From: Methylomarinum vadi
GTDB taxonomy: Bacteria > Pseudomonadota > Gammaproteobacteria > Methylococcales > Methylomonadaceae
DNA: 64,000 nucleotides
Assembly (NCBI RefSeq): GCF_000733935.1
Contig: NZ_JPON01000001.1
Location: 806,001-870,000, forward strand
Direction: 5' to 3'
The notes under the pieces are model-generated. The model searched no databases. It was given only the letters and a program-made list of their open reading frames with translations, and had not been told where the DNA came from. Below are positions 1 through 64,000 of the stretch, piece by piece (the stretch's first letter is position 1; every line of letters begins with the position of its first letter). A program made the translations under genes and the position numbers.

Positions 1-1203
1 AACCGGAATGGGTAATAGATTTAAAATTCCCAGGCTGACGCTGATCAGGCCCAGATATTTTAAAAAAGGAACCAAACCCATTTCAGCCGATTGTCCCGCA
101 TACTGAGCAATACTGATGGGGCCACTCAAATTTTCCACCGAGGCCTGTCCAATTAGCATTTTTCCAATCATCATCAACGTTCCGACAGAAAACTGCCATG
201 TTCTCTCCAAAGCAACCGGGAAGGCCTGCAAAGGCGAAAGGCTATAAGTAACACGAATCGAATCCAATAAATCTTTTGGAATTTCCACCCCTGCACCAAT
301 TTTGCCGATGGTTTTACCATCCTGTTCTACAGCCTCCGGAATCACATTGAGGGGCAAACGTATCCCGCCTCTTTCTACGATCAATTTGATTAATGTTTGC
401 GGACGCTCCTGAACATATTTGACCCACTCCATCCATTCATTAATAGGCTGACCATCCGCGCTGACAATTAAATCGCCTACTTGCAAACCTGCTTGTTTTG
501 CCGCTCCTTGCTCAAGCACTTTACCAATAATCGGTTTCAACTTCGGTGACCAGGGCGTCAATCCCAAACGTTCATAAAGAGTTTCCGGTTTCTCGATATC
601 ATGTCCGGAAATTGAGATAACCTTAACCCGCTCGAAATCATCCTGAGATTTGACGGCCAGCTGAATCGCCTGGCTGCCACTCATCGCCTCCGAGAATAAC
701 GTACTGATGGCTTCGGACCAGGTCGGTACTTTCCTGCCGTTGATTTTTAGAATTTCATCGCCTTCCTGCAAACCGGCATCGGCAGCCAGAGTTCCAGGTT
801 CGATCGCTCCAATAATGGGGCGAATACCGGTTTCGCCTAGTATCAAAACAGTCCAAAACAAAAAAACGGCCAACAACAAGTTGAAAATGGGGCCAGCAGC
901 AACAATTGCCGCGCGGGCCAATAAAGACTGGCGATTGAAAGCTAACGGCAGATCTTCCGGCTTGACCTCACCTTCTCTTTCATCAACCATTTTGACATAT
1001 CCACCCAGGGGAATCGCTGACAAAGCATATTCGGTCGAATCCGGTGTTTTTCGATACGACCAAACGACCTTGCCGAAACCAACCGAGAAACGCAACACCT
1101 TGACGCCTGCTTTTCTGGCCACCCAAAAATGGCCAAATTCATGAAAAGCCACCAGCACGCTAACGGCCACGGCAAAATAAAACAGGCTGTACAAAATGTC
1201 CAT
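1..1203 (-). CDS. rseP: RseP site-2 intramembrane zinc metalloprotease, C-terminus cut by window edge
   Basis: Family role: cleaves the anti-sigma factor RseA within the inner membrane after DegS, releasing sigma-E, and clears remnant signal peptides. Seen: translation from the ATG at 1203 gives an N-terminal membrane segment with the zinc-binding HEFGH motif at residues 21-25, then two PDZ-type regions (roughly residues 115-200 and 205-290) and a late hydrophobic segment ending in NLLPIPV at the window edge. The final membrane segment with the third metal ligand lies outside, so about 401 of an expected 450 residues are visible. The start overlaps the dxr stop by one base (TAATG), so the two are probably translationally coupled. 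It is the last visible gene of the rpsB-side cluster. Confidence 0.95.
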   Translation of the reverse strand, partial: MDILYSLFYFAVAVSVLVAFHEFGHFWVARKAGVKVLRFSVGFGKVVWSYRKTPDSTEYALSAIPLGGYVKMVDEREGEVKPEDLPLAFNRQSLLARAAIVAAGPIFNLLLAVFLFWTVLILGETGIRPIIGAIEPGTLAADAGLQEGDEILKINGRKVPTWSEAISTLFSEAMSGSQAIQLAVKSQDDFERVKVISISGHDIEKPETLYERLGLTPWSPKLKPIIGKVLEQGAAKQAGLQVGDLIVSADGQPINEWMEWVKYVQERPQTLIKLIVERGGIRLPLNVIPEAVEQDGKTIGKIGAGVEIPKDLLDSIRVTYSLSPLQAFPVALERTWQFSVGTLMMIGKMLIGQASVENLSGPISIAQYAGQSAEMGLVPFLKYLGLISVSLGILNLLPIPV

Positions 1204-2387
1204 TAGCTTAATAACCCCTCAATCACGCGTTGTGCCTCGATTCTAGCCTGCCGATCGGCATGCAATACGATGTCCAAGCTATCGGCGGAGTCTGGAGTGA
1301 AATGCGCCATGGTACGCTCGATAATGACAGCGATATCGGTGAAGCGCACCCGTTCGTTCAAAAAGGCATCCACCGCAATTTCATTAGCGGCGTTCAGTAC
1401 GGTCGGCATAATGCCTCCCGCCTTGATCGCTTCATACGCCAATCGCAAACAGGGAAAACGCTCCAAATTAGGTTCCTCAAAGTCCATTTGCTTAACGTCG
1501 AAAATATTTAACGGTTCGACGCCGGAATCAAATCTGTCCGGCCAGGCCATCGCATAAGCAATCGGCGTCCGCATATCCGGGTTGCCCATTTGCGCAAGTA
1601 CCGAACCATCGACATAATCGACCATGGAATGAATAATACTTTGCTTATGTATCACCACTTGAATATCGTCTGGAGACATATTGAATAATAAGCAGGCTTC
1701 GATAAGCTCCAAACCCTTATTCATCATCGTCGCGGAATCGACAGAGATTTTTCGCCCCATGTCCCATTTGGGATGCGCAACCGCTTGTTCCGGCGTTACG
1801 TCATGCAATTCCTCGACAGGTGTCTCCCTAAAAGGTCCACCCGATGCGGTCAATAAGATACGACGGGCTTGTTTGGCCTTATGGCCTGTTTCATATCCAC
1901 CAGGCATGCACTGAAAGATAGCGTTATGTTCGCTGTCTATAGGCAGCAAATGCGCACCGCTTTCCTTAACCGCGCGCATAAAAATATCGCCCGACATCAC
2001 CAGCGCCTCTTTATTAGCTAGCAATATGGTTTTACCCGCCTTTGCTGCCGCTAACGTCGGCAGCAAACCAGCCGCTCCCACAATCGCCGCCATTACCGAG
2101 TCGACTTGATCCAACGTTGCCACTTGTTGCAAAGCTTCGGCACCGGTCAAGACGTTGATATCGGATACCGGCGAATCGGCAAGTTTATCCTTAAACGCCT
2201 CGGCTTTTTCTTCCGCCGCAACGACGACATATTCGGGGTGATGCGTTAAGCACTGCTCGAACAAGCCATCAATATTGTGATTCGCGGTTAGGGCAACGAC
2301 CCGATATTGATCGGGATGCCTGGCAACGACATCTAGTGTGCTAACGCCAATCGAACCGGTCGCGCCGAGAATACATAAGCCTTTCAT
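1203..2387 (-). CDS. dxr: 1-deoxy-D-xylulose 5-phosphate reductoisomerase
   Basis: Catalyses NADPH-dependent rearrangement and reduction of DXP to MEP, the committed step of the non-mevalonate isoprenoid pathway in the cytosol. Seen: 394 aa, normal length; N-terminal Rossmann motif GATGSIG at residues 8-14, the [12 protein letters not shown] segment, the metal-site segment [11 protein letters not shown], and the [21 protein letters not shown] substrate-binding region. It overlaps cdsA by 4 bp upstream and rseP by 1 bp downstream, indicating one transcript. Its product feeds undecaprenyl diphosphate made by the neighbouring uppS as well as quinones and carotenoids. Confidence 0.97.
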
Positions 2388-3259
2388 GCAAATACACTCC
2401 GCCCAATCAAGAGAATTCCCGCGTAGAAAAAGGGCGCCGCAGCGATCACGCTATCCACCCGATCTAAAACGCCGCCATGGCCTGGCAACAAAAAACCACT
2501 GTCTTTGACGCCTTTTTGTCTTTTAACCAGACTAAAGAACAAATCGCCGTAGATCGACACCAGCACGGTCAATACCGAAAGAAAAACAAAATCCGTCGCA
2601 ATTAGGATGTGGAATTGGTAATAAAGACCTAACGCGACAGCACATAGAAAGCCTGCCGCTAGTGCACCATACATTCCCTGCACGGTTTTTCCGGGACTGA
2701 TTTGTTCCGCTAGTTTTTCCTTGCCGAATTTTTTGCCGGTAAAATAAGCGGCAATGTCCGCTACCCAAATTAAAATCAGGAAATACATCACCATTTCAGT
2801 TCCGTAAAAAGCCCTTAATCGACTCAAGAACATCCATGCCGACAACAATACAAACCAGCCAATGAGGCCCTTATATTTAACCTTAAGATTCAGTTTAAGC
2901 AACTGATCGGGAACTTTTCTGATTAAAATCATCAGCAATAACCATAACACCACCGGCCCGATGACCAACCACTCCAGGACTCCCGAATATTCCTTGATAC
3001 CCGGCCATTCCATGACCTCTGCCATGACTTCAAGAATCATTGTCCAGGAAAAAATGACAAACATCGGCAGTATCAACGCCAAGAGAAAAAGTAATTTGGA
3101 CAGGATTTTTTCCATGCCAATCAGACTTGTCCACTCCCAAGCAGCCAATAAGACGATGACAGCAATGAACAATGAAAAATAATTTGACGGCAATAGAAAT
3201 ATTGCCGCGACTGCTACAGCAAGCAATATCAAAGCGGTTATGATACGAGGAAATAACAT
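2384..3259 (-). CDS. cdsA: Phosphatidate cytidylyltransferase (CDP-diglyceride synthase)
   Basis: Inner-membrane enzyme converting phosphatidic acid and CTP to CDP-diacylglycerol, the branch-point intermediate of phospholipid synthesis. Seen: 291 aa with about eight hydrophobic segments and the C-terminal family signature around residues 240-265 ([13 protein letters not shown], then [13 protein letters not shown]). Start ATG at 3259; the stop overlaps dxr by 4 bp. It follows uppS by 16 bp in the cluster order uppS-cdsA-dxr-rseP, standard in gammaproteobacteria. The residues expected for catalysis and metal binding are present. Confidence 0.96.
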
Positions 3260-3275
3260 GATTGTTTATGTTGAA

Positions 3276-4034
3276 TTATGATTGTTTAATGACTTGTTCG
3301 CCTGTATGACCAAAACGTCTTTGCCTACGCCTAAAACTGTCGATGGCCTCACTCAGCAATGCCTCATCGAATTCGGGCCATAGTGCATCGGTGAAGTAGA
3401 ACTCGGTATAAGCCATTTGCCACAGCAAAAAATTACTGACACGTTGCTCGCCACCAGATCGAATGAACAAATCCGGCTCGTGCAAATCGGCCGTTGATAA
3501 ATGGCGATTCACCAAGTCCTCGTTAATATCCGAAGCCTGCAACAGCCCCTGCTCTATCTTTACGGCAATTTGCCGAAACGCCTCAGTAATGTCCCATCGC
3601 CCCCCATAGTTTGCGGCAATGTTCAACGTCAACCCACGATTGTTGCAAGTCTGTGCCTCGGCCTGAGCGATTTTAGCCTGTAATTTATCGGAAAAGGCCG
3701 TTTTATCGCCAATGATACGCAAGCGAATATCGTTTTCGTCGAGCTTATCGACCTCACTCTGCAAGGTCATCATGAACAATTCCATCAAGGTATTAACTTC
3801 GGCCTGGGGTCGGCGCCAATTTTCACTGCTGAATGCGAATAACGATAACACCTCGATTTGTTGCTTAGCGCAATATTCAACGATCTTACGCACCGTCTTA
3901 ACGCCTTCACGGTGCCCCATCACCCTGGGCATCAGCCTTTTTTGCGCCCATCGTCCATTACCATCCATGATAATTGCGATATGTCGGGGATTACCGTTAT
4001 CGGTTGTTATTTGATTATTCAGGTCAGCTGGCAT
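3276..4034 (-). CDS. uppS: Isoprenyl (undecaprenyl) diphosphate synthase
   Basis: Cis-prenyltransferase that extends farnesyl diphosphate with eight IPP units to the C55 carrier lipid for peptidoglycan and polysaccharide synthesis. Seen: the family motif IIMDGNGRWA with the catalytic Asp, followed by GHREGVKTVRKIV, and the C-terminal DLFIRSGGEQRVSNFLLWQ segment. The frame can start at a TTG at 4046, one base before the frr stop, or at an ATG at 4034. I prefer the ATG (252 aa), though neither has a strong Shine-Dalgarno. It directly follows frr and precedes cdsA. Confidence 0.95.
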   Translation of the reverse strand: MPADLNNQITTDNGNPRHIAIIMDGNGRWAQKRLMPRVMGHREGVKTVRKIVEYCAKQQIEVLSLFAFSSENWRRPQAEVNTLMELFMMTLQSEVDKLDENDIRLRIIGDKTAFSDKLQAKIAQAEAQTCNNRGLTLNIAANYGGRWDITEAFRQIAVKIEQGLLQASDINEDLVNRHLSTADLHEPDLFIRSGGEQRVSNFLLWQMAYTEFYFTDALWPEFDEALLSEAIDSFRRRQRRFGHTGEQVIKQS

Positions 4035-4046
4035 ATTGACGCTCAA

Positions 4047-4604
4047 TCACATGGACAGTAGATCAGCTTCTTTTTCTTCAAGATACTTTTCCACTTCCTT
4101 AATGTATTGATCGGTAATTTTCTGTATTTTATCTTCGCCTGCGCGCGCCTCGTCCTCGGAAATCATTTTTTCCTTTAAAGCCTCTTTGATCTCGTTGTTA
4201 GCTTCTCGGCGAATATTTCGGATGGCAACCCTGCCTTGCTCCGCTTCTTGCTTGACAACTCTTACCAAATCCCGGCGCCGTTCTTCGGTCAACGGCGGTA
4301 GCGGAATCCGGATGACCGCTCCTTGGGTGGCCGGGTTCAAACCTAAATCGGATGCCATGATCGCCTTTTCTATCGCTTGAACCATGTTTTTTTCCCAAGG
4401 CGTAACCTTCAAAGTCCGAGAATCTTCCACCGACACATTAGCGACTTGAGACAAAGGCGTATCAGAACCGTAATATGAAACGTTAATCTGGTCGAGCAGA
4501 CTGGGATGCGCCCGGCCGGTTCTTATTTTGGAAAAAGCCTTTTGCAATGCTTCGATACTTTTGGCCATTCGCGCCGCAGCATCCTGTTGAATATCACTGA
4601 TCAT
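4047..4604 (-). CDS. frr: Ribosome recycling factor
   Basis: RRF works with EF-G to split the post-termination ribosome. Seen: 185 aa, the usual length, with an N-terminal helix including [13 protein letters not shown], the domain II strand region, and the C-terminal helix [22 protein letters not shown]. The start at 4604 overlaps the end of pyrH by 11 bp, so translation is likely coupled. Position between pyrH and uppS is the conserved gammaproteobacterial arrangement. Confidence 0.97.
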
Positions 4605-5328
4605 TTGTTTTCCTCTTCTCGATTAAGGAGCCGATATTTTCCCCCTGCATCAAACGCATGACGGCTCCCGGCTCAAAAATATTCATCACCCGCATAGGTA
4701 AATCGTTATCCCGACACAAGACCAATGCGGTCGTATCCATCACATTCAGCCGCTGATCCAACGCTTCGTCATAGGTCAAATGGGGATAAAACAGCGCATC
4801 CGGAACTTTTTCGGGATCGGCGGAGTACACTCCTTTTACCTTGGTAGCCTTAATCATTAATTCGGCATTGATTTCAATGGCTCTCAAACTAGCGGCCGTA
4901 TCCGTCGTAAAAAATGGATTCCCGGTTCCCGCAGCAAAAATAACCACCCTACCTTTCTCCAAATGCCTAACGGCACGGCGGCGTATGTAGTCCTCACATA
5001 CCTGATTAATCTTTAGCGCGGTCATCACCCTCACCGGTTGACCAAGATATTCCAAGGCATCCTGCATCGCCAAGGCATTAATCACGGTTGCCAACATCCC
5101 CATCTGATCGCCGGTTACACGATTCAAACCCTCCGACGCAGTTTCAGCGCCTCGTAAAATATTGCCTCCGCCAATCACTAGGCCTACCTGAATGCCGGCA
5201 TCGCATAGATCTTTCACTTCCAGAGCCAGGCGCTTAACGATGTCTGGATCTATACTGACCCCCTTCTCATTCATTAGCGCCTCACCGCTCAATTTAAGCA
5301 AAATTCTCCGGCATATCAATCGACTCAT
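4594..5328 (-). CDS. pyrH: UMP kinase
   Basis: Phosphorylates UMP to UDP using ATP in pyrimidine nucleotide synthesis; the bacterial enzyme belongs to the amino-acid-kinase fold and is a hexamer regulated by GTP and UTP. Seen: 244 aa, motifs [10 protein letters not shown] near the N-terminus, [12 protein letters not shown] around residues 51-62, and [12 protein letters not shown] in the acceptor site. It is separated from tsf by an intrinsic terminator, so it may have its own promoter in the 50 bp upstream or depend on read-through. It overlaps frr downstream. Confidence 0.97.
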
Positions 5329-5379
5329 ATTCCAGTTTCCACTATGTCATTAAAAAGTAATAGGATTTACTGCTTCCAT

Positions 5380-5407
5380 AAAAAACCCGGTCAAAACCGG
5401 GTTTTTT
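5380..5407 (-). terminator. Intrinsic terminator between tsf and pyrH
   Basis: Perfect inverted repeat (AAAAACCCGG, TCAAAA loop, CCGGGTTTTT) immediately after the tsf stop. The stem is A/T-flanked on both sides, so it can work in either direction; the relevant one is minus-strand transcription leaving tsf. It would uncouple rpsB-tsf from pyrH. Confidence 0.85.
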
Positions 5408-5415
5408 CAGAGTTA

Positions 5416-6291
5416 TTAGCCTCTTACTTGAGCCATAACCTCTTCGGCAAAGTTCTCTTCTTTTTTCTCGATGCCTTCGCCTACCTCAAAGCGAGTAAAG
5501 CGTATCACCGAATTATCTTTGGATTTAAGCAATTGCCCAACAGACATTTTATCGTCCTTAATAAAAGGCTGCCCTACCAAGGTAATTTCACCCAGGAATT
5601 TTTTAATACGTCCGCTGATCATTTTTTCAACAATTTCAGCAGGCTTTCCACTTTCCAACGCTTGAGCGGAGAAGATTTCCTTCTCTTTTTCAATTGCCGC
5701 CGGTTCGACTTGGTCTTCATTCAGATAAGCCGGGTTACTCGCAGCCACATGCATGGCCAAATCCTTGCCTAATTCCGGATCGGGTTTTGCCAATTCCACG
5801 ATGACGCCAATTTTATTACCATGCAAATAACAAGCTGTTCCACCTTGAGCATCATATTTGACAAAACGTCTCACTGTGATATTTTCGCCCAATTTCGCAA
5901 TCAAACCACGCCGTGTTTCATCGACGCTCGATCCATTGGAAAGAGTCATCGCCAATAACTGCTCGTTGTCGGCTACATCATTATTCAACAGCGTATTGGC
6001 TATATCGTTGACAAAATTAACGAAATCGTCACCTTTGGCAACAAAATCAGTTTCGCAGTTAACATCCACCATCACCGCTTTTTTCGCATCGTCGGAAATT
6101 TGAACGCCAATTACGCCTTCGGCAGCGGTTCGATCCGATTTTTTATCGGCTTTAGCCAAACCGGCTTTGCGCATATTTTCAATAGCGGTTTCCATGTCGC
6201 CGTTCGCTTCGACCAAGGCTTTTTTACATTCCATCATGCCGGAACCGGTTCTCTCACGCAGTTCCTTTACCATTGCGGCAGTAATACTCAT
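5416..6291 (-). CDS. tsf: Translation elongation factor Ts
   Basis: Guanine nucleotide exchange factor for EF-Tu. Seen: 291 aa from the ATG at 6291, which is preceded by a GAGG Shine-Dalgarno; the start MSITAAMVKELRERTGSGMM is the canonical EF-Ts N-terminus. The open frame continues 22 codons further upstream, but those codons run through the rpsB-tsf terminator hairpin and are not coding. The TDFVAKG motif and the core and coiled-coil regions are present. It is downstream of rpsB, the standard pairing. Confidence 0.97.
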   Translation of the reverse strand: MSITAAMVKELRERTGSGMMECKKALVEANGDMETAIENMRKAGLAKADKKSDRTAAEGVIGVQISDDAKKAVMVDVNCETDFVAKGDDFVNFVNDIANTLLNNDVADNEQLLAMTLSNGSSVDETRRGLIAKLGENITVRRFVKYDAQGGTACYLHGNKIGVIVELAKPDPELGKDLAMHVAASNPAYLNEDQVEPAAIEKEKEIFSAQALESGKPAEIVEKMISGRIKKFLGEITLVGQPFIKDDKMSVGQLLKSKDNSVIRFTRFEVGEGIEKKEENFAEEVMAQVRG

Positions 6292-6318
6292 TGTTTTTTT
6301 CCTCAATATTTTCAAACT

Positions 6319-6347
6319 AAAAAAACGCCTCACTAGGAGGCGTTTTG
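6319..6347 (-). terminator. Hairpin terminator/attenuator between rpsB and tsf
   Basis: On the minus strand AAACGCCTC, loop CTAGT, GAGGCGTTT followed by a T run. It lies 27 bp upstream of the tsf start. A partial terminator between rpsB and tsf would set EF-Ts below S2 or separate the two messages; the strength is inferred only from the stem and T run. Confidence 0.75.
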
Positions 6348-6433
6348 AAAGGCTCAATTTTTATCCTGAAAAGCTCAGGGTAAGAAAATTTTTCACTTTG
6401 CACCCTTAAGCCGCCCGCGCAAAGCGAAATTAA

Positions 6434-7177
6434 TTATTCTTCAGCAGTCACTTCTTCAACAAATTCATCAGCTTTTGCCGATGCATCCATAACGGCAGAC
6501 TTCGCATCGGTGATCGCGGCGGAAGCGGCTTCGCAATACAGCTTAATTGCTCGAATCGAATCGTCGTTACCCGGAATAATGTAATCAATATTATCAGGAG
6601 AATTGTTGGAATCGACCACGGCAACTACCGGTATACCTAATTTTTTCGCTTCCATGACGGCATTTTTCTCATAACCGACATCCAGCACGAACAAGACATC
6701 GGGAATACCTCTCATATCCTTGATACCGCCCAGGCTGCGCTCCAATTTTTCCATCTCGCGTTCCATGCCCAATGCTTCTTTCTTATTGAAACGTTGGTAA
6801 AGAGTACCATCCGCCTTCATGGCTTCCAGCTCTTTCAGACGATTGATGGACTTCTTGATAGTTTTGAAGTTGGTTAACATGCCACCCAACCAACGATGAT
6901 TCACGTAAGGCATGCCGCAACGCTTGGCTTCTTCAGAAACCACTTTGCGCGCCGCCTTTTTCGTACCAACAAACAGAATATTGCCTTTGTTGGCGGTCAT
7001 TTGCCCGAGATAATTCATTGCATCGTTAAACAGCGGCAAAGTTTGCTCGAGGTTTATAATATGAATTTTATTACGGGCCCCGAATAAATAAGGAGCCATT
7101 TTGGGGTTCCAATAACGGGTTTGATGTCCAAAATGAACGCCCGCTTCGAGCATTTGACGCATTGACACTGCTGCCAT
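6434..7177 (-). CDS. rpsB: 30S ribosomal protein S2
   Basis: Small-subunit ribosomal protein. Seen: 247 aa, starting [19 protein letters not shown] with the family signature [23 protein letters not shown], then KKAARKVV and the central coiled-coil region, and an acidic C-terminal tail. The ATG at 7177 has an AGGAG Shine-Dalgarno. First gene of the rpsB-tsf unit; it is preceded by a long structured leader likely to be the S2 autoregulatory site. Confidence 0.97.
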
Positions 7178-7320
7178 TGATAGTTTCTCCTAATGTTTTG
7201 CCGAAAATATTCCGGCATTGGGTTACGCCTCCACCTGCCCCGCCTGGAAACCCGTAGACTCGAAAACGAGACATGAGCACCCTACCAGCCGTGCCGACAG
7301 ATGTGAGTATTAAAATTAAT
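7178..7320 (-). promoter_or_regulatory. Structured 5' leader of rpsB, candidate S2 autoregulatory region
   Basis: About 140 nt of non-coding leader upstream of rpsB. On the minus strand it carries a CTCG-TTTT-CGAG hairpin (near 7257-7272), a GC-rich GGCGGGGCAGGTGGAGGCGT stretch, and a GCCG/CGGC hairpin near 7201-7218 just before the Shine-Dalgarno. In E. coli S2 represses its own operon through a conserved rpsB leader; assignment here is by position and by the folded GC-rich block, not by a covariance search. Confidence 0.5.
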
Positions 7321-7325
7321 TTACC

Positions 7326-7356
7326 TTTATACCATAAACAGACACCAACAACAAAC
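7326..7356 (-). promoter_or_regulatory. Possible rpsB promoter
   Basis: On the minus strand TTTGTT, 18 bp, TATAAA. Both boxes are imperfect. It is the best sigma-70-like match upstream of the leader, at a distance giving a 5' UTR of about 140 nt. Confidence 0.35.
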
Positions 7357-7467
7357 CACTATCCTCCAATTTTTCCAAGCTTGCTGACACCCGTTAATCA
7401 ATACAGAAAAAAGCCTTGAATAGAATGCATATACAGAACATCATTTTACAAAAAGCTTTAGTGAGAA

Positions 7468-7497
7468 TTGCTGCCATTTATTAGTTTTTGTTATAGT
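7468..7497 (+). promoter_or_regulatory. Candidate promoter for map-glnD
   Basis: TTGCTG, 18-bp spacer, TATAGT on the plus strand, about 160 bp upstream of the map start. The rest of the 7357-7657 interval shows no other feature. Confidence 0.45.
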
Positions 7498-7657
7498 AAA
7501 TCAACCGACTGATTCCATGGTCGCCGACACAAGGATTGATGCTTTGCTTTAAACAGCGACGGTTCTAAAAACCCTCCCGGCTTTTCGCCGCAAACGTAAC
7601 CAATCAACGCCTTTTAAATTTTTAACAACTGGCATTACCAACATTAACCCATCGCAA

Positions 7658-8422
7658 ATGAGCATTCTAATTAAAACTGCTGATGAAATAGAAAAAATGC
7701 GAATCGCCGGCAAACTGGCGGCTGAAGTACTGGAAATGATAGCCCCACACGTCGTCGCCGGCGTTAGCACCAATGAACTCGATCAAATCTGCCATGATTA
7801 TATCGTCAATGTGCAGCAAGCTATTCCCGCCCCCTTGAATTATCGAGGCTTTCCCAAGTCCATTTGCACATCAATCAATCAGCAAATATGCCACGGCATT
7901 CCCAGTGAAAAAAAATTAAAAAACGGAGACATAGTCAATATCGACATTACCGTCATCAAAGATGGCTACCATGGTGATACGAGCAAAATGTTTTGCATCG
8001 GCAACGTTGCTCCTCACGCCAAAAGACTGGTGGAAGTGACGAGAGAGGCAATGTTTTTGGGCATAGAACAAGTCAAACCTGGCGCGACGCTGGGCGACAT
8101 AGGTCACGCCATTCAAAAACATGCCGAATCGAATCGCTATTCCGTGGTCCGTGAGTTCTGCGGCCACGGCATTGGCAAAAATTTTCACGAAGAACCCCAC
8201 GTCATGCATTTTGGCAAACCCGGTCAAGGCGAGGCGTTAAAACCCGGTATGATTTTCACGATAGAACCCATGATCAATCTAGGCAAACGCCACATGAAAA
8301 TATTAAAAGACGGTTGGACCGCGGTAACCAAAGACAGAAGCTTGTCAGCGCAATGGGAACACACCATTTTGGTCACGGAAAGCGGCTACGATATTCTGAC
8401 CTTACGCCAGGAAGAATTGTGA
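7658..8422 (+). CDS. map: Type I methionine aminopeptidase
   Basis: Removes the initiator methionine from nascent proteins. Seen: 254 aa; metal ligands in context NIDITVIKDGYHGDTS (two Asp), FCGHGIG (His), FTIEPMI (Glu) and SAQWEHT (Glu), as in the pita-bread family. The ATG at 7658 has no good Shine-Dalgarno. Divergent from rpsB, an arrangement common in gammaproteobacteria; the stop overlaps the glnD GTG by 4 bp. Confidence 0.96.
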   Translation: MSILIKTADEIEKMRIAGKLAAEVLEMIAPHVVAGVSTNELDQICHDYIVNVQQAIPAPLNYRGFPKSICTSINQQICHGIPSEKKLKNGDIVNIDITVIKDGYHGDTSKMFCIGNVAPHAKRLVEVTREAMFLGIEQVKPGATLGDIGHAIQKHAESNRYSVVREFCGHGIGKNFHEEPHVMHFGKPGQGEALKPGMIFTIEPMINLGKRHMKILKDGWTAVTKDRSLSAQWEHTILVTESGYDILTLRQEEL

Positions 8423-11058
8423 AACACACCAGCGACATTAGCAGCGGATACAAGAACTTCTTTAGCCAGCCCCAATCCATCAGTCTGTTTAAAGAGGCGA
8501 TCCGAAACAAAACCCGACAACTACAACAACAATTCGACCCGCAACAAAACGTTCTGGAATTACTCCAGGCAAGATCGGAGTTTATCGACCGCCTACTCAG
8601 CGCCTGCTGGCGACACTTTCTAAACCAATATGCCGCCTCCCATACTCTGATCGCTACCGGCGGTTATGGCCGCAACGAGCTATTTCCTCATTCCGATATC
8701 GATCTCGTCATACTGCTCGACGCCGACCACCAGGATGTTGTCGGAAAAGAATTGACCCAGTTCAGCAACTTTCTTTGGGACATCGGCCTCAAGCCCGGAC
8801 TGAGCGTACGCACCGTCGAGGAGTGCATAGATAACGCCCGCATTGACCAAACCATCATCACCAGCTTGATGGAAATGCGACTGATCGATGGCGCCTCGCA
8901 CTTATTCGAACAACTGAAACAGGGAATTTCCAGCGAACGACTATGGCCTTCCGCGGAATTCTTCCAGTCAAAAATGGAGGAACAAAAAAAACGCTACAGC
9001 AAATTCGATGAAACTGCCTACAATCTGGAACCTAATATTAAAGAAGGGCCCGGCGGCCTGCGCGACCTGCAGATCATTGCCTGGGTGTTTAAGCGGCATT
9101 ACGGCTCGACGACCCTCAGAGAATTAATTAAATACGGCTTCATGCCGGATTCGGAATATGAAGAACTAATCAGAGCCAGAAACATATTGTGGCGCATTAG
9201 ATTTGCCTTACACACGCTTACCAATCGATGCGAAGACAGGCTATTGTTCGATTATCAACGCGACTTGGCGCAATTATTCGGTTATACCGATAAAAACGAT
9301 CAACCGGACGTTGAAAGCTTCATGCAGTTTTATTTTAAAACCGTGGTTTGCATGGAACAGCTGAATGAAATTTTATTGCAAGTGTTCAGCGAAGGCTTCA
9401 TCGATAGCAACAAGCGTAACGAGCCCACTCCCATCACCGCCGATTTCTCCGCCATCAACGGCTATCTCGAAGTCAGTCATAAAAATGTCTTTAACGACAA
9501 TCCGCTGACACTATTGGAAATCTTTCTACTTCTACAACAAAGCCCTTCACTGAAAGGGATCAGAGCCACCACCATCCGCCTGATACGCAAAAGCGTGCAT
9601 CTAATCGACGATGAGTTTAGGCATAACAAAAAAGCTAATCGCTTATTCATGGAGATCTTACGCCAGCCACGAGGAATAACCCATCAGTTACGCCGCATGA
9701 ATCGATATGGCATACTGGCTGCCTACTTACCCGGCTTCGCCAATATTACCCTGCGCATGCAGTATGATTTGTTTCATATTTACACCGTAGACGAACACAC
9801 CATGTTCGTTATCCGCAATCTGCGCCGCTTCTCGCTGGCAAAACACAATAAAGAACTTCCCTTCTGCAACAATATTTTTCTCCTAATCCCCACCCCGCAT
9901 ATCTTATACATTGCCGCGCTATTTCACGACATAGCCAAAGGCAAGGGCGGAGATCACTCGGTTCTCGGAGAAAATATTGCCCGCGAATTTTGCCTGCAAC
10001 ACGATATCCCTTCAGGCGATACCAAACTAATTACCTGGCTGGTCCGCAACCATTTATTAATGTCGACCACGGCACAAAGAAAAGATATCAGCGACCCCGA
10101 AGTCATTCACGAATTTACTCTTCAGGTTGGCAGTATTAAATACTTGAATTATCTATACTTGCTCACCGTAGCCGATATTCGCGCAACCAATCCAAGTTTA
10201 TGGAATTCATGGAAAGACTCTTTGTTAAAGGAGCTTTACATCGCCACTCACAACGCCTTACATCGCGGCCTGGACAAGCCGATTGCCCGGTCAGAAAGAA
10301 TTGGGGAAAACAAGAAAGAGGCAACCGATCAATTACTCCGACTCAATCTCTCCCTGACCAGCATCGAAAAAGCGTGGCAACACCTTAATGACGATTACTT
10401 TCTACGCTATTCGCCTGACGAAATCGCCTGGCACACGGTCGCAATCGCCGCATCCCGCCCAGAGGACTTTCCCTTGGTATTGCTCAGACCGCAAACCCAG
10501 CGCGGCAGCGCCGAGATATTTATCTATACCAAAAACGTAGAACTGTTATTCTCTATCTGCACAGCCACCCTTGACCAGTTAGGATTAACCATCCTGGATG
10601 CACGCATCCTCACGACCGCCGATCAATATGTCCTGAACAGCTTTCAAATACTGGAGCAATCGGGAGAACCAATAAAGGATCTATTTAGGGAAGTGCATAT
10701 TTGCACGTCTTTACGCAACAATTTAGTGAGTCGAGAGATAAAACCCCACAAAAACATCCATAAGCAATCCAGGCAAGCCCGCCATTTCCCCATCAAAACG
10801 CGGATATCCTTTTTGGACGACCCTACACATCAACATACAATACTGGAGTTAATCACCACCGATCGAGCAGGCCTATTGTCGATTATCGGCCAATCCTTCG
10901 CGGCACTGGACATTCAGCTGCATGACGCACGAATCACAACCATCGGCAGCCGCGCGGAAGACATGTTCTATATTACCGACAAACAATCCCAGCCAATCCA
11001 GGATCCTACCGTCCTGAGGCAATTGCAAGACTTGATGTTAGATTCGTTGGACAATTAA
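8419..11058 (+). CDS. glnD: Bifunctional PII uridylyltransferase/uridylyl-removing enzyme
   Basis: Sensor of glutamine status: uridylylates PII when glutamine is low and removes UMP when it is high. Seen: starting at GTG 8419, preceded by AGGAAG and overlapping the map stop, the protein is 879 aa, close to the E. coli length. Domains in order: nucleotidyltransferase with GGYGRNELFPHSDID at 81-95; central linker; HD hydrolase domain with ALFHDIAKGKGGDHS near residue 503; two C-terminal ACT domains (about 690-770 and 800-879). The frame is open 35 codons further upstream inside map, but those codons are map in another frame. Confidence 0.96.
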   Translation: MKHTSDISSGYKNFFSQPQSISLFKEAIRNKTRQLQQQFDPQQNVLELLQARSEFIDRLLSACWRHFLNQYAASHTLIATGGYGRNELFPHSDIDLVILLDADHQDVVGKELTQFSNFLWDIGLKPGLSVRTVEECIDNARIDQTIITSLMEMRLIDGASHLFEQLKQGISSERLWPSAEFFQSKMEEQKKRYSKFDETAYNLEPNIKEGPGGLRDLQIIAWVFKRHYGSTTLRELIKYGFMPDSEYEELIRARNILWRIRFALHTLTNRCEDRLLFDYQRDLAQLFGYTDKNDQPDVESFMQFYFKTVVCMEQLNEILLQVFSEGFIDSNKRNEPTPITADFSAINGYLEVSHKNVFNDNPLTLLEIFLLLQQSPSLKGIRATTIRLIRKSVHLIDDEFRHNKKANRLFMEILRQPRGITHQLRRMNRYGILAAYLPGFANITLRMQYDLFHIYTVDEHTMFVIRNLRRFSLAKHNKELPFCNNIFLLIPTPHILYIAALFHDIAKGKGGDHSVLGENIAREFCLQHDIPSGDTKLITWLVRNHLLMSTTAQRKDISDPEVIHEFTLQVGSIKYLNYLYLLTVADIRATNPSLWNSWKDSLLKELYIATHNALHRGLDKPIARSERIGENKKEATDQLLRLNLSLTSIEKAWQHLNDDYFLRYSPDEIAWHTVAIAASRPEDFPLVLLRPQTQRGSAEIFIYTKNVELLFSICTATLDQLGLTILDARILTTADQYVLNSFQILEQSGEPIKDLFREVHICTSLRNNLVSREIKPHKNIHKQSRQARHFPIKTRISFLDDPTHQHTILELITTDRAGLLSIIGQSFAALDIQLHDARITTIGSRAEDMFYITDKQSQPIQDPTVLRQLQDLMLDSLDN

Positions 11059-11129
11059 AAATACGAACAGCGGGAGCCATGCAAAAAAATGGCCGCCAAA
11101 ACGGTTGTACAGACAATCTCTATAATTTT

Positions 11130-11528
11130 TTACAAAGCATCATGGCGCTGGTCGTTTGACGGTAATGAAGATTCGATAAATCGCACCAGCCTTTCATAAT
11201 GGCTTTTATCTAAATCCATATAACGCATACCGATCTTGCACCTATCGCTGGCCACGCGTCGTGAAAACGCCACATGGCATCGCGCCTCGATTTTCGCCGT
11301 ACCGCCATTTTCATCAGGCAAATCCAACCAAACAAACAATTCAACCGGCTTACCGTCACGCACAAAATTACCGCCAGGCGTGACTAAATTCCGTTCAATC
11401 GTATTGCATTCCACACACAGCCCCTCACTGGAAGCATCCGAAGCCACTACTTTCAGACGAATCCCATCCTCATTGGCAATAACGGCCGACAAATTAGCAG
11501 TGACACGAGGATAAATTCTTTTTTCCAT
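11130..11528 (-). CDS. PilZ-domain protein (probable c-di-GMP receptor)
   Basis: 132 aa single-domain protein. The two c-di-GMP-binding elements of PilZ are visible: RIYPR (RxxxR) at residues 4-8 and DASSEG ([D/N]xSxxG) at 31-36, followed by the beta-barrel strands. Likely a cytosolic c-di-GMP effector affecting motility or exopolysaccharide; the target cannot be told from context. It is monocistronic, convergent with glnD, with an AT-rich upstream region. Confidence 0.85.
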   Translation of the reverse strand: MEKRIYPRVTANLSAVIANEDGIRLKVVASDASSEGLCVECNTIERNLVTPGGNFVRDGKPVELFVWLDLPDENGGTAKIEARCHVAFSRRVASDRCKIGMRYMDLDKSHYERLVRFIESSLPSNDQRHDAL

Positions 11529-11838
11529 GCCGCACCCAAGTAAAATTCACTCGTTATAAAATTAGCTTAAATTATATATTTTTCTAGCCTAAATAAAAGG
11601 TTGAAACATCTATTTAATGTAATATCTATGATATTTTACAAGCTATTTTACTTAACTTATCTTAACAATTGCTGATATTAAAGACGCCCCGCACCGTTTT
11701 TGAAGAAGTCGAGCCAATCCTTGCCAGACTCCTCAGCGCTAAAACTAGCCGTCATACATTTTCCTTTCCGTTACTGACTCCGAGCGGGCATCAACAGGCC
11801 AAAAAGTGACAGCCTGAACGCATATCCTCACAATTACC
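11529..11838. other. AT-rich intergenic region with a short orphan ORF
   Basis: 310 bp between the pilZ start and the IS200-type element. The pilZ-proximal part is very AT-rich and should contain its promoter (a TATAAT-like hexamer near 11567-11572 on the minus strand, no convincing -35). The remainder has one short minus-strand reading frame (11678-11755, 25 codons). No RNA gene is recognised. Confidence 0.5.
11678..11755 (-). pseudogene. 25-codon orphan frame, possible transposase remnant
   Basis: ATG at 11755 with a GGAAAGGAAAA purine tract upstream encodes 25 residues containing SGKDWLDFF and then stops. The WLxFF pattern is reminiscent of a short stretch of Mutator/IS256-type transposases, but the match is from memory and very short. 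It might equally be a chance frame. Confidence 0.2.
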
Positions 11839-12430
11839 ACTAAACAACCACCCGCTCAAGCGGGTGGGTTCCAATAACGGACTGAAAGTCCGGATACGCG
11901 TCGACTAAACGACGCGTCTTAGTCGGGCTCCATCTTGAAATTATCGTTTGGATTAGGTTCAAAGTGATGCTCCAAATATTGCTTTATCATCTCATCAGTC
12001 ATTTGCCCCACTGTGGCGCAAAAATAACCGCGGGCTCAAAAATGTCGACCCCAATATCGCTTTTTCAAGTGCGGGAACTCTTCGAACAGATAGCTCGAAG
12101 TTCGTCCCTTGATTCGCCTCATGATTTCGCTTGGGGCCATAGTCGGCGGCGCACTCACCAAAATGTGCACATGATCTTTGCTCACGACACCTTTGATAAT
12201 CCGTATCTCAAAGGCTTCGCATGTCTGCCGCACCAAGTCTCTCACTCGTTCGGCTATTTCATCCTTCAGCACTTTATAACGATACTTCGTAACCCAAACA
12301 AAATGATACTCAATTTGGTAAACCGTATGGCTGCCGTATCTATAGTCCATCGCCACCTCCTTGGGCAAATTATCGCAGCTAAAGCTGACCGGCTAAAGCC
12401 GGTGGTTTAAACCTTATGATGGATAATTAA
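11839..12430 (-). mobile_element. IS200/IS605-family insertion sequence, copy 1 (592 bp identical repeat)
   Basis: A 592-bp block repeated without difference at 43693-44284. It carries a single tnpA and no tnpB, so it is IS200-like. Ends are subterminal hairpins rather than terminal inverted repeats, as expected for single-strand HUH transposition: on the tnpA 5' side ACCGGC-TAAA-GCCGGT (12388-12403); on the 3' side CCACCCGCT-CA-AGCGGGTGG (11848-11867), CGGACT-GAA-AGTCCG (11878-11892) and ACGCGTCG-ACTAAA-CGACGCGT (11896-11917). No target duplication is expected for this family. It sits between pilZ and the ubi hydroxylase, in no gene. Confidence 0.9.
11919..12350 (-). pseudogene. tnpA: IS200-type TnpA transposase with in-frame TGA (copy 1)
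   Basis: HUH single-strand transposase. The start ATG at 12350 is preceded by AAGGAGGT. The protein reads MDYRYGSHTVYQIEYHFVW and has the HUH motif as HVHILV, then is stopped by TGA at 12036-12038 after KKRYWGRHF. The same frame continues beyond the stop as ARGYFCATVGQMTDEMIKQY and ends at a TAA at 11919, giving 143 residues, the normal length. Related TnpA proteins have Trp at the stopped position (TGG to TGA). The catalytic Tyr helix (IKQYLEHHF) lies after the stop, so the 104-residue product should be inactive unless the stop is read through. Confidence 0.85.
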
Positions 12431-12523
12431 ATTTTATAGTTATCGATAAAAAGAAAAACCTGAACAGCTCACAAATTCACATCATTTAAGGGAACGCGCC
12501 ACTCCTTTCACCGACACAAAAGA

Positions 12524-13738
12524 TCAGCTCAACCTTTCGCCACGCGCCAACTTCGGTAAATTGCCATCCAACCCCATCGCGGCACGCATCACCTTATTTT
12601 TTGCGGGCTTAATCCGCTCCGCCATCCCCAACCCCAAATTTCTAAGGAATTTAACAGGCAACACATCGTTACTAAAAAAGCGATAAAACAAATCCATCAC
12701 CGTCATCATTTTTAGATTGTCATTTCGCCGCATCGATTCATACCGTTTCAGCACCCTAATATCGGCAATATCCTTGCCTTGCCTTTCCGCCTCGACTACT
12801 ACTTCGACCAACGCCGCCGCATCAAGCAGGCCAATATTGACGCCCTGCCCGGCCAATGGATTAATCATGTGCGCGGCATCCCCGACCAAAGCCGCACCTT
12901 GCTTGACATATTCTTGAGCATGCTGCCGTTTTAGCGGAAAGCTAGCGGTACCGAGAACCTTATTGATCTTGCCCAAACACGATGGAAATGCTTGCGTGAG
13001 TTCACTGATCAACCGCTCAGGAGGGAGTTTTTTTAAGCGCCTGACCTCGTCAGGGGAGTTGTACCAAACGATCGAGCCAAAATTTCCCGTCAAGGGCAGG
13101 AAGGCTTGCGGCCCTGTCGGCACGAAACGCTGCCAGGTGATGTCCTGCTGCGGATAATCGGTTTCCACATAGATAACCAGAGCATGCTGATTGTAATCCC
13201 AACTGGTCACCCCAATCCCGACCGCCCGCCTGACTCGTGATTGCCCGCCATCGGCCGCCACCAGCAAGCGGGCATCCAATACGCGTCCGTTATTCAACTG
13301 CACAGAAGACCCGGTCGATTGATAATCGATGCCGGCAACCGCAACCGGCGCAATTAATTCAACATTGTCAAACTGCCGCAAACGATCCAATAATGCCAAC
13401 TGGGTCACTCTGTTTTCGACAATAAACCCTAATTCGGAATAATCGATATCATCGCTCTTAAATTCGGTGTCCCCGGCCGTCTCCCAAACTCGCATACGAC
13501 GAAAAGGGCAAAGGCGCCGATTGACCACGCCATCCCAGGCACCGACCGCCTGCAAAATGCGTTGCGATGCGATGCTGAGCGCCGAAACCCTGAGATCATG
13601 AGGCTGATCCATGGAAAACGATTCCGGCAAATCCTGTTCCAACACAGCGACCTTTAAATCGCTGTCTCCCAATCCACAGGCGACAGCGGCACCCACCATG
13701 CCACCCCCAACAATGACTACATCAAATTGTTCATTCAT
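12524..13738 (-). CDS. ubiF: UbiF-like FAD-dependent ubiquinone-biosynthesis hydroxylase (UbiH/UbiF/VisC family)
   Basis: Flavin mono-oxygenase that hydroxylates a ring position of a ubiquinone precursor. Seen: 404 aa; FAD dinucleotide motif VIVGGGMVGAA at residues 8-18; the second FAD motif GDAAHMINPLAGQGVNIGL near residue 285; the internal ADGGQSRVR motif. Resemblance to E. coli UbiF is clearest in the middle (TWQRFVPTGPQAFLPL and WYNSP). The family is internally similar, so UbiH or UbiI specificity is possible. The gene stands alone, downstream of IS200 copy 1, divergent from gltB. Confidence 0.8.
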   Translation of the reverse strand: MNEQFDVVIVGGGMVGAAVACGLGDSDLKVAVLEQDLPESFSMDQPHDLRVSALSIASQRILQAVGAWDGVVNRRLCPFRRMRVWETAGDTEFKSDDIDYSELGFIVENRVTQLALLDRLRQFDNVELIAPVAVAGIDYQSTGSSVQLNNGRVLDARLLVAADGGQSRVRRAVGIGVTSWDYNQHALVIYVETDYPQQDITWQRFVPTGPQAFLPLTGNFGSIVWYNSPDEVRRLKKLPPERLISELTQAFPSCLGKINKVLGTASFPLKRQHAQEYVKQGAALVGDAAHMINPLAGQGVNIGLLDAAALVEVVVEAERQGKDIADIRVLKRYESMRRNDNLKMMTVMDLFYRFFSNDVLPVKFLRNLGLGMAERIKPAKNKVMRAAMGLDGNLPKLARGERLS

Positions 13739-13823
13739 ATTTTAATTTTTTTAACCAATGACCACTGGAACTTAAGCGACAAATCTATCACAAACACAAA
13801 AACATCAATTCATGGCTCATAAA

Positions 13824-13852
13824 ATGACACTTTTTGCCATTCATGGTATAGT
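13824..13852 (+). promoter_or_regulatory. Strong candidate sigma-70 promoter of gltB
   Basis: ATGACA, 17-bp spacer, TATAGT: five of six consensus bases in each box with optimal spacing. It predicts a leader of about 170 nt before gltB. Confidence 0.65.
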
Positions 13853-13909
13853 TTCACGGTTTCACTAACTGAAATTTAGGTCAGATTTGCCCTAAGAGAA
13901 TTAGTAGCC

Positions 13910-13951
13910 ATGGCGAAAGATAACGAACTCACCTGCTTACGTGGACTCTAA
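13910..13951 (+). CDS. Possible 13-codon leader peptide upstream of gltB
   Basis: ATG at 13910 opens a 13-residue frame, MAKDNELTCLRGL, ending at TAA, inside the predicted gltB leader. The upstream sequence CCTAAGAGAATTAG provides only a weak ribosome-binding site. No clear terminator/antiterminator pair follows. It may be a regulatory uORF or a chance frame. Confidence 0.25.
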   Translation: MAKDNELTCLRGL

Positions 13952-14030
13952 CACGCAACTGGCAAAAAAACCACACGCGCTGCTACCTAACTCAATCAGG
14001 TAAACAATTAAACGGTAGGATAGGATCGGG

Positions 14031-17000
14031 ATGACGATGAGCAAAAACTCCCAACAAAACGATAAAAAAACGACGCTTTACGACGCTGATTTTTCGCAAG
14101 ACAGCTGCGGTGTCGGTTTTATTACCCATAAACAGAGTAAGCAAACGCACGACTTGTTGGTCAAAGCCCACGAGGCGCTTTGCACTATTCCGCACCGTGG
14201 CGGCATGAGCGCCGAAGGTATCGGCGACGGCGCTGGCGTGAATATAGACCTATCGCTTAAATTTTTCCGCAAAATCACCGGAAACAGTGACCTGCAGCTT
14301 GGTCAATTTGGCGTCGCCAATTTTTTCTTCCCGGAGGATCATGCCCATTACGATTCCGCGGCGAGAGAGCTTATCAATAAAAAATTAGCGCAATTCGATC
14401 TGCCCGTCATGATCTGGCGGGATATCCCGGTTGACACCAATGTTCTGAATGCCGCGGCGATTAAGGCGCAATTACCGATCAAACAAGTCATTTTCGCCCG
14501 CCCGCAAAAACTACAAGATGCCACTCATGACGTTTTTGAGAAATATATTCAAGAGGCTTTATTGGCGATCGAAGCGGAAGGATTTTGCCGTGACGAATTG
14601 ACAGGTTTCTATCCGTTGTCGATGAGTTCACGCACCCAGGTCTACAAAGGCCGCCTTAATTCTTTTGAAGTAATCCCTTATTTCACTGACTTATACGACA
14701 AAGACCACGAAATTCATACCCTATTCTTCCATACCCGGTTTTCCACCAATACGGCTCCTGCGACAATGATGGCTCAGCCGTTCCGTTATATGGCCCATAA
14801 CGGCGAGTTGAACACCGACAAGAAAAACCGTTTAAGCGAAAATGCGATAGCACGGCAAAACAATAAACACGTCGTCTTTCCTTGCGGACAATCTGATTCG
14901 GGCCGCCTGGATCAAACGCTGACCCGCCGCATCAACGAAGATGCTTTGGATATCGTCACCGCTATCCTGGCGATGATGCCGCCAGCCTGGGAAAACGACC
15001 CGACATTGTCCGATGACGTCCGCGCAATGCTGGAGTATTTCAGCCTATACGAGGAAAAAAACGACGGCCCGGCCGCGCTGATTTTCGGCAACGGCATTCG
15101 TGTCGGCGCCCGTCTCGACCGGCTGGGATTACGCCCGTTGCGTTCGGTCGAAACCGAACACTATTTAGCGGTCACGTCCGAAGCCGGACAGATTGATTTT
15201 CCTCCGGAACAGGTCTTGAAACGGGGCCGTATCGAAGCCGGCGGAATGATTTATTTCGACCACAGCACCCAACAATCATACGACAGCCACCAAGTCATGG
15301 AACGCTTGGCCAGCGAAAAAGACTACAAGGCGCTGCTGAAAGAAAAAAGCATTCATATTTCCGATTTGCCCGCTATCGAATTCAATGAAATCGATAACGA
15401 TCACGAATTCAATATCGAACAGCGCCATACCGCTTACTCCCTGAACCAGGAAAGCTTTAAATTCCTGCTCGACCCAATTCTGGCGGCCGGCCTGGAAAAG
15501 GTTTCGGCGATGGGCTACGGCATCACTCCGAACGCCTTAAGCGGCGCCGAAGGCGGCATGTCACGCTATTTTAGCCAACGTTTCGCCCAAGTCACCAACC
15601 CGCCGCTGGATTCGTTGCGGGAAAGCGACGGCATGACCTTACGCGTCGCCTTGGGCGCAAAACCAACCTTTGCCGAGGAACAAAGCAAACAGCTGATCAT
15701 CGACTCCCCTATTCTGGATCGCACTCAATTAGAACAGATTCGCAGACAACAGGCGGTAAAAGTCACCACGCTGGATATGCTTTATACGCCTGACTTCGAC
15801 GATGCCGAGAAAAACGAGCAATCGCTGGAACGTGCTTTCCTGGCTGTGTGCGAACAAATTGAAGCGGCCGCAAAAAGCGGCGTGGGCATCATTATTTTAA
15901 GCGATGCCAACATCAGCAAAAATAAAGCCGCCATTCCCGCCCTGTTAATGGTGGCTGCCGCAAACCAACACATGGTGCACAAGGGCATCCGCTTTAATTC
16001 CTCACTGGTTTTGGAAACCGGGCAGGCCGCCAGCCCGCACGATGTCGCGACCATTCTGGGTTTCGGCGCTTCGGCGCTTTGTCCATTGAGCGTGCATAAC
16101 CGCGCCATGACGGAATACCAGGGGGAAGCACAGATGAAGGCTTTGGCAAACTTTCAAAAAGGCGTCGCCAAGTCATTGATGAAAACCATGGGCAAATTCG
16201 GGCTCTGTACCGTAGAAAGCTACATAGGCGGCGAGTTCTTCGAGTCCAACTATCTCGACACTAACGAACCCAAACTGAACCCCTATTTTCCAAATATCAA
16301 TGCCCCGGTCGGCGGCGCGCATTTTAGCGATATCGCCGCAAGCGCAACCGAGTGGCATCATAAAGCCCTGAACGTCAAAGACGAAAACGATATTCCGTTC
16401 CTGGGCCTGTTCAAGGAACGTCAGGATGGCGCCGGCCATACGTTCGGCAACACCGCGGTCAGAGAATACATCAATATGACCGACGAGGACATTCTCTATA
16501 TTCCCAAGCAGAAAGCTCCGGCAGCCAGCGACCTGGCCTATATGGACACAGGCTACGAAAAACGTACGCCGGAACAAATCGATGCATTCGGCATCACGCC
16601 GGCCTACCGCAGTTTCACTAAAAACCTGTATTTGGAACGCAATGCGCGGCCGGCCGCCTTGCGTGACATCATGGCTTTTCCGGCCGACATCTCCGCGGCA
16701 CAGAGTAAAGAGGATTTCGATCGAATTTTGTGCAGCCAAAGCCTGATCGGAAACAATAACTTTTTAATTCGCGGCCTGGCCGTTAAACAAAGCAACGGCG
16801 TCGTTTTCAACATTAGTTTAAGCAACGAAAGCAGCCAAAATCGCCTAGAACAACTGGCAGAGCACATTAAATCGCGCTTTGACGACGAAGATTTCAGCAC
16901 CGCGATCGAAGGCGGCGAACTCGTGATCCGTGTCAATGATGACGAAGGCCTGCTGCACCGTTACCTTAGCAATGTAAAACCGGCTCGTCATAGTATCGCA

Positions 17001-19523
17001 TTGGATACGGTGCAACCTGCCCATCAAATCACGGCGACGCTGGCTTCGGGCGCCATGAGCCATGGCGCTCTATTGGCGGAAGCGCATGAAGCAGTGGCTC
17101 AGGGAACCAACATAGTCGGAGCGCTGAGCAACTCCGGTGAAGGTGGCGAACATTCCAGCCGCTTCAATACGCTAAAATCCAGCAAAATCAAACAATTCGC
17201 CTCGGGCCGTTTCGGTGTCTGGGCCGGCTATCTGGCCGACCCCAATGTCGAGGAAATCGAAATTAAAATCGCCCAAGGCGCGAAACCGGGTGAAGGCGGC
17301 CAGCTTCCCGCGGCTAAAGTGACAGTGGAGATTGCCTCGTTACGAGGCGGCACCCCGAAAGTCGAACTGGTCAGTCCACCGCCTCATCACGACACCTATT
17401 CGATCGAGGACTTAGGGCAATTAATTCATGATGCCAAAGCGGCCAGGGTCAAAGTCATCGTCAAACTGGTTTCCTCCGAAGGCATCGGCACGATCGCCGT
17501 CGGTGTCGCCAAAGCCGGCGCCGATGTCATTAACGTGGCCGGCAACACCGGCGGAACCGGCGCCGCGGCCGTCACCAGCCTTAAAAATACCGGCCGTTCG
17601 CCGGAAATCGGTATCGCCGAAGTTCATCAGGCTTTAGCGGTAAACGGTCTGCGCGACAAAGTGGTTCTGCGCTGCAGTTCAGCCCATCAAAGTGGCTTGG
17701 ATGTCGTCAAATCGGCCATTCTCGGCGCCGATTCATTCGAATTCGGCACCACCGCCTTGATGATGCTGCGCTGTGTCATGGCGAAAAACTGTAACGTTCG
17801 TTGCCCGGCCGGTTTAACCACGGCCCATGAAGAGTTCAAGGGCGATCCACGCGTGCTGGCCCAGTTCTTTATGAACCTGGCCCATGAAGTGCGGGAGATA
17901 CTGGCCGAACTCGGATACGGCAGCTTGAAGGATATTCGCGGAAAAACCGATCTACTCCACCTGATCCAACACCCAAGCATGATTGGTCAACTGGACTTTA
18001 CCAAACTGTTGGCCGAGGTTGAGGAAGTCAAGGTTCAGAATCCAATCTATCTAGAAGCGAATTTCGATATAGACGACAAGCTGATCGAACAAATCAAAAC
18101 CGACTTGATCTATGGCGATAAAACACAACTGATTATCGAAGGCGATGAATTCAAACTAAATAACCGCAACAAAACGGTTGGCGGTCAGACGGCGATCGAC
18201 ATCGAGCGCATTTTGGCCTATGAAATCAGCCCAGAACACGCCGATTCATCGCAAATTATTTACACCAATCAACATGGTCGCCGCTATCTGGCGCCTGACA
18301 GCGTGATCATCCGTACTCACGGTTCGGCTGGACAAAGCTATGCCGCATTTAACAACGACGGCATGCGCATGGAACACACCGGCACGTGTAACGATGGCGT
18401 CGGGAAAACCGCCTGCGGCGGCACCATCATCGTTAAATCCCCGGGAGGCGGCTCGAAAAAGGATGGCGAAAACGTCCTGATTGGTAACTTCGCCTTGTTT
18501 GGCGCAACGGGCGGCAAGGCGTTCATTAACGGCCAGGCCGGCGACCGTTTCGCGGTGCGCAATTCCGGTGCGATGGCCGTGGTGGAAGGCGTGGGCGATT
18601 TTGCCTGTGAATACATGATTAACGGCGCCGTCTTGAATCTTGGTGCCTTCGGTAAAGGGTTCTGCACCGGCATGTCGGGCGGTAATGCCTACCAATATGA
18701 CCCGGATAATTTGCTGCAAAGCCTCTATGATAAATCTTCGGTTGAACTCCATAGCCTGACGGAAGAAACGGAAGTGTCTGCCAGCCACGAGCAGTTTATT
18801 CTGCATATGCTGGAACTACACGCCGAATACACCGACTCCAGCAAAGCCAAGGCAATTTTGGAAAACTGGAGCGAGGAACGCAAACACTTCAGATTTGCGA
18901 TTCCTTTATGGCTGTATAAAACGCAGACCGCCGAATATTTAAGCCGTGATATGGACCGCAAGGCAATGATCGAAGAATTATCTGTCGCCTTTGCCCAGCA
19001 CCAAATCGATCAGGTGAAACAGGCCTACACAGTCAATCAACCGCTTTTTGCGGGAGCGATCCCAGCCTATGGCGAGACCGACACCGACCTGACTTTCAAA
19101 CTGATCAACAGCTTTGCAGTCATCGACAAAGCCCAACAAATCGTCAAGGAACAGCTGAAAAAACAAGGCGAGCAGACAATCGATGTCAGCCTAATCAATG
19201 ACAAAGCCTATAAATTACTCACTGAAAGGCCGCGCAGATTACAAGATGCACTGGTCAAGAACATTCGCGAAGCTTACAGCAGCTATACGGATGAACAGTT
19301 GGCCTCGCTACTCGCATCCAAGCGTTTGCATGACTACAAAACGGCTCTGATCAAGCGCGATGTCCAAAGCATCTATTCTTTAGGATCGACAGCATGGATT
19401 ATTGAACAAGATAAGGTTAACAAAGCTTCGCTAAGCAATGTCCCATCCATTGAGGAAAACTTGGCGAGTTTGGCAAGCTTAACCATCGTTCAAGATATGC
19501 TGAACCAGGATCAAGCCGCCTAA
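14031..19523 (+). CDS. gltB: Glutamate synthase large subunit, atypical long form with C-terminal extension
   Basis: Transfers the glutamine amide nitrogen to 2-oxoglutarate. Seen: class II glutaminase domain with catalytic Cys26 after a short propeptide (SQDSCGVGF); central domain; FMN-binding synthase domain with GAMSHGALLAEAHEA and AKPGEGGQLPAAKV; 3Fe-4S cysteines 1248, 1254 and 1258 (CVMAKNCNVRC); GXGXG structural domain (FGATGGKAFINGQAGDRFAVRNSGA). At 1,830 aa it is about 300 longer than E. coli GltB, with about 190 extra residues after the usual end near residue 1640. The third cysteine gap is three residues, where the four-residue CHLNNC type is usual. No gltD is adjacent; a diflavin reductase follows. 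Start ATG 14031 with upstream GGATCGGG; ATG 14037 is an alternative. Confidence 0.93.
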   Translation: MTMSKNSQQNDKKTTLYDADFSQDSCGVGFITHKQSKQTHDLLVKAHEALCTIPHRGGMSAEGIGDGAGVNIDLSLKFFRKITGNSDLQLGQFGVANFFFPEDHAHYDSAARELINKKLAQFDLPVMIWRDIPVDTNVLNAAAIKAQLPIKQVIFARPQKLQDATHDVFEKYIQEALLAIEAEGFCRDELTGFYPLSMSSRTQVYKGRLNSFEVIPYFTDLYDKDHEIHTLFFHTRFSTNTAPATMMAQPFRYMAHNGELNTDKKNRLSENAIARQNNKHVVFPCGQSDSGRLDQTLTRRINEDALDIVTAILAMMPPAWENDPTLSDDVRAMLEYFSLYEEKNDGPAALIFGNGIRVGARLDRLGLRPLRSVETEHYLAVTSEAGQIDFPPEQVLKRGRIEAGGMIYFDHSTQQSYDSHQVMERLASEKDYKALLKEKSIHISDLPAIEFNEIDNDHEFNIEQRHTAYSLNQESFKFLLDPILAAGLEKVSAMGYGITPNALSGAEGGMSRYFSQRFAQVTNPPLDSLRESDGMTLRVALGAKPTFAEEQSKQLIIDSPILDRTQLEQIRRQQAVKVTTLDMLYTPDFDDAEKNEQSLERAFLAVCEQIEAAAKSGVGIIILSDANISKNKAAIPALLMVAAANQHMVHKGIRFNSSLVLETGQAASPHDVATILGFGASALCPLSVHNRAMTEYQGEAQMKALANFQKGVAKSLMKTMGKFGLCTVESYIGGEFFESNYLDTNEPKLNPYFPNINAPVGGAHFSDIAASATEWHHKALNVKDENDIPFLGLFKERQDGAGHTFGNTAVREYINMTDEDILYIPKQKAPAASDLAYMDTGYEKRTPEQIDAFGITPAYRSFTKNLYLERNARPAALRDIMAFPADISAAQSKEDFDRILCSQSLIGNNNFLIRGLAVKQSNGVVFNISLSNESSQNRLEQLAEHIKSRFDDEDFSTAIEGGELVIRVNDDEGLLHRYLSNVKPARHSIALDTVQPAHQITATLASGAMSHGALLAEAHEAVAQGTNIVGALSNSGEGGEHSSRFNTLKSSKIKQFASGRFGVWAGYLADPNVEEIEIKIAQGAKPGEGGQLPAAKVTVEIASLRGGTPKVELVSPPPHHDTYSIEDLGQLIHDAKAARVKVIVKLVSSEGIGTIAVGVAKAGADVINVAGNTGGTGAAAVTSLKNTGRSPEIGIAEVHQALAVNGLRDKVVLRCSSAHQSGLDVVKSAILGADSFEFGTTALMMLRCVMAKNCNVRCPAGLTTAHEEFKGDPRVLAQFFMNLAHEVREILAELGYGSLKDIRGKTDLLHLIQHPSMIGQLDFTKLLAEVEEVKVQNPIYLEANFDIDDKLIEQIKTDLIYGDKTQLIIEGDEFKLNNRNKTVGGQTAIDIERILAYEISPEHADSSQIIYTNQHGRRYLAPDSVIIRTHGSAGQSYAAFNNDGMRMEHTGTCNDGVGKTACGGTIIVKSPGGGSKKDGENVLIGNFALFGATGGKAFINGQAGDRFAVRNSGAMAVVEGVGDFACEYMINGAVLNLGAFGKGFCTGMSGGNAYQYDPDNLLQSLYDKSSVELHSLTEETEVSASHEQFILHMLELHAEYTDSSKAKAILENWSEERKHFRFAIPLWLYKTQTAEYLSRDMDRKAMIEELSVAFAQHQIDQVKQAYTVNQPLFAGAIPAYGETDTDLTFKLINSFAVIDKAQQIVKEQLKKQGEQTIDVSLINDKAYKLLTERPRRLQDALVKNIREAYSSYTDEQLASLLASKRLHDYKTALIKRDVQSIYSLGSTAWIIEQDKVNKASLSNVPSIEENLASLASLTIVQDMLNQDQAA

Positions 19524-19541
19524 ACTCTCATTTGATCTTTA

Positions 19542-19571
19542 CGCCCACTCTTTTCGAGAGTGGGCGCTTTA
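19542..19571 (+). terminator. Hairpin after gltB
   Basis: Ten-bp stem CGCCCACTCT, TTTCG loop, AGAGTGGGCG, followed by CTTTATACTT. The T tract is poor, so termination may be partial, leaving some read-through into the diflavin reductase gene. Confidence 0.6.
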
Positions 19572-19629
19572 TACTTACGAGATACACTTAATAAATAATG
19601 ATGGCCGGGAAGCAATTGCGCCCGGTTTA

Positions 19630-21384
19630 ATGGTTAAAAACATAATGAAAGCACCTTATATTCCACATAACGCACCTTTCAGTGACAATCAACGGGCTTG
19701 GCTAAGTGGTTTTTTTGCCGGCATGCACAGTCATATGTTGCAAAGTGCCGGCACTGTCGATCAGGCTAATGCCAGGGTGATCAATATTCTGTACGGCACC
19801 CAGACAGGAAATTCCGAATCGGTGGCCAACGATGCGGCTTCAGCGGCTAAATCACATGGCTTAGCGCCGGTTATCAAAAGCATGGACGAGATCGAAATCG
19901 CCCAATTTGCCCAGATGGAATATGTCCTGATCATCACCAGTACGTATGGTGAAGGGGAAATGCCGGATAACGCGCAAATGTTATGGGAAGCGGTATCCGC
20001 ACAAGACGCACCGCGACTGGAAGCCATGAAATATTCGGTATTGGCGTTAGGCGATACCAGTTATGACATGTTCTGCCAGGCCGGCATCGAGTGGGACAGA
20101 CGTCTCGAGGAACTAGGCGCCAGTAAATTGTTTGACCGCATCGATTGCGATGTCGATTTCGAGGAACCGGCGGAAAAATGGATCAGTGAAGTCGTACCGC
20201 TAATGGCCGAGGGTGCGGCCACCATGGCGGTTATCGATACCGGGGCGGAGCCAACCAAACCCGCCTGGAACCGTAAAAACCCCTTCCCAGCCAAAATGTT
20301 GGTCAACCATTTACTGACCGCCGCCGAATCCTCCAAGGAAACTCGCCACTACGAGATTTCCCTGGGCGATTCCGGTTTGACTTATGAAGCCGGCGATGCG
20401 CTATGCGTGATACCGACAAACTGCCCGCAACTGGTCGCCGACATCATCAAAGCAATTGGCTGTAACGGCGACGAAGACGAACCGGTCAATGGCCAATTAA
20501 TGAGCTTGTCCGAGGCGTTGCGCACGCATTTCGAAATCAAATTACCCAGCAAGGAACTCTTGGAGGAAATCGCTAGACGATCAGGGGACCAAGAATTGAA
20601 CGGGTTGCTCGAATCAGGCGACAAGGAAAAATTATCCGATTATTTATGGGGACGCGATACCCTGGACTTGCTGCAGCAATTTCCGGACATGGAGTTTTCC
20701 GCCGCGGAATTTCTAGCCCTGTTGAAACCTCTGCAACATAGAGCCTATTCGATTTCATCCAGCAGCAAAAAATATCCGGACGCCGTTCATTTAACGGTAG
20801 CTAGCGTGCGTTATGAAAGCCATGGCCGTGAACACAAAGGTGTTTGCTCGACATTCCTGGCTGATCTTGTGGATGATGACACCGAGGTCAAGATTTTCTT
20901 TCAACCGAATAAAAGTTTCAGAGTGCCCGATGACGATACGCTGCCGATGATCATGGTTGGTCCAGGCACCGGCATCGCCCCCTTCCGCGCCTTCTTACAA
21001 GAGCGTGAAATGCGCAAAGCAACTGGTCCTAACTGGCTCTTCTTTGGCGACCGTAACGCGGCCACCGACTTCATTTACAAGGACGAATTGGAAACGATGC
21101 AGGAAAGGGGCGTATTGACGCGTTTGGATCTGGCCTTTTCCAGAGACCAAGCGGAAAAAATCTATGTTCAGGATAGAATGCGCGAGCATGGCGACGAGAT
21201 TTTCGCCTGGCTGGAACGAGGCGGTTACTTTTTCGTCTGCGGAGACGCTTATCGCATGGCGAAAGACGTTGACCAGGCGTTGTTCGACATCGTTGCCAAA
21301 CACGGCAATATGAACGACGACGAAGCGACCAATTACATTAATCAACTGAAAAAGGACAAACGTTACGTCAGGGACGTTTACTAA
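19630..21384 (+). CDS. CysJ-like diflavin (FAD/FMN) NADPH oxidoreductase
   Basis: Cytosolic flavoprotein that moves electrons NADPH to FAD to FMN to a partner. Seen: 584 aa; N-terminal PYIPHNAPFSDNQRAWLSGF lead typical of sulfite reductase flavoprotein subunits; flavodoxin domain with YGTQTGNSES; FAD motif RAYSISS; NADPH motifs VGPGTGIAPFRAFLQ and FFGDRN; C-terminal aromatic Tyr. No sulfite reductase hemoprotein (cysI) is nearby. Its only same-strand neighbour is the long gltB, 106 bp upstream with a hairpin between, so a role in supplying electrons to that enzyme is possible but unproven. Start is ATG 19630 or ATG 19645; neither has a good Shine-Dalgarno. Confidence 0.88.
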   Translation: MVKNIMKAPYIPHNAPFSDNQRAWLSGFFAGMHSHMLQSAGTVDQANARVINILYGTQTGNSESVANDAASAAKSHGLAPVIKSMDEIEIAQFAQMEYVLIITSTYGEGEMPDNAQMLWEAVSAQDAPRLEAMKYSVLALGDTSYDMFCQAGIEWDRRLEELGASKLFDRIDCDVDFEEPAEKWISEVVPLMAEGAATMAVIDTGAEPTKPAWNRKNPFPAKMLVNHLLTAAESSKETRHYEISLGDSGLTYEAGDALCVIPTNCPQLVADIIKAIGCNGDEDEPVNGQLMSLSEALRTHFEIKLPSKELLEEIARRSGDQELNGLLESGDKEKLSDYLWGRDTLDLLQQFPDMEFSAAEFLALLKPLQHRAYSISSSSKKYPDAVHLTVASVRYESHGREHKGVCSTFLADLVDDDTEVKIFFQPNKSFRVPDDDTLPMIMVGPGTGIAPFRAFLQEREMRKATGPNWLFFGDRNAATDFIYKDELETMQERGVLTRLDLAFSRDQAEKIYVQDRMREHGDEIFAWLERGGYFFVCGDAYRMAKDVDQALFDIVAKHGNMNDDEATNYINQLKKDKRYVRDVY

Positions 21385-21415
21385 AAAACTCCCGGCCACA
21401 AAAGCGGGCGGGAGT
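21383..21415 (-). terminator. Intrinsic terminator, minus-strand polarity
   Basis: Inverted repeat ACTCCCG...CGGGAGT immediately after the reductase stop. The T run lies on the minus strand (six T), so polarity suits minus-strand transcripts arriving from the sugar transferase direction; the stem may also stop the reductase message. Confidence 0.55.
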
Positions 21416-21536
21416 AGCCTTCACCTGCCCGCTACCCAAGTTTTAGAAACAAAAAACCCCAGCTTTCGCCTTATATTTTTGTGCTATTCGTTTGCAACGT
21501 TTACCATAGCGAATAACAAATAATAAAGGCCGGCCT

Positions 21537-21740
21537 ATGTTCTTATTTACTGAATTCCTGCACAGCATCATCGTGGGTTTGATGATCGTGGTCCCCGTCA
21601 TTATCATTTACAAACGAACCGGCCTTAACCCTATTTGGGCGGCATTGGTTTTCTTGCCTGGCTTCGGCTTGCTATTGATCTGCCTGCAACTCGCATTGAC
21701 CGATTGGCCGAATCAGCATCGCAATATAGGTGACAGCTAA
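21537..21740 (+). CDS. Small hydrophobic membrane protein (67 aa), unknown function
   Basis: Two hydrophobic segments (about residues 8-25 and 32-53) separated by a short KRTGLN turn, then LTDWPN near the C-terminus. AAGG Shine-Dalgarno upstream of the ATG. The stop overlaps the ATG of the next gene (TAATG), so they are coupled. The ends of both proteins share a x(T/S)xWP pattern, suggesting tandem duplication. No function recognised. Confidence 0.6.
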   Translation: MFLFTEFLHSIIVGLMIVVPVIIIYKRTGLNPIWAALVFLPGFGLLLICLQLALTDWPNQHRNIGDS

Positions 21741-21928
21741 TGGAATTGTTCTTTTTATTAGGCGCCGCTTTTGCCATTTTCATCTTATGGCTGTGCAGTA
21801 AAATATTAGAGAAGGCAGGTATCGACAAAATCTGGGTGCTGGTGCTGCTGATTCCTGTCGTCAACATTATCATGATATGGGTATTTGCCTTTAGCGAATG
21901 GCCGGGGCTGAAACAGAAAAGGTTTTAA
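21740..21928 (+). CDS. Small hydrophobic membrane protein (62 aa), paralogue-like partner of the previous gene
   Basis: Two hydrophobic segments, a KAGIDKIW turn resembling KRTGLNPIW in its neighbour, and FSEWPG before a basic C-terminus. An AGGTGA Shine-Dalgarno lies inside the end of the upstream gene. Convergent with the sugar transferase, whose stop begins directly after. The pair may form a hetero-oligomeric membrane component; function unknown. Confidence 0.6.
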   Translation: MELFFLLGAAFAIFILWLCSKILEKAGIDKIWVLVLLIPVVNIIMIWVFAFSEWPGLKQKRF

Positions 21929-23317
21929 TCAACGCGCCCCTTTACCCCACAGAACCACCTCAACGGTGTGTATGATGATGGTTAAATCGAGGAAAAGGCT
22001 ATAATTCTTCACATAATAAAGGTCATACTGCAGCTTCTGGATCGCGTCATATTCGTTCGACCCGTAGGGATAACATAATTGGGCCCAACCGGTGATCCCA
22101 GGCTTGACCCGATGTCTTTTTCGATAATAGGGGATGGTTTTGGCGAATTCATCGACAAACTCGGGGCGTTCCGGCCGCGGACCGACAAAACTCATATCTC
22201 CCCGCAATACATTCCAGATTTGCGGCAATTCGTCCAGCCGAAATTTTCGGATAATCGCGCCGACTCGAGTTACGCGATCGTCATTTTCACTCGCCATGCG
22301 CACTCCTTTTATTTCGGCATCGGTGCGCATACTGCGAAACTTCAACACCGAAAAATTTTTATCCAATTCTCCAACTCTGGTCTGACGATATAGAATCGGT
22401 CCTTTAAAACGACTCTCGATCAAAATGGCGATAACCACTAACAACATGAAAGGCCAGCTTACCGCAAGCAATAATAAGCTGGCAAAGATATCGACTAATC
22501 TTTTTTCGAATGCCCTGAAACCGCCTCCGGCAAAACCATCAGAAAATACAAACCAACTCGGATAGATATTTTCCAAATCGATGATCGCCTTTTCCCGCTC
22601 ATAAAAGGTCAGTAAATCGATCACATCAATACCAAAGACCTTGCAATCCAACAATTCATCCATCGGCAAGCGACTGCGCCTGTCATCGACCGCGATAACA
22701 ATTTCGTCTATGCTGCAATCCCGAACGACTTGAAGTAGTTCCCTAGGCCCTTCAACCAAACGACAACTCTTGACCTTGATCTCGGCCCCTTCCAACGGCA
22801 GGCAAGCACAGACCTGAAACCCTTTGTGCAAGTAATGCTCATTGCTACTAATGAGCTGTTGTGCTTTATGTCCTGCGCCCACGACTAAAATCTTTTTTTG
22901 CAGTTTTTTTTCTTTGGCATAGCGATAAAACAAATAACGCAGGATCAGCATACCGGTAAAACTGAGCCCTAAGGCATAGACCAAAACACTGCGGGCAATG
23001 GTAAATGCAGGAAATGCATAATAGATGATGATTAAAGCGATGGTAGCAACAGTAAAGCTAATGCCGATCCTGTAGAGCAATTTATAATCATTACTCGTGA
23101 TGCTGCGTCTGTACAGTCCGATTCCAATGTTGGAAAGGGAAAGCACGGCAGCAAAAATGATGCTGGATAAGACAACATACTGATCCGAATACCAGGAATC
23201 GATATAAAGAAAACGAACATCATGCCCGTAACGCATCGAAATAAAAAAGACTGAAAATTCCAGTAAAAACAGCCCTAAATAAACACTGGAAATATAATGT
23301 CTGAATATTCTTATCAT
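21929..23317 (-). CDS. Exopolysaccharide polyprenyl-phosphate sugar-1-phosphate transferase, PEP-CTERM/EpsB type
   Basis: Initiates exopolysaccharide repeat-unit assembly by moving a sugar-1-phosphate onto undecaprenyl phosphate at the inner membrane. Seen: 462 aa; four to five N-terminal membrane helices; a nucleotide-binding-like central domain with ILVVGAGHKAQQL; then a membrane helix and the catalytic bacterial sugar transferase domain with ILYRQTRVGELDKNFSVLKF, KFRLDELPQIWNVLRGDMSF and VGPRPERPEFV. The architecture fits the group associated with PEP-CTERM/exosortase loci. A protease gene lies 15 bp upstream on the same strand; the VanZ/ligase gene is nearby on the other strand. Confidence 0.88.
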   Translation of the reverse strand: MIRIFRHYISSVYLGLFLLEFSVFFISMRYGHDVRFLYIDSWYSDQYVVLSSIIFAAVLSLSNIGIGLYRRSITSNDYKLLYRIGISFTVATIALIIIYYAFPAFTIARSVLVYALGLSFTGMLILRYLFYRYAKEKKLQKKILVVGAGHKAQQLISSNEHYLHKGFQVCACLPLEGAEIKVKSCRLVEGPRELLQVVRDCSIDEIVIAVDDRRSRLPMDELLDCKVFGIDVIDLLTFYEREKAIIDLENIYPSWFVFSDGFAGGGFRAFEKRLVDIFASLLLLAVSWPFMLLVVIAILIESRFKGPILYRQTRVGELDKNFSVLKFRSMRTDAEIKGVRMASENDDRVTRVGAIIRKFRLDELPQIWNVLRGDMSFVGPRPERPEFVDEFAKTIPYYRKRHRVKPGITGWAQLCYPYGSNEYDAIQKLQYDLYYVKNYSLFLDLTIIIHTVEVVLWGKGAR

Positions 23318-23332
23318 TATGTTACTAAGAAC

Positions 23333-24124
23333 TTAGAGTAGATTATTGTTTTTCAATAAATTCTGTAAATGAACAATCGGAATCGCATAACTGATGCCGC
23401 TCGGTTTGGAAAGAATATTTTCCTTACTTTCTTTGACAAATACCTTGTTGATAATTCCGATAACCCGCCCCGTTTCAGGGTCATACAAAGGGCTGCCGCT
23501 ATTCCCTGGGTAGGCTGTCGCATCCAACTGGTAAACCATATAAGGTTGCCGCAATCTTTTGACAATCTTGGCATTCAATTGCTTCGATTTTATCATCGGA
23601 ATGGCAACCGGACTAATCGCAGAGATGATCCCCCGATGGGTTACTGGATACAAACCGAGCACCATGCCGATAGGATAGCCGGTGAAAGCATATCGCTCTC
23701 CCTCTCTGACCTCTTCGTTACTCAGGGCTAACGGCGGCAACCGTCCCTTAACCAGCGCCAACACGGCGATATCGTGTGCGGTATCTACCGCCACTTCCTT
23801 TGCAAAGTATAGCGAGTCCTTGCCGTTTTTCTTGATAAATACAGCCAATCTCTCCATTTGCTCGATATTCAACGAAGCGGGCAGAACATGGGCGTTGGTT
23901 ACGACCAGATCGCCCTGGCCTATGGCGAATCCGGTCCCTCGAAATTCGGCACGGGGTGACCGCTTCGGCATGAAGGTGCCGACAGCGACGATTCCGGGTT
24001 TGATTTTTTGTAACGTATTAACAAGACTCTGACCAGCCTTTACTGAGTTGATCGTTGATAGCAAACTAAGCAATATTAAGGAAAATAGTCTCAGTGCTTT
24101 TAAAATCTGATGAAATAAAGGCAT
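23333..24124 (-). CDS. Secreted trypsin-like serine protease (S1C type, no PDZ)
   Basis: 263 aa with an N-terminal signal peptide (cleavage near SVKA-GQ, residue 30). Catalytic triad visible: His in VVTNAHV, Asp in DTAHDIAVL, Ser in YPGNSGSPL. It ends soon after the protease domain, so it lacks the PDZ domains of DegP/DegQ. Probable periplasmic protease. Placed 15 bp upstream of the EPS sugar transferase on the same strand, so probably co-transcribed and possibly tied to polysaccharide or exosortase-system quality control; that link is inference. Confidence 0.85.
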   Translation of the reverse strand: MPLFHQILKALRLFSLILLSLLSTINSVKAGQSLVNTLQKIKPGIVAVGTFMPKRSPRAEFRGTGFAIGQGDLVVTNAHVLPASLNIEQMERLAVFIKKNGKDSLYFAKEVAVDTAHDIAVLALVKGRLPPLALSNEEVREGERYAFTGYPIGMVLGLYPVTHRGIISAISPVAIPMIKSKQLNAKIVKRLRQPYMVYQLDATAYPGNSGSPLYDPETGRVIGIINKVFVKESKENILSKPSGISYAIPIVHLQNLLKNNNLL

Positions 24125-24199
24125 TTTGATTTAAAATCATTGTTTGGTTGTGATTTAACGTATCTTCATATTAACATTATGAACGTTTAAATAGATTAA

Positions 24200-24380
24200 G
24201 TGGGCTATGCACTTGACGCAAGTATCTACTACATTTAGTACTGGCCGCCAGGGAGGAAACGAAAAGACCGATTGTGGGGAACTGGCTACCCACATACAAT
24301 CAACGAGTTCGATCACGCTAAATTGTTGGTCATAATGACCACAACATATAGCGCTGCCTTGCGTCAAGTGCATAGCCCGT
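24200..24380. mobile_element. MITE-like non-autonomous element with 8-bp target duplication
   Basis: A 21-bp perfect inverted repeat starting GGGCTATGCACTT spans 24202-24222 and 24358-24378. Including two further bases at each side, the unit is flanked by the direct repeat TAGATTAA (24192-24199 and 24381-24388), consistent with an 8-bp target duplication. The interior of about 135 bp has no meaningful ORF. It lies upstream of the secreted-protein gene and may bear on its promoter. The parent transposon family is not recognised. Confidence 0.75.
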
Positions 24381-24471
24381 TAGATTAATTTAGTATAATC
24401 TACACTATTTGAAATTTTTTTTTCGCATTCGGCAAGCTAATCAATGCCAACTAACTAGAGGTATTAAGATT

Positions 24472-24936
24472 ATGAAACGACAACTTACATTGGGTATCCT
24501 GTTGTTATCAGGAATTAGCACTAATACCCTCGCCCAGTGCCCAGGAGCCGGCTGGAGTCAAATTACGACTGTACCTGGGTTACAGGGTACATTGATAGGA
24601 AATACGGTCTGCGTTAGCGACGGCAATAATGGATGGGATGCACAGGAATATCATGCTGGCAGTCCAACCGACGTTACCGGAAGTTTAATCGATTATAAAC
24701 ACGGACCTAATAATTCAAGCAACCCTGATCCGTTAAAAGCAATCGATCCTACGAGCCCAGTAGGGAGCTGGACTATTAATGATAATACACCAAATGCTGC
24801 AACTGTTACATACAGTTACGGTTCTTTATCTTACGAAAATGAAGTATGGCAAAATGGCTCTCAATACTGTTTTGATAATGGGACTGACGCCGTTGTAGCC
24901 ACAATTGAAGGCGGATCGGATGCATGCGGGCAATAA
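24472..24936 (+). CDS. Small secreted protein of unknown function
   Basis: From the ATG at 24472 (AGAGG Shine-Dalgarno 10 nt upstream) the protein is 154 aa with a clear signal peptide (MKRQLTLGILLLSGIS, cleavage near TLA-QC). The mature part has four cysteines (QCPGAG, TVCV, QYCF, DACGQ), consistent with two disulfides, and is rich in Asn, Gly, Ser and Thr. A longer frame starts at 24409 but would spoil the signal sequence. No domain recognised. It lies just after the MITE and 28 bp before the VanZ/ligase gene. Confidence 0.65.
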   Translation: MKRQLTLGILLLSGISTNTLAQCPGAGWSQITTVPGLQGTLIGNTVCVSDGNNGWDAQEYHAGSPTDVTGSLIDYKHGPNNSSNPDPLKAIDPTSPVGSWTINDNTPNAATVTYSYGSLSYENEVWQNGSQYCFDNGTDAVVATIEGGSDACGQ

Positions 24937-24964
24937 TAATCTATTGAAGAAAATGTCATAGATA

Positions 24965-27900
24965 ATGCCGCGCAATAAAGTTCACACCCACCCAATTAAC
25001 TTCCTTTTCTTTGCATTTATTTATGCGTTTTTCATAATTTACGGTAGTCTAGTCCCACTAGACTACCACCCCAAACCCATAGAACAGGCCTGGCAGTCTT
25101 TTAAGCATATCCCATATCTAAATCTTGGCGCCGCCTCCAGAGCCGACTGGATTGCCAATATCATTTTGTACATCCCGCTGACTTTTTCGTTAGCGGCTTA
25201 CTTCAAAAACAAAGTTAAATCATCTGTTCAACTTTTTCTTCTTGCTTTCCTCATCCTGGCTTTCAGCCTTGCCCTTGCCATCACGATCGAATTTTACCAA
25301 CAGTTTTTCCCGCCCAGAACCGTTTCCCTCAATGATTTGATCGCCGAAACTATCGGTAGCATGCTAGGACTGGTTTTAGGATACCTTTATGGAAAACGCT
25401 TTACCAAGTTGTATCAACACATACTGGCGGGCGGCAAGGAAGCTTTCATAGCCAGCGCCATTCTTTACACCATTAGTTACTTTGCCATTAGCTTTTTCCC
25501 CTACGATTTCGTCACATCGCTCCAGGAGTTACAAGACAAATTGGCTTCAGAAAATAGCGCCTTTCTATTTGCTTCGGGTTGCGGTGATTCATTACGCTGC
25601 ACCGTCAAAATAGCATCCGAAATAGTCATGGCTATTCCATTAGGTGTTTTTTTCAGCGTGATCTTTAAATGGCATCCGCAAAGATTGACAGCTGTCATGT
25701 TGATGGGTTTTATCTTCGGAGTCATTATCGAGACTGTTCAGGTTTTCCTGGTTTCAGGCGTCTCTCAAGGCCTCTCGATTTTCACTCGTATCATCGGCAT
25801 GGGACTTGGGGGAAAACTTTATAACAGACTCGTTCTGCAACACAAGACGTTACCTACTCTTAATTACCGCAAATATCTGACCATCCTGCTAATTCCTTAT
25901 CTTCTTTTGATTGCTAATTTAAACGGTTGGTCATTATCCAAGACTGAATTAACCGGCAACATCATTGGAAAAGTATCCAAAATCAATTGGTTGCCCTTTT
26001 ATTATCATTATTACTCAACCGAATCCGTCGCCTTAACCAGCTTACTCAGCATTTCATTAATGTATATGCCTGTCGGCTTCGGCTTGTGGTTATGGCGATC
26101 TTCGGCTAACACAAATTCCGGCTCGTCAAGCAAATTAAATGCTGGGCTGTTTGCCGCCGGCTTGGCTGTAATCATGGAGGCCGGTAAGTTATTTTTTGTC
26201 GGGAAACACCCCGATCCAACCAATGTATTGATCGGCTTCGTTGCATCTTATCTAGCCTATTCCATTGCCGAAGTCATGTATCGATGGTTTCATCAGCCTA
26301 TCGACATAGCAAGCGGAGGCCATCGCCAGGCTTCATTGGAAGAGGTCGATGAGCCGCAAGAAGATTGGCGTTCAGCCGATTCTGACTCAGATATTCAAAG
26401 CCCGAGCAGTCCCTTAAATAAAGCGATTGCCATTGCCGTCCTTCTTACCTTGGTTTGGAAACTGCTTGACTATCCGGGTAACAGTGTAATATTAGGCATT
26501 GTTCTCTTGCTAGTGGCTACCGTTGTATACCGATATCCCTCTGCCTGGTTGATTTTTATACCGGCCCTACTCCCAATTTCTAACCTTGCCCCCTGGACCG
26601 GGCGCCTATTTTTTACTGAATTGGATTTTCTGGTTTTGACCATCATCACAATCAGTTACTGGCGTGGCAGAACAGCTTCACCCTTACGCACAATAAGGCT
26701 GTCGGCAATGTTTTTATTGGGTTGTTATGCTATTTTTTACATGATAAGCACGCTTATTGGCTTATTACCGCTGCAACCTTTAGATGCCAATGCTTTTTCT
26801 CATTATTACAGCCACTACAACAGTATCAGGATAGCGAAGGGGCTATTCTGGTCCCTGTGTCTATTGCCAATACTCGCTTACCATCATCAATTACACAACA
26901 ACAAAAAAACTAACGCCTTATTTACCTACGGTGTCTTAACCGGTCTATCTCTGACCTCTATCATCGCAATTTGGGAACGCATCGTTTTCACTGGGCTACT
27001 GAATTTCGACGCTGACTTCCGCATTACCTCATCGTTTTTTAGCATGCACACCGGTGGCGCGCACCTAGATGCATATCTGCTTCTATCCATGCCTTTTATC
27101 GCTCTATTATTCACCGATTTAGAACATAAAATAATCCCTAGAATTTTGGCTCTTCTCATTTTTAGCAGCAGTTTTTATACGTTACTCGTTACTTTTTCCC
27201 GCGGCAGTTATATTGCTTTTGTTGTTAGTTTTTTTATTCTCCTGCTCGGCTTGATCATTTGTAACAAACAAAAGTTGGAAAAAAAACGGCTAAAACTACT
27301 CTGGCTTCCTTTGTTTATGATATTGGCCATGACATTGGCCATGCCCGTATTGAAAGGGAGCTTCATACAAAAACGTTTCGATCAATCAATAGACGAAGCA
27401 AATATCCGAAGCTCGCACTGGAAACACGCCATTCACATGATGGACAACGACTTTTTCACTTATCTATTTGGCATGGGTTTAGGCTCTTTTCCCCGGACTT
27501 ACTTTTGGAAAACCTTTGACCAAACCCCGGCGACTTTCTCTATTCAAAACAATGCCGAAAATTCTTTTCTTGAATTAAGAGGTGGTGCGCCTCTTTATAT
27601 AGAACAGAAGATCCCGTTAAAAGCCTATACCCACTATCAGTTACAATTCGACTTCAGAACCGAACAAATAAACGGTCTTAACGTTCAGCTCTGTGAAAAA
27701 GCCATCCATCACTCATTCGATTGCAGGACCTTCCACCTGAGGGAAGAACAATCTACTCACCGAGAATGGCAACAATTTTCTCAGGTCTTTAATAGTGGAA
27801 AACTTGGTGAATCAGATAACAATGTATTTGCCAATTTATCGACCAAACCCGTTAAACTGGTTTTTAACTATACCGATAAAAACAATACAGTAGAGCTAAA

Positions 27901-28288
27901 AAATATCTTTTTAATATCCACAGATGGAAAAAAACTGATCATGAATGGTAATTTTGCCAATGGGATGGATCACTGGTTCTTCACAACTGACAAACTCAAA
28001 CCTTGGCGAACTGAAAATCAGTGGATACAGATTTTATTCGAACAAGGTAGCTTGGGGCTCCTTGCCTTTATCTCATTGTTTATCTATGTCCTTTTTCATC
28101 TTTTCCGTGAAATCATGAATCAACAATTCTTTGCTGCAATATTACTATCCTCGATAGTAGGATTTTCAATAATTACAATAGCCAACAGCCCATTTGATGA
28201 TCCAGCCATTACTTTACTGTTTTTTTTCATCCTTTTTATTTCTTTCCCCTCCAAAAAAACCGGAAACTTGATCACGTCACGCCAATAA
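24965..28288 (+). CDS. VanZ-like repeats fused to an O-antigen ligase/polymerase (1,107 aa)
   Basis: Large polytopic inner-membrane protein. Seen: three VanZ-like modules in tandem (about residues 10-145, 155-300 and 305-450), the first most typical (DWIANIILYIPL, then EFYQQFFPPRTVSLNDLIAE); an acidic linker near 460-480; then a Wzy/WaaL-type ligase region (about 490-1107). That region contains a large hydrophilic loop (about 835-1010) with a carbohydrate-binding-like beta-rich segment before the last membrane helices. Likely role: polymerisation or ligation of exopolysaccharide or glycan in the pathway started by the nearby sugar transferase. Three VanZ modules on a ligase is an unusual architecture. 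ATG start with a weak Shine-Dalgarno. Confidence 0.75.
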   Translation: MPRNKVHTHPINFLFFAFIYAFFIIYGSLVPLDYHPKPIEQAWQSFKHIPYLNLGAASRADWIANIILYIPLTFSLAAYFKNKVKSSVQLFLLAFLILAFSLALAITIEFYQQFFPPRTVSLNDLIAETIGSMLGLVLGYLYGKRFTKLYQHILAGGKEAFIASAILYTISYFAISFFPYDFVTSLQELQDKLASENSAFLFASGCGDSLRCTVKIASEIVMAIPLGVFFSVIFKWHPQRLTAVMLMGFIFGVIIETVQVFLVSGVSQGLSIFTRIIGMGLGGKLYNRLVLQHKTLPTLNYRKYLTILLIPYLLLIANLNGWSLSKTELTGNIIGKVSKINWLPFYYHYYSTESVALTSLLSISLMYMPVGFGLWLWRSSANTNSGSSSKLNAGLFAAGLAVIMEAGKLFFVGKHPDPTNVLIGFVASYLAYSIAEVMYRWFHQPIDIASGGHRQASLEEVDEPQEDWRSADSDSDIQSPSSPLNKAIAIAVLLTLVWKLLDYPGNSVILGIVLLLVATVVYRYPSAWLIFIPALLPISNLAPWTGRLFFTELDFLVLTIITISYWRGRTASPLRTIRLSAMFLLGCYAIFYMISTLIGLLPLQPLDANAFSHYYSHYNSIRIAKGLFWSLCLLPILAYHHQLHNNKKTNALFTYGVLTGLSLTSIIAIWERIVFTGLLNFDADFRITSSFFSMHTGGAHLDAYLLLSMPFIALLFTDLEHKIIPRILALLIFSSSFYTLLVTFSRGSYIAFVVSFFILLLGLIICNKQKLEKKRLKLLWLPLFMILAMTLAMPVLKGSFIQKRFDQSIDEANIRSSHWKHAIHMMDNDFFTYLFGMGLGSFPRTYFWKTFDQTPATFSIQNNAENSFLELRGGAPLYIEQKIPLKAYTHYQLQFDFRTEQINGLNVQLCEKAIHHSFDCRTFHLREEQSTHREWQQFSQVFNSGKLGESDNNVFANLSTKPVKLVFNYTDKNNTVELKNIFLISTDGKKLIMNGNFANGMDHWFFTTDKLKPWRTENQWIQILFEQGSLGLLAFISLFIYVLFHLFREIMNQQFFAAILLSSIVGFSIITIANSPFDDPAITLLFFFILFISFPSKKTGNLITSRQ

Positions 28289-28379
28289 CTCAAATCATCG
28301 TCCTCCCTCGTTTTTTTCCGTACAATGTTCCCCCCAAAATCTACTGTATCTGGCCGCATCAAACAGACATTCAAACTCA

Positions 28380-30287
28380 ATGAAACCGAAAGTCCTGCTG
28401 TTAACCCCACCGATGACCCAGCTGAATACGCCTTATCCAGCTACCGCGTATTTGACCGGATTTCTGCGAAAACAAGGCTATCCAGTCGCACAACGCGACT
28501 TGGCCATTGAATTGTTATTAGAAATACTGAGCAAGCAAGGATTGGAACGAATCTACCGAATCGTCGAGGATAATTTCGCCGCTGTCGACGACGAAGAATT
28601 GCCCGATTCGATTTATCATTTCTTCACCCATTTCCCTCTCTACCAACAAAGAGTTGAATCGTGCATACGTTTTCTTCAAGGCAAGGACCCCAGCCTGGCC
28701 TTGCGCATCGCCTCTCGCCATTTTTTACCGGAAGGCCCGCAATTCGAGAGCCTTTATCAGATGGAAGATCTATCCGGCGATGTTTTGGATCACGCCTTCG
28801 GCGATTTGGGCCTGCAAGACAAGGCAAAATACCTGGCGACCTTGTTTATCAACGATCTTGTCGGCGTGATGAAGGACGGCGTCGATCCCTTGTTCGAAGT
28901 CTCACGCTACGGCGAACGCCTGGCCTCCAGCAATCCCTCCTTCGACGACTTGTATCGCCAATTAAAAGGAACTAAATCGCACACCCGAGAGCTGATCGAG
29001 CAATTGCTGGCTGGTTATATCGAAGAAGAACAACCCCATGTAATCGGCATTACCGTTCCTTTTCCCGGCAATATGTTGGGGGCGCTGCAGATCGCCAGTG
29101 CGTGTCGCCGTATCGATTCACAGTTAAAAATCGTTCTGGGCGGCGGTTTCGTCAACACCGAACTCCGTTCGCTTAAAGACCCGCGGCTCTTCGAATTCGT
29201 CGATTACGTCACGATGGACGACGGCGAACGGCCGTTGCTGACGCTGCTGGAATATCTCCAGTCTCAGCGCTCCGTCGATGACTTAACTCGCACCTATCGC
29301 CTGCGCGACGGGCAAGTTTACTATCATCATGAGAACCAGCAATTGCCGGACTTTCTTCATGATCAAACCGGTACGCCTTGTTATGAAGGCCTACCGCTCG
29401 ACCGATATCTATCGCTGTGTGAAATGCTCAATCCGATGCACCGTATCTGGAGCGACGGCCGCTGGAACAAACTGACCGTGGCGCACGGCTGTTATTGGAA
29501 AAAATGCAGTTTCTGCGACATCAGTCTGGATTATATCGGGCGTTACCAAGAGGCCGGCGCCGCCGTTATCGTCGACCGCATCGAGCAGTTGATCGCCGAA
29601 ACAGGGCAAAGCGGCTTTCATTTCGTCGATGAAGCGGCGCCGCCTAAGGTCTTGTTCGCACTGGCGGAACAACTGCTCGAACGCGAAATCGTCATTACCT
29701 GGTGGGGTAATATCCGCTTCGAGAAAACCTTTACCGCGGAAAAATGCCGGCTATTGGCGGAATCGGGTTGTATCGCCGTCAGCGGCGGCTTGGAAGTGGC
29801 TTCCGACCGCCTGTTAAAGTTAATGAAAAAAGGTGTCAGCGTAGAACAAGTCGCGCGCGTTACCCGTCACTTCGCCGATGCCGGTATTCTGGTGCACGCT
29901 TATTTGATGTACGGTTTTCCCAGTCAAACCGAGGCGGAAACAGTGGAATCGCTGGAACTTGTCAGGCAATTGATGGCCAACGGCTGCTTCCAATCCGCCT
30001 ACTGGCATCGTTTTGCCGCGACCGTTCACAGTCCGGTAGGCTTGCACCCGGAGCAATATCGGATTCAATTGATCCCGAATGAAAACGTACAATTCGCCGA
30101 AAACGAAGTCGCTTATATCGACCCCGTCGGGGCCGATCACGATTTGCTGGGACGCGGTCTGAAAAAAGCACTCTATAATTACATGCATGGCATGGGTTTC
30201 GATTATCCGGTGAGTTTTTGGTTTGACAAATCGGTCGCCGACCCCGCTATTGCCCCTGATTTTATTGCAACAGCCTTGACCCTATGA
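28380..30287 (+). CDS. B12-binding-type radical SAM protein, unknown substrate
   Basis: 635 aa. N-terminal part resembles a cobalamin-binding Rossmann region (PKVLLLTPPMT start; GITVPFPGNMLGALQIA and IVLGGGFVNTEL at about 225-265), although no classical DxHxxG is obvious. The radical SAM core has its 4Fe-4S cysteines at C371, C376 and C379 in GCYWKKCSFCD, a CX4CX2C spacing rather than CX3CX2C. Downstream: WWGNIRFEK, SGGLEVASDRLLKLMKKGV and HAYLMYGFPSQTEAE, all radical-SAM barrel features. The stop overlaps the next gene by 4 bp. Family members catalyse methylations and rearrangements, or modify lipids, cofactors and peptides; the substrate is unknown. Confidence 0.85.
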   Translation: MKPKVLLLTPPMTQLNTPYPATAYLTGFLRKQGYPVAQRDLAIELLLEILSKQGLERIYRIVEDNFAAVDDEELPDSIYHFFTHFPLYQQRVESCIRFLQGKDPSLALRIASRHFLPEGPQFESLYQMEDLSGDVLDHAFGDLGLQDKAKYLATLFINDLVGVMKDGVDPLFEVSRYGERLASSNPSFDDLYRQLKGTKSHTRELIEQLLAGYIEEEQPHVIGITVPFPGNMLGALQIASACRRIDSQLKIVLGGGFVNTELRSLKDPRLFEFVDYVTMDDGERPLLTLLEYLQSQRSVDDLTRTYRLRDGQVYYHHENQQLPDFLHDQTGTPCYEGLPLDRYLSLCEMLNPMHRIWSDGRWNKLTVAHGCYWKKCSFCDISLDYIGRYQEAGAAVIVDRIEQLIAETGQSGFHFVDEAAPPKVLFALAEQLLEREIVITWWGNIRFEKTFTAEKCRLLAESGCIAVSGGLEVASDRLLKLMKKGVSVEQVARVTRHFADAGILVHAYLMYGFPSQTEAETVESLELVRQLMANGCFQSAYWHRFAATVHSPVGLHPEQYRIQLIPNENVQFAENEVAYIDPVGADHDLLGRGLKKALYNYMHGMGFDYPVSFWFDKSVADPAIAPDFIATALTL

Positions 30288-31213
30288 AAGAGCAACCGTT
30301 CGTCTTCGACCAGATTCACCTGGAAGTGGCCCGCAACGCGTCGGACGACTTCAATCTATTCCATGATAAGCATAAATGGCTGCAAATCACCCATAACCCT
30401 TTCAAGGGCCCTATCGCGCTGGGTTTTCAATTGAATACCTTGATCGAATACCAGATGCGCCTCTATCGCGAAGCGAACCATGAAAACCAGATTATCGAGG
30501 GTAATGGCCTACGTTTCAGTAATTATCAAATCACCTTCGTTAACGCCCTGCGTCCGCGTCAGGAATTTTATCTCGATATCAAAAAAACATTGATCAAGAC
30601 CATTCCCAATCTGACGCTGACCAACCGCATCGCTATCAAAACCGAAGAAAAAACCATCTTGATCGGTTTCAAAAAAGAAACGCACGACCCGCTTTTTCTG
30701 GCCGATACCGATTTAACTCAGCTGCCCGATTTGCGCCATCTTCCCGACAAAAGTATCGTCCCAGACACGGAATTCTTCCTAAAGCGCAAATACATGCATA
30801 ACGGCAATGCCAAAAACTTTCTCTCCGGTTCACTGGCCGAGCAGTCCGATTATTTCGACGAACTGGCGCATATCGCCCACTATCCGGAAATTTATCCTTG
30901 CAGCCTGACTTCCGGCGCATTGCTGGAGAGAGCGCAGCTGGAGCACCACGATTTCAAACGCAACCCCATGGTCTACACTTCTCATGAAATTTCTGTCGAC
31001 CGTCAGCATCTAAAGCAGGTCAAGGACAATGACAAATTGCATATTCTGGTCAAACAATTGCCCGAATCCCGCCATAACACGCTGAATCAAACCAATATCA
31101 TGCTACGCACTTATGAGTGCTTCGGCCTGCTAGAACATAACGAGGTGTTATTCAGGGCGAAAATGAATTTAGTGCCTCTAGAAGAAATTCTGAAAAACCT
31201 TGGACAGAATTAA
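30284..31213 (+). CDS. Hotdog-fold (MaoC-like) protein partnered with the radical SAM gene
   Basis: 309 aa, no signal peptide. The N-terminal ASDDFNLFHDKHKW segment and GPIALGFQLNTLIE resemble the active-site region of MaoC-type hydratases/dehydrogenases ((S/G)DxNPxHxD), and the length suits a double hotdog. Family members act on acyl thioesters. The start overlaps the radical SAM stop (ATGA), so the proteins are made together. A shared pathway acting on acyl chains is a reasonable inference; the assignment rests on one motif. Confidence 0.5.
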   Translation: MKEQPFVFDQIHLEVARNASDDFNLFHDKHKWLQITHNPFKGPIALGFQLNTLIEYQMRLYREANHENQIIEGNGLRFSNYQITFVNALRPRQEFYLDIKKTLIKTIPNLTLTNRIAIKTEEKTILIGFKKETHDPLFLADTDLTQLPDLRHLPDKSIVPDTEFFLKRKYMHNGNAKNFLSGSLAEQSDYFDELAHIAHYPEIYPCSLTSGALLERAQLEHHDFKRNPMVYTSHEISVDRQHLKQVKDNDKLHILVKQLPESRHNTLNQTNIMLRTYECFGLLEHNEVLFRAKMNLVPLEEILKNLGQN

Positions 31214-31343
31214 CCGAACGGAGGCAAAATGGTATTACCGTTAGCCGATTCGATCTTGTAAAATCCGATTAATTTTGTTGGTTGAGAGAGACGAAGTTAA
31301 CGGGCATACATATCAAGGAGAACCTACAAAAAGAGAGGGTAAT

Positions 31344-31775
31344 ATGCATAAAACTTGGATCATCGCTGCCGAAAGCAGCCAAGCAAGGTTTTTTACCGTT
31401 CCATCCAAAAAAGAACCTCTGGAGGAACTGCCGGAAATGCTCAATCCGGCATCGAAAATTCATGAATCCGAGCTAACCACCGACCTACCGGGAAGAACGG
31501 TCACAAGCGGCCCTACCGGAAACAAGCATGCCATGGAGCCTCATACCAGCCCCAAAGAACAAGCGACGATCACGTTCGCCAAACAAATCGCCGAAAAAGT
31601 CGAGAAAGCCCGCGTGCAGGGCGAGCTGGAACAAATTATCCTGGTATGTCCGCCCAAATTTCTGGGACTGTTGCGAGACAATCTATCCGATCAATCGAAA
31701 AAGATGGTGATTAAGAGTCTCGACAAGAACCTGGTCAGCCATAGCGAAGAGGAAATCCGCAAGCAATTGTTCTAA
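31344..31775 (+). CDS. Host attachment family protein
   Basis: 143 aa from ATG 31344, chosen for its GAGAGGG Shine-Dalgarno; a longer frame begins at 31275. It matches the family of proteins described as required for attachment to host cells: N-terminal WIIAAESSQARFF, central PHTSPKEQATITFAKQIAEKV, then ILVCPPKFLGLLRDNLS. The family is widespread in free-living proteobacteria with poorly defined biochemistry. Followed by a strong terminator. Confidence 0.8.
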   Translation: MHKTWIIAAESSQARFFTVPSKKEPLEELPEMLNPASKIHESELTTDLPGRTVTSGPTGNKHAMEPHTSPKEQATITFAKQIAEKVEKARVQGELEQIILVCPPKFLGLLRDNLSDQSKKMVIKSLDKNLVSHSEEEIRKQLF

Positions 31776-31797
31776 TTACGTTGTTTCATTAACGAAC

Positions 31798-31834
31798 AAC
31801 GCCGGTTGCTGTCGACCACAGCAACCGGCGTTTT
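31798..31834 (+). terminator. Strong intrinsic terminator between convergent genes
   Basis: Fourteen-bp perfect stem AACGCCGGTTGCTG, TCGACCA loop, CAGCAACCGGCGTT, then TT. It ends the host-attachment gene and can also serve the convergent nitrilase gene (stem flanked by AA on the other side). Confidence 0.85.
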
Positions 31835-31847
31835 ATTAGCAAAGGAA

Positions 31848-32705
31848 CTACTCGGCGACAAATTGTTTCGGCCAATCCTTGTAATTGAAAACCTGCCCGT
31901 CCAGCCTGACCCGCTCCATCTTTGCCAAATCCAAGTCGGCATAAACCCATTGCGCCTTGTTGAATTCACCGACGGCTAGCACACCGTCATCGGGAAATCC
32001 TCGGTCGACCGGCGTATAAACGCCCGCCGCGCCGCAGTTGACATCGACCGCCTCGGACCACTCGGCATCACCGACCAGAGGCGACTGCACGACATAACAC
32101 TGGTTTTCCAGCGCCCTGGCCTGACAACCGATGCGAACGCGATAATAGCCGGCCCGGGTATCGGTGCAACTGGGCACCAAAATCAGAGAAGCGCCGCGTT
32201 CGACCATCTGCCGAGCATAATGCGGAAATTCGCTGTCGTAACAAACATTGATGCCCAATTTGCCGAAGCGGGTGTCGAAGACACGGATATCCTGGCCGGC
32301 TTCGATCAGCCAGTGTTCGTTTTCGAACCGGGTCATCATCAGCTTTTCCTGGAAATCGAATTCCCCGTCGGGCGTGAACAAATAGGCCCGGTTGCGATAG
32401 CCGCTCTCGACCTTCACCGGGAAAGTACCGGCCTGAATATAAATGTCGTGTTTGGCCGCCAGTTCCCGATATAGCTTCAGGTAATCCGGCAACAGCGTCT
32501 GCAAGGCTTTCAATTGTTCGGCCAACGACGAATAAACTTCTTCGGGAAACAATGACGCCAACTCCATGCTGGCATATTCCGGAAACAACAATAATTCGGC
32601 CTGCTCGGCGACGGCTTCCTCCACCCAGCGAACGGTCTTTTCTTCATACGCCTGCCAACTCGGCAAAAAACCGACATCGTATTGCGCGGCGGCTATCTTA
32701 GGCAT
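31848..32705 (-). CDS. Carbon-nitrogen hydrolase (nitrilase superfamily)
   Basis: 285 aa cytosolic amidase-type enzyme. Catalytic Glu-Lys-Cys triad: E43 in FPEYA, Lys in FQEKLMMT, Cys in NVCYDSEFP (near residue 155). The substrate is unknown. Its start lies within the end of the GNAT gene (8-bp overlap), so the two are coupled. Many bacteria carry a single fused GNAT-nitrilase protein; here the two halves are separate genes in the same order. Confidence 0.88.
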   Translation of the reverse strand: MPKIAAAQYDVGFLPSWQAYEEKTVRWVEEAVAEQAELLLFPEYASMELASLFPEEVYSSLAEQLKALQTLLPDYLKLYRELAAKHDIYIQAGTFPVKVESGYRNRAYLFTPDGEFDFQEKLMMTRFENEHWLIEAGQDIRVFDTRFGKLGINVCYDSEFPHYARQMVERGASLILVPSCTDTRAGYYRVRIGCQARALENQCYVVQSPLVGDAEWSEAVDVNCGAAGVYTPVDRGFPDDGVLAVGEFNKAQWVYADLDLAKMERVRLDGQVFNYKDWPKQFVAE

Positions 32706-33300
32706 GATCTTCCTTCAACCAGAACGTCATCGGCTTAGGCGTCGCTTCCGCTTCGTCCAGGTCCTTCCAGGTATAGGTGGTCTTTAATTCCGGATGCTTG
32801 AAATAGCCACGCTTGTTCCAGAATTTATCCAGCGGCACGTAGTCGGCCGGGCGTCGTGGATGGTCGTTCGGACGCTCGACGCAACAAAAACAGATATGCT
32901 TGAAACCGCCCAAATCCTCGGCATGGGCTTCGCGTTCCTCGAAGAAACGAACCCCGATGCCCAAACCGCGATAGGCTTTATTCAGAACCGATTCGCCACA
33001 ATAAAAGACTTCATCGGGATCGTAACCGTGTTCGATAAAGGGTTTTTTCACCTCATCGGTTTCGTATTTCAATGGAATTGCGGTCGAAGCGCCGATGATC
33101 TTATCGCCATCGAAAGCGAGCACGATGACGCTGTCCGGACAGTTGATATAGGTTTGCAGGTACTTTTCCTCGTAATCGAAATCGCCGTCGTATAAATAAG
33201 GAAAATCCCGAAACACCTCGATGCGCAATCGCGCCAAATCAGGAATGTATTTGATTAATTTTTCGCCACTTAAACGTTCTACACGAATATTTTTCGACAT
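32698..33300 (-). CDS. GNAT-family N-acetyltransferase
   Basis: 200 aa from ATG 33300 with an AGGA Shine-Dalgarno; a longer frame starts at 33333. GNAT core visible: VIVLAFDGDKIIGASTAI strands, then the acetyl-CoA loop NKAYRGLGIGVRFFEER. The C-terminal YTWKDLDEAEATPKPMTFW segment is that seen in GNAT-nitrilase fusion proteins. Overlaps the nitrilase gene; together they probably act on one amine/amide metabolite. Confidence 0.82.
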   Translation of the reverse strand: MSKNIRVERLSGEKLIKYIPDLARLRIEVFRDFPYLYDGDFDYEEKYLQTYINCPDSVIVLAFDGDKIIGASTAIPLKYETDEVKKPFIEHGYDPDEVFYCGESVLNKAYRGLGIGVRFFEEREAHAEDLGGFKHICFCCVERPNDHPRRPADYVPLDKFWNKRGYFKHPELKTTYTWKDLDEAEATPKPMTFWLKEDHA

Positions 33301-33447
33301 GGTTATCCTGGTCTCGATACGTTTCCAACGCATCCCTTAACGAGTAAGAATGCCCGGTTGAAGCCGTATCAGTTATCAATCACAGAGTTTTAGGGCGGAA
33401 AATAATGCCACACCTATCCGCTAAATGAAAGCTTTGCCGCTATTCGA

Positions 33448-34272
33448 TCAGGGATTGATCTGTTCGACTTTGCTATAGCGGTTGATTTTGCGGCAACTAT
33501 CGCGACTGGTCGGCGACTCGCAAGTCATATCGGTGAATTCAGCCTTCAACTCCCCTGCTCCGTTCGGCACAAAATAAAATCTGAAGTTAGGATCGGCGCT
33601 GATGGCGATATCGGTCTTTGCGGTCAACACCGGCTGGTCGTTAAAAGTCACTTTCAAATGATCGACGAAATGCGATTTTTTAACGAAGCGCGTCACTTGG
33701 TCCATTTGCATACCGGTGATGTTTGGATGACTGATCAGCAATTGCGCCAGGGTTGGTTCCCCGGATTTGACCCCTTCATCCAAGCGGAATTTCATTTTGC
33801 CCAAACGTTTCATCGCCGCATCCAGGTCGGCGCCAATCGGCGCGGAACAACCGCCGCTGGCCTTGACGAACTTCTTGGTCATATAAAGAGCGCCGTCGTT
33901 CATTTCCGCGATCGCCCGAATGTAGCTATAAGTGTTGACCCTGACGCGCATCGCCAAATCGGCCTTGCCGCTTGCGGGAGTGAATTCGAACTCGCCGACG
34001 AAGGGAAACGGGTTCTTATCGACCAACACCAAAATCTTTTTGATGTATTTATTGGGTGTCTGCGGAATCTTGCTAATGATCTTCACAGGCACCAAAGCCG
34101 GATCCTCGGCCCGGTAGGGAGCATCGATGCTAATCACATCGTCCGACTCCTTAATCGTTTTGCCGGCAAAGAATTGTTGTTTCAATTCATTAGTCCATTT
34201 GCTTTCTTCCTGGGCCGCCATAGCCAACATTGGGAACAACAATAACGGTAATAAAAGTTTACTCAATCTCAT
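33448..34272 (-). CDS. Quinoprotein dehydrogenase-associated SoxYZ-like carrier protein
   Basis: 274 aa, signal peptide 1-19 (cleavage after AMA). The N-terminal half is SoxY-like and ends with GGCSAP, Cys142 being the expected carrier thiol; the C-terminal half is SoxZ-like (ITGMQMDQVTRFVKKSHFV, then CESPTSRDSCRK). The fused SoxYZ form is known from PQQ-dehydrogenase loci rather than thiosulfate oxidation. GAGAGA Shine-Dalgarno. It is the third gene of a LysR-metallohydrolase-SoxYZ unit. Confidence 0.88.
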   Translation of the reverse strand: MRLSKLLLPLLLFPMLAMAAQEESKWTNELKQQFFAGKTIKESDDVISIDAPYRAEDPALVPVKIISKIPQTPNKYIKKILVLVDKNPFPFVGEFEFTPASGKADLAMRVRVNTYSYIRAIAEMNDGALYMTKKFVKASGGCSAPIGADLDAAMKRLGKMKFRLDEGVKSGEPTLAQLLISHPNITGMQMDQVTRFVKKSHFVDHLKVTFNDQPVLTAKTDIAISADPNFRFYFVPNGAGELKAEFTDMTCESPTSRDSCRKINRYSKVEQINP

Positions 34273-34324
34273 GTTTTTTCTCTCAACTCTCTTACAACAT
34301 CAAAATTCGTCGATAGGGAAACGA

Positions 34325-35251
34325 TTAATCTTCTTCCCATTCCAATTCCGCAAACGCCGTTGTGACGTTCTTACGATGAAACTGATCGAATAACTGCCAA
34401 TTCCGGCTTTCAGATCGGCCTACGGTTGCCACCGCCTCTTCCAGAAATTTTCCCTGGCGTATCATTTCCCTGATTTCGGTCAACAGCGTGGTCAAATAGC
34501 GTTTATGCGGTTGCATCGCCGCAGGCCAATCGGTTACGAAAGGCCCATGTCCCGGAATGACATGGGCGTATTGATGCTTTTCCAGCCTTTCCAGTTCCGC
34601 CAGCCACCCTTTCAGGCTGCCGTCGATAACGGGCAAATGGCCAATGAACAACAGATCGGACAACCACATCGTATCGGTGTTTTTATCGTATACCGTCAAA
34701 TCATTGTCGGTATGCGCGGTCGGATGGGCGGTCAAGACCAATTCCCGGTTTCCCAGGTTGATAACCATGTGCTTTTTGACCGGCATGTCGGGCGGAACCA
34801 AATTGTCAGCCGTCAAGGCTACATCCAATTGATCGGCCGCCTTATCGATGTAGTATTCGCCGCGCACCGCCATCGCCCGCGCCAGTTTATGGTGGCCGAT
34901 GAAATGGACCTTGCCATCTTTGAACGCCGCATTGCCGTAAATATGATCGGGATGGACATGGGTATTGATCACATAGCAAACCGGTTTATCGGTGGTCGCC
35001 CGAATGGCGCTCTTTAAGGCCAAGCCTTGCTGCGGATTTCCGCCGGTATCGACTACCGCGACACAATCATCACCGACAATAAAACCGATATTGGCGATGG
35101 CGCCGTGATTGTGGCGGTCGGGTACTTCATGCACGCCAAAATGCAAATAGATGCCGGGAGCGACTTGTTCCACTGTCAACGGTTGCTGCGCCAACAAAAC
35201 GGGACTCAATAATAATATTGCGAATAAAACGAAAAATTTCATAATGATCAT
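34325..35251 (-). CDS. Quinoprotein relay system zinc metallohydrolase (MBL fold)
   Basis: 308 aa, signal peptide of about 21 residues. Metallo-beta-lactamase motif HVHPDH at residues 98-103, further ligands at TAHPTAHTDND and VIPGHGPF. It is of the type accompanying SoxYZ-like carriers in PQQ-dehydrogenase organisms (SoxH-related). The ATG at 35251 overlaps the LysR stop (ATGA); the SoxYZ gene follows by 52 bp. Likely periplasmic, acting on a carrier-bound or small thioester substrate; reaction unproven. Confidence 0.85.
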   Translation of the reverse strand: MIIMKFFVLFAILLLSPVLLAQQPLTVEQVAPGIYLHFGVHEVPDRHNHGAIANIGFIVGDDCVAVVDTGGNPQQGLALKSAIRATTDKPVCYVINTHVHPDHIYGNAAFKDGKVHFIGHHKLARAMAVRGEYYIDKAADQLDVALTADNLVPPDMPVKKHMVINLGNRELVLTAHPTAHTDNDLTVYDKNTDTMWLSDLLFIGHLPVIDGSLKGWLAELERLEKHQYAHVIPGHGPFVTDWPAAMQPHKRYLTTLLTEIREMIRQGKFLEEAVATVGRSESRNWQLFDQFHRKNVTTAFAELEWEED

Positions 35252-36135
35252 TCGGACAGGCAGAGGGCCAAAAACGCCTTGGCCACGCGAGACTGCATGA
35301 TGGGTTTAGGGGCTATCATATTCAAATCCCAGGGCAGACCGTCAGGCGGATTGATGCGTCTGGCGACCAGACCTTTGCTTTCGTGGCGCAACGCTTGAGA
35401 CGAAGAAAAACCGATTCCCAGGCCCGCTCTTACCGCTTCCTTAACGCCAGTTACTCCGGGAACTTCAATATTGACCGGGGCATCGATGCCGGCATCGGCC
35501 AGCGCTTTTTCCACCACCCGGCGAGCGCCCGATCCCGGTTCGCGCCAAATCACCTGATGTTCGGTAAAGACCGTCAGCGGCACCGCATCCCGGTATTGCT
35601 GGGCCAACGGATGATCCTTTGCCAGAATGAGAACGATTTCATCGTTTTTCCACGGAATCATTTCATAATTGGCCGGCAATTCATCCGCCGTGACGGCTCC
35701 TTCGACAAACCCCAAATCGTAATCGTGTATTTTCCGGACGATGGTTTGGGTATCTTCGGTCTCCATATACACCTGCACGCCGGGATGTTCGGTTTGCAGG
35801 CGGACGACATATTTCGGCAGAAAAAAACTGGCCAGCGTACTGGTCGCGCCTATGCGCAAACTGCCGGCGTTGATGTCTTTCAAGCAACGGACATAATCGA
35901 GCGCCTGTTTGAAGTCGCCGTACATTTTTTCCGCGTATTCTAGTAAGCCCAGCCCTGCCGGGGTTAATTCAATCTGATGCCCTTTTCGTTCATAAAGGGG
36001 TTCACCGACCGCTGTCTGCAACAACTTCAACTGTCCGGAAACTGCTGGCTGGCCGAGCTCCAAAAATTGAGCGGCTTGGGTAATACTTTTATATCTGGCG
36101 ACCACGGCGAAAGTAAGCAAATGATTTGGATTCAA
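35248..36135 (-). CDS. LysR-family transcriptional regulator
   Basis: 295 aa: winged helix-turn-helix at residues 1-60 (SITQAAQFLELGQPAVSGQLKLLQ) and a periplasmic-binding-protein-like effector domain with RIGATSTLASFFLP, close to the CysB/CbbR-type layout. It is unusual in being the first gene of the operon it probably controls (metallohydrolase and SoxYZ carrier) rather than divergent. The AT-rich 200 bp upstream (36136-36337) may hold its promoter and operator; no specific box could be assigned. Confidence 0.88.
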   Translation of the reverse strand: MNPNHLLTFAVVARYKSITQAAQFLELGQPAVSGQLKLLQTAVGEPLYERKGHQIELTPAGLGLLEYAEKMYGDFKQALDYVRCLKDINAGSLRIGATSTLASFFLPKYVVRLQTEHPGVQVYMETEDTQTIVRKIHDYDLGFVEGAVTADELPANYEMIPWKNDEIVLILAKDHPLAQQYRDAVPLTVFTEHQVIWREPGSGARRVVEKALADAGIDAPVNIEVPGVTGVKEAVRAGLGIGFSSSQALRHESKGLVARRINPPDGLPWDLNMIAPKPIMQSRVAKAFLALCLSE

Positions 36136-36337
36136 ATTTAATTCCCGGTTTTTGCTTAGGAATAATATACCGGTAGGAAACCTAACCTCAACATATATTA
36201 GAGAACTATAATATCATTTAAGTTGATATAAAAGCCAAGAATTACTGATTGCTTTCCAATACATGGATCATTTCATTCCATCTACGGCTTCCCATCAGAC
36301 GCTCAAAAGGCTTTGTATAGGCGTCGTTACAAAACAA

Positions 36338-37123
36338 TTAGCGCGGAACGCTTTTAAAAGGCAACAGTAACAGTTTCACAAACCCTACCTGTTGTAGCGA
36401 GCGCAAAGAAGGCAAACCGATTTTCATGGTTGTTTGCGGTTGTTCCGGATCGGCCGTGTAGGTCTTGAACATGCGATCCCACAATGAAATGGAAAAACCG
36501 TAATTACTGTCGATTTCCTTACGCAGGGTCGAATGATGGATCCGGTGCATATCCGGCGTGATAATGAACCAACGCAAGACCTTGTCCCATTTAACCGGTA
36601 TGTTGATATTACTGTGATTGAAAGTAGCGGCTCCGTTCAGGATGATCTCGAAAACGATCACGGCCATCGGCACCGCACCCAGCAGATAAACCCAGGCAAC
36701 CTTATAAAACATCGATAACAGGATCTCCAGCGGATGAAAGCGAACGGCAGTGGTCGCATCGAACTCCAGATCGCTATGGTGCACTCGGTGCAAACGCCAT
36801 AACAACGGCCACTTGTGGGTGATGATGTGTTGACAATAAATTGCGAAATCCAGCACCAGCAGAGTCAGCAGGAAAGATACCCACACTGGCACATTAATTA
36901 GGTTCAGTAGCCCCACCGACCGCTCCGTGGCGTCGAGGGCACTGAGATAAGCCAATCCGCCAACCGTCAAACGCATCATGGCCATGTTGAAAAAAGCCAA
37001 TCCCAAATTCACCGGCCAACGCCGGTTACGAGTGACCGTTGTGCGTCTTGGGTTGAGCGCCTCCCAACTGATCATCAACAAAAAAACACCCGCGGCAATG
37101 CCTAAACGTACAAAACCTTCCAA
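36338..37123 (-). CDS. Sterol desaturase/fatty acid hydroxylase family membrane protein
   Basis: Di-iron membrane oxygenase family. Three histidine boxes: HIITH, HRVHH and HRIHH, the last within TPDMHRIHHS; four to five membrane helices. About 261 aa. No ATG is available at the N-terminus; the frame opens with TTG at 37135 or TTG at 37123, and I prefer the latter because GGAGG lies 5 nt upstream. The substrate may be a sterol, hopanoid or fatty acyl lipid; methanotrophs often carry several such enzymes. Monocistronic. Confidence 0.82.
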   Translation of the reverse strand: MEGFVRLGIAAGVFLLMISWEALNPRRTTVTRNRRWPVNLGLAFFNMAMMRLTVGGLAYLSALDATERSVGLLNLINVPVWVSFLLTLLVLDFAIYCQHIITHKWPLLWRLHRVHHSDLEFDATTAVRFHPLEILLSMFYKVAWVYLLGAVPMAVIVFEIILNGAATFNHSNINIPVKWDKVLRWFIITPDMHRIHHSTLRKEIDSNYGFSISLWDRMFKTYTADPEQPQTTMKIGLPSLRSLQQVGFVKLLLLPFKSVPR

Positions 37124-37334
37124 ACCAACCTCCAACTCTCGTTTATGATTTCATGCCAATAAGGCGTTTCTGAAATATCGATAAAATTGACTGGCATTTT
37201 ATGAAAAGGATGTATAAAATAGCCAGCTCTTTCGGCTTGTATCGATAAATGAACGGCATACATCCGAAACACGGCAGTGCAAAAAGCACTTCTTACTGAT
37301 CAGGTTGACATTCATGGCTTGATTAGAGTCATCT

Positions 37335-37642
37335 GCCCAGGTGGCGAAATTGGTAGACGCAAGGGACTTAAGCGAAAATGAGCACCTAGCCGGGAAACCG
37401 CTAGTGTGAATCCGCTCAAATTCAGGGAAACCTTAACACGTAATGGTGATGGCAATCCTGAGCCAAGCCTGATTTATTTCAGGAAGGTGCAGAGACTTGA
37501 CGGGCGGGACCTCAGCACATCATGGTGGTGGTCAAGAGAAAGTCCAGCGCACGAACAACCTCGGTTGGCAACGAAAGCTGTAGTGTGACGAAAATCCCTC
37601 GGTGGCAACACCGTGCCGGTTCGATTCCGGCCCTGGGCACCA
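37335..37642 (+). tRNA. tRNA-Leu(UAA) interrupted by a group I intron
   Basis: Exon 1 is 37335-37369 and exon 2 is 37591-37642. Joined they give an 87-nt leucine tRNA with acceptor stem GCCCAGG/CCTGGGC, a long variable arm (CGGTGGCAACACCG), T arm GCCGGTTCGATTCCGGC, encoded CCA, and anticodon loop CTTAAAA with anticodon UAA. The intron splits the anticodon between U34 and A35, the site used in cyanobacterial and plastid tRNA-Leu(UAA). Without splicing the gene cannot yield a functional tRNA. A TTGACA is present upstream at 37303 but without a well-placed -10. Confidence 0.95.
37370..37590 (+). ncRNA. Group I self-splicing intron (IC3-like) in tRNA-Leu(UAA)
   Basis: 221 nt, ORF-less. Conserved core elements are present in order: P-like TTCAGGGAAACCT, Q-like CCTGAGCCAAGCC, R-like GTGCAGAGACTTGACGGG and S-like AAGAGAAAGTCC, then GGCAACGAAAGCTG near P9. 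The upstream exon ends in U and the intron ends in G, as required for the two splicing steps. By memory the core closely resembles the Anabaena tRNA-Leu intron. The boundary is ambiguous by a few A residues but is fixed by the terminal G. Confidence 0.93.
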
Positions 37643-37706
37643 TTCATGATTGCATCGCTCGCTCAAGGCGCTCTATTTGAATCGTTCGCTTTGCCATAAC
37701 CGATGC

Positions 37707-39389
37707 TCATTGCTCGATCAACCTACCCGACTCCAGTCGATAAATCCGTTCGGTCAGCTGTAATCCGGCATTTCTATGCGTTACCATCACGACCGTTTTG
37801 TCCCGGCTGATTTCCTGCAGCGCCCGCAAGACTTCGGCTTCGGTCCCGGCATCCAGACCTTCGGTCGGCTCATCCAGGAGCAGCAACGGCGCGTTTTTTA
37901 AATACACTCTGGCCAAGGCAATACGCCTCGCCTCGCCGCCCGAGACCCGACTGCCCTGCTCGCCGACCAACGTATCGATACCCTCCGGCAATCTGGCCAA
38001 CAACGCCGACAAACCTGCCAGCTTAATCGCCGCATTCAGCTCATCGTTGCCCGCTTTGGGCTTGCCCAACAACAAATTGTCGCGTATCGTCCCGGCGAAT
38101 AATTGACTGCGTTGCGACAGCAAGGCGACCCGTGTATAGAGCCGCTCACTGCGTATCTTCCTGATATCGACATCCTGCAACAGGATTCTTCCTTGTTGCG
38201 GATCGAAGAAACGCAACATGAGATGCAATAAGGTCGATTTCCCCGTGCCGCTGGCCCCGATGATGGCAATCTTAGCGCCTGGTTCCAGGGTAAGATCTAC
38301 GCCCCGCAATATCCAATCCCCCTCCTCCGCATAACGGAAACCGACTCCTTCTAAACGCCATTGATTACCGGCAGGCAATGGATTGTCGATTACCGGCTCC
38401 TCGATCGTCGGTTTGGTTTCCGCCAAGGACCTGATCCGGTGCGCGGCATTCTGCGTTTTACCCAACATTTGCATCGCCTGCGCCAACGGATTGATCCATT
38501 CGAACAAGGCCAGTGCGCAGAACAGCAATAACGCCATCACCGGCCCCGAACTCAAGCTATGTTGCTGTAACAAAACCCCGCCACCGAGCAAAAACAACAA
38601 CAGCGTCGCTTGCGCCAACAGCAACGTCAACGCCGACGAAAGCGCCGACAGTTTATCGTTTCCTGATTGGGTCGCGAGCAATCGCTCGGAAACTGACAAC
38701 AAATGATCTTTGAAACGGTTATAGGCTTGAAAAGCAAGCAGGTCGCCAACACCCTGCAACATTTCAACCTGGCGATATTTGAACTCGGCCATGAGTTCCG
38801 ATTCCCGTACTGCCCCCTTCTTACCCAGGCGATTAAACAACCACGGCACGATAACGGCGCCAAACACCAGCATCAACACCAGACCGGCAGCCAACCATGT
38901 TGAATGCACGGCGACCAACAAAGTAACCGACAGCGAAGCCAGCAAAGCGATCGCCATCGGCGCCAACAGGCGCAAATACAAGGCATCCAACGCATCGATA
39001 TCGCCGGTCATGCGTTGCAGCAAATCGCCGCTACGCCGCAATGCCAATTGACCAGGCGCCAATGGAATCATGCGAGCGAAGAACCAACCCCGAATCTCGG
39101 CCAACACGCGGAAGGTCGCTTCATGCGTAACCAACCTTTCGCCATAGCGAGCCAGGGTTCTGATAATGGCCAACGCCCGGATTTGCGCTGCTGGCTGCAT
39201 GAAATTAAAACTCACCGCCACGCCGTCCGGCGCCAATGCCCCGGCAACCGCGGCGGCGCAAATGAACCAACCGGACAGGGCCAACAAGGCAATGGAAGCC
39301 AATGAGGTAAGCAGCGATATCATCACCCCACCGAGCAACCAATAGCGATACGGTTTAAATAAATGCAAAAAATACCAGAGATCCTTCAT
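37707..39389 (-). CDS. cydC: CydC, thiol/heme-linked ABC exporter subunit
   Basis: Half of the heterodimeric CydDC exporter of cysteine and glutathione, needed for cytochrome bd and periplasmic redox balance. Seen: 560 aa from the ATG at 39389, which overlaps the cydD stop (ATGA); six-helix membrane domain; ATPase domain with Walker A GASGTGKST, ABC signature VSGGEARR, Walker B LLLLDEPTEGLD and the H-loop MVTHR. A longer frame to 39413 lies within cydD. cydAB is not in the window. Confidence 0.93.
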   Translation of the reverse strand: MKDLWYFLHLFKPYRYWLLGGVMISLLTSLASIALLALSGWFICAAAVAGALAPDGVAVSFNFMQPAAQIRALAIIRTLARYGERLVTHEATFRVLAEIRGWFFARMIPLAPGQLALRRSGDLLQRMTGDIDALDALYLRLLAPMAIALLASLSVTLLVAVHSTWLAAGLVLMLVFGAVIVPWLFNRLGKKGAVRESELMAEFKYRQVEMLQGVGDLLAFQAYNRFKDHLLSVSERLLATQSGNDKLSALSSALTLLLAQATLLLFLLGGGVLLQQHSLSSGPVMALLLFCALALFEWINPLAQAMQMLGKTQNAAHRIRSLAETKPTIEEPVIDNPLPAGNQWRLEGVGFRYAEEGDWILRGVDLTLEPGAKIAIIGASGTGKSTLLHLMLRFFDPQQGRILLQDVDIRKIRSERLYTRVALLSQRSQLFAGTIRDNLLLGKPKAGNDELNAAIKLAGLSALLARLPEGIDTLVGEQGSRVSGGEARRIALARVYLKNAPLLLLDEPTEGLDAGTEAEVLRALQEISRDKTVVMVTHRNAGLQLTERIYRLESGRLIEQ

Positions 39390-41092
39390 AGCAACACTCC
39401 GTCTTGCAAGCATAGCCGTTTATCCATGCGGGTGACGACCTCGGAATCATGACTTGCGATGATGACGGTCTTGTCCTTAAACAATCGTTCTATGCTATCC
39501 AACAAGCGCAGTTTTGTTGCCCGATCCAAATTGGCGGTGGGTTCATCCAGCAATACGATAGGGGCGTTTTTCAACAAGGCCCTGGCCAAGGCGATACGCT
39601 GAACCTGACCGCCGGACAAGCCGTAACCTTGCTCGCCAATGAGCGTGCCCAACCCCTGCGGCAAGGTTGAAGCGAATTCCATAACGCCGGCCGCTCGCGC
39701 GGCGGACTCAACCGCTTGCCAGGCAATTTCCGGGTCGAACAACCGAATATTATCGGCGATGCTGCCATGGAAAATCGCCGACCTTTGACCCAACCAGCTG
39801 ATCTGTCTTGCGGCATGTTCCCGCGTTGCCCGGCCGCCATTGATCAAGACTTGGCCAGCGGACGGTTGTTCGAATCCCAACAATAAATTCAGTAAAGTGG
39901 ATTTACCGGCCCCCGTCTCGCCGACCAAGGCTACTTTTTCGCCGCAGGCAACGCGTAAATCGATAGGACTCAATACCAACCGTCGTCCATAATATTTGCT
40001 GGCTCCGATCAGTTCCAGACAATAAGCAGATTCACGATAATTCGGCACTTCCTGGCCGCCGGCATTCCGATCCAATACCTGCAAAATATGATCGGCAGCA
40101 CCCAAAGCCGCCGCACGATCATGGTAATTGGCCGCCAATTGCCGCAATGGTTGAAAAAACTCCGGCGCCAACAACAATGCGAACAAGGCCTGCTGCAAGG
40201 AAATATCGCTGGCCGGACCGAAATGAATCAACCCCAACAACCCCAAGCCGACATAAACGGCGACCAGCGCCACAGCCACGGCGCTGAAAAACTCCAATAC
40301 CGCCGATGACAGAAAGGCAATGCGCAACACCGCCATCGTCTTGGTTTTGAATGAATCAGCCACGCGCCCGATTCGCTGCAATTCGTTGTCGGCCTGCCCG
40401 AACAGTTTTAACGTAGTCAAGCCTTGCAGCCTATCCAAAAAATAACCTCCCATCCAGGCCATTTCCTGAAATTGATTACGGCTGGCCGCCGCCGCGCCCA
40501 TGCCGATCAAGGCCATGAACAATGGCACCAGCGGACCGGTTACGAGAAAAATCACGCCGACCACCCAATTGACAAGGAAAATGGCCAATAGGATCAAAAC
40601 AGGTACGATGGCGGCGATCGTTTTCTGCGGAACATAGCGACTGAAATATTTTTCCACCGCTTCGCACTGCTCCAGTGTATTAGCAGCCAGTTGCCCACTG
40701 TGTTGGCGTTTAACAAATGCCGGCCCCAATTCACCAAGCCTAGTCAAAATTTCCTGCCGTATTTGCCTTTTAACCTGAACCGCCGCGGAAAACCCGCAAA
40801 CTTGAGTGAAATAACTACACACACTCCGCAACAGCATGACAAGCGCCAGCCACGCCAGCTCCACGGTCAAGCCTTGCCAAGGACTCTGTTCGATGATGAA
40901 CCGTTGCAGAATCAACGCCAATAACGCCGACTGGACAATAATCAACGCACCATGGGCACTGCCGGCCAAAACCGAAAGCGCCAGAGGACGTCGTACCGTT
41001 CTATGCAGGGATTTCAACCAGCGCGCGCAATGCCGCTCTCTTTCTTTAGTGGCGTCATAAACACTTTGGTTGATGGATTGATTTAATTTCAC
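39386..41092 (-). CDS. cydD: CydD, thiol/heme-linked ABC exporter subunit
   Basis: 568 aa partner of CydC. N-terminal membrane domain containing the QEILTRLGELGPAFVKRQHSG and TTLKLFGQA elements typical of CydD; ATPase domain with Walker A GETGAGKST, signature LSGGQVQR, Walker B IVLLDEPTANLD and the H-loop ASHD. First gene of the pair. The 41093-41247 stretch upstream shows no gene but should carry the promoter. Confidence 0.93.
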   Translation of the reverse strand: MKLNQSINQSVYDATKERERHCARWLKSLHRTVRRPLALSVLAGSAHGALIIVQSALLALILQRFIIEQSPWQGLTVELAWLALVMLLRSVCSYFTQVCGFSAAVQVKRQIRQEILTRLGELGPAFVKRQHSGQLAANTLEQCEAVEKYFSRYVPQKTIAAIVPVLILLAIFLVNWVVGVIFLVTGPLVPLFMALIGMGAAAASRNQFQEMAWMGGYFLDRLQGLTTLKLFGQADNELQRIGRVADSFKTKTMAVLRIAFLSSAVLEFFSAVAVALVAVYVGLGLLGLIHFGPASDISLQQALFALLLAPEFFQPLRQLAANYHDRAAALGAADHILQVLDRNAGGQEVPNYRESAYCLELIGASKYYGRRLVLSPIDLRVACGEKVALVGETGAGKSTLLNLLLGFEQPSAGQVLINGGRATREHAARQISWLGQRSAIFHGSIADNIRLFDPEIAWQAVESAARAAGVMEFASTLPQGLGTLIGEQGYGLSGGQVQRIALARALLKNAPIVLLDEPTANLDRATKLRLLDSIERLFKDKTVIIASHDSEVVTRMDKRLCLQDGVLL

Positions 41093-41247
41093 TAGTTAAG
41101 TGCTTTAGGAATCGGTAGACAGAATGAATATTCAGCGATAATAAGAACTTTAAACGTTTGATACAAATCAAATATTCACTTGTTTTCTTATGACCACTAA
41201 TTTATTTGAACCAAGATTGTTTGACATATACCTTCGGCTTTTAGGCA

Positions 41248-41274
41248 TAAAAAAACCAGCATTGCCGCTGGTTT
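41248..41274 (-). terminator. Terminator downstream of ssrA
   Basis: On the minus strand AAACCAGC, GGCAAT loop, GCTGGTTT followed by a run of T. It lies about 130 bp beyond the mature tmRNA 3' end, so the precursor would carry a long 3' trailer. Confidence 0.7.
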
Positions 41275-41334
41275 CTGGACTTTCTTGGATTGTATTGGAT
41301 TTATCGATTGAAATAGCGCCAACTCTAATTAATC

Positions 41335-41368
41335 AACGCCATTTTTCCGCCACTGATTGGCGTTTTTT
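41335..41368 (+). terminator. Plus-strand terminator-like hairpin with no obvious gene
   Basis: AACGCCA, 16-nt loop, TGGCGTT, then TTTT. The T tract is on the plus strand, but no plus-strand gene precedes it. Confidence 0.5.
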
Positions 41369-41400
41369 ACAAATAAATAACTATAAATCAATGAGTTAAT

Positions 41401-41786
41401 TGGTGGAGGCGGCGGGAATTGAACCCGCGTCCGCAAGCACTCCGCCACAAGGTCTACATGCTTATCCCGCGCTTTTGATTTAATCGTTGACTACCCGTCG
41501 GGCCAGGAAGATCAACGACGATTTCGATTAAATTTAGCGCTTCGGACTCCGAACAAAATCCTAACGCGATCTTATGTGAGATGACCCCTGAACGCCCTTC
41601 CCGAAGGAATTGCTCTACACGCATAAGCACATGTAGTCAGAGGAGTGGTGCTGTTTTTAAGCAGCTAAAGCCACTGAGTAGTTTTCGTCGTTTGCGAATA
41701 CTTTAAAGTCAGTAGGTTTTACGAGCTGTACTGTGCTCGGCATGCACTCGAGGTTTTGCTACCCACGTCGAAGCCAGGTCGCCCCC
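41401..41786 (-). ncRNA. ssrA: tmRNA (transfer-messenger RNA)
   Basis: 386 nt. The 5' end GGGGGCGACCTGGCTTCGACG and 3' end GGGTTCAATTCCCGCCGCCTCC plus encoded ACCA form the tRNA-like domain (GGGGGCG with CGCCTCC). The tag-coding frame at 41657-41695 begins at the resume codon GCA and reads ANDENYSVALAA then TAA, ending in the ALAA degron recognised by ClpXP. Pseudoknot stems are apparent in the remaining sequence. Function: rescue of stalled ribosomes with SmpB. Confidence 0.97.
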
Positions 41787-41799
41787 AAGATATGGTGTA

Positions 41800-41830
41800 A
41801 TTATACTCAAATTACATATATATAAGACAA
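41800..41830 (-). promoter_or_regulatory. Candidate ssrA promoter
   Basis: On the minus strand TTGTCT, 19-bp AT-rich spacer, TATAAT, 13 nt from the mature 5' end. The -10 is a perfect consensus; the spacing is slightly long. Confidence 0.55.
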
Positions 41831-41919
41831 TTAATTTTGGAAAAGTTCAATGTGAATTGCGTTATTCCAAAACATTCCTTCCTTAACCTTTCGACATCCT
41901 TTAAAGAACTTCCCTATCC

Positions 41920-43140
41920 TTAGCCGTTATATCTTTGAAAGATCAATGTCGCATTAGTTCCGCCAAAGCCAAAACTGTTGGACATAATGGTATTCAGCGT
42001 CACATTATCCCAGCGCTCGAGAACGATGGGCATTCCGGCGGCTTCCGGATCGAGCTCAGTAATATTGGCAGAAGCGCTGAGAAAGTTTTCTTCCATCATC
42101 AACAGCGAATAGATGGCCTCGTTCACGCCGGCCGCACCTAGTGCATGTCCGGTCAGCGATTTAGTCGAACTGACGGCAGGTACGTTGTCATTGCCGAACA
42201 CCGTTCGCAAAGCTTCCAGCTCCTTCATGTCCCCTACCGGCGTACTGGTACCATGGGCATTGATATAATCGATTTTACCTTCGACAGTGGCCATCGCTTG
42301 TTGCATGCAACGCACCGCGCCTTCACCCGATGGCTGAACCATATCATAGCCATCGGAAGTTGCTCCGTATCCCACCAATTCGGCATAGATTTTAGCGCCA
42401 CGCGCCTTGGCATGTTCCAACTCCTCGATAACCAGGACGCCACCACCGCCCGAAATTACGAAACCATCACGGGTTGCATCATAAGGCCTGGAAGCGGTTT
42501 CCGGGGTATCGTTATATTTCGAGGACAAGGCGCCCATCGCATCGAACAGCACCGACATGGACCAATGCACTTCTTCGCCGCCACCGGCAAATACGACATC
42601 CTGTTTCCCCATTTGAATCAGCTCCATGGCATGGCCGATACAGTGCGCACTGGTCGCACAGGCGGAACTGATACTGTAATTTACCCCTTTAATTTTATAA
42701 GGCGTGGCCAAACAGGCGGTATTGGTGCTGGACATGGTTCTAGGGACCATATAAGGCCCCACTCGTTTTACCCCTTTTGAACGCAAGGTATCGGCCGCCT
42801 CGACCAGATTGGAGGTGGAAGGACCACCCGACCCCATAACCAATCCTGTGCGAAAATTCGATACGTCATCATCTTCCAGGCCGGAGTCGTCAATCGCCTG
42901 TTGCATGGCGACATAATTGAAGGCCGCGCCATCACCCATGAAGCGCTTAATTTTACGGTCGATGAATTGATCCAGATCGATATTGATAGGACCACGAACA
43001 TGGCTGCGAAACCCCAGTTCTTTGTAATCTTCGGCAAAAGCAATGCCCGAACGCCCATTTTTAAGAGCGTCAACTACTTCGTTTCGATTATTGCCGATAC
43101 TGGAGACAATACCCAAGCCGGTTACGACAACTCTTTTCAT
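41920..43140 (-). CDS. fabB: 3-oxoacyl-ACP synthase I (FabB)
   Basis: Elongating beta-ketoacyl-ACP synthase needed for unsaturated fatty acid synthesis. Seen: 406 aa; catalytic Cys161 in [12 protein letters not shown], His in [11 protein letters not shown] and His in [10 protein letters not shown], with the KS signature [12 protein letters not shown] near the C-terminus. It follows fabA by 11 bp. The fabAB pair channels cis-decenoyl-ACP into long unsaturated acyl chains. Confidence 0.97.
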
Positions 43141-43151
43141 TTTTTCAACCT

Positions 43152-43667
43152 TTAGAAATCTTTGGTAGAAGTAAACAAGCCAACTCGTAAGTCGGTCGCT
43201 TCATAAATCGGTTTTCCGTCCACTTCCATGACGCCATCTGCGATTCCCATCACTAGTTTGCGCATAATGACCCGTTTCAAGTCAATTTTGTAAGTAACCT
43301 TTTTTGCTGTAGGAAGTACTTGCCCGGTAAATTTAACCTCTCCACAACCCAAGGCGCGACCTTTGCCCGGGCCTCCCAGCCAACACAAATAAAAACCAAT
43401 TAACTGCCACATGGCATCTAATCCAAGGCAGCCAGGCATGACGGGGTCGCCCTGAAAATGACAATCGAAGAACCATAAATCGGGATTAATATCGAGCTCA
43501 GCAATGATTTCGCCTTTACCGTATTTTCCGCCTTCGTCGGATATATGCGTGATTCGGTCCATCATCAACATATTCGGAAGGGGCAATTGCGCGTTTTCCG
43601 GCCCATACAATTCACCTCGACCGGACTTCAATAATTCTTCGCGCGTAAAACTATGCTGTTTCTCCAT
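43152..43667 (-). CDS. fabA: 3-hydroxydecanoyl-ACP dehydratase/isomerase (FabA)
   Basis: Dehydrates 3-hydroxydecanoyl-ACP and isomerises trans-2 to cis-3, the branch to unsaturated fatty acids. Seen: 171 aa, catalytic His70 in [13 protein letters not shown] and Asp84 in [11 protein letters not shown] Shine-Dalgarno upstream of ATG 43667. The end of IS200 copy 2 lies only 25 bp upstream of the start codon, so the ancestral upstream region has been displaced by 592 bp. Confidence 0.97.
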
Positions 43668-43692
43668 TAAAATTTACCTGGCTAATAATTCT

Positions 43693-44284
43693 ACTAAACA
43701 ACCACCCGCTCAAGCGGGTGGGTTCCAATAACGGACTGAAAGTCCGGATACGCGTCGACTAAACGACGCGTCTTAGTCGGGCTCCATCTTGAAATTATCG
43801 TTTGGATTAGGTTCAAAGTGATGCTCCAAATATTGCTTTATCATCTCATCAGTCATTTGCCCCACTGTGGCGCAAAAATAACCGCGGGCTCAAAAATGTC
43901 GACCCCAATATCGCTTTTTCAAGTGCGGGAACTCTTCGAACAGATAGCTCGAAGTTCGTCCCTTGATTCGCCTCATGATTTCGCTTGGGGCCATAGTCGG
44001 CGGCGCACTCACCAAAATGTGCACATGATCTTTGCTCACGACACCTTTGATAATCCGTATCTCAAAGGCTTCGCATGTCTGCCGCACCAAGTCTCTCACT
44101 CGTTCGGCTATTTCATCCTTCAGCACTTTATAACGATACTTCGTAACCCAAACAAAATGATACTCAATTTGGTAAACCGTATGGCTGCCGTATCTATAGT
44201 CCATCGCCACCTCCTTGGGCAAATTATCGCAGCTAAAGCTGACCGGCTAAAGCCGGTGGTTTAAACCTTATGATGGATAATTAA
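43693..44284 (-). mobile_element. IS200/IS605-family insertion sequence, copy 2 (identical to copy 1)
   Basis: Same 592-bp sequence as 11839-12430, in the same orientation, offset by exactly 31,854 bp. Identity stops sharply at both sides (flanking base C against T on the left, A against T on the right), marking the element ends to within the shared target bases. The 3' end with its three hairpins abuts fabA; the tnpA 5' end faces slt. Confidence 0.9.
43773..44204 (-). pseudogene. tnpA: IS200-type TnpA transposase with the same in-frame TGA (copy 2)
   Basis: Identical to copy 1: ATG at 44204 with AAGGAGGT, HUH motif HVHILV, TGA at 43890-43892 after RYWGRHF, and continuation through the catalytic Tyr helix to a TAA at 43773. 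Sharing of the same nonsense codon means the mutation predates the duplication of this element. Confidence 0.85.
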
Positions 44285-44327
44285 TCCCCTATTATCTAAC
44301 AGACGTCGGAAAAAATCAGCCCTAATT

Positions 44328-46241
44328 TTAGCCCGGCAAGATATCCCGCATAAAATCCTTAATTTTAAGCACGTTTCGCTGTAACCGCTGTTGGTAGATT
44401 AAGGCGTAAGTAAGCACCGCCGAGACATAGGCCCGTGTTTCCCTAAATGGAATCGTCTCAATCCAGATGTCGGCGGCAATGGCGCGATCCTCGGGTAACC
44501 AGCGTTTAACCCGATGAGGACCGGCGTTATAGGCTGCGGCGGCCAAGGCATAATTGCCATCGAACTGTTCCAATAACTTCTTGTAATAGAATGTACCGTA
44601 TTTGACGTTGACGTCAGGATCGTACAGACTCCTCACACTGCGCCATTTTTCCTTCAGTTCGCGAGCGATTTGCCGGCCGGTTTTAGGCATGATTTGCATT
44701 AATCCTCTTGCCCCTACCGGCGATCTTGCATCTTGCTTGAATGCGCTTTCCCGCCGAATCAAACCAAAAACGATGGCGGGATCCAATTCCTGCCGCTCGG
44801 CATTGAGCTTTACTTGATCGGAATATTTGATCGGAAAGCGCAAACTCATATCGTCCCAATATTTTGCCCTGGCGATGGTGAAGATGGCCTCTTGGTTCCA
44901 TTGCCATTTTTCAGCCAATTTCGCGGCGACCAATATGTCATTGGTTTCTAGCCTAGAAACCGCGTACCACCACTGCCTCTTGGCCTCTTCATTACGCCCT
45001 ATTGCCCTAAACTCGGCCACCATACGAAAATCATCACGTTGTTCCAGCTTATCAATTTCCTCAGCCGAAATTGGAACGGGGCGATGATTAATCTGAATTT
45101 TGTGATCCAATTTATACGCCGACAAAAACCCGTAAAAACTTCTGTCCTCGGACAATTGGGTAAACAGCTTGTTGGCTTGTTCTTGATTACCGAACTCCTC
45201 GTAGGATCTTGCCAGCCAATAGCGCCAGGGAATATCGCGCTTTTCCTGTTCGTTCAGTTTCTTCAGGGATTTTTCCACATGCTGCCAATTCTGTTCCCGC
45301 AGTGCCGTTCTGATTTGCCACTCGCGAACCTCTTTATCGGATTTATTCAATTTATCAAGCCGAGCGTAAGCCTGCTTATCGCGCCTGAATGCCAAGCCCA
45401 ACGCCAAACGCCTTTCAATCTGTTCCGCCCGATGTTGTGGGATAATGTATTGATCTTTATACCGGTCCCATATTTCGGCCGCCGTGGCCGAGTTGCCTCT
45501 AGCGATACGATCCACGGCATGAGCGAATATCAAACCCGCCTGGCTGCCCCCCTGACTCCAGTTGGTGCCATTACTGACTAATTGCGGATTACGATGGACT
45601 TTCAACCATAATTCAGCGACATCCCTATCCTTGGTGGACATTAAGCTTTCAATATAGGAGGCCAGTTGCACCTTGTCATTACCTAGCGCCGCTTGAAATC
45701 GCTGCCAAAGCATATCGCGAGTAAAATATTTTGATTTAATAAGGCGATTGAATAATGAATCGCAGTTGGACGGTTGCGAATGGCCAACGACCCAGAGTTT
45801 TCTGGCCGCTTTCAATGCCGTGGTTTTTTGTCCGGCATTATACTTGGCCCAATGATAATCGCATTGCAATTCAGCACTGCTAGAACTCCGGTAATGCTTA
45901 ATCAATGCTTTCCAGTTTTTATTCTTGGCCAATTGTCGCAGCCATCGGTTTTGCAACAAACCGGCGTAACGCGTCGTTCGATATTTTAAAATAAAGCTTT
46001 CTATCTCTTCATTATGATCGAGATGGGTTTTTAGCCACTGATAGCGTAAATAGGGATATAACGGATAATCCCTCAGTTGCTCGGCCAATTGTTGATATTC
46101 GCTATTTTTGTGTAAACGAATATACTTTTCCGCTTGCAAGAATTTTTCTCTCGATTCAGACAAGGAAGCCGCTGAAGCTAACGTTATACCTTCCATTAAG
46201 CAAAAACAGCAGAGAATTATCAGTCGAAGTGTGTCAAACAT
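44328..46241 (-). CDS. slt: Soluble lytic murein transglycosylase
   Basis: Periplasmic enzyme cleaving peptidoglycan with formation of 1,6-anhydromuropeptides. Seen: 637 aa; signal peptide of about 24 residues; long alpha-superhelical U and L domains; C-terminal SLT domain with catalytic Glu near residue 497 (GLIRRESAFKQ), then SPVGARGLMQIMPKTG and ALAAAAYNAGPHRV. Start ATG 46241 with a weak Shine-Dalgarno. Before IS200 insertion, fabA lay roughly 70 bp downstream on the same strand. Confidence 0.93.
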   Translation of the reverse strand: MFDTLRLIILCCFCLMEGITLASAASLSESREKFLQAEKYIRLHKNSEYQQLAEQLRDYPLYPYLRYQWLKTHLDHNEEIESFILKYRTTRYAGLLQNRWLRQLAKNKNWKALIKHYRSSSSAELQCDYHWAKYNAGQKTTALKAARKLWVVGHSQPSNCDSLFNRLIKSKYFTRDMLWQRFQAALGNDKVQLASYIESLMSTKDRDVAELWLKVHRNPQLVSNGTNWSQGGSQAGLIFAHAVDRIARGNSATAAEIWDRYKDQYIIPQHRAEQIERRLALGLAFRRDKQAYARLDKLNKSDKEVREWQIRTALREQNWQHVEKSLKKLNEQEKRDIPWRYWLARSYEEFGNQEQANKLFTQLSEDRSFYGFLSAYKLDHKIQINHRPVPISAEEIDKLEQRDDFRMVAEFRAIGRNEEAKRQWWYAVSRLETNDILVAAKLAEKWQWNQEAIFTIARAKYWDDMSLRFPIKYSDQVKLNAERQELDPAIVFGLIRRESAFKQDARSPVGARGLMQIMPKTGRQIARELKEKWRSVRSLYDPDVNVKYGTFYYKKLLEQFDGNYALAAAAYNAGPHRVKRWLPEDRAIAADIWIETIPFRETRAYVSAVLTYALIYQQRLQRNVLKIKDFMRDILPG

Positions 46242-46407
46242 CAGAAATGGGTCTGATAAAATGTGAATGAGTGAACTAAACTAAACGGTAGTATAAGTTT
46301 GCGTGATCTGCAATGCCTTCCTTCTCGACCGAGAAATAAGAGTGTTGTTCCCCAACAAACCACAAGATTTTATCGAAAGAACAATGCCGATAGAACGCAA
46401 AACTAAT

Positions 46408-46437
46408 TTTCCAAAACGCTGCTCCGACAGTTATAAT
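46408..46437 (+). promoter_or_regulatory. Candidate promoter of the ABC exporter-PHP genes
   Basis: TTTCCA, 18 bp, TATAAT on the plus strand, 34 bp before the GTG start. The rest of the 46242-46470 divergent interval shows no further feature. Confidence 0.5.
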
Positions 46438-46470
46438 TGATCAGATTTAAGCAATCGCCACATTCTCGAC

Positions 46471-48267
46471 GTGACTCGTTCTCGCTCATCACAAGCGCGC
46501 CATTATTCATGGAACTATATTTATAAAATAGCACTGGAACACAAAAAGGAACTGTTTTCGGCTCATGTCATCGCCATATTAGCCACGATTGCCAGTGTGC
46601 CGGTCCCCCTTTTGATGCCGCTGCTAGTGGACGAAGTGCTGTTAGAAAAACCCGGGGTAACCGTCGCATTCATTAATCGTTTTATTCCCGCCGATTGGCA
46701 ACAGCCGCTGACTTACATCGGTATCATCCTAATCGTCAGCCTGCTGATGAGATTGTTCGCACTAATCCTCAATATCATTCAAACCCGCCAGTTTTCACTG
46801 GTCGCCAAGGATGTCATTTTTCGTATCCGCCGCAACCTAATCAACCATCTACAGAGTATTTCCATGTCGGAATACGAAAGCCTGGGTAGTGGAACGGTTG
46901 TCACCCATTTGGTCACCGATCTCGACACCATCGATACGTTTATCGGCTCGACAATCAGTAAACTGTTGATCGCGTGTCTGACTGTCATCGGTACGGCAAT
47001 TATCTTGTTATGGATGCACTGGCAATTAGGCTTATTCATTTTGTTTCTAAACCCGGTAGTTATTTATTTCGCCAAGGTCGTCGGCTCCCGCATCAAGGAT
47101 TTGAAGGCCAGGGAAAACCGGGCATATGGCCTATTCCAGCAGGCCTTGACCGAAACATTGGAAGCCATTCACCAAATCCGTGCTAGCAATCGTGAAAAAC
47201 ACTATTGCCAACGCCTGATAGATTCCGCCCTGACGGTAAAAAATCATTCGACAGCCTTTGCCTGGAAAAGCGATGCCGCCGGCCGCCTCAGCTTTCTGGT
47301 CTTCTTGTTCGGTTTCGACATTTTCAGGGCGACGGCGATGTTCATGGTGCTCTATTCGGACTTAACCATTGGCCAAATGCTGGCGGTGTTCGGCTATCTT
47401 TGGTTCATGATGGCACCGGTTCAGGAAATCTTGGGCATTCAGCATGCCTATTATGCCGCCAAAGCCGCGCTGCATAGAGTCAACAATTTAAACCAGTTAC
47501 GGCAAGAACCGCATTATCCTCATCTTGACAACCCGTTTCTGCACAGCAACACAGTCAGCGTCAGAATCGAGGACTTGCATTTCAGTTACAAAGACGAGCC
47601 GGTGCTGAATGGCATTCATCTCAACATCAAAAAAGGCGAAAAAGTTGCACTGGTCGGAGCCAGCGGCGGAGGCAAATCGACTTTGGCGCAAACCTTGATC
47701 GGACTGTACCCCCCCAATCGGGGTAAAATTTATTTCGACAATGTTCCGATTGAGCGGATCGGCATGGAAGTCGTCCGCGAACATGTCGCCACCGTATTGC
47801 AACACCCTGCACTGTTTAACGATACGATCAGGGCCAATCTGACGTTGGGCCGCGATATTCCGGACCAGGATTTATGGCAAGCCTTGGAAATCGCGCAATT
47901 AAAAACCGCCATCTCTGCCTTAGATCAAGGCCTGGATACTATCGTCGGCTTACACGGCATGCGCCTGTCGGGCGGACAACGGCAACGCCTGGCAATTGCG
48001 CGTATGATCGTCAGCAACCCCAAGGTGGTGATCCTGGATGAAGCAACATCGGCCCTGGACACGGACACCGAACATCAAGTCCATAGCGCCTTGGCCGACT
48101 TTCTTCATGACAAGACCACCATCATCATCGCCCACCGCTTAAGCGCCGTTAAGCAGGCCAATCATGTCTATGTCTTCGAAGAAGGCCGTATTTGCGAGCA
48201 AGGCAAGCATGCAACTTTGATTCAACAAAACGGTCTTTATGCCAAACTCTATGGAGAGTACCAATAA
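46471..48267 (+). CDS. ABC exporter, fused membrane and ATPase domains (MsbA-like)
   Basis: 598 aa homodimer-type exporter. Six-helix membrane domain (residues 25-320) and ATPase domain with Walker A GASGGGKST, signature LSGGQRQRLAIARMI, Walker B VVILDEATSALD and the H-loop IAHR. The start is GTG at 46471 with no clear Shine-Dalgarno. The layout fits lipid or polysaccharide/peptide exporters; the substrate is unknown. The PHP gene follows 3 bp later, so the two are co-transcribed. Confidence 0.85.
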   Translation: MTRSRSSQARHYSWNYIYKIALEHKKELFSAHVIAILATIASVPVPLLMPLLVDEVLLEKPGVTVAFINRFIPADWQQPLTYIGIILIVSLLMRLFALILNIIQTRQFSLVAKDVIFRIRRNLINHLQSISMSEYESLGSGTVVTHLVTDLDTIDTFIGSTISKLLIACLTVIGTAIILLWMHWQLGLFILFLNPVVIYFAKVVGSRIKDLKARENRAYGLFQQALTETLEAIHQIRASNREKHYCQRLIDSALTVKNHSTAFAWKSDAAGRLSFLVFLFGFDIFRATAMFMVLYSDLTIGQMLAVFGYLWFMMAPVQEILGIQHAYYAAKAALHRVNNLNQLRQEPHYPHLDNPFLHSNTVSVRIEDLHFSYKDEPVLNGIHLNIKKGEKVALVGASGGGKSTLAQTLIGLYPPNRGKIYFDNVPIERIGMEVVREHVATVLQHPALFNDTIRANLTLGRDIPDQDLWQALEIAQLKTAISALDQGLDTIVGLHGMRLSGGQRQRLAIARMIVSNPKVVILDEATSALDTDTEHQVHSALADFLHDKTTIIIAHRLSAVKQANHVYVFEEGRICEQGKHATLIQQNGLYAKLYGEYQ

Positions 48268-48270
48268 ATC

Positions 48271-49101
48271 ATGGAAAAATACGATCTACACTGCCACTCT
48301 ACCGCTTCGGACGGCGCCTTGTCGCCTAAAAAGTTGGTGCTCAGAGCCCGCGAACAAGGCGTTACCGTTCTGGCCTTGACCGACCACGATACCATCGACG
48401 GACTCGATGAAGCGCAACAAACCGCTACGGAACTCGGCATCCGTTTCATCTCCGGCATTGAATTATCGACCACTTGGGAAAACAAATGTTTTCATGTCGT
48501 GGGTTTAGACATAGATCCTTGCCACCCCGCCCTACTCGACGGTATTCGAACCCAACAGGGTATTCGCGCGGAACGGGCCAGAAAAATCGCCTGGAAGCTA
48601 GAGAAAAAACGCATCCCCGGCGCCTACGAGGCCGTCAAGGCAGCTGCCGGGACGGGCATGATCACCCGCTCGCATTTCGCCGATTTTCTGGTCACCAATC
48701 ATTTTGTCGACAGCCAGCAGCACGCATTCGATAAATATCTGGGCCGGGGGAAACCGGCCTACGTCGCCACCGTTTGGGCGGACCTACAACAGGCCATCGA
48801 CTGGATCAAAACTAGCGGCGGCATTGCCGTGTTGGCGCACCCTTTGCGTTATAACCTGAGCGGAAATTGGATGACTCGCGCCTTGACGGCGTTCAAGAAT
48901 GCCGGCGGCCAAGGCATGGAGGTCGTGACCGGACGCAGCTCGGTCGATGACATACAACGTAGCCATTTCCTGGCGCAAAAGTTCCAATTATTTGCATCAC
49001 AAGGTTCCGATTTTCATACGCCCAAAGATCCTTGGGTAGAACTGGGGCGCCTGGCCGAACTCCCTTATGGCAGCCGCCCGGTCTGGGATCTGTTCGATTA
49101 A
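48271..49101 (+). CDS. rnm: PHP-domain 5'-3' exoribonuclease, RNase AM (YciV/TrpH-like)
   Basis: 276 aa PHP phosphoesterase. Metal-binding motifs in order: DLHCHSTASDG at residues 5-15, LTDHDTIDG, SGIELS, SHFADFL, LAHPLRY and GSDFHTP. In E. coli this protein trims 5' ends of rRNAs and short RNA oligonucleotides. Directly downstream of the ABC exporter. AGAG-type Shine-Dalgarno within the end of the exporter gene. Confidence 0.87.
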   Translation: MEKYDLHCHSTASDGALSPKKLVLRAREQGVTVLALTDHDTIDGLDEAQQTATELGIRFISGIELSTTWENKCFHVVGLDIDPCHPALLDGIRTQQGIRAERARKIAWKLEKKRIPGAYEAVKAAAGTGMITRSHFADFLVTNHFVDSQQHAFDKYLGRGKPAYVATVWADLQQAIDWIKTSGGIAVLAHPLRYNLSGNWMTRALTAFKNAGGQGMEVVTGRSSVDDIQRSHFLAQKFQLFASQGSDFHTPKDPWVELGRLAELPYGSRPVWDLFD

Positions 49102-49198
49102 TCCTCTTCAAGCCTAGAAAATGATCTTCAGAAGGTTTGCCAGCCGCCGATAATTCCGGTAGATTGCCAACAGCTATGTAACTATCGCGGGCCGCAAC

Positions 49199-50632
49199 AT
49201 GGGTCAAGAAATCTCATTTTCGAGTTTCGAGCAAGGAGATTTTGATCGTTATTATCAAAAACTTCAGCAGGAAACCGCATTACTCGAGCGGATCATGGAG
49301 AAAAACGGTTTCTCCACACGTTCTCCGGTAGCCGGCTTTGAAATTGAAGCCTGGATAGTAGATCGACATTTTCGTCCCTCACCGATCAACGCCCAATTCT
49401 TAAAGACGCTCGACCATCCCTTGGCATTCGAGGAATTGGCAAAGTTCAACATTGAATTGAACAGCACCCCCACGCCCTTGGCCGGCAATGTCTTCAGCCG
49501 CTTACAAAAACAGCTCCAAACCACTTGGGATAGCGCCTCGCGACATGCCGAGTCGATGCAAAACAGGTTGCTGATGATTGGTATTTTACCCACATTGCGG
49601 CAAAGCGATCTGACCCTAAAAAACATGTCGGACCTTAATCGCTACCGCGCCTTGAACGAGCAAATCCTGCAATCACGGGGCAAACCGTTACACCTGGACA
49701 TTAACGGCAATGAACACCTGAAGCTCGACCACCACGATGTGATGCTGGAGTCGGCCACGACCTCTTTCCAGATACATATTCAGGTACCATTAACCGTCGC
49801 CCATCATTTCTACAATGCCTCGATTATCGCCTCGGCCGCGATCGTTGCCATTTGCGCCAACGCGCCCTATTTATTCGGCAAGGATTTATGGCACGAATCG
49901 CGCATTCCCTTGTTCGAACAAGCAATCGAAACCGGCGGCTATGCGGGCGCCTCGCAAGGGCCGGTCAGGCGCGTCAGTTTCGGTACCGATTATGCCCGAA
50001 AATCCATTTTTGAATGCTTTAACGAAAATCTACAGCATTTTCCAATTTTATTGCCGGAAAAATTGGACACAGTTCCTGAAGCCTTTGCCCATTTGAAATT
50101 GCATAACGGCACCATCTGGCGCTGGAACCGGCCGTTGATCGGATTCGACGACGACGGTACCCCGCATATTAGAATCGAACACCGCACTCCGGCGTCCGGG
50201 CCGACGGTCATCGACTCGATCGCCAACGCCGCTTTTTATTACGGACTGGCAAAAAACCTCTGCGATGAAATTATGGAAAAAGGCCCGCCCATACCTTTTT
50301 CCCAAGCCAAGGATAATTTTTATCAAGCCGCCCGGCATGGTATCGATGCCCATATCAATTGGATCGGCGGTGAAAAAATACGCTTGCACACCCTTATTCA
50401 AAAAGAGCTGATCAAGCGCGCGGTGCTGGGACTGGCATCGCTCGGGGTCAGTCGCTGTGATAGTGAGGATTATCTCGATATAATGATGCAAAGACTCAAT
50501 AACAAACAAACCGGTTGCCAATGGCAACGGCAGTTTATTCAAGAACAAGGTAAGAACTTTAAGCTAATGACTGAAACGTATCTGCACAACCAACAATCCG
50601 GCAAACCAGTCAGCGAATGGAGTATTGCCTGA
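49199..50632 (+). CDS. GCS2-type glutamate-cysteine ligase family protein
   Basis: 477 aa ATP-grasp-like carboxylate-amine ligase family. Seen: VAGFEIEAWIVD near residue 45, FNIELNSTP around 82-90, ATTSFQIHIQVP near 185, and the late segment IRIEHRTPASGPTVIDS. The family includes gamma-glutamyl-cysteine ligases and others that join glutamate to amines, so the product is not certain. Only one base separates its stop from the next gene, and a third gene follows with overlap, forming a tight three-gene unit. Confidence 0.8.
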   Translation: MGQEISFSSFEQGDFDRYYQKLQQETALLERIMEKNGFSTRSPVAGFEIEAWIVDRHFRPSPINAQFLKTLDHPLAFEELAKFNIELNSTPTPLAGNVFSRLQKQLQTTWDSASRHAESMQNRLLMIGILPTLRQSDLTLKNMSDLNRYRALNEQILQSRGKPLHLDINGNEHLKLDHHDVMLESATTSFQIHIQVPLTVAHHFYNASIIASAAIVAICANAPYLFGKDLWHESRIPLFEQAIETGGYAGASQGPVRRVSFGTDYARKSIFECFNENLQHFPILLPEKLDTVPEAFAHLKLHNGTIWRWNRPLIGFDDDGTPHIRIEHRTPASGPTVIDSIANAAFYYGLAKNLCDEIMEKGPPIPFSQAKDNFYQAARHGIDAHINWIGGEKIRLHTLIQKELIKRAVLGLASLGVSRCDSEDYLDIMMQRLNNKQTGCQWQRQFIQEQGKNFKLMTETYLHNQQSGKPVSEWSIA

Positions 50633-50633
50633 T

Positions 50634-51644
50634 ATGTCGAGATTGCGGCAATTGGATTATCTACCCGAAGGCATTTTAACGGCATCGGCGAAATCCCTGT
50701 GGAAAATCGTCCCCGAACCGACCCTGATTCACTTACAGGGCCAACAACGAGACCCTTTGTTTATCTCGGTTTTGTTACACGGTAACGAACCCACCGGCTT
50801 ACTCGCCTTGCAAGAGTTGTTGAAAAAATACAAGGATTCGCCGCTACCGCGTTCGCTGTCTATCTTTCTCGGCAACACGCAAGCCGCCAAACACGGCTTA
50901 CGCCGTTTGCAACGCCAACCCGACTTTAACCGCGTGTGGCCGGGCACGGAAATGGAGGAATGCGAAGAAACCCGAGTGATGCGGGAAATCGTCGATGTCA
51001 TGAAACACCGTCGAGTATTCGCCAGCGTCGATGTGCACAATAATACCGGACTGAATCCCCATTATGCCTGTATTAACAAATTGGATAACCGCTATTTGCA
51101 ATTGGCTTCGTTGTTCGGACACTTGATCGTCTACTTTACCCGTCCCAAGGGCGTGCAATCGATGGCTTTTGCCGAGTTATGTCCCGCCGTCACGTTGGAA
51201 TGCGGCCGCCCCGGACAGCAGCATGGAATCGAACATGCTTTCGATTTTCTAAATACTTGCCTTCATTTACAGGAAATCAGCGACCATCCGATAGCCGAAC
51301 GCAATATCGATCTCTTTCATACCGTGGCCCAGGTCAAAACCCGCGAAGAGATCGAATTCAGCTTCGAACAGCAAGACTGCGACTTATTACTGGACAAAGA
51401 CCTGGAAAAAATGAATTTCACCGAACTCGCTCCCGGCACCCTCTTCGGCACCGTCAACCACAATGGTCAAATGCCGGTTATTGCCCAGGACGAACAGGGC
51501 AACATCGTGACCGAGCATTTTTTTGAAATCAATAACAATGAGTTACTGATGAAACGTCGAACCATGCCTTCCATGTTAACCTTGGATGAAAGAGTCATCC
51601 GCCAGGACTGTCTCTGCTATTTAATGGAAAGGTTGTCGATATGA
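50634..51644 (+). CDS. Succinylglutamate desuccinylase/aspartoacylase-like zinc hydrolase (M14 fold)
   Basis: 336 aa from ATG 50634, with GGAG upstream inside the previous gene; the frame also opens at a TTG at 50625. Zinc-binding motif HGNEPTG (HxxE) near residue 50 and SVDVHNNTGLNP (third ligand His), then a C-terminal beta domain. Members hydrolyse N-acyl amino acids or amides. Being sandwiched between a glutamyl ligase and a cysteine-cluster protein suggests synthesis/breakdown of a glutamyl or acyl-amino compound; inference only. Confidence 0.82.
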   Translation: MSRLRQLDYLPEGILTASAKSLWKIVPEPTLIHLQGQQRDPLFISVLLHGNEPTGLLALQELLKKYKDSPLPRSLSIFLGNTQAAKHGLRRLQRQPDFNRVWPGTEMEECEETRVMREIVDVMKHRRVFASVDVHNNTGLNPHYACINKLDNRYLQLASLFGHLIVYFTRPKGVQSMAFAELCPAVTLECGRPGQQHGIEHAFDFLNTCLHLQEISDHPIAERNIDLFHTVAQVKTREEIEFSFEQQDCDLLLDKDLEKMNFTELAPGTLFGTVNHNGQMPVIAQDEQGNIVTEHFFEINNNELLMKRRTMPSMLTLDERVIRQDCLCYLMERLSI

Positions 51645-52069
51645 GATTTTGGGAGCAAAAAACACTGGCCGAAATGACCACCGAGGAATGGGAGTCATTA
51701 TGTGACAATTGCGGAAAATGCTGCCTAAATAAATTGGAGGACGAAGACACTGGCGACATTTATTTCACCAGCGTGGCATGCGACCTAATCGATCTGGACA
51801 GCTGCCGCTGCACCCGCTACGACGACCGCTGCCGGCTCGTGCCGGACTGTCTGGATCTTAAGCAGCACGACTTCACCGAATATACGTGGTTGCCGTCGAC
51901 TTGCGCCTATCGCTTACTGGCGGACGGCCACCCTTTACCGGACTGGCATCCGTTAATCAGCGGCACGCATGAGTCGGTCAAAGACGCCGGCGCCGCGATC
52001 AGCAGTTATGCCATGAAAGAATCCGAAGTGGATAATCTGGAGGATCATATTATCGAGTGGCTGGATTGA
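51641..52069 (+). CDS. YcgN family cysteine-cluster protein
   Basis: 142 aa, UPF0260 family. Conserved cysteines: CDNCGKCCLNK at 21-31, then VACDLIDLDSCRCTRY and CRLVPDC, likely binding zinc or an Fe-S centre. The function is unknown. The start overlaps the M14 hydrolase stop (ATGA). Confidence 0.85.
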   Translation: MRFWEQKTLAEMTTEEWESLCDNCGKCCLNKLEDEDTGDIYFTSVACDLIDLDSCRCTRYDDRCRLVPDCLDLKQHDFTEYTWLPSTCAYRLLADGHPLPDWHPLISGTHESVKDAGAAISSYAMKESEVDNLEDHIIEWLD

Positions 52070-52091
52070 CCCTTCCAGCCAAATAATAACA

Positions 52092-52379
52092 TCACTCCTT
52101 GTCAATCCATTCGGACAAGGCCTCGATAATTTCTTTGGCTTGTTTTTCGCTGGATATATTGAATTTGGACTGTTGCCGGTATTCGCCGTTGCGTTTCTGA
52201 TAACGGCGAATAGTGAATTTATCCGGACCGTATTCTTCTTTACTGCGGTTCCAATCCTGATATCGAAAAATAACGGTTGCCCAGGCGCCTTTGCTAAGCA
52301 CTTTTTTATCCAGCTCTTTGACTGTTTCTATGCCGCCATCTTCATAGCTGACAGTCAGTTCATCAACCGTTTCGGCCAT
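52092..52379 (-). CDS. Conserved small cytosolic protein, unknown function
   Basis: 95 aa with a strong AGGAG Shine-Dalgarno. Beta-rich core (ETVKELDKKVLSKGAWATVIFRYQDW, then DKFTIRRYQKRNGEYRQQSKFNIS) followed by a helix (SSEKQAKEIIEALSEWI). The strand-then-helix plan is loosely like a PC4-type nucleic-acid-binding domain, but I cannot confirm this. Convergent with ycgN; not linked to another gene. Confidence 0.6.
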   Translation of the reverse strand: MAETVDELTVSYEDGGIETVKELDKKVLSKGAWATVIFRYQDWNRSKEEYGPDKFTIRRYQKRNGEYRQQSKFNISSEKQAKEIIEALSEWIDKE

Positions 52380-52448
52380 AGTATTCTCCTAAATGTTAAC
52401 CGGGCAGCAGTCTATCAAGTAAATGCCGTACTGCCAATACGCTCGGCA

Positions 52449-53396
52449 CTATTTCATCATGAATTGGCCGAATGCACGACTGCCTTCTCCGGATACGATC
52501 GTCGCGGTGACTTGCAAAGTTTTTGCGTCGATCACCGAGACGGTCCCGTCGAACCAATTGGCCACGTAGACATGCCTGTCGTCGGGATGCGTGCTAATCC
52601 CTTCGGGCTTTTCACCGACTTCGATGACCGCAATCGGTTTTAAACTGGCGGTATCGATCACCGAAACGGTGCTGTCGTCCTGATTGGTGACGAATAAGCG
52701 GCTGTCATCGAGCGCTAAAGCGACCGCATAAGGTCTGGCACCCACTTTAACGGTAGCCCGACGTTTCAGATGACCGGGGACCAACACCGTGACGTCATCG
52801 CTTTCCACATTCGCCGTATAAATGTGTCGACCATCGGCTGAAACGGTAATGCCAAATGGGTGTATCCCGACCTTGGTGGTATTTCGGATTTTCAGACTGC
52901 TCAAGTCTATTTGTGAAATTGAATCGTCCATGCGGTTGGCGACATACAGCCAGCGATTATCGGGACTTACCACCATGCCGGATGGCGACCGGCCTACCTG
53001 AATTTTACTGAGGTGGGCTAAAGAACGGCTGTCGAAAACGTCGACGGTATTTTCGTACCAATCGGCGACAAAGATTCTATCGCCGGGAATATCGACGGCG
53101 ATCCCTAAGGAAGCGCCGCCCACCTTGACCTTGTCGAGTAATTGCAGATTTTGGCTATCCAGCACGGCGAAACCACCACCCTCCGGGGTGCTGATGTAAA
53201 CTTGACGCAGAGGTTGGTTAACGGCAACGCCGGCCGGCTTTCCGCTTACCGCGATATTCTTAATCACTTTCTGCTGCCCGGTATCGAGTACCGACACATT
53301 ATTGTCGAGCTGGTCGGTAATGAAGGCGTATGTCCCTGCCTGCGCAGCAATGCTGAACAGAAAGGCGGTAACGGTTGCCGTAATTAATTTTTTCAT
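52449..53396 (-). CDS. YVTN-family beta-propeller protein, PQQ-catabolism-associated type
   Basis: 315 aa with signal peptide (cleavage after AQA, residue 20). About seven repeats of the form VxVGxxPxGxxVxxDxRxxYVANxxDxTVSVID, for example VGEKPEGISTHPDDRHVYVA. Such propellers accompany PQQ-dependent dehydrogenase systems. A periplasmic scaffold or binding role is likely. It precedes no other gene closely; the MxaD-like gene is 102 bp upstream on the same strand. Confidence 0.82.
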   Translation of the reverse strand: MKKLITATVTAFLFSIAAQAGTYAFITDQLDNNVSVLDTGQQKVIKNIAVSGKPAGVAVNQPLRQVYISTPEGGGFAVLDSQNLQLLDKVKVGGASLGIAVDIPGDRIFVADWYENTVDVFDSRSLAHLSKIQVGRSPSGMVVSPDNRWLYVANRMDDSISQIDLSSLKIRNTTKVGIHPFGITVSADGRHIYTANVESDDVTVLVPGHLKRRATVKVGARPYAVALALDDSRLFVTNQDDSTVSVIDTASLKPIAVIEVGEKPEGISTHPDDRHVYVANWFDGTVSVIDAKTLQVTATIVSGEGSRAFGQFMMK

Positions 53397-53498
53397 GGCT
53401 GATGTTCCGTGGCCGATACAGAATATTCGGAAAAACGGGAGGATGAGCTGGTCCCCGGACAGAAAGCCGGGAACCGGATACGAGAATAAAACGCTAAT

Positions 53499-54101
53499 TT
53501 AACGTTTCAATTTAATCTTGACATCGGAAGCAGATGCGCTGGAATCGAATTTTTTAGCCAAATTAGCCAACCCATCAGTCAAAACCGCAGTCACGGCTTT
53601 GTCGGCCGCTTCCTCGTTCAATTCCGCCGGCGGGTTGTTGTTGACATAAGCGCGGTAGTAAGTCGCTACCCAAGTGACTAAGGCTTTGCCGCCTTTATCC
53701 TTCACTGACAAGGTAGCGGCATAGTTTTCCACTGGCAATACCGGAATTGGCTCGTCTTGACCGGCGTGATGCACGGTGCCGGTTGAAGTCATTTCGATGA
53801 TTTTATATTTATAAGACATTTTGTCGGCCTTATAATCTTTCATCTTTTCGGTGATTTTGCCGCCATTGGTTAATGTCAAGACACGCACGGAACCCTTTTT
53901 ATTACCCTTGTCGGCTGTCACGCTTTGAATGCTGGGGTGCCATGACATATCGTCATAGTTTTTAATGACGTCCCAAACTTGCTCGGCCGGTGCATTGACG
54001 ATTACGGAAGCGGTCATTTTTCCTCTCACCGGGCCGTGCGCCTTCGCCGTGGCGACAAACAGCAATGGAATGAAAAACAGAAATAACGAGATTTTTTTCA
54101 T
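53499..54101 (-). CDS. MxaD-like periplasmic SRPBCC protein
   Basis: 200 aa with signal peptide (cleavage after AKA-HG, near residue 21) and one SRPBCC/polyketide cyclase domain (ASVIVNAPAEQVWDVIKNYDDMSWHPSI). It resembles MxaD, which aids electron transfer between methanol dehydrogenase and its cytochrome. The mxa/xox genes themselves are not in this window. AGGAAA Shine-Dalgarno. Confidence 0.78.
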   Translation of the reverse strand: MKKISLFLFFIPLLFVATAKAHGPVRGKMTASVIVNAPAEQVWDVIKNYDDMSWHPSIQSVTADKGNKKGSVRVLTLTNGGKITEKMKDYKADKMSYKYKIIEMTSTGTVHHAGQDEPIPVLPVENYAATLSVKDKGGKALVTWVATYYRAYVNNNPPAELNEEAADKAVTAVLTDGLANLAKKFDSSASASDVKIKLKR

Positions 54102-54257
54102 ATTGATTTCCTATTATGGACGCAAAAATAAAACGGTTAATTATATGATAGTGGTTAGGAGATTGCTAACAACTCACTAAGATCGCAATAAATTATTCCG
54201 CCATTGTCCTGAACTGCGAGTGAATAACAATTGAACGAATCCATCAGGACACCTCAT

Positions 54258-55700
54258 TCAGGAGGTTGACAAAAAACTTTTCCTATTCTCGGCAAACGCT
54301 TGCAAATCTTCAAAAACGGAATTTTTTCCCGGATATTCCCGGCGCAGTTGTTCCAGCTGTGGCAAAAAGGAGGCCAAGTTCAAGGATGGCCCAACCTGCT
54401 CGTCTTGCAGCACTTCGATACAATATTGCCGCCAGCGTTGTTGTTCGGCGCAATTTAGCGTTTCCGGAAAATTCCGGCCTTTATATCTGAATAACATTTT
54501 CGGCAAACGTTTATCCCGAAAATCCAGCGCTAGGGTCGACAGCTGCTCAGGCGTCGCGTCCCTGACCTTGTTCATTTCGGCTTTATCATGCGGAGAAAAA
54601 AATCCGCCGCTGTAAATCATCAAATCCGGGTCTGTCGGCGTGTCATCAAAATTGCTTTTGAAAACTTCCATGAGCTTATCGTCCAACCTCTTCGCCGCCT
54701 TGATGCGTTCAAGATTGGCATGGCATTGACTTAAATCGCATCCGAGCCTCTCGGCATCCTGCTCGCGAATCACCGATACCGGGGCTAATACGGGACATTT
54801 GTTAATATGCACCGTTTTTAACGGAATTCTATCCATCCCCTCGGCCAGATCGGCTGTTGCCGTAAACACGCGTTGTTTGATCTCTTCCGCCGTTAATTCC
54901 AGTAATGGTTGCGGGTCCACCGACAAATCGTACACGATCACCCCGTTACTATTCTCGGGATGTTGACAGATAGCAACCACCACCGCCATGCAATGCCTGC
55001 TCGCCGGGTATTTACCGGAAATATGCACGACAGGTCGGTAAGAGCCTAGACGGAGTAATTTTAACGCTTCTTGTTTAATACGGTGATCGAACAGGAATTG
55101 ATAAAGCTTGGGCTGTTTCTGTTTAATTAACTTCGCAATCGCGATCGTCGCATAGACATCCGATAACGCATCGTGGGCCGCACCGTGTTCTAAGCCATTG
55201 ACTCGGGTCAACTCCTCCAGGCGAAAACTGGGGGTTCCCTCTTCGTTATCGGGCCATTCGATGCCGGCCGGCCGTAATGCCCGCGCCGCCCTGGCCACAT
55301 CGATCAGATCCCATCGTGAGTTGTTGTTTTGCCATTCCCGGGCATAGGGATCGTAAAAATTACGGTAAAGCAGGTTGCGCGTCACTTCATCGTCAAAGCG
55401 GAGGTTGTTATAACCGACCGTACAGGTGGCCGGTTCCACTAATTCCCGATGAATGATGCGAATAAACTCTGCCTCGCAAACGCCATTGCGTTCGGCTATT
55501 TGCGGCGTGATGCCGGTGATGAAACAGGCTAGCGGATGGGGCAAACAATCGGCGGCCGGCTTGCAATAGAGCATTAACGGCTCGCCGATGATGTTGAAGT
55601 CCAGATCGGTTCGGATACCGGCAAATTGACAGACCCGGTCGCGTTGCGGATCAGTGCCGAAGGTTTCGTAGTCATGCCAATAAAATGTAGGTTTTGCCAT
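54258..55700 (-). CDS. sbcB: Exodeoxyribonuclease I
   Basis: 3'-5' single-strand DNA exonuclease used in recombination and mismatch repair. Seen: 480 aa; DEDD metal ligands in FYWHDYETFGTDP, near YNNLRFDDEVTRNLLYRN, and in HDALSDVYATI; SH3-like and C-terminal helical regions (RYKGRNFPETL, LNCAEQQRWRQYC). It follows the CBS gene by 13 bp and is probably co-transcribed with it. Confidence 0.94.
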   Translation of the reverse strand: MAKPTFYWHDYETFGTDPQRDRVCQFAGIRTDLDFNIIGEPLMLYCKPAADCLPHPLACFITGITPQIAERNGVCEAEFIRIIHRELVEPATCTVGYNNLRFDDEVTRNLLYRNFYDPYAREWQNNNSRWDLIDVARAARALRPAGIEWPDNEEGTPSFRLEELTRVNGLEHGAAHDALSDVYATIAIAKLIKQKQPKLYQFLFDHRIKQEALKLLRLGSYRPVVHISGKYPASRHCMAVVVAICQHPENSNGVIVYDLSVDPQPLLELTAEEIKQRVFTATADLAEGMDRIPLKTVHINKCPVLAPVSVIREQDAERLGCDLSQCHANLERIKAAKRLDDKLMEVFKSNFDDTPTDPDLMIYSGGFFSPHDKAEMNKVRDATPEQLSTLALDFRDKRLPKMLFRYKGRNFPETLNCAEQQRWRQYCIEVLQDEQVGPSLNLASFLPQLEQLRREYPGKNSVFEDLQAFAENRKSFLSTS

Positions 55701-55713
55701 GACTATCTAAAGG

Positions 55714-56109
55714 TTATTTTATCGACGTCAATGCCTTCAATACGTCTGTTCTGCTAACCACGCCAACCAAGTCGTTATCACGGAAAACCGGAAAACTCCT
55801 GATTGTTGAATCCTCAAATCGTTCCGCTAGGTCGACAATGCTGGCATCGGCATCCACGCTGATGATGTCGCTGGTCATGAACTCGCCGACCGTGCCACTC
55901 ATACCCTGATTATAGGCGCAATCCAATACAACCTTCATACTGTCTTTTTCGGAAAACATGCCCACTAACTTACCGTGTTCATCCACGACTGGGGCACAAG
56001 TTACTTTATGGGCTAATAACGACTTAATGGCTTCTAAAACACTGGTTTCCCTCTTCAATGTGAAAACATGCTTAGTCATATAGTCCGCTATGGTAATTTT
56101 AGCCAGCAT
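55714..56109 (-). CDS. Two-CBS-domain protein
   Basis: 131 aa containing only a CBS pair (about residues 10-65 and 75-131), the usual adenosyl-ligand sensor fold. AGAGGA Shine-Dalgarno. Upstream of sbcB, to which no functional link is known. It could sense ATP/AMP; the partner is unknown. Confidence 0.85.
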   Translation of the reverse strand: MLAKITIADYMTKHVFTLKRETSVLEAIKSLLAHKVTCAPVVDEHGKLVGMFSEKDSMKVVLDCAYNQGMSGTVGEFMTSDIISVDADASIVDLAERFEDSTIRSFPVFRDNDLVGVVSRTDVLKALTSIK

Positions 56110-56312
56110 ATAGATCCTCTTTAGAATAAATTTATTATTGAAGATAAGCCGCTCGACAATCTCGTTCCTTAGGTTTCATACGAGTGCTGAAAAGGCTTTT
56201 ATTGTAAATTTAATATGATACCGCGCAAACTGAAAAACAGCCGAAATAATCAGCAACTGAGCCAATGCTTACCTATTTCGCGACGGCGCCCTCAACGCTG
56301 TACTTCGACATT

Positions 56313-56498
56313 TTACAGTTTCCCTTCGGTCTCGGCTTCAAGTTTTTTGCGCTTGTCGCATTTTTCCACACAAATACAATTGCCATTATTGGCCCCGCCA
56401 CAGGAACCTTTGATCGCCTTGCGCCCGAATATAACACCAATCGCCATGATAACGATGACCAACAGCATAAATGCAAATGTAATCAGAAAATATGTCAT
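56313..56498 (-). CDS. nqrM: Na+-NQR maturation factor NqrM
   Basis: 61 aa; one N-terminal membrane helix (residues 3-25), then four cysteines C33, C41, C43 and C47 in SCGGANNGNCICVEKC. Family members deliver or insert iron for NQR assembly. The ATG overlaps the apbE stop (ATGA). It completes the nqrABCDEF-apbE-nqrM order seen in Vibrio and relatives. Confidence 0.9.
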   Translation of the reverse strand: MTYFLITFAFMLLVIVIMAIGVIFGRKAIKGSCGGANNGNCICVEKCDKRKKLEAETEGKL

Positions 56499-57544
56499 GA
56501 TTTCACCTCAAAGAAATCGTTAAAAGCCGACGTGCTTTTTTCCATAAACCCCGCATCGGTTTTAATTATAAATAAAGCCGCAATGTTTTTTTGCTGAGCC
56601 AACTCAAAACCTTGCACCGGTCCTAATACCGTCAACGCCGTAGCCCAAGCATCCGCCGTCATCGTCGTTTGGCTTAAAACCGTCACCGATGCCAATTTGT
56701 GGGTAATGGGCCGGCCGGTACGCGGATCGATGGTATGGGAAAAACGCACGCCATCGACTTCAAAAAAATTGCGGTAATCACCGGAAGTCGCCATGCAGAT
56801 GTCGCTGACCGGCAAAACTTTTTGAATCATCCGGCTATCGGCGGCGGGTTTTTCAACCGCAATACGCCAGGGTTTTCCTTGTATATTGACTCCCTTCAGG
56901 CGAATCTCGCCACCAATTTCCACCAAATAATTTTCTATTCCTTGCTGTTCCAACAACAAGGCCACCCGGTCCACCGCATAACCCTTCGCTAAGGCCGACA
57001 AGTCAAGATACAGCTGCGGAATATCTTTTCTGATCGCCAGCCCGTCATCTTGCAAAAAAAGATGATTGGAACCGATCAGGTGTAATTTCGCCGCTATCTG
57101 GTCCTCGGGCGGGGCCACAAAACTTATTGGATCCGGACCGAACCCCCACAGATTAACCAACGGCCCCACCGTCACATCGAATGCTCCCCGCGATTGTTTA
57201 TTGACGCGTTTGGCTTCCGCCAAGACCTGAAACAATGCCGGCGAAGCCGGTTGCCACTCAGTCGATTGACTGCTGTTGAACAGCGAGAGTTCAGAATCCG
57301 GCAGATAAGTCGACATTTGCCTATTGAGCAAACTCAATAATTCATCGATCTGCTGCACCAAGGCTTCGTGCGCGACCGTTTTCGGTAATTGACTGACCTT
57401 GATGCTGAAACTGGTACCCATCGTTCCATTGGCATATTGGAATGGGTAGGGCTTATTCGTGTAAGACTGCCTGTCGCAACCGTACAATAAAAAAACGAGA
57501 AGCAGGCCAAGACCTGCTCCCCGTTTAATAGATTTTATACTCAT
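56495..57544 (-). CDS. apbE: FAD:protein FMN transferase
   Basis: Attaches FMN by phosphoester bond to threonines of NqrB and NqrC in the periplasm. Seen: lipoprotein signal peptide with lipobox LLYGC; NGTMGTSFS; GAFDVTVGPLVNLWGFGP; LDLSALAKGYAVDRV; ATSGDYRNFF; TIDPRTGRPI; the metal-site MTADAWATAL. Start ATG 57544 (349 aa; a TTG lies one codon upstream). Codons 7-19 contain a strong intrinsic terminator hairpin, and the start has no good Shine-Dalgarno, so its expression is probably below that of nqrF. Confidence 0.94.
   Translation of the reverse strand: MSIKSIKRGAGLGLLLVFLLYGCDRQSYTNKPYPFQYANGTMGTSFSIKVSQLPKTVAHEALVQQIDELLSLLNRQMSTYLPDSELSLFNSSQSTEWQPASPALFQVLAEAKRVNKQSRGAFDVTVGPLVNLWGFGPDPISFVAPPEDQIAAKLHLIGSNHLFLQDDGLAIRKDIPQLYLDLSALAKGYAVDRVALLLEQQGIENYLVEIGGEIRLKGVNIQGKPWRIAVEKPAADSRMIQKVLPVSDICMATSGDYRNFFEVDGVRFSHTIDPRTGRPITHKLASVTVLSQTTMTADAWATALTVLGPVQGFELAQQKNIAALFIIKTDAGFMEKSTSAFNDFFEVKS
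57489..57526 (-). terminator. Intrinsic terminator inside the apbE signal-peptide codons
   Basis: On the minus strand a 14-bp stem (AAACGGGGAGCAGG with CCTGCTTCTCGTTT, two G-U pairs), TCTTGG loop, followed by TTTTA. It lies 42-79 bp downstream of the nqrF stop and entirely within apbE coding sequence. Confidence 0.75.
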
Positions 57545-57567
57545 CAAAAAACTGCGATAAAACCTAA

Positions 57568-58788
57568 TTAGCCGCCGAAATCGTCCAGCATGATGTTTTC
57601 TCTTTCCACGCCGTTTTCGATCAGCATGTTAATCACCGACGAGTTCATGATCGGTGGTCCACACAGATAGTATTCACAATCTTCCGGCGCCGGATGGTTC
57701 TTGATGTATTCTTCGAACAAGACATTGTGAATGAAGCCGGTATAACCTTCCCAATTATCTTCCGGTAACGGATCTGACAAGGCTACATGCCATTCGAAGT
57801 TATCGTTCTCGGCCGCCAGCATGTCGAAATCCTCGACATAGAACATCTCGCGTTTACTCCGCGCGCCGTACCAGAACGTCATCTTACGCTTCGATTTTAG
57901 TCTGCGCAGCTGATCGAAGATGTGCGAACGCATTGGCGCCATACCGGCACCGCCACCGACGAAGACCATTTCCGCATCGGTGTCTCTGGCGAAGAACTCA
58001 CCGTAAGGACCGGAAACGATGGCTTTGTCACCCGGTTTCAGGTTGAAGATATAGGATGACATCACGCCTGGTGGGACACTGTCTGGAGCACCCGGAGGCG
58101 GCGTCGCGATACGCACGTTCAGCATGATTTCCTTTTCTTCCGGATAGGACGCCATCGAATAAGCACGCAATGCCGGTTCCTTCACCTCGGACACATAGCG
58201 CCACAGGTCGTATTTATCCCAATCCTCGCGGTATTCCTCGCCGATGTCCATGTCTTTATAGCGCGACACATGCGGCGGACATTCGATTTGGATATAGCCA
58301 CCGGCACGATAGTCGATCGCTTCGCCTTCCGGCAATTCCAAAACCAACTCTTTAATGAAGGTCGCGACGTTATCGTTGGACTTGACGGTACATTCCCATT
58401 TCTTGACGCCGAACACACTGTCTTCGACTTCGATTTCCATATCGTGCTTGACGGTGACCTGGCAAGACAGGCGCTCGCCTTCGGCCGCTTCACGTTTAGT
58501 AATATGCGACATCTCTGTCGGCAAAATCTCGCCGCCGCCCTTAAGAACTTTAACCCGGCATTGCGCGCACGTACCGCCGCCGCCACAAGCCGAAGGAACG
58601 AATAATTTATTGTTAGCCAGCGCGGTCAACAATTTGGAGCCGACAGGTACATGAATCTTCTTCTCATGATTGATCAGAACTTCAACATCCCCGGAAGCCA
58701 CCAATTTGCTTTTCGCACCGATGATGATAAAAACCAGCGCAACCACGATCACCGTGAAAAATATTACGCCTAATGCAATTTCAAGCAT
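57568..58788 (-). CDS. nqrF: Na+-translocating NADH:quinone reductase subunit F
   Basis: NADH-oxidising entry subunit. 406 aa: N-terminal membrane helix; 2Fe-2S ferredoxin domain with [14 protein letters not shown] and a later Cys in [11 protein letters not shown] motif RAYSMAS; NADH-binding [13 protein letters not shown] and the C-terminal [12 protein letters not shown]. It follows nqrE by 12 bp. Confidence 0.97.
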
Positions 58789-58800
58789 TACTCAATCTTC

Positions 58801-59408
58801 CTATAGTTGGATTCCAGAAAAAGCCATGAAGCCTAGCGACATCAGACCCGCGGTAATAAAAGTGATACCCAGGCCTTGCAAACCGGCCGGTATATCGCTG
58901 TATTTCAGTTTCTCGCGCACACCGGCCAATACCGTGATAGCCAATGCCCAACCGAAACCACTGCCGACACCGTAAACCAAACTTTCGCCCAGGTCGTAAT
59001 CACGTTCGATCATGAACAGACTACCGCCGAGAATCGCGCAGTTTACCGTGATCAATGGCAAGAACACGCCCAACGCGTGATACAAAGCCGGAAAGAATTT
59101 ATCCAATACCATTTCCAAGATCTGTACCAATGCGGCAATCATGCCGATACAGCTCAACAACGCCAAGAAGCTCAGGTCGACGCCGGTAATCCCCATCCAA
59201 GACAAGGCATCTTCTTTCAACAAGGTGTGATAGATGATGTTGTTCACCGGCACGGTAATCGCTTGCACTATCAATACCGCAATCCCTAAGCCCATCGCCG
59301 TCGAGATTTTTTTCGATACCGCCAGGAAAGTACACATCCCCAGGAAGAACGCCAAAGCCAGGTTTTCGACGAAAACCGCTTTAACAAAAAGACTGACATA
59401 TGCATTCA

Positions 59409-59409
<1 letters not shown>
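58801..59409 (-). CDS. nqrE: Na+-NQR subunit E
   Basis: 202 aa, six membrane helices. Carries the conserved cysteines that with those of NqrD hold the intramembrane iron centre: Cys26 in [10 protein letters not shown] and one in [10 protein letters not shown]. Its start overlaps the nqrD stop by one base. Confidence 0.96.
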
Positions 59410-60089
<680 letters not shown>

Positions 60090-60098
60090 AATGCACTC

Positions 60099-60953
60099 CT
60101 AACCATTGGTTCTGATCTTATCCAGATAAGGCTTGAATCCTTCCGCACTCATCCAGTATTGAATTAAATTGCTAACCCCTTTACTCGTCAAAGTCGCACC
60201 GGCCAAACCATCGACTTTGTACTCCGAGCCTGGTTTAGATGGGTCCACCGTTCCCTTGACTAAGGACAGTACTGGTTCACCGGCCTCGTTATAAACTTTC
60301 TTGCCTTGCCACAAAGCACGCCAATTAGGATTGACCACTTCACCGCCTAAGCCCGGAGTTTCCGCTTGATCGTAGAAGTTGATGCTCTTGACTGTTTGAC
60401 CATCGGCTTCCAAAGCCAGGAAACCATACATGGTCGACCACAGGCCATAGCCGTGAACCGGCAGAATAATGGATTGTAACTCACTGCCGTCTTTGACCAG
60501 ATAAACCTTGGCGATTTTTGCCTTGGTCCGGATGCTGGCAATATCTTTTTCCGCCGGTATTACGATATTTTGCGCCGGGTCTTTTGCAGCCTTGCGCTGA
60601 TCATATTCGGACGGATCCTTGTTTTCCACATACTCACCGGTTTCGATGTCGACCAGTTTTTCCTCGATCTTCTCGGCAAAATCCTGGTGAATATTGGCAT
60701 CATCGGTCAGTATGCCAGCCACTTCGAGGATATTCTTCTTCATGTCCATGGCCTTGTTGGTTGCCTGAATCGGCCTTAACGCGACCGCGGCAAAAGACAC
60801 CAGAATCGCACAGACGAAACACAACGCCAAGGCGACGGCAATGGTTTTCTCCAAACTATCGTTGCTTAATGCCAGAATTTTTTCTTTATAGGCATTAAAC
60901 TTCTGATAATGCTCACATTTTTCTAATCGTTCTTTTAGATTTCCATTAGACAT
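60099..60953 (-). CDS. nqrC: Na+-NQR subunit C
   Basis: 284 aa; one membrane helix (about residues 36-58) and a periplasmic flavin domain with the FMN attachment threonine in [12 protein letters not shown] near residue 251. This threonine is a substrate of the ApbE encoded downstream. The start overlaps the nqrB end by 8 bp. Confidence 0.96.
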
Positions 60954-62148
60954 GACGCTTTATCCTTCTTCTAATATTTGCCTGAACGACAAAGTAATCA
61001 ATAATCGGTGCAAACATGTTCGAGAACAGGATTGCCAGCATAATACCCTCAGGGAAGGCGGGATTAACCACTCGAATTAGCACCGTCATCATGCCCACCA
61101 AAAAGCCGAATATCCAGCGGCCGGTATTAGTCATCGCTGCGCTAACCGGGTCTGTCGCCATATAAACCATGCCGAAGGCAAAGCCGCCAACCGTCAAATG
61201 CCAATACCAAGGGAATGCGAACATTGGATTGCTGTCGCTGCCAATGACGTTAAACAGCAGGGACGTTGCAATCATTCCGATCAGGACGCCAGCCATGATG
61301 CGGTAGGATGCAACCCGGGTATACAACAAGAACGCCGCGCCAATCATGATGGCCAAAGTTGATGTTTCCCCCAGACATCCGGGCATAAAACCCATGAAGG
61401 ATTGAAACCAGCCATAGCCGCCCTCGTGTACCGCATTCACCCCACCTTGGGCAGCCAAACCCAAAGGCGTTGCCATCGTATAGCCGTCGACACCGACCCA
61501 CACGGAATCACCGGAGATAGAAGCGGGATAAGCGAAGTAGAGGAAAGCACGCCCGGTCAAAGCCGGATTGAGAAAGTTTTTACCCGTACCGCCGAATACT
61601 TCCTTGCCGATCACGATACCGAAGGAAATACCCAACGCCACCTGCCACAAAGGCATGTCGGGCGGCATAATCAAAGTGTACAGCATTGAAGAAACCAGGA
61701 AGCCTTCATTGACTTCATGGCCCCGGACGGTCGCGAACAACACTTCCCACACCCCGCCAACCGCCAGCGTGACGATATAGATCGGCAGGAAATACAAAGC
61801 GCCGTGGACAAAGTTTGAAAGCGGATTCATCGGGTTGTAGCCGAACAGCATCATCGGAATGCTGCGCCAACTATTGGCTTTCTCCAACCCCATGGCTTCC
61901 ATCGCCAGATTGGCTTGGTAGCCGGTGTTGTACATCGCCATCAAAATACAAAAGAATGTGGCGACCACCACGAATGTCATGGTCCGCTTCAGGTCGTTAC
62001 CGTCGCGAACATGGGTTTTACCGCGCGTTACATCGGATGGCGTGTACAGAAAAGTATCGACCATCTCATAGAGACCATAATACTTTTCGAACTTACCCCC
62101 CGTTGTAAAATGCGGCTCTATACGATCTAAAAAGTCTCTAGCCGACAT
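60946..62148 (-). CDS. nqrB: Na+-NQR subunit B
   Basis: 400 aa with about ten membrane helices. Covalent FMN site in [11 protein letters not shown] near residue 223; it also binds riboflavin and forms the sodium/quinone path. Its stop overlaps nqrC; it follows nqrA with no gap. Confidence 0.96.
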
Positions 62149-63531
<1,383 letters not shown>

Positions 63532-63594
63532 CTAACAACCCTCTCGTTCAAAACCGCAAAAACAAGAGGCACTTCAAGACGTAAAAACTCGAGT

Positions 63595-63623
63595 ATTAGA
63601 CCACAACTTCAGCGCATTCTCAA
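63595..63623 (-). promoter_or_regulatory. Promoter of the nqr operon
   Basis: On the minus strand TTGAGA, 17-bp spacer, TCTAAT: five of six consensus matches in each box. It predicts a leader of about 90 nt before the nqrA ATG. Confidence 0.6.
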
Positions 63624-63674
63624 CGTCAAATCCCTGCTGAACAAGTCAACAATGACGGGGGCAAACCGATCACT

Positions 63675-64000
63675 TCAAGCCTGTTTTATGTCGGCATCAA
63701 CCGAACCTTGAGCACAAATAACCGACAAACATGAAATATCGTCCTGTTCAATTTCTCCATCGATGTAGGAAAGTAATTTTTCCTTGACAGTATCGATGCG
63801 TTTACCGGCAGGCGCTTGCAGCAACCATTGTAAAAAACGCGTCTCTCCCAATCGTTGACCGGCTTCATTCACAGCATCGATAACACCATCCGAAAAAGCG
63901 ATCAACTCGCATTCTTCTTGCCATTGATAAGAATCAGTCCGATCACTGAACTGTTGGTCGCTTAGCACGCCGGCAAACACATGACGAGAAGGAAATCGGC
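63675..64000 (-). CDS. SpoIIE/PP2C-type serine phosphatase, C-terminal part, cut by window edge
   Basis: The visible 108 residues end a PPM/SpoIIE phosphatase domain: IAFSDGVIDAVNEAG and EQDDISCLSVIC are the last two conserved motifs with their metal-binding Asp residues. The frame stays open to the window edge, so the start is outside. Such proteins often act in partner-switching or response-regulator phosphatases (RsbU-like). It lies upstream of the nqr promoter on the same strand. Confidence 0.75.
   Translation of the reverse strand, partial: RFPSRHVFAGVLSDQQFSDRTDSYQWQEECELIAFSDGVIDAVNEAGQRLGETRFLQWLLQAPAGKRIDTVKEKLLSYIDGEIEQDDISCLSVICAQGSVDADIKQA

Follow-up and report, generated by a model that had tools for sequence, protein, structure and literature searches.

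An intron-split tRNA-Leu(UAA) gene in Methylomarinum vadi and its counterparts in bacteria and phages

The tRNA-Leu(UAA) gene and its intron

The DNA analysed here, called the window, is a stretch of 64,000 nucleotides from Methylomarinum vadi (contig NZ_JPON01000001.1, positions 806,001 to 870,000). At window positions 37335–37642 (+), a tRNA-Leu(UAA) gene with an encoded CCA was read from the sequence, its anticodon loop, CUUAAAA, interrupted after U34 (Table 1). The original prediction, which had placed a group I intron here, was staked on a match to the covariance model RF00028. This model matched window positions 37359–37565 (+) from end to end (model positions 1–253) with 68.5 bits and an E value of 2.8e-15, the cut-off being 50 bits. 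The predicted coordinates, the length of 221 nt, the site after U34, the ORF-less state, the U before the 5ʹ splice site and the terminal G were right to the base. ARAGORN with default settings left the window tRNA-Leu(UAA) gene unreported; with introns allowed, it returned tRNA-Leu(taa) i(36,221) at the gene, and the spliced product of 87 nt folded as tRNA-Leu(taa) with a score of 122.2.

The ends read as those of a group I intron, with U37369 before the 5ʹ splice site, a paired G37380 in P1 and a terminal G37590, and the insertion lies between U34 and A35, the site of bacterial tRNA-Leu(UAA) introns. The longest open frame in the intron spans only 68 codons from stop to stop, and therefore no homing endonuclease is encoded; a mobile element inside the intron was ruled out as well, no sizeable ORF being present. 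A scan for promoters and terminators gave nothing better than shuffled sequences. The feature is thereby confirmed as a group I intron without an ORF, placed where cyanobacteria and plastids have theirs. We take IC3 to be the subgroup label for such tRNA introns. The title of a reference within PMC3984707 uses it for the pre-tRNA introns of Azoarcus and Synechococcus. Elsewhere in the window lie a tmRNA with the tag ANDENYSVALAA (41401–41786, −) and a match to t44 RNA (7222–7325, −).

Table 1. Exons, intron and helices of the split tRNA-Leu(UAA) gene, in window positions
Feature	Position	Strand	Evidence
5ʹ exon of tRNA-Leu(UAA), acceptor 5ʹ strand to U34	37335–37369	+	Sequence reading; spliced fold
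Group I intron, 221 nt, ORF-less, terminal G at 37590	37370–37590	+	RF00028, 68.5 bits; boundaries from tRNA halves
3ʹ exon of tRNA-Leu(UAA) with encoded CCA	37591–37642	+	Sequence reading; spliced fold
P1: exon CUU (37367–37369) with intron GAG (37380–37382), U34-G wobble at 5ʹ splice site, extended by A37370-U37379	37367–37382	+	Sequence reading; pair 14/23 of counted structure
P2 hairpin, GAAA loop	37386–37404	+	7/7 pairs with both-side changes; 87.2% of cells paired
P3 5ʹ strand, partner 37502–37508	37411–37417	+	Both-side changes in 5/6 drawn pairs; outermost pair weak
P4 5ʹ strand (P element region), partner 37456–37461	37422–37427	+	99.5% of cells paired
P5 hairpin	37431–37452	+	78.3% of cells paired
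P4 3ʹ strand and P6 5ʹ strand (Q element region)	37456–37463	+	RF00028 match; pair counts
P6a hairpin	37468–37483	+	93.4% of cells paired; 5/5 pairs with both-side changes
P7 5ʹ strand (R element), partner 37541–37544	37494–37497	+	100% of cells paired; 2/4 pairs with both-side changes
P3 3ʹ strand	37502–37508	+	Pair counts
P8 hairpin, proximal three pairs well supported	37509–37532	+	100% proximal, 51.5% distal
P7 3ʹ strand (S element)	37541–37544	+	Pair counts
P9 domain: long-range helix 37548–37552/37583–37587, P9 37556–37567, P9b 37569–37580	37548–37587	+	74.1%, 79.3% and 99.3% of cells paired

Helices P1–P9 were drawn on the window copy, and their pairs were counted over 34 introns of tRNA-Leu and tRNA-Arg (alignment A1, which holds 34 of 39 introns). 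Standard pairs filled 87.4% of 1839 cells, compared with 67.9% in shuffles and 30.5–43.5% when partners were slid by 1–3 columns, a control over which the structure is favoured, having been drawn from one of the 34 rows. Over these rows, changes on both sides were seen in 43 of the 56 drawn pairs, and the covariation score was 0.508 against 0.173, with none of 500 shuffles as high. The outermost drawn pair of P3 was unpaired in 28 of the 34 rows, and P9b of the window copy contains one A-C mismatch (A202-C209 in intron numbering). The RF00028 match and the pair counts with their controls together give the group I core, a P3–P9 fold including the P3/P7 pseudoknot. The P, Q, R and S elements had been called intact beforehand, with failure of the P3–P7 fold named as the outcome that would speak against them; P3–P7 does fold, with strong compensatory change over the 34 introns.

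Single copy of the gene and a model of its splicing

With a completeness rating of 100%, the host genome consists of a single contig of 4,335,162 bases; its gene for a particulate monooxygenase (PF02461, E 1.2e-128) fits a gammaproteobacterial methanotroph. RF00028 matched once in the whole genome, at the window intron. RF00005 gave 49 matches at E up to 10, 45 of them over the cut-off, among which ARAGORN read the intronless Leu tRNAs as CAA, UAG, CAG and GAG. No second tRNA-Leu(UAA) was found in this one-contig genome with RF00005, ARAGORN and RF00028, a search in which a second copy would escape the first two if its intron also escaped RF00028, as the introns of some real phage relatives do. 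The window gene as a pseudogene or second copy was ruled out, with no other UAA-Leu tRNA in the genome. The original prediction had made the need for splicing depend on this being the only UAA-Leu tRNA and had proposed a genome search for another; the supposition holds, all intronless Leu tRNAs having other anticodons. In 39 long, largely non-overlapping ORFs of the window, UUA accounts for 301 of the 1878 Leu codons. Because no other tRNA that was found reads UUA, we infer that the cell would depend on splicing of this transcript, which would make splicing essential.

We consider it highly probable that the cell's one tRNA-Leu(UAA) gene is interrupted by a group I intron that is intact, lacks an ORF and splices itself, that this intron belongs to a family of small tRNA introns of bacteria and phages, and that it was gained laterally or by transposition. 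Sequence, covarying structure and single copy are read from the data above, and the splicing chemistry is borrowed from group I introns generally. By that analogy, the exon end CUU would pair with the intron GAG to form P1 with the U-G at the splice site, and a guanosine bound in P7 would cut after U34. The freed U34 would then attack after the terminal G of the intron, and ligation of the exons would restore the anticodon UAA. Some lateral or transposition step would have brought the intron into tRNA-Leu(UAA).

Distribution of tRNA-Leu(UAA) introns in bacteria and phages

Both tRNA-Leu(UAA) exons were found around an intron in at least 13 of 369 sampled genomes of the class and at least 15 of 398 of the phylum, the M. 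vadi genome included; both counts are lower bounds that leave aside loci whose tRNA host the scripts returned as 'none'. RF00028 matched 56 of the 369 class genomes. In the phylum, the junction pattern occurred in 18 of the 398 genomes, and the reversed pattern in none among the matches listed; 15 of the 18 were counted, comprising 13 by script plus L277 and L270 (by eye, 4/5 stem pairs). G107 (L284), which has the core (117.6 bits), stands outside the phylum count, which takes in loci with both exons read, and G921 (L274) and G172 (L283) had the junction pattern and no core match. Class family f40 consists of L074, L080 and L082. Three loci missed by ARAGORN and taken up as divergent tRNA-Leu introns were rejected, L085 and L086 holding a 3ʹ half only and L088 ending at the contig end. 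In L085 and L086, from two relatives, the lone tRNA-Leu(UAA) 3ʹ halves (L085:1501–1552 and L086:1501–1552) follow unrelated DNA and the letters GGCTT or GTCTT, and resemble att remnants of integrated elements.

Closer to M. vadi, RF00028 matched 6 of 101 relatives and 10 of 301 genomes of the order. The intron host was tRNA-Leu(UAA) in two of the 301, M. vadi itself and G1035 (L290) of the same family. The other hosts in the order were Leu(CAA) (n = 2), Arg(CCU) (n = 1), Lys(CUU) (n = 2) and Ile(CAU) (n = 1); nine of the ten were assigned, L289 included, and L294 is the tenth. L289 (relative G1014) has two apparent group I introns in what is presumably 23S rRNA. The introns of relatives in other tRNAs (L002, L003, L005, L292 and L293) lie in Leu(CAA) after position 32 and in Lys(CUU). 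None of the five congeners gave an RF00028 match, and in two of them an intronless tRNA-Leu(UAA) was read intact (L096 and L102).

A core scan of named genome contigs placed 67 of the 118 matches listed in tRNA-Leu(UAA), with both exons of this tRNA flanking the core, and many of the proteobacterial matches listed in the same scan sit in tRNA-Ile(CAU). The hosts given here are later readings, which replaced first-pass ARAGORN assignments that were partly wrong (Ile(CAU) as Gln, Leu as Ser). Among 72,556 plasmid records, one partial match was found, in Priestia megaterium.

Proteobacterial introns in tRNA-Arg(CCU) and tRNA-Ile(CAU), which we take to be the Agrobacterium and Azoarcus types, resemble the window intron in being small and ORF-less with the same core, but they are inserted after U36, and in the tree those of Ile(CAU) lie far off as a set of their own. 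Vepritskiy et al. (2002) reportedly described a tRNA-Leu(UAA) intron at the same site in a gammaproteobacterium, a member of the same class. The title of MacGregor (2013) concerns genetic exchange of Beggiatoa with cyanobacteria. A passage of PMC4853749 describes putative group I introns, missed by standard annotation, in tRNA-Leu-TAA of Beggiatoa BOGUAY and Thiomargarita; the same tRNA is interrupted as in the window, a likeness by description. A passage of PMC4033280 gives such tRNA introns in cyanobacteria and in alpha- and betaproteobacteria. The site is the cyanobacterial/plastid one, as originally claimed; the rarity in proteobacteria that the claim implied is not supported by the class and phylum counts and the cases in that passage of PMC4853749. 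The window intron is not exceptional in its class and phylum.

A core scan of viral contigs gave at least 120 stretches, including two viral tRNA-Leu(UAA) genes with HNH-like ORFs in their inserts, of 776 nt (L308:536–1311, +) and 727 nt (L316:5348–6074, −). In a viral scan for the 3ʹ junction, tRNA-Leu(UAA) was interrupted at U34|A35 in 94 among the 120 matches listed, a 5ʹ half being accepted when the anticodon stem was complete, 6 or 7 of the 7 acceptor pairs formed and the D-loop motif was present. The 94 listed loci hold 77 distinct inserts; the insert measures up to 300 nt at 48 of the loci and at least 400 nt at 43. R1, a covariance model for which 29 cellular introns and no viral rows were used, found a core inside the insert at 83 of the 94 listed loci (49/54 and 34/40) and gave one match on 32 control loci, the genuine case L284. 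Among the matches listed, 26 of the 43 long inserts contain an ORF of at least 100 codons, 21 of these with an HNH-like string. Pfam HNH matches were weak, occurring in 4 of 5 tested inserts (L308 and three of the four others), with only one over the cut-off.

The cultured Agrobacterium phage Atu_ph07 (MF403008.1, L614) has tRNA-Leu(taa) at 1253–1614 with a 278-nt group I intron, near which its record lists hypothetical proteins only and no tRNA. The 735-kb uncultured phage LR756501 has tRNA-Leu(UAA) with a 205-nt intron. At E 0.01, RF00028 missed the introns of both phages and matched none of the inserts in 10 loci including L308, L613 and L614; at its cut-off, it matched the tRNA-Leu insert in 8 of 18 viral loci. 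The viral inserts it missed, L308, L613 and L614 among them, are recognised by R1. Phage tRNA-Leu(UAA) genes perhaps go unseen because RF00028 misses their introns. With the window intron as the query against phage records, 72 records were hit, none covering 80%, and 50 of them were Staphylococcus phages matching in the core only.

For most records the viral label is that of IMG/VR (a terminase model matched 5/30, and a T4-type capsid model 6/30, 4 over the cut-off), and the loci L505, L456 and L459, with a G+C of 0.62–0.65, look like bacterial DNA. Viral contigs L366, L303, L346 and L347 have other tRNAs interrupted by group I introns (Thr, Asp and Ile/Gln-like by ARAGORN), and L501:5822–6158 matched OLE RNA at 109.1 bits on a contig that also has a tmRNA and many tRNAs. 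A passage of the review PMC3984707 places all phage introns observed by 2014 in protein-coding genes, and those treated in a passage of PMC7886860 are in protein genes. A literature search on phage tRNA introns turned up nothing relevant among the papers listed, and PMC7162821 contains no word beginning 'intron'. The phage tRNA introns found here go beyond that 2014 passage of PMC3984707; later papers may already report such cases.

Origin of the window intron

Among 164 introns, the best BLASTN partners of the window intron included L247, a tRNA-Leu intron of the class, with 74.3% identity over 214 nt. The best identity was with L004, the tRNA-Arg(CCU) intron of G068 in the same order, which was 74.9% identical over 207 nt and agreed in 77–78% of tree columns. 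The first tree comprised 82 of the 164 introns with P1 left out, and in it L004 was nearest to the window intron by path. A viral tree took in L613, L614 and 46 of the 77 distinct viral inserts, in the rest of which no core start was recognised; a later one dropped 16 rows with long branches or of likely bacterial origin. Resting on 160–200 columns, the trees do not choose among three origins: a jump from Arg to Leu, an old intron of proteobacteria, or a source in phages.

Possibly, phage tRNA-Leu(UAA) introns bearing HNH genes homed into bacterial tRNA-Leu, and the window copy arose by later loss of the ORF. Consistent with this tentative account are the listed viral loci occupied at the same site, mostly with a core, the HNH-like ORFs of the long inserts, the introns of Atu_ph07 and the 735-kb phage, and two trees in which the HNH-bearing L308 is the row nearest to the window intron by path. 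However, L004 is nearer by identity, L308 and L316 join the window intron only in one weak group (82/92), and the AU test left standing a single clade of all phage rows (p 0.238). A reservoir of tRNA-Leu(UAA) introns in phages is plausible, with phages as candidate donors.

We are doubtful that the intron changed host, jumping by reverse splicing from a relative's tRNA-Arg(CCU), where it lies after U36, into tRNA-Leu(UAA) with a new P1. The identity with the L004 intron of the same order argues for such a jump, as does the AU rejection, in one tree, of a single clade of all Leu introns without Arg (p 0.035). In the larger tree, however, that test was not significant (p 0.13), joining the window intron and L004 as a pair lowered the likelihood relative to the free tree but did not lead to rejection (p 0.414 and 0.316), and later trees put the Arg(CCU) rows in a clade by themselves (98/88 and 98/90). 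Vertical descent of an old proteobacterial tRNA-Leu(UAA) intron, lost from most relatives, seems unlikely: introns sit at this site in 12 further genomes of the class and in G1035, a member of the same family, but within the order only the two genomes have one and none of the five congeners does, and pairing the window intron with L290 was marginally rejected (AU p 0.0438). Grouping it with the class Leu introns was neither supported nor rejected (p 0.537 and 0.145, two trees).

A recent lateral transfer from a cyanobacterium, the leading idea of the original prediction, is very improbable: cyanobacterial introns have the same tRNA, the U34|A35 site and the core in common with the window copy, with similar P4–P6 and R sequences, and a sister position to their clade was not rejected (AU p 0.378, 0.388 and 0.443, three trees), but all five trees set them apart as a clade (support 100/99 to 100/100) that excludes the window intron, which is about 70% identical and nowhere nested among them, and L247, L004 and several further proteobacterial introns all scored above the best cyanobacterial matches. 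Of the readings considered, the trees speak against one alone, a recent gain from a cyanobacterial lineage that is still living. Between the two origins offered at the outset, cyanobacterial-type transfer or ancient remnant, a recent transfer of this kind is not supported, and a deeper common root is compatible with the AU values.

The preferred reading, a laterally or transpositionally gained self-splicing intron in the only tRNA-Leu(UAA), would make the window gene another essential tRNA overlooked by standard annotation, its gene being split by a ribozyme. The intron adds to an already known kind, whose distribution is wider, and partly viral, than had been assumed. Its greater value is as a point of entry: introns occupy this tRNA-Leu(UAA) site across proteobacteria and in numerous phage sequences, some of which carry HNH-like ORFs, and how the intron spread can therefore be tested, phages being a candidate vehicle. 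We speculate, with considerable reserve, that bacteria and phages share one pool of tRNA-Leu(UAA) introns, in which HNH-bearing phage copies would be the mobile forms and ORF-less copies, perhaps including the cyanobacterial/plastid ancestor, their settled descendants. If true, such a shared pool would explain the patchy distribution so far ascribed to cyanobacterial transfer.
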